From positions 1-10,843 of the forward strand of contig NZ_CAKRCF010000068.1 in assembly GCF_934307085.1 (NCBI RefSeq): a stretch of 10,843 nt of DNA, given 5' to 3'. Below the pieces are notes generated by a model that was given only the letters and a program-made list of their open reading frames with translations, searched no databases and was not told where the DNA came from. Shown here in pieces: positions 1-10,843 of this stretch. Source of the stretch: an uncultured Anaerobutyricum sp. (GTDB taxonomy: Bacteria; Bacillota; Clostridia; Lachnospirales; Lachnospiraceae). Each line of letters begins with the position of its first letter. Position 1 is the first letter of the stretch. A program made the position numbers and the translations under genes.

Positions 1-1157
1 CTCCAGTCACGGATGAAGTTGCCGACACCTTTTTTGATTGTGCCGTCTGGGAGCTTCTTGCTGCCGATGATTCGAGGGTCAAAATCGAGCTTGAACATCA
101 TGCCGTCCTGTACACGGTTTTCCTTCATGAGTTCGGCTTTGCGTTCTTCGGCATCCATGTACATACTTCGGAACTTATACATCTGGAACAGCTTTCCGTT
201 CTTGCCGACACGGATCTGTTTGAAGAAGATTGGTCCCGGAGACTGTAGATAAATAGCTGGTCCTAAGAAGATGCAGAGGATTCCTGTAATAGTGCATCCT
301 ACAAGTCCGCCCAGAATATCTAAACATCTTTTTAAGATGAGTTGGCGATAGCTGACACTGTTAATACTTGTTGTAAGTACTGTGTAGGTTCCAAGTCTTT
401 CTACAAACTGCTTTTTGCCAAGCAGATTCTGGGACTTGGCAAGTTTCATATGTACAACAACTCCCATCTCTATAAATTTGTCAAGGAGTTCTGCTGGGTA
501 TGGTTCGCTTTCTGGGATGTTGACAAAGACTTCGTCTACCCACTCGCGGCAGACATATTCTACAAGATCATCTTCGTCTGCGACGACGGGAACGCCGTCT
601 ATAATCTGACCTTTTGCCTTTTGATCAAGGATGCAGACTCCGGTCACCACATAATCTGCATAGTTTTTATTCTTAATGTTGTCAATGACTGCATCTACGG
701 TGTCTGCCACAGTGACGATAAGAAGTGAACGCTTAGCTGCTCCTCCAAAGTACTGGTGGAGGAAGTGTTTCCAGACGATACGTATAAGATAACTAGTGAT
801 TAAATAAATGCCTGCTGTATAGCCAAGAACCAGACGTGAATAATCATCTGCTTCTTTAAATATAAAGAGATAAAATACGGAACATAACGTGATAAGACAT
901 GTCTGTTTTACTGTTACAGTAAACTCTCGGTAGAGTCCACGTTTTAATACATTTTTTAATGAATCGAAAAAAAAGATAACTACGATATCCATAAGAGCCA
1001 TGCTCAATATCATATATCGGTATAAAGAATTCGTAAATATGTCAAAGGTTCCATGCCTTATACCAAAGGCAAACGTAAAGGAAATCCATAGACATACTAC
1101 GTCCAGAATCATAAAATCCAGGTGTTTCAACCAACCCTGTACACTTTTTTTATACAT
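1..1157 (-). CDS. Polyprenyl-phosphate sugar-1-phosphate transferase (WcaJ/CpsE-like), C-terminus outside window
   Basis: The enzyme would move a sugar-1-phosphate from a nucleotide sugar to undecaprenyl phosphate, the first membrane step of surface polysaccharide synthesis. The visible 385 residues show four hydrophobic N-terminal segments (about residues 15-33, 48-64, 85-100, 109-126), then a soluble CoA_binding_3-like region (about 140-260). A fifth hydrophobic hairpin (about 280-304) leads into the catalytic bacterial sugar transferase domain, with SPGPIFFKQ at 306-314, YKFRSM at 327-332, and acidic DAE at 335-337. The family usually has about 450-480 residues, so roughly 80 lie beyond the left edge. 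The reading frame stays open upstream, but ATG at 1157 is chosen. It has a GGGG ribosome site seven bases before it, and MYKKSVQGWLKHLDF matches the usual start of clostridial homologues. The donor sugar cannot be told from sequence. Family assignment is firm. Confidence 0.93.
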   Translation of the reverse strand, partial: MYKKSVQGWLKHLDFMILDVVCLWISFTFAFGIRHGTFDIFTNSLYRYMILSMALMDIVVIFFFDSLKNVLKRGLYREFTVTVKQTCLITLCSVFYLFIFKEADDYSRLVLGYTAGIYLITSYLIRIVWKHFLHQYFGGAAKRSLLIVTVADTVDAVIDNIKNKNYADYVVTGVCILDQKAKGQIIDGVPVVADEDDLVEYVCREWVDEVFVNIPESEPYPAELLDKFIEMGVVVHMKLAKSQNLLGKKQFVERLGTYTVLTTSINSVSYRQLILKRCLDILGGLVGCTITGILCIFLGPAIYLQSPGPIFFKQIRVGKNGKLFQMYKFRSMYMDAEERKAELMKENRVQDGMMFKLDFDPRIIGSKKLPDGTIKKGVGNFIRDW

Positions 1158-1164
1158 GTATTTT

Positions 1165-1168
1165 CCCC
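1165..1168 (-). promoter_or_regulatory. Ribosome binding site deciding the sugar transferase start
   Basis: On the minus strand GGGG is followed by AAAATAC and then ATG at 1157. Upstream in-frame starts also exist (ATG at 1220 and 1226, TTG at 1235). A GGGGG run at 1241-1245 could serve the TTG, so a longer N-terminus is the alternative. Homology of the MYKKSV opening favours 1157. Confidence 0.55.
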
Positions 1169-1338
1169 AATCTTCATTAGTGATACATAGACATATCAAA
1201 ATAAGAAAAAGAATTTCCATCCCCATGAAATCCAATCTTTCCCCCTTATTTAGACTGACTTGTATCCTATATTTTTTTAATATATAAAGTATACCATATA
1301 TTTCATTTTTGTAATATTACTAAATTTGCCTAATTTCG

Positions 1339-1472
1339 ATGTTTTTATCTAGTTATTTTTAGTAATGTCGGACTATATTGTTAACTTTTCACCCAAAACC
1401 TGCTTAATTTTTGTGCGGTATTCTCTTTTTTCTTCTTTTTAGTACTGTAACAGCGCAATACTAGATAAACAT
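1339..1472. repeat. Short inverted repeat pair in the leader of the sugar transferase gene
   Basis: ATGTTTTTATCTAGTTATT at 1339-1357 faces AATACTAGATAAACAT at 1457-1472. The reverse complement of the right copy differs from the left by small indels only. The copies are about 100 bases apart. This could be remnant ends of an inserted element or a leader RNA structure. In such AT-rich DNA chance is also possible. Confidence 0.35.
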
Positions 1473-1663
1473 AAAAATAAAAATTTTTCTCATATATATG
1501 CTATCTTAAAATAAGCTACGGCTTTGTATTTAAACGCTCTAAATGCTCAATGTCAACCTCTACAAGCTTCTCAAAATGGATTTAATCTATAATTAAATTT
1601 GTTCAAATATCTATATTTAAATTCAAATAAATTCAAAAAACACTGCCATTAAAAAGACGGAAT

Positions 1664-1772
1664 CCATAAAAATAAATCATCCGCAGAGATAACCTTTGTA
1701 TAAGTATTGAATGTGAATGAGCATTCAACACTTAACAACGAATGGCATCTCTACGGATGATTTATTTTATGG
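1664..1772. repeat. Long imperfect palindrome (109 nt), possible MITE-like or structured RNA element
   Basis: Outer arms 1664-1690 and 1747-1772 are inverted copies that differ by one extra A and one C/T change. Inner arms 1701-1713 (TAAGTATTGAATG) and 1722-1734 (CATTCAACACTTA) pair with one mismatch around the loop TGAATGAG. The segments between outer and inner arms are also loosely complementary, so one long hairpin can form on either strand. It lies about 100 bases past the stop of the small secreted protein and may block transcription from it. There is no clean U-tract, so it is not a classic terminator. Its modular, near-perfect form suggests a non-autonomous mobile element. Confidence 0.75.
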
Positions 1773-1871
1773 CTTTGTCTATTCTATCTTTATATTATAT
1801 TCTATATTTATATTATAATGTTTAATTCAATAAATAAAGTAGAATGTTTTAAAAATATTTTAAACTAAAGA

Positions 1872-2504
1872 TTACTTTCCATTATACTGATAGCTGATTC
1901 CCTTTACGATATATCCTGCTGCGGTCTTTTTAAGTTTTAATGTTGTTGTTCCGATATTGGTTGTTCCTTTCTCTCCGTAGCATCCTAATCTGTTCTGTAC
2001 GGTTACGGTGTAGGTGTTCTTACCGGTCCGGACAACCTTTGTAATCTTATAAGCTGGGATAACGTCTCCGAAGTCTCCGCCACAGTACATATATGGGTCT
2101 TTGTAGAACTTCTTATTGGAGCTGCATACTAACATGGCTTTGTTCTTGTTATTCTTTATCTTATTAATGGAGGCACTCTTTCCAAAAAGCTTCTTCGTTT
2201 CGGAACGAAGTTCTCTGGCTGTGTAGGTGTAATCTCCTCTGTAGTTATATCTTACGAATACGGCGATGGATAACTTCTCGCTATCATTCAGCTTCATCTT
2301 CACTGGTCTGGTGGTGGCGTATTCGCTTAAGTTCATAGCTGTTGTATATGCGGTTATCTTCTTACTGATATTCTTTATCTGGCGATTCCCTGCCATCTGT
2401 CTGGTAACATCTGCGGATGCTGCCTTAGCCTGTACTGGTGCAAATGGAATGAGTACGGCTGCCATAAGTAATGTGGTTAAAATCATGCTTAATCTTTTCT
2501 TCAT
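1872..2504 (-). CDS. Small secreted protein of unknown function (210 aa)
   Basis: I do not recognise the family. The N-terminus is a clear Sec signal peptide: MKKRLSM, a hydrophobic core to about residue 22, and an AKA-type cleavage site near residue 28. There is no lipobox cysteine. The mature part, about 180 residues, is Lys-rich and basic, with a predicted mixed alpha/beta character. Its C-terminal half reads like beta strands (ITKVVRTGKNTYTVTVQN, TTLKLKKTAAGYIVKGIS), the pattern of NTF2-like or small beta-sandwich secreted domains. Three cysteines (CSSNK, YCGGDF, GCYGEK) could pair outside the cell. The start is well set by AGGAGGG seven bases before ATG. It stands alone between non-coding gaps, so it is probably monocistronic. 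Confidence 0.85.
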   Translation of the reverse strand: MKKRLSMILTTLLMAAVLIPFAPVQAKAASADVTRQMAGNRQIKNISKKITAYTTAMNLSEYATTRPVKMKLNDSEKLSIAVFVRYNYRGDYTYTARELRSETKKLFGKSASINKIKNNKNKAMLVCSSNKKFYKDPYMYCGGDFGDVIPAYKITKVVRTGKNTYTVTVQNRLGCYGEKGTTNIGTTTLKLKKTAAGYIVKGISYQYNGK

Positions 2505-2543
2505 AGGGAATCCCTCCTGCCTTCTTATATTGAAAATGTCTTA

Positions 2544-2549
2544 AGTATA
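2544..2549 (-). promoter_or_regulatory. Candidate -10 box for the small secreted protein
   Basis: TATACT on the minus strand lies about 40 bases before the start codon, in a suitable place for the AGGAGGG-led gene. No good -35 box is seen 17 bases upstream, so the assignment is weak. Confidence 0.35.
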
Positions 2550-2599
2550 CAAACACTAGAATGATTTTAAATATTCTTCAAAACATATCTGAAATACTC

Positions 2600-2661
2600 T
2601 AACACTTCCTATGTCTTTATTGTAGTATTTTTGCTGCAAAACTACCATAACAGAAGTGTTA
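2600..2661. repeat. Two-level inverted repeat between the ATPase gene and the secreted-protein gene
   Basis: Outer arms TAACACTTC (2600-2608) and GAAGTGTTA (2653-2661) are perfectly complementary. TATG (2610-2613) pairs with CATA (2646-2649), and GTAG with TTTT at 2622-2632 pairs with AAAACTAC at 2638-2645. The result is a hairpin of about 62 nt. On the minus strand it is not followed by a T-run. On the plus strand TCTTTCTTT follows. It sits past the ATPase stop and before the secreted-protein promoter, so it may be a weak terminator or a protein-binding site. Confidence 0.5.
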
Positions 2662-2733
2662 TCTTTCTTTACAGGTGGGATAAGAATGTATAACGAAACT
2701 GTTACAAAAAAAGCACTAATAAACATGATTATT

Positions 2734-4356
2734 TTACATCTGTTTTATGTCTGTGTACTCTATCTTACAAGTGTGTTTTTTGGTTTCTTTATCATAATTT
2801 ATTCCAACTAACAGAATGTCCCCTGTATATCTTGATTTTTCTGCTAATTTGCCTTTAAATCGTAAAATATACTGCTTATCTTTAATCTGCTGTATTGCTT
2901 CCTCAGGGGAACTATCAACTTTTAGTTCTAATATAATTGCCGGACTATTCTTTTTTTCTGGATAAAAAATAAAATCCACATAACCTTTACCAGGCTTATC
3001 TTCTCTCTCAACACGATATTTATCTCGGGCAGCCAGATATACAAGATTTACTATAGCTGATAATTCTATTTCATTATTATAAGATAAAATAGGAGATTCT
3101 GTGTTATGCGCATACTCTAAGATCTCTGCCATTGTTTGTATATCTCCTGTTAATGTTGCTTTTAACATTCTTTGAGATTCTTTTGCTAATCGGTATACGT
3201 AGCCTAAACTTTCATTGGTTAATAATAGTTCGTTATATTTATACATCAACTCTCTATTTGGTATAAAAACTTCTCCATCCTCATACGTAAGCAGTCCATA
3301 TATAACCATCGCAGAATATACTTGATTTTTTGTTGTTAATTCTTCTGCAGTGGCTGCATATTCTTGTATTTTTGCCTCTATTCGCTCTCCGGAAATCATT
3401 AAAATAAAGTCTTCTTTTATTTTATTTATATTGCCCTTAATGTAATAGAATATTTCATCATAAGGACCGGAGCCAGTCCAATAACTTCCCAGTTGATTAT
3501 CAGATAGGGCACAGATGATAGAACGTGGATTATAAAGTTGTTCTCCAGATGCAGTGCAATAGCCATCATACCAAATCTTTAAATCCTGCCTTGTAATTCG
3601 CGGATGCATTGTTACTGATTTATATTTTTCAAATAACTGATCCACTTCTTCTTCAGAAAAACCAAAGTATGAACTGAATCTCTCTCTTGTTGCCATATTA
3701 TATTCTACGAACATATTTAATTCGGATGCTGCAGAGTATTTTGCTATTGGAAGAATTCCTGTCATGTAAGCAAGTTCTACATACACCTGGTCTTTGAGTA
3801 AATTTTTAAGAAACAAAAGATACTCCTGCCTTTCTTTTTGGGAAACAAATGGCATATGAAATACGGCATCCCATTCGTCCATTACAAAGAAAAATTTACG
3901 ATTTGTTTTCTGAAAAATCTTTGAAAAGATATCCCAAAGAGACATCTCTTCCTGCAGTAAAAGTTCTGGAAATTCTTCAAGCAAGTCTTTTTTTATCCCT
4001 GTTTTAATTCTATTAATATACTTATTATAAGTTTGGCAATTTTCTGGAAGTCTACTGAAATCAATATATATAATATCATATTTATTAATATATTTTTCAT
4101 ACATCTTGCTCTTACTTATCACAAGATTTTTAAATATATCCTTGCTATCTACTGTTTTTCCAAAGTATGCTGCTACCATATTTGCCATTACTGTTTTTCC
4201 AAATCGACGGGGCCTTGTAATGCATAAAAATCTTTGCTCTCTGCCTATAGATGGAATTAATTCTTCCAGTAATGCTGATTTATCTACAAAATATCTATCG
4301 TCAGCTGTTATCTTATATGCTTCAAATGGTGCCCTGTTATTTAAAAACATTCCCAT
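2734..4356 (-). CDS. AAA-ATPase-like protein with C-terminal PD-(D/E)XK nuclease domain
   Basis: This is the AAA-ATPase_like (PF09820) plus PDDEXK_9 (PF08011) architecture at full usual length (540 aa). The N-terminus has the family signature FVDKSALLEELI, then a Walker A-like RPRRFGKT (48-55), a Walker B FFFVMDEWD (155-163), YMTGILPI (197-204), FGFSEEEV (231-238) and WYDGY (262-266). The C-terminal nuclease-like core shows D461 in GYVDFIF and E477-x-K479 in IILELK, followed by an AIQQIKDKQY helix. All key residues look intact. The physiological role of this family is not established; it often occurs in several copies per genome. Codons are clearly more A/T-rich than in the polysaccharide genes, which suggests horizontal acquisition. 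The start has AAGGA about ten bases upstream; ATG two codons later is an alternative. Confidence 0.92.
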   Translation of the reverse strand: MGMFLNNRAPFEAYKITADDRYFVDKSALLEELIPSIGREQRFLCITRPRRFGKTVMANMVAAYFGKTVDSKDIFKNLVISKSKMYEKYINKYDIIYIDFSRLPENCQTYNKYINRIKTGIKKDLLEEFPELLLQEEMSLWDIFSKIFQKTNRKFFFVMDEWDAVFHMPFVSQKERQEYLLFLKNLLKDQVYVELAYMTGILPIAKYSAASELNMFVEYNMATRERFSSYFGFSEEEVDQLFEKYKSVTMHPRITRQDLKIWYDGYCTASGEQLYNPRSIICALSDNQLGSYWTGSGPYDEIFYYIKGNINKIKEDFILMISGERIEAKIQEYAATAEELTTKNQVYSAMVIYGLLTYEDGEVFIPNRELMYKYNELLLTNESLGYVYRLAKESQRMLKATLTGDIQTMAEILEYAHNTESPILSYNNEIELSAIVNLVYLAARDKYRVEREDKPGKGYVDFIFYPEKKNSPAIILELKVDSSPEEAIQQIKDKQYILRFKGKLAEKSRYTGDILLVGINYDKETKKHTCKIEYTDIKQM

Positions 4357-4389
4357 TGTGCCACCGTCCTTCCCTAAAAATATATTATT

Positions 4390-4395
4390 ATTATA
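4390..4395 (-). promoter_or_regulatory. Candidate -10 box for the ATPase gene
   Basis: TATAAT, a perfect consensus, lies on the minus strand 33 bases before the ATG at 4356. The -35 region would fall at about 4413-4418, inside the repeat-like segment upstream, and is poor. The element may therefore supply the promoter. Confidence 0.5.
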
Positions 4396-4724
4396 ACATT
4401 TTCATTACTGTTACACTACTAAAAAGCATTGGAATTTAGAACGCTTCCAAAACCAATCCTGTGACATTCTCACCCACACCTCAGCGAATTTGGGGCCCGT
4501 TCAATAGCACCTCTGTGCTAGGGTATGCAGATTGCAGGAATGATTTTTCAAACACGCTCTAGTGCTATAAGGGTACATAAAAAGGAAGCCCTCCTGCCGC
4601 TATCCGACAAGGGGACTTCCTTTCTGCCTCGTATCTCTACTGGTTCTTTGGTTTTTATAAAGGCATAAATTTCATCTTTGGTATATTGCCATTGGAATGT
4701 CCTCTGGCTTCCTATGTTCCAAGA
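4396..4724. repeat. Repeat-like non-coding segment between AbrB and the ATPase gene
   Basis: No gene is supported here. From right to left it has a frame that stays open past the AbrB stop (to about 4559), a strong terminator hairpin (4579-4624), and a perfect TAGCAC-CTCT-GTGCTA hairpin (4505-4520). An unusually GC-rich patch follows with GGGGCCC (about 4492-4498), and ATTGG/CCAAT arms lie near 4428-4457. The patch differs in composition from the AT-rich gaps elsewhere, and its short open frames look coding-like without starts. Such a composite is typical of a dispersed intergenic repeat, but no second copy exists in this window. Confidence 0.4.
4579..4624 (-). terminator. Rho-independent terminator for abrB-like gene
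   Basis: On the minus strand AAAGGAAG with CCC pairs with GGG and CTTCCTTT across a loop of roughly 20 nt, followed by a run of five T. It lies about 100 bases past the AbrB stop. The reverse strand also gives a hairpin followed by TTTCT, so it may work weakly in both directions. The loop is long for a simple terminator. Confidence 0.7.
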
Positions 4725-4991
4725 TTACTCTTCTGTTAACTTAAATCCGGCAATTCTAGCAAGCTCGCGGATAGAATCTCTGGATACCTTCTTACCTCTG
4801 TATTCGATGAGGTCTTCACACTGTCCTGTAAAGATATCACTAGGGTTGTACTTCTTAATGATAATCTTATCTTCTTCTGTGAAGATTTCTAAAGGCTCTC
4901 TCTCACCGATATCGAAGCTCTTACGAAGTTCCATTGGTAATGTAATTCTTCCTAATGAATCAAGCTTTCTAACAATTCCTGTACTCTGCAT
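4725..4991 (-). CDS. AbrB/SpoVT-family transition-state regulator
   Basis: This is a small dimeric DNA-binding protein of the swapped-hairpin (SpoVT-AbrB) fold. The N-terminal 50 residues carry the family signature: STGIVRKLDSLGRITLPMELRK, then EREPLEIFTEEDKIIIKKY, very close to Bacillus subtilis AbrB. The C-terminal 35 residues (CEDLIEYRGKKVSRDSIRELAR) differ from the AbrB oligomerisation tail, so target and multimer state may differ. The 88-residue length is normal. AGGAG five bases before ATG sets the start. A near-consensus promoter lies upstream and a terminator downstream, so it is monocistronic. A role in controlling the neighbouring surface-polymer genes is plausible but not shown. 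The frame past its stop stays open for about 55 codons. Confidence 0.93.
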   Translation of the reverse strand: MQSTGIVRKLDSLGRITLPMELRKSFDIGEREPLEIFTEEDKIIIKKYNPSDIFTGQCEDLIEYRGKKVSRDSIRELARIAGFKLTEE

Positions 4992-5072
4992 AATGACTCC
5001 TCTCTGGCGCAGTATTCATTAATAATTCTCTTAATAATCTGCTGCCTGTGCAATGTTCTCTGGTGTAATTAA

Positions 5073-5101
5073 AATATATCATAAAGCGAGCATCCTGTCA
5101 A
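5073..5101 (-). promoter_or_regulatory. Strong sigma-A-type promoter of the abrB-like gene
   Basis: On the minus strand TTGACA (5096-5101) is separated by exactly 17 bases from TATATT (5073-5078), which has an upstream TG one base away (extended -10). The leader to the ATG at 4991 is about 75 nt. It contains a CTCTGG direct repeat (about 5003-5012 and 5058-5067 on the plus strand), which might be an autoregulatory site. Confidence 0.85.
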
Positions 5102-5120
5102 CCAAAAAATGGAAAGTTTT

Positions 5121-5202
5121 TTTCTAAATGTTATTCAGTTTAGAAACTGTTATTTTGATACTCTTATGACAGTTCGCCGTTTTATACTCAATCTAGTATA
5201 AA
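5121..5202. repeat. Two small perfect hairpins between rfbA and abrB
   Basis: TTTCTAAA (5121-5128) pairs with TTTAGAAA (5139-5146). TTATACT (5182-5188) pairs with AGTATAA (5196-5202) across a six-base loop. Neither has a T-run on the minus strand, so they are not good terminators for rfbA. Because they sit just upstream of the abrB promoter they may be binding sites for a regulator. Confidence 0.4.
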
Positions 5203-5275
5203 TATGGAAATTCTTGTCCTTGATTTTACAAAACCTTATAAAAATTTGTTATTAGTTAAATTAGAGGGCAAGTTT

Positions 5276-6133
5276 TTACTTTAATTTAAGTAAATATTGT
5301 CCATAGTTGGTCATTTTGAGGTTTTCGCCAATCTCGTGAATCTTATCTAAGGATACGAATCCTTCTCTCCATGCAAGCTCCTCTAAACAGCCTACATAGC
5401 AGCCTGACTTCTGAAGTGCCTTAACGATCTCTGCGGCTTCTAACATACTGTCAGCAGTTCCGGCATCCATCCATGTGAGTCCTCTGTCGAATGGAATTAC
5501 TTTTAACTGGCCTCTTCTTAAGTATTCTAAGTTAACGTCTGTAATCTCGTACTCGCCTCTGGCTGATGGCTCAAGATTCTTAGCGATGTCGATTACCTGA
5601 TTATCGTAGAAGTATAATCCTGGTACGATGTAGTTAGACTTCGGATTCTTTGGCTTCTCTTCGATAGATACGGCATGTCCGTTCTCATCAAATTCTACTA
5701 CGCCAAATGGTCTTGGGTCATCTACGTAGTAACCAAATACCTTTGCCCCGTGGTCATCTTTGATGGCTTCCTTCATAATCTCATCAAGATTATGGCAGTG
5801 GAAGATGTTATCTCCTAATACGAGACATACAGAATCGTCTCCGATAAAGTCTTCTCCGATGATTAATGCATCTGCGATTCCTCGTGCAACCTTCTGTACT
5901 GCAAATTCGATATGAATTCCTAATTCGCTTCCATCCCCAAGAAGATTCTTAAATTCTCTCTCTTCCCCTGGTGGAATGATAACAAGAATATCCCTGATTC
6001 CTGCCTGAAGCAGTGTTGCGATTGGATAATAAATTAATGGTTTATCGTATACCGGTAATAATGGTTTACAAACCGGCTTTGTCATAGGGTATAATCTGGT
6101 ACCTCTTCCGGCCGCTAATACTATTCCTTTCAT
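5276..6133 (-). CDS. rfbA: Glucose-1-phosphate thymidylyltransferase (RmlA/RfbA family)
   Basis: The family joins glucose-1-phosphate and dTTP to dTDP-glucose, the entry to dTDP-rhamnose and related sugars. Visible motifs are the nucleotide loop AAGRGTRLYPMT (7-18), LLPVYDKPLIYYP (25-37), VLGDN (105-109), EEKP (158-161), PGLYFYD (171-177), EYEITDVN (194-201) and WMDAGT (221-226). Length 285 is normal. Several usual RmlA positions are altered: GGSGTR is AAGRGTR, K-x-LLP is preceded by KPVCKP, the QPxPxGLAQA segment reads QKVARGIADA, and W-x-DTGT is WMDAGT. Base or sugar preference may therefore differ. The start has AAGGAGG eleven bases upstream. No rmlB, rmlC or rmlD is in the window. It has its own promoter. 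Confidence 0.9.
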   Translation of the reverse strand: MKGIVLAAGRGTRLYPMTKPVCKPLLPVYDKPLIYYPIATLLQAGIRDILVIIPPGEEREFKNLLGDGSELGIHIEFAVQKVARGIADALIIGEDFIGDDSVCLVLGDNIFHCHNLDEIMKEAIKDDHGAKVFGYYVDDPRPFGVVEFDENGHAVSIEEKPKNPKSNYIVPGLYFYDNQVIDIAKNLEPSARGEYEITDVNLEYLRRGQLKVIPFDRGLTWMDAGTADSMLEAAEIVKALQKSGCYVGCLEELAWREGFVSLDKIHEIGENLKMTNYGQYLLKLK

Positions 6134-6214
6134 TTAAAGTAAGTCCTCCTTAGTAACTTTCAATCCCCATAGTTAATTCGTCAAACTTTTAACTCTTTTA
6201 TCAACTTCCTAATT

Positions 6215-6286
6215 CATGATGTTCCAATTATTTCAGTAATATCCTTCAGTATAGTGTCTCATTCATCATCATGATTCCAATATTTT
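6215..6286. repeat. Degenerate direct repeat in the rfbA leader
   Basis: CATGATGTTCCAATTATTT (6215-6233) and CATGATTCCAATATTTT (6270-6286) are similar copies about 55 bases apart, the second overlapping the -10 box of the rfbA promoter. They could be an operator pair or chance similarity. Confidence 0.3.
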
Positions 6287-6310
6287 ATATTATTTTCCAT
6301 CGGCTGTCAA
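6282..6310 (-). promoter_or_regulatory. Sigma-A-type promoter of rfbA
   Basis: TTGACA (6305-6310) and TAAAAT (6282-6287) on the minus strand are 17 bases apart. The promoter lies just past the stop of the glycerophosphotransferase gene, where no terminator is seen, so rfbA can be read both from here and by read-through. The leader is about 145 nt. Confidence 0.8.
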
Positions 6311-6328
6311 ACTTTTTTGTGAATTTAG

Positions 6329-7981
6329 TTAAATATTTATATAGTTTGTCTTTATTTTCCTGCAAATGCGCTCTGTGCTGCATCCATCGACAGTATTTAA
6401 GAAAGTCTCACGGAATTTTTTCAAATCTGCTTGTTCACTTTCTGACACAGCACTTTCTAACATATCTGCTGCTTTCTCACATAAAGCTTCAAAATCTGCG
6501 ACAACCGGACCAGGTGTGAACTGGGCATAGTCAAAATAAAAGTCTCTGCTATCCATGTATTCCTGTTCATCAAATGCATAAAAAAGCATTGGCAGCTCAA
6601 GGATTGCCGCTTCAAATACACTGGAGCTATAGTCTGTGATAAGCAGATTACTGATTAACATAAGGTCATTAATATGCTCTTCTCCACTTAAGTCAAATAC
6701 CCGCTCCTGCCACTGGGCATCCACCGGAAACTTCTGCTTTACAAATGGATGATTCTTCAGGATAAGTACCGTATCTTCCGGCTGTCTTTCCATAAAGCGG
6801 TTCACATCAAATGCTTCTAATGGATAGTAGGCATCTTTATTCCCATCTCCCCGGAATGTCGGTGCAAACAGAATGACTCTGTTCTCCTTAAATGCAGGAT
6901 ACTTCTCATAAAGCTCTTCCCGCTTTTTCTCTTCGTATTCCCAGTCAAAGAGAACGTCCGTCCGAGGCACACCTAATGCCTGTACCTTGCTCGAAGAGAT
7001 TCCAAATGCTTCTGCATAGATGTCTCTTACGGTATCGCTGCTTACCGGCACAAGGTCATAATTCCTGTGGTTCATAGAAGTCTGTGGTGCGCCGCCCTGC
7101 TTACCCATCCTGGTAAGTCCAAATGTCTTAAATGCACCACATGCATGCCACAGCTGCACAATCTTTGTCTCGCTTCGCTTCTGGATGCTGTGAAGCTGCG
7201 GATAAAAGTCCTCTAAGATAATAACCACAGAGGTCGCACATTTAAATGCACAGTCCCGCAGCTCCTTTTTCTTAAGACGGTCCACAGTCTTTGTATTAAT
7301 AAATGTTGTAATCTCTACTTCTGGTTCATTCTCCTCAAACCACTTCTTCACGAGCATAAGATTCCCGCCCTGTTCTGGCTCCCTTTCTGAAAGGAAGAGA
7401 ATCTGATTTGGCTTTACCTTATTCTTGGCCGCGTATTTACGGTATCTGTTTGCAAAATAGTCCGTATTCTGCTGTCTGGCACTGTAATTATAGCCGCTGA
7501 TTCTGTATACAGTATCATTTGCCCGTTTTGATGCCTTTAACAGATTTTTATCTTCTTTAAAATAGTCTCGAAGCAGTAAAAATGGCAATCCCAGGGAACA
7601 AAGACCAAACTTCAGAAGATTCCGCTTACGCACGATCTCTGCTCTGGCAAATAGTTCCTTTTGTACTGGAAATGGCTGCTCGTCAAGGCAGATTTCCTCT
7701 GCGCCGCACCATAAGGCAAAGATAACATTTACCTTATGGCGTGGTGGGCTGTAGAAGACATATGGAAGCAGAATCTCCGCATCTGCACGAATCTGCTCTC
7801 CTACTTCTCCCTCTTCTATCACTATTTCCATTGGAAAACGACGTTCTACCTGTCTTTGTGTAAAGATTGCCTGGACACGGATCCTCTTATCCTTCATCTC
7901 TTCCGGCATCTTGGCACGAAAACCAAGCTTCATCGTCTTCTGTGTTATGTTCACTGTAATTCTGTAATTAATCTTTCTCAT
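6329..7981 (-). CDS. CDP-glycerol glycerophosphotransferase (TagB/TagF-like)
   Basis: The C-terminal two thirds is a Glyphos_transf domain (PF04464), a GT-B enzyme at the inner membrane face that transfers glycerol phosphate from CDP-glycerol to a lipid-linked acceptor. Signatures are QLWHACGAFKTFG (277-289), VSSD, LGVPRTDVLF, FAPTFRGDG (372-380), LKNHPF (408-413) and LLITDYSSSVFEAA (446-459). His279 and His411 match the two conserved histidines of TagF. The first 120 residues resemble a beta-rich accessory domain, and residues 120-140 include a hydrophobic stretch (KFGLCSLGLPFLLL) likely to aid membrane contact. At 550 residues it lies between TagB and TagF sizes, so primase or polymerase activity cannot be decided. 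It starts 12 bases after the peptidase gene, with AAAGG close to its ATG, and is co-transcribed. Confidence 0.93.
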   Translation of the reverse strand: MRKINYRITVNITQKTMKLGFRAKMPEEMKDKRIRVQAIFTQRQVERRFPMEIVIEEGEVGEQIRADAEILLPYVFYSPPRHKVNVIFALWCGAEEICLDEQPFPVQKELFARAEIVRKRNLLKFGLCSLGLPFLLLRDYFKEDKNLLKASKRANDTVYRISGYNYSARQQNTDYFANRYRKYAAKNKVKPNQILFLSEREPEQGGNLMLVKKWFEENEPEVEITTFINTKTVDRLKKKELRDCAFKCATSVVIILEDFYPQLHSIQKRSETKIVQLWHACGAFKTFGLTRMGKQGGAPQTSMNHRNYDLVPVSSDTVRDIYAEAFGISSSKVQALGVPRTDVLFDWEYEEKKREELYEKYPAFKENRVILFAPTFRGDGNKDAYYPLEAFDVNRFMERQPEDTVLILKNHPFVKQKFPVDAQWQERVFDLSGEEHINDLMLISNLLITDYSSSVFEAAILELPMLFYAFDEQEYMDSRDFYFDYAQFTPGPVVADFEALCEKAADMLESAVSESEQADLKKFRETFLNTVDGCSTERICRKIKTNYINI

Positions 7982-7993
7982 AACCTTTATCCA

Positions 7994-9481
7994 TTACTTC
8001 TCTATCGTTCCGTGCAGATAATTATCCATCCATGTCAAATCTATCTTCTTTTCCCACTGTCTCCGGGCAATATCCTGCTTCAATGCAAGTGCCAGATTCT
8101 GTGACTTCTTATCCTCTGACTTTTCTTTTTGTACAATAACCTGCGTATTCTTACTCGTTGGTGATAAAATGCTTCCACCTCCAAGTGTATCCATCATGCT
8201 CTGTCCTGTTGACATCTTAAGAATCGATACTACCTTTTTTACGGAAACATCCTTCTTCTCTTCCTTTAATGTCTCTGGAAGATTACCTTTTATCTTCATA
8301 TAAGAAACATCTGCAAAATCTTCTTCAAGATCTTCCTCTGTATAATCTTTAATCGCCTGCTTTTTACGAAGGGCTGCCTTACTCTCCTTATCGTAAGTCA
8401 TCACCCAGAATGGGCCGCCGGCACTTGCTCCCTTTGACTGTGCAATAACATCGGACAGTCGATAGCTGTAAGCAGAGCGTGCCCGACTTCCTACGTCAGC
8501 AATCGTTACACAGTCATTCTTATCAATGGCTACCAATACCATAAAGTGGCCTCCTCTGGTAAAATATCCTGGTCCCATAAGACATACAACTGGCTTACCT
8601 GCTTTTAATGCCTTCTTAATCGCATTATAATCGGTTCCAACACCCTGACACTTCAGTCCGTAAGCTGCTGCCATGGCAGGTATCATCTCATGTGCAGAAC
8701 CCTCTCTTGAGTAAAAACCATGCTGGTATCCCCAGATTGCCGTATCCAGCGGTGTTACCCACTTCCCGGTAAGAGAGGTGATAACGACCGCCATAGAAGT
8801 TGGTCCGCATCCTGCCTTTGCAATGCAGTATCCATTCTGATTCCATGCACTGTCTGTCTGATTAAAATATACATATCCTGCGATATATTCCTTATTATTC
8901 TTCATCGCAAGACGGGTATCATTATAAATCTTAGGGATAAATGCACTGGTCTTATCGGTTCCATCTGGTGCCGTTTCTTCTGCCAGCTGATTCTTAATGT
9001 TCTTAACCTTCTTTACCTGAATCTCTGCTTCTTCTCTTGAAGAGATGGTACTTTGTGTATTATTCTGCGTATTCTTCTTATTACTTCCTGTCTGTTCTTC
9101 CGAATTCTGTGAAGAAGAATTATTGGAAGAATCCCCATTATTATCTGATGTATTTGCAGAAGTATTCTCCTTCGTACCTGTCGTATGTTCTGCCTGTGTA
9201 TGCTCGGTCTTATCTGTGCTGTCTGTATTCTTCTCTGAAGAAGTAGTACTCTCCTGACTCTCTGTCGCTGTCGTAGATTCTTCCTTCTTCTCTGTCGTCA
9301 CTTCTGTCGTGCTCTCGCCTTCCTCAGAATCAGTTCCCGTTGTTCTGTCCTCCGCAGCCTTCTCCTCTGCTGCATAAACAGACTTGGGCGCTGTTCCTGC
9401 CTGAAAAAAGCATTCTGGATTCGTAACTGTCATGACTGCACTTAATCCCACCGCCAGTACTGCCCGTCCAAAGTTGTTCAT
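7994..9481 (-). CDS. Secreted C39-like cysteine peptidase with Ser/Thr-rich linker
   Basis: The N-terminus is a signal peptide with likely cleavage after VYAA (about residue 38). Residues 40-150 are a low-complexity stretch rich in Ser, Thr, Glu and Asn, typical of a cell-wall spanning linker. A Peptidase_C39_2-like domain (PF13529, about 200-365) has YFNQTDSAW with the likely oxyanion Gln208, the nucleophile Cys225 in AKAGCGPTSM, His312 in RGGHFMVL, and Asp329 in IADVGSR, so the catalytic set is complete. The last 130 residues are charged and unrecognised. There is no ABC transporter half, so this is not a bacteriocin exporter. It is the first gene of a two-gene unit with the glycerophosphotransferase. 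Trimming of a wall or surface protein is plausible; the substrate is unknown. AAGGG nine bases upstream supports the start. Confidence 0.9.
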   Translation of the reverse strand: MNNFGRAVLAVGLSAVMTVTNPECFFQAGTAPKSVYAAEEKAAEDRTTGTDSEEGESTTEVTTEKKEESTTATESQESTTSSEKNTDSTDKTEHTQAEHTTGTKENTSANTSDNNGDSSNNSSSQNSEEQTGSNKKNTQNNTQSTISSREEAEIQVKKVKNIKNQLAEETAPDGTDKTSAFIPKIYNDTRLAMKNNKEYIAGYVYFNQTDSAWNQNGYCIAKAGCGPTSMAVVITSLTGKWVTPLDTAIWGYQHGFYSREGSAHEMIPAMAAAYGLKCQGVGTDYNAIKKALKAGKPVVCLMGPGYFTRGGHFMVLVAIDKNDCVTIADVGSRARSAYSYRLSDVIAQSKGASAGGPFWVMTYDKESKAALRKKQAIKDYTEEDLEEDFADVSYMKIKGNLPETLKEEKKDVSVKKVVSILKMSTGQSMMDTLGGGSILSPTSKNTQVIVQKEKSEDKKSQNLALALKQDIARRQWEKKIDLTWMDNYLHGTIEK

Positions 9482-9533
9482 TAATCCTGACCCTTCTTTC
9501 TTTTTGATGTAGATTTTTTCGTGACTTACTGTT

Positions 9534-9562
9534 ATAATATAGCAAATAACATATTTTTACAA
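9534..9562 (-). promoter_or_regulatory. Candidate promoter of the peptidase/glycerophosphotransferase unit
   Basis: On the minus strand TTGTAA (9557-9562) and TATTAT (9534-9539) are 17 bases apart. The leader to the ATG is about 50 nt. Overlapping TATATT and TTATAA boxes make the exact -10 uncertain. Confidence 0.5.
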
Positions 9563-9608
9563 TAGTCTTTTTTTCTCTTTTGTGCATTTAAGAATCGCCT
9601 TAAAAATT

Positions 9609-9639
9609 TTGAAAGATTTGTTGTAATTATATTTATACT
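9609..9639 (+). promoter_or_regulatory. Weak candidate promoter of mazG
   Basis: TTGAAA (9609-9614) and TATACT (9634-9639) are 19 bases apart, a suboptimal spacing. It is divergent from the peptidase promoter within a 253-base gap. A TGAAGATTT direct repeat follows near 9648-9668. Confidence 0.35.
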
Positions 9640-9716
9640 TATTTATGTGAAGATTTTATGAAGATTTAAGAATTTCATTGCGATTATGCAGTGGAGTTAT
9701 ACACTTCACTTTGCCC

Positions 9717-9726
9717 GGAGGAGGGG
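9717..9726 (+). promoter_or_regulatory. Ribosome binding site fixing the mazG start
   Basis: GGAGGAGGGG ends eight bases before ATG at 9735. An upstream in-frame ATG at 9678 would add 19 residues, but has no ribosome site and adds sequence foreign to the family. Confidence 0.85.
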
Positions 9727-9734
9727 CATTTCTA

Positions 9735-10445
9735 ATGGATAAAAAGTTTAATTTTCAGGAATTACAGGCGATTGTCGCTACACTCCGCGGAGAGAATGGC
9801 TGTCCGTGGGATAAGGCACAGACACATGAATCGCTTAAATTGTATACACTTGAGGAAGCCTACGAAGTGAATCAGGCAGTATCCGACTTAACAAAGACTG
9901 GTGACTGCTCTAATTTAAAGGAAGAACTCGGAGATCTTCTTTTTCAGGTTCTTCTTCAGTCACAGGTTGCCGAAGATAACGGCGAATTCGCCATAGAAGA
10001 TGTCATTGACGGTATCGCTCGCAAGATGATCCACCGCCACCCTCATGTATTTGCCGGCCGCCACTATGACAGTGTAGAACAACAGCAGGCTGACTGGGAG
10101 AAGTTAAAAGCACAGGAAGAAGGGCATCAGCAGTCCTCCGTTAAGGAAGATATCGCTCTCGTTCCAGAAAGCTTTCCTGCCCTTATCCGCGGCCAGAAGA
10201 TTGCGAAAAAGGCTGCTGCCGCTGGAATGTTCTCTACAGAAGATGAAGATGTTTTCAAAGACCTTCTCACCTCTGTCGTGAATTTACAGCTTGGCACGGC
10301 TGGAGAAGATCCGGAGAAGAAGTTCAGCAGCGATGAGGAATTGTCTGAAAAACTGGGAGAAACACTGTTTGCACTATGCCGATTCTGTGCGAAGTATAAA
10401 GTTTCCGGGGAGATGGCTTTGTTAAAAAAGTTAGAGGAATTCTGA
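9735..10445 (+). CDS. mazG: Nucleoside triphosphate pyrophosphohydrolase MazG
   Basis: MazG hydrolyses NTPs and dNTPs to monophosphates and pyrophosphate, as housecleaning or stress control. The first MazG domain is complete: ENGCPWDKAQTHESL, YTLEEAYEV with the metal-binding EE, and EELGDLLFQVLL, followed by IARKMIHRHPHVF. The second domain is decayed: ELSEKLGETLFALCRFCAKYKVSGEMALLKK retains the fold pattern but lacks the full acidic motif, which is common in clostridial MazG. At 236 residues it lacks about 25-30 residues compared with E. coli MazG (263), because the frame ends right after LLKKLEEF, where relatives continue with an RFxxVE-type helix. The frame past the TGA is open for 49 codons into a palindromic element, so a 3' truncation is possible. 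In many Clostridia mazG is followed by an HU gene; none is visible here. Confidence 0.93.
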   Translation: MDKKFNFQELQAIVATLRGENGCPWDKAQTHESLKLYTLEEAYEVNQAVSDLTKTGDCSNLKEELGDLLFQVLLQSQVAEDNGEFAIEDVIDGIARKMIHRHPHVFAGRHYDSVEQQQADWEKLKAQEEGHQQSSVKEDIALVPESFPALIRGQKIAKKAAAAGMFSTEDEDVFKDLLTSVVNLQLGTAGEDPEKKFSSDEELSEKLGETLFALCRFCAKYKVSGEMALLKKLEEF

Positions 10446-10514
10446 TTTGTCGAGTTGGTAACAGACGCCGCTGTAGAGAAGGTTGTGCTCGGATTACCAA
10501 AAGTAATATTGAAC

Positions 10515-10666
10515 AGAGAGGCTAAAACATCTCCTATTTTGAGCTGTTGTGCTAAACGTTCCATTTTGCCCAGTAAAGCAGAAACTTCGCAGTAACGAAT
10601 GCGAAGTTTCTATGGTCAAAATTCCACAGCACAAAGGCTCAAAATAGGAGATGTTTTAGTCTCTCT
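10515..10666. repeat. Near-perfect long palindrome (152 nt), MITE-like element
   Basis: Arms 10515-10553 and 10628-10666 are 39-nt inverted copies matching at 36 positions, with an uninterrupted core of 23 (10522-10544). Inside, AGAAACTTCGC (10580-10590) and GCGAAGTTTCT (10601-10611) form a perfect 11-bp stem over a 10-nt loop, and TTTTG-CC (10564-10570) pairs with GG-CAAAA (10614-10621). The whole unit therefore folds as one long hairpin. It carries no transposase. It begins 69 bases after mazG and is bounded on its right by the stop of a minus-strand remnant. It could end transcription from both sides, since the right arm is followed by a T-rich stretch on the plus strand. Confidence 0.85.
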
Positions 10667-10669
10667 TTC

Positions 10670-10816
10670 TTATAGGTTTTGAGCAATCCGGTCAAAATTT
10701 TCTAATGCGGCTGTCTGATCTATTACTAACAAATTAAGGAAAATACCTGGGATTTTAGGCAGAAGTCTTTGACAATATACTTGAAGGATTCGGGGTTCTG
10801 GAGGATTACAATGTTA
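10670..10816 (-). pseudogene. Coding-like minus-strand remnant ending beside the palindrome
   Basis: A 47-codon frame runs between TAA at 10814-10816 and TAA at 10670-10672. Its translation includes NPPEPRILQVYCQRLLPKIP and ends LENFDRIAQNL, with protein-like composition, but it lacks a start and a ribosome site. It stops three bases before the right arm of the palindrome. I do not recognise the family. It may be the 3' tail of a decayed gene or part of the repeat. A plus frame (AEVFDNILEGFGVLEDYN...) overlaps part of it, so the coding strand is uncertain. Confidence 0.35.
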
Positions 10817-10843
10817 TAGAAAAATATAACAGATTTATAATAC

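Follow-up and report, generated by a model that had tools for sequence, protein, structure and literature searches.

A conserved folded tip on a variable but paired stem: a probable dispersed hairpin element in Anaerobutyricum and related genomes

A near-perfect palindrome downstream of mazG in an uncultured Anaerobutyricum genome is probably one copy of a dispersed, non-autonomous hairpin element whose tip is under selection and whose stem is free. The constant part of the element is a folded tip of ~90 nt, and the stem beneath it is largely free in sequence yet paired within each copy.

The palindrome at the mazG site and its copies

We analyzed a stretch of 10,843 nt (the window), for which a preliminary description had reported a 152-nt near-perfect palindrome just past mazG. 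The palindrome is genuine, and its folding far exceeds what chance would give. On the plus strand, it folds at -84.9 kcal/mol against -34.0 ± 3.8 kcal/mol for shuffled sequences (z = -13.3), and on the minus strand z is -12.9, with 0 of 200 shuffles as good on either strand. Inverted repeat searches bore out the reported 39-nt arms (10515-10553 and 10628-10666), which are complementary at 36 of 39 positions (92%), and their perfect 23-nt core. The separate perfect stem at the center is present as well, but it has 12 bp (10580-10591 with 10600-10611) rather than the 11 first given. Weaker pairing extends the structure outward to a quasi-palindrome of 290 bp (~10445-10734), the left edge of which is the final base of the mazG stop codon (Table 1). 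The MazG of the window is 96% identical in amino acids to that of Anaerobutyricum hallii DSM 3353 (G001), and the next best match reached 61% at most (tblastn).

The small frame said to begin with MRSFYGQNSTAQ in the right arm was found at 10599-10682 (27 aa). Both arms do encode the same AQ-x-LKIGDVL peptide, but as a coding hint this failed: the peptide is shared because the arms are reverse complements, and it is therefore no evidence of coding.

Table 1 Features of the palindrome and its neighbor in the window.
Feature	Position	Strand	Basis
Whole quasi-palindrome (outer part, arms, and tip)	10445..10734	+	Arm extension, 91 + 89 nt, 74% arm-to-arm identity
Match of covariance model R2 (tip and adjoining stem)	10530..10651	+	cmsearch, 120.8 bits (the window is itself among the sequences used to build R2)
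Left arm, perfect 23-nt block (variable stem)	10522..10544	+	Inverted repeat searches; pairs with the right block
Right arm, perfect 23-nt block (variable stem)	10637..10659	+	Inverted repeat searches; pairs with the left block
Conserved tip with internal loops (TTGYGCTAAMCRYTCC ... TCCRYAGCRCAAAG)	10547..10636	+	Present in copies from several genomes
Inner hairpin, 12-bp stem, 8-nt loop	10580..10611	+	Inverted repeat search and fold
mazG (neighbor; the quasi-palindrome begins at its stop codon)	9735..10445	+	tblastn

BLAST of window positions 10440-10740 against G001 gave 49 matches at E <= 10. At E <= 1e-3, G001 had 25 matches and G004, a single-contig relative of 3.5 Mb, had 28; the remaining 22 genomes of the genus gave no match. 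We built covariance models (R1, R2, and R3) of the center of the palindrome from aligned copies. At E <= 0.1, R2 matched 56 times in G004 and 28 times in G001 (50 and 21 times with E below 1e-13). R3 gave 51 matches in G004 (one locus on both strands) and 21 in G001, and scoring 149 candidates in each of the remaining 22 genomes yielded no match. Covariance model searches of more distant genomes recovered 28 copies in G256, eight in G120, and seven in G215. The palindrome thus belongs to a dispersed multi-copy repeat, as had been suspected; that proposal had been made to depend on further copies in the genome or its relatives, and relatives carry them.

The wider searches covered the family and order, which we take to be Lachnospiraceae and Lachnospirales, and the class. 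R1 matched in 4 of 299 family genomes (E <= 0.01), and R3 (E <= 1e-5) in 12 of 392 order genomes and 3 of 391 class genomes, G001 included, the last three all being among the carriers found earlier; these counts are lower bounds because nine candidates were scored per genome. Taken together, the repeat was matched in at least 15 genomes (G001, G004, G036, G120, G215, G222, G256, G339, G543, G704, G720, G721, G722, G724, and G737), with one match each in G036, G720, G724, and G722, the last of which is weak (42.7 bits). An exact pattern search of 397 family genomes returned eight: G001, G004, and G256, plus five more in which the matching loci (L145-L149) lacked the hairpin and were rejected as chance matches.

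Carriage by phages or plasmids was rejected, as no palindrome match was found in phages, plasmids, or viral contigs. A 301-nt window query was without match in phages and plasmids, and two exact 20-nt tip words were without match in viral contigs; diverged tips could escape both searches. An 18-nt arm word occurs in two viral contigs, and the palindrome itself is absent from both. Presence varies between species: a second G004 copy near locus L228 has no counterpart at the matching place in G001. Such patchy presence could also stem from loss.

Several matches in G001 lie at the ends of contigs (C42, C52, C113, C142, and C173), and the draft assembly may therefore break at these hairpins. On the single contig of G004 (C1), just 5 of 50 copies fall within 0.9-2.2 Mb, which is 37% of the contig (p = 2e-5).

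A conserved tip on a free but paired stem

Read in the orientation of the window, the tip runs TTGYGCTAAMCRYTCC-nnnnn-GCC, then the inner hairpin, then GTC-nnnnn-TCCRYAGCRCAAAG. This ~90-nt unit retains its internal loops across genera: the loops by the outer and middle stems and a one-sided bulge recur in G256, G120, G215, G543, G737, G704, and others. Over 93 distinct copies, 95.7% of pair cells are standard, compared with 69.4% after shuffling and at most 42.6% in slid structures, and all 33 modeled pairs have changes on both sides (807 double-changed cells; 0 of 500 shuffles); the 93 copies come from an alignment of 99 that was fitted to the structure. With a MAFFT alignment of 26 copies, both-side changes were found at 32 of 42 pairs.

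Departures from this plan also occur. In G543 and G737, the inner hairpin is absent from four matches 84-89 nt long (inspected at L283), most of the tip is missing from the G001 copy L108, and some copies carry inserts. At L090 (1440-2050) and L106 (1390-1760), inserts interrupt the inner hairpin; the one at L090 holds a second element with ends like AGAGCGTGTTTGAAAAAT.

The long stem is mostly unrelated in sequence between copies, yet paired inside each copy. We compared tips, left arms, and the two arms of the same copy by median pairwise identity, keeping 86 of 99 copies (identical tips and short flanks were dropped) and taking as baseline arms from different copies compared as partners. 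In G256 (15 of 28 copies), the identities were 0.78 for tips, 0.56 for left arms, and 0.88 for a copy's own arms, with a baseline of 0.53. The corresponding values were 0.84, 0.56, 0.86, and 0.53 in G120, 0.64, 0.53, 0.84, and 0.53 in G215, and 0.79, 0.69, 0.91, and 0.69 in Anaerobutyricum. The value of 0.69 for both left arms and baseline in Anaerobutyricum arises because many copies share one shell. These copies inherit their arms from that shell, and new arms are therefore not a feature of every copy.

In the copies measured, the 90-nt tip stands on perfect stem blocks of 23-34 bp. For a 16-nt arm block in 37 copies of the main Anaerobutyricum family, 25 copies pair at 16 of 16 positions, seven at 15, and one at 14; the remaining four are unpaired, one at a contig end and three with different sequence on one or both sides. 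Variants of this block occur as pairs (GG/CC, TG/CA, TT/AA, and AG/CT). An orthologous pair of copies in G543 and G737 has perfectly paired arms (34/34 and 33/33). Seven substitutions and one indel separate the two stems, with every change mirrored in the opposite arm.

The mazG site itself was compared with that of G004, where mazG has 82% identity. The tips are identical at 72 of 90 positions, while only 30 of 50 positions agree between the left arms and 32 of 50 between the right arms; a copy's own arms agree at 40 of 50 positions in the window and 37 of 50 in G004. The distance from stop codon to tip is 101 bp in the window and 98 bp in G004. A. hallii DSM 3353 has a different hairpin at this site; after its mazG (L003, about 6340-6400), we observed another long hairpin with a short loop. 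At a further locus (L100 in G001, L228 in G004), the tips are nearly identical and the stems differ in length and sequence, and a stretch resembling the G001 arm sits beside the G004 copy.

Genomic setting, outer shells, and candidate enzymes

We profiled the flanking genes of 77 copies (47 of 50 from G004 and 30 of 43 from G256, G120, and G215) with a crude ORF caller and counted 32 convergent, 39 tandem, and 6 divergent settings. Against an even 25%, the divergent class is under-represented (p = 1e-4) and the convergent class over-represented (p = 0.001). The left gene is directed at the element in 37 of 47 G004 copies, 19 of which have the stop codon 81-98 bp before the start of the model; in the window, the mazG stop codon is 85 bp ahead of it. 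Locally, the element would probably place a long hairpin at, or close to, the 3' ends of transcripts. ORFs around the sampled copies formed 27 clusters common to two to four genomes, and a common neighbor or cargo gene was rejected since no cluster occurs in more than four.

Twelve chosen G004 copies, preceded on the left by unrelated sequence, share a sharp start at TACTAATTTGC and have GCAAATTAGT on the right, followed by further repeats. Their ends are TACTAATTTG/CAAATTAGT, with TA flanks read by eye and no clean target-site duplication. Inspection of copies from other genomes (30, then more) revealed no such shell ends. G004 also contains other hairpins built on the same plan, for which we coined the class names B (mostly 26-bp arms and a 65-nt tip), C (25-34 bp arms and a tip of about 52 nt), and D, the repeat described here being class A. 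Different classes occur within similar shells, and one site is occupied by class A in G001 and by class B in G004, with the same left shell adjoining. Class B-like hairpins were observed at L235 (608-724) and L096 (about 1290-1420), with class A in the related genome and the left shell shared. The G004 loci L231, L243, L249, L250, L256, L258, L259, L262, and others are intergenic mosaics in which two to four hairpins of classes A, B, and C follow one another. The window holds a second hairpin at 1669-1768, with 15-bp arms and a 70-nt tip containing GAATGAGCATTCAA, which is possibly related to class B.

Two protein families were searched for as candidate mobilizing enzymes. Of 13 carriers, 10 matched PF01797 (Y1_Tnp), as did 14 of 22 non-carriers. 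The rich carriers G256 (28 copies), G120 (8), and G222 (at least 9) gave no PF01797 match, and the assemblies of G120 and G222 are in many contigs, so that a Y1 gene could be missing from them. Matches to PF00078 (reverse transcriptase) came from 6 of the 9 carriers and 2 of the 4 non-carriers searched. The need for a resident reverse transcriptase was rejected, as three of the nine carriers (G120, G704, and G721) had no match to this family.

Competing explanations and significance

We interpret the palindrome as a dispersed hairpin element in which the folded tip would be recognized by some factor, so that its loops and mismatches escape smoothing. Stem symmetry would be upheld by template switching between the arms, by selection for a long stem, or by both, and copies would spread in trans via a putative enzyme. 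The mirrored indel is explained more easily by template switching than by independent compensation. Template switching alone should smooth the tip too, and the tip is therefore probably selected. A bolder form of this proposal, possible but offered only tentatively, is a new mobile hairpin. Here the tip would be the element proper, and an undescribed enzyme or factor would recognize it as a single-stranded structure; the stem would be regenerated from local sequence, giving private, near-perfectly paired arms; tip classes A, B, C, and D would share this plan and be interchangeable at one site.

The strong covariation and conserved loops would also suit a structured RNA (a 3'-UTR element or small RNA) selected as RNA, with dispersal secondary, which we consider unlikely. 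Alifold energies are better on the minus than on the plus strand in both alignments (A1, -32.1 vs -25.4; A2, -24.5 vs -21.9), and in A1, G-U cells outnumber A-C cells 70 to 13 in the minus-strand structure, compared with 31 to 35 in the plus-strand structure, each structure having been selected on its own strand. The minus-strand tip loops, GGA/GGAA and GAAGSC..SCTGAA, resemble tandem G-A motifs. However, wobble cells over the 93 copies are few and favor no common strand (G-T 45 and A-C 53 of 3069). The G-T/A-C counts are 22/46 in Anaerobutyricum, a lean that would favor the minus strand as RNA, and 14/2 in G256, which leans the opposite way, so that a minus-strand bias holds in the former and reverses in the latter. 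Rfam 15 also speaks against an RNA, with no family above cut-off in the 16 sources examined and no hit at gathering level in the whole window. At relaxed E-values, all matches stayed below threshold, among them sRNA41 (16.1 bits against a cut-off of 45) and models of long-hairpin microRNAs. Beside two G256 copies lies a sub-threshold match to Clostridiales-1 RNA (L142, 756-887, the same as L135, 348-479; 34.2 bits, cut-off 48), which is separate from the repeat and was rejected as its identity. A consensus search of 10300-10843 found no promoter-like site.

The sharp shell of the 12 G004 copies, and the occurrence of different hairpin classes inside similar shells, recall a MITE of a DDE transposase with TA target duplication, in which the tip would be carried filler. 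We regard this as distinctly improbable, since filler would not maintain covarying loops across genera and the tip persists where the shell ends were not seen. The MITE label of the preliminary description fits at most the outer Anaerobutyricum shell and not the copies inspected from other genomes. A merely neutral, functionless palindrome kept symmetrical by replication template switching is very unlikely. The mirrored substitutions and indel of G543 and G737 and the lack of a common strand bias would be expected of it, and homogenization of inverted-repeat arms by this process is reported (PMC8604942), but the same process should erase the asymmetric loops and bulge, which recur across genera. 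That the structure is simply the terminator of mazG is close to inconceivable, although it is intergenic, starts at the mazG stop codon, and is followed by T-rich stretches. Copies adjoin many unrelated genes in 15 genomes, and A. hallii DSM 3353 has a different hairpin at the same site, so a lone mazG terminator was rejected, in agreement with the earlier view that the palindrome is more than a simple terminator. A scan of 10300-10843 gave 0 terminator-like sites, although it covers loops of 3-8 nt only and leaves the whole palindrome unjudged.

To our knowledge, bacterial palindromic repeats are conserved at their ends or over their full length, and neither the B. cereus repeats nor REP/REPIN sequences have a fixed tip on a free stem. 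Among open PMC articles, judged by title or the start of the abstract, none described this repeat. The nearest known system by behavior is bcr1 and the other B. cereus repeats (BCRs), which are likewise dispersed. BCRs are 100-400 bp long, with an average of 39 copies per genome for bcr1, and have mobile features; they are described as confined to the B. cereus group and linked to TTTAT repeats (PMC6542083). The repeat described here differs in being conserved only in its tip, in its free stem sequence, and in its carriers, which are Anaerobutyricum relatives. REP/REPIN sequences resemble it as dispersed intergenic palindromes, sometimes in alternating orientation. However, REPs are 20-40 bp (PMC3733652), compared with ~290 bp and a conserved tip here, and the usual partner transposase (Y1_Tnp) had no match in three rich carriers; the REP/RAYT identity, and with it the suggested REP type, was rejected. 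TA-duplicating MITEs are alike in the TA-flanked short ends around Anaerobutyricum copies, but these ends were not seen in the examined copies of other genomes, and the conserved part is central and not terminal. Quasi-palindromes homogenized by template switching (PMC8604942) share the mirrored changes in both arms; here, an asymmetric tip resists homogenization and the whole unit is multi-copy.

What sets the repeat apart is a tip conserved across genera on tens of bp of stem that are free but in register, including a mirrored indel. The repeat separates selection (the tip) from arm homogenization (the stem), making it a natural system for studying how long palindromes are maintained in bacteria, and it points to a putative factor reading the folded tip. 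Small hypothetical proteins that recur in such genomes, and breaks between their contigs, may also be explained by the repeat.
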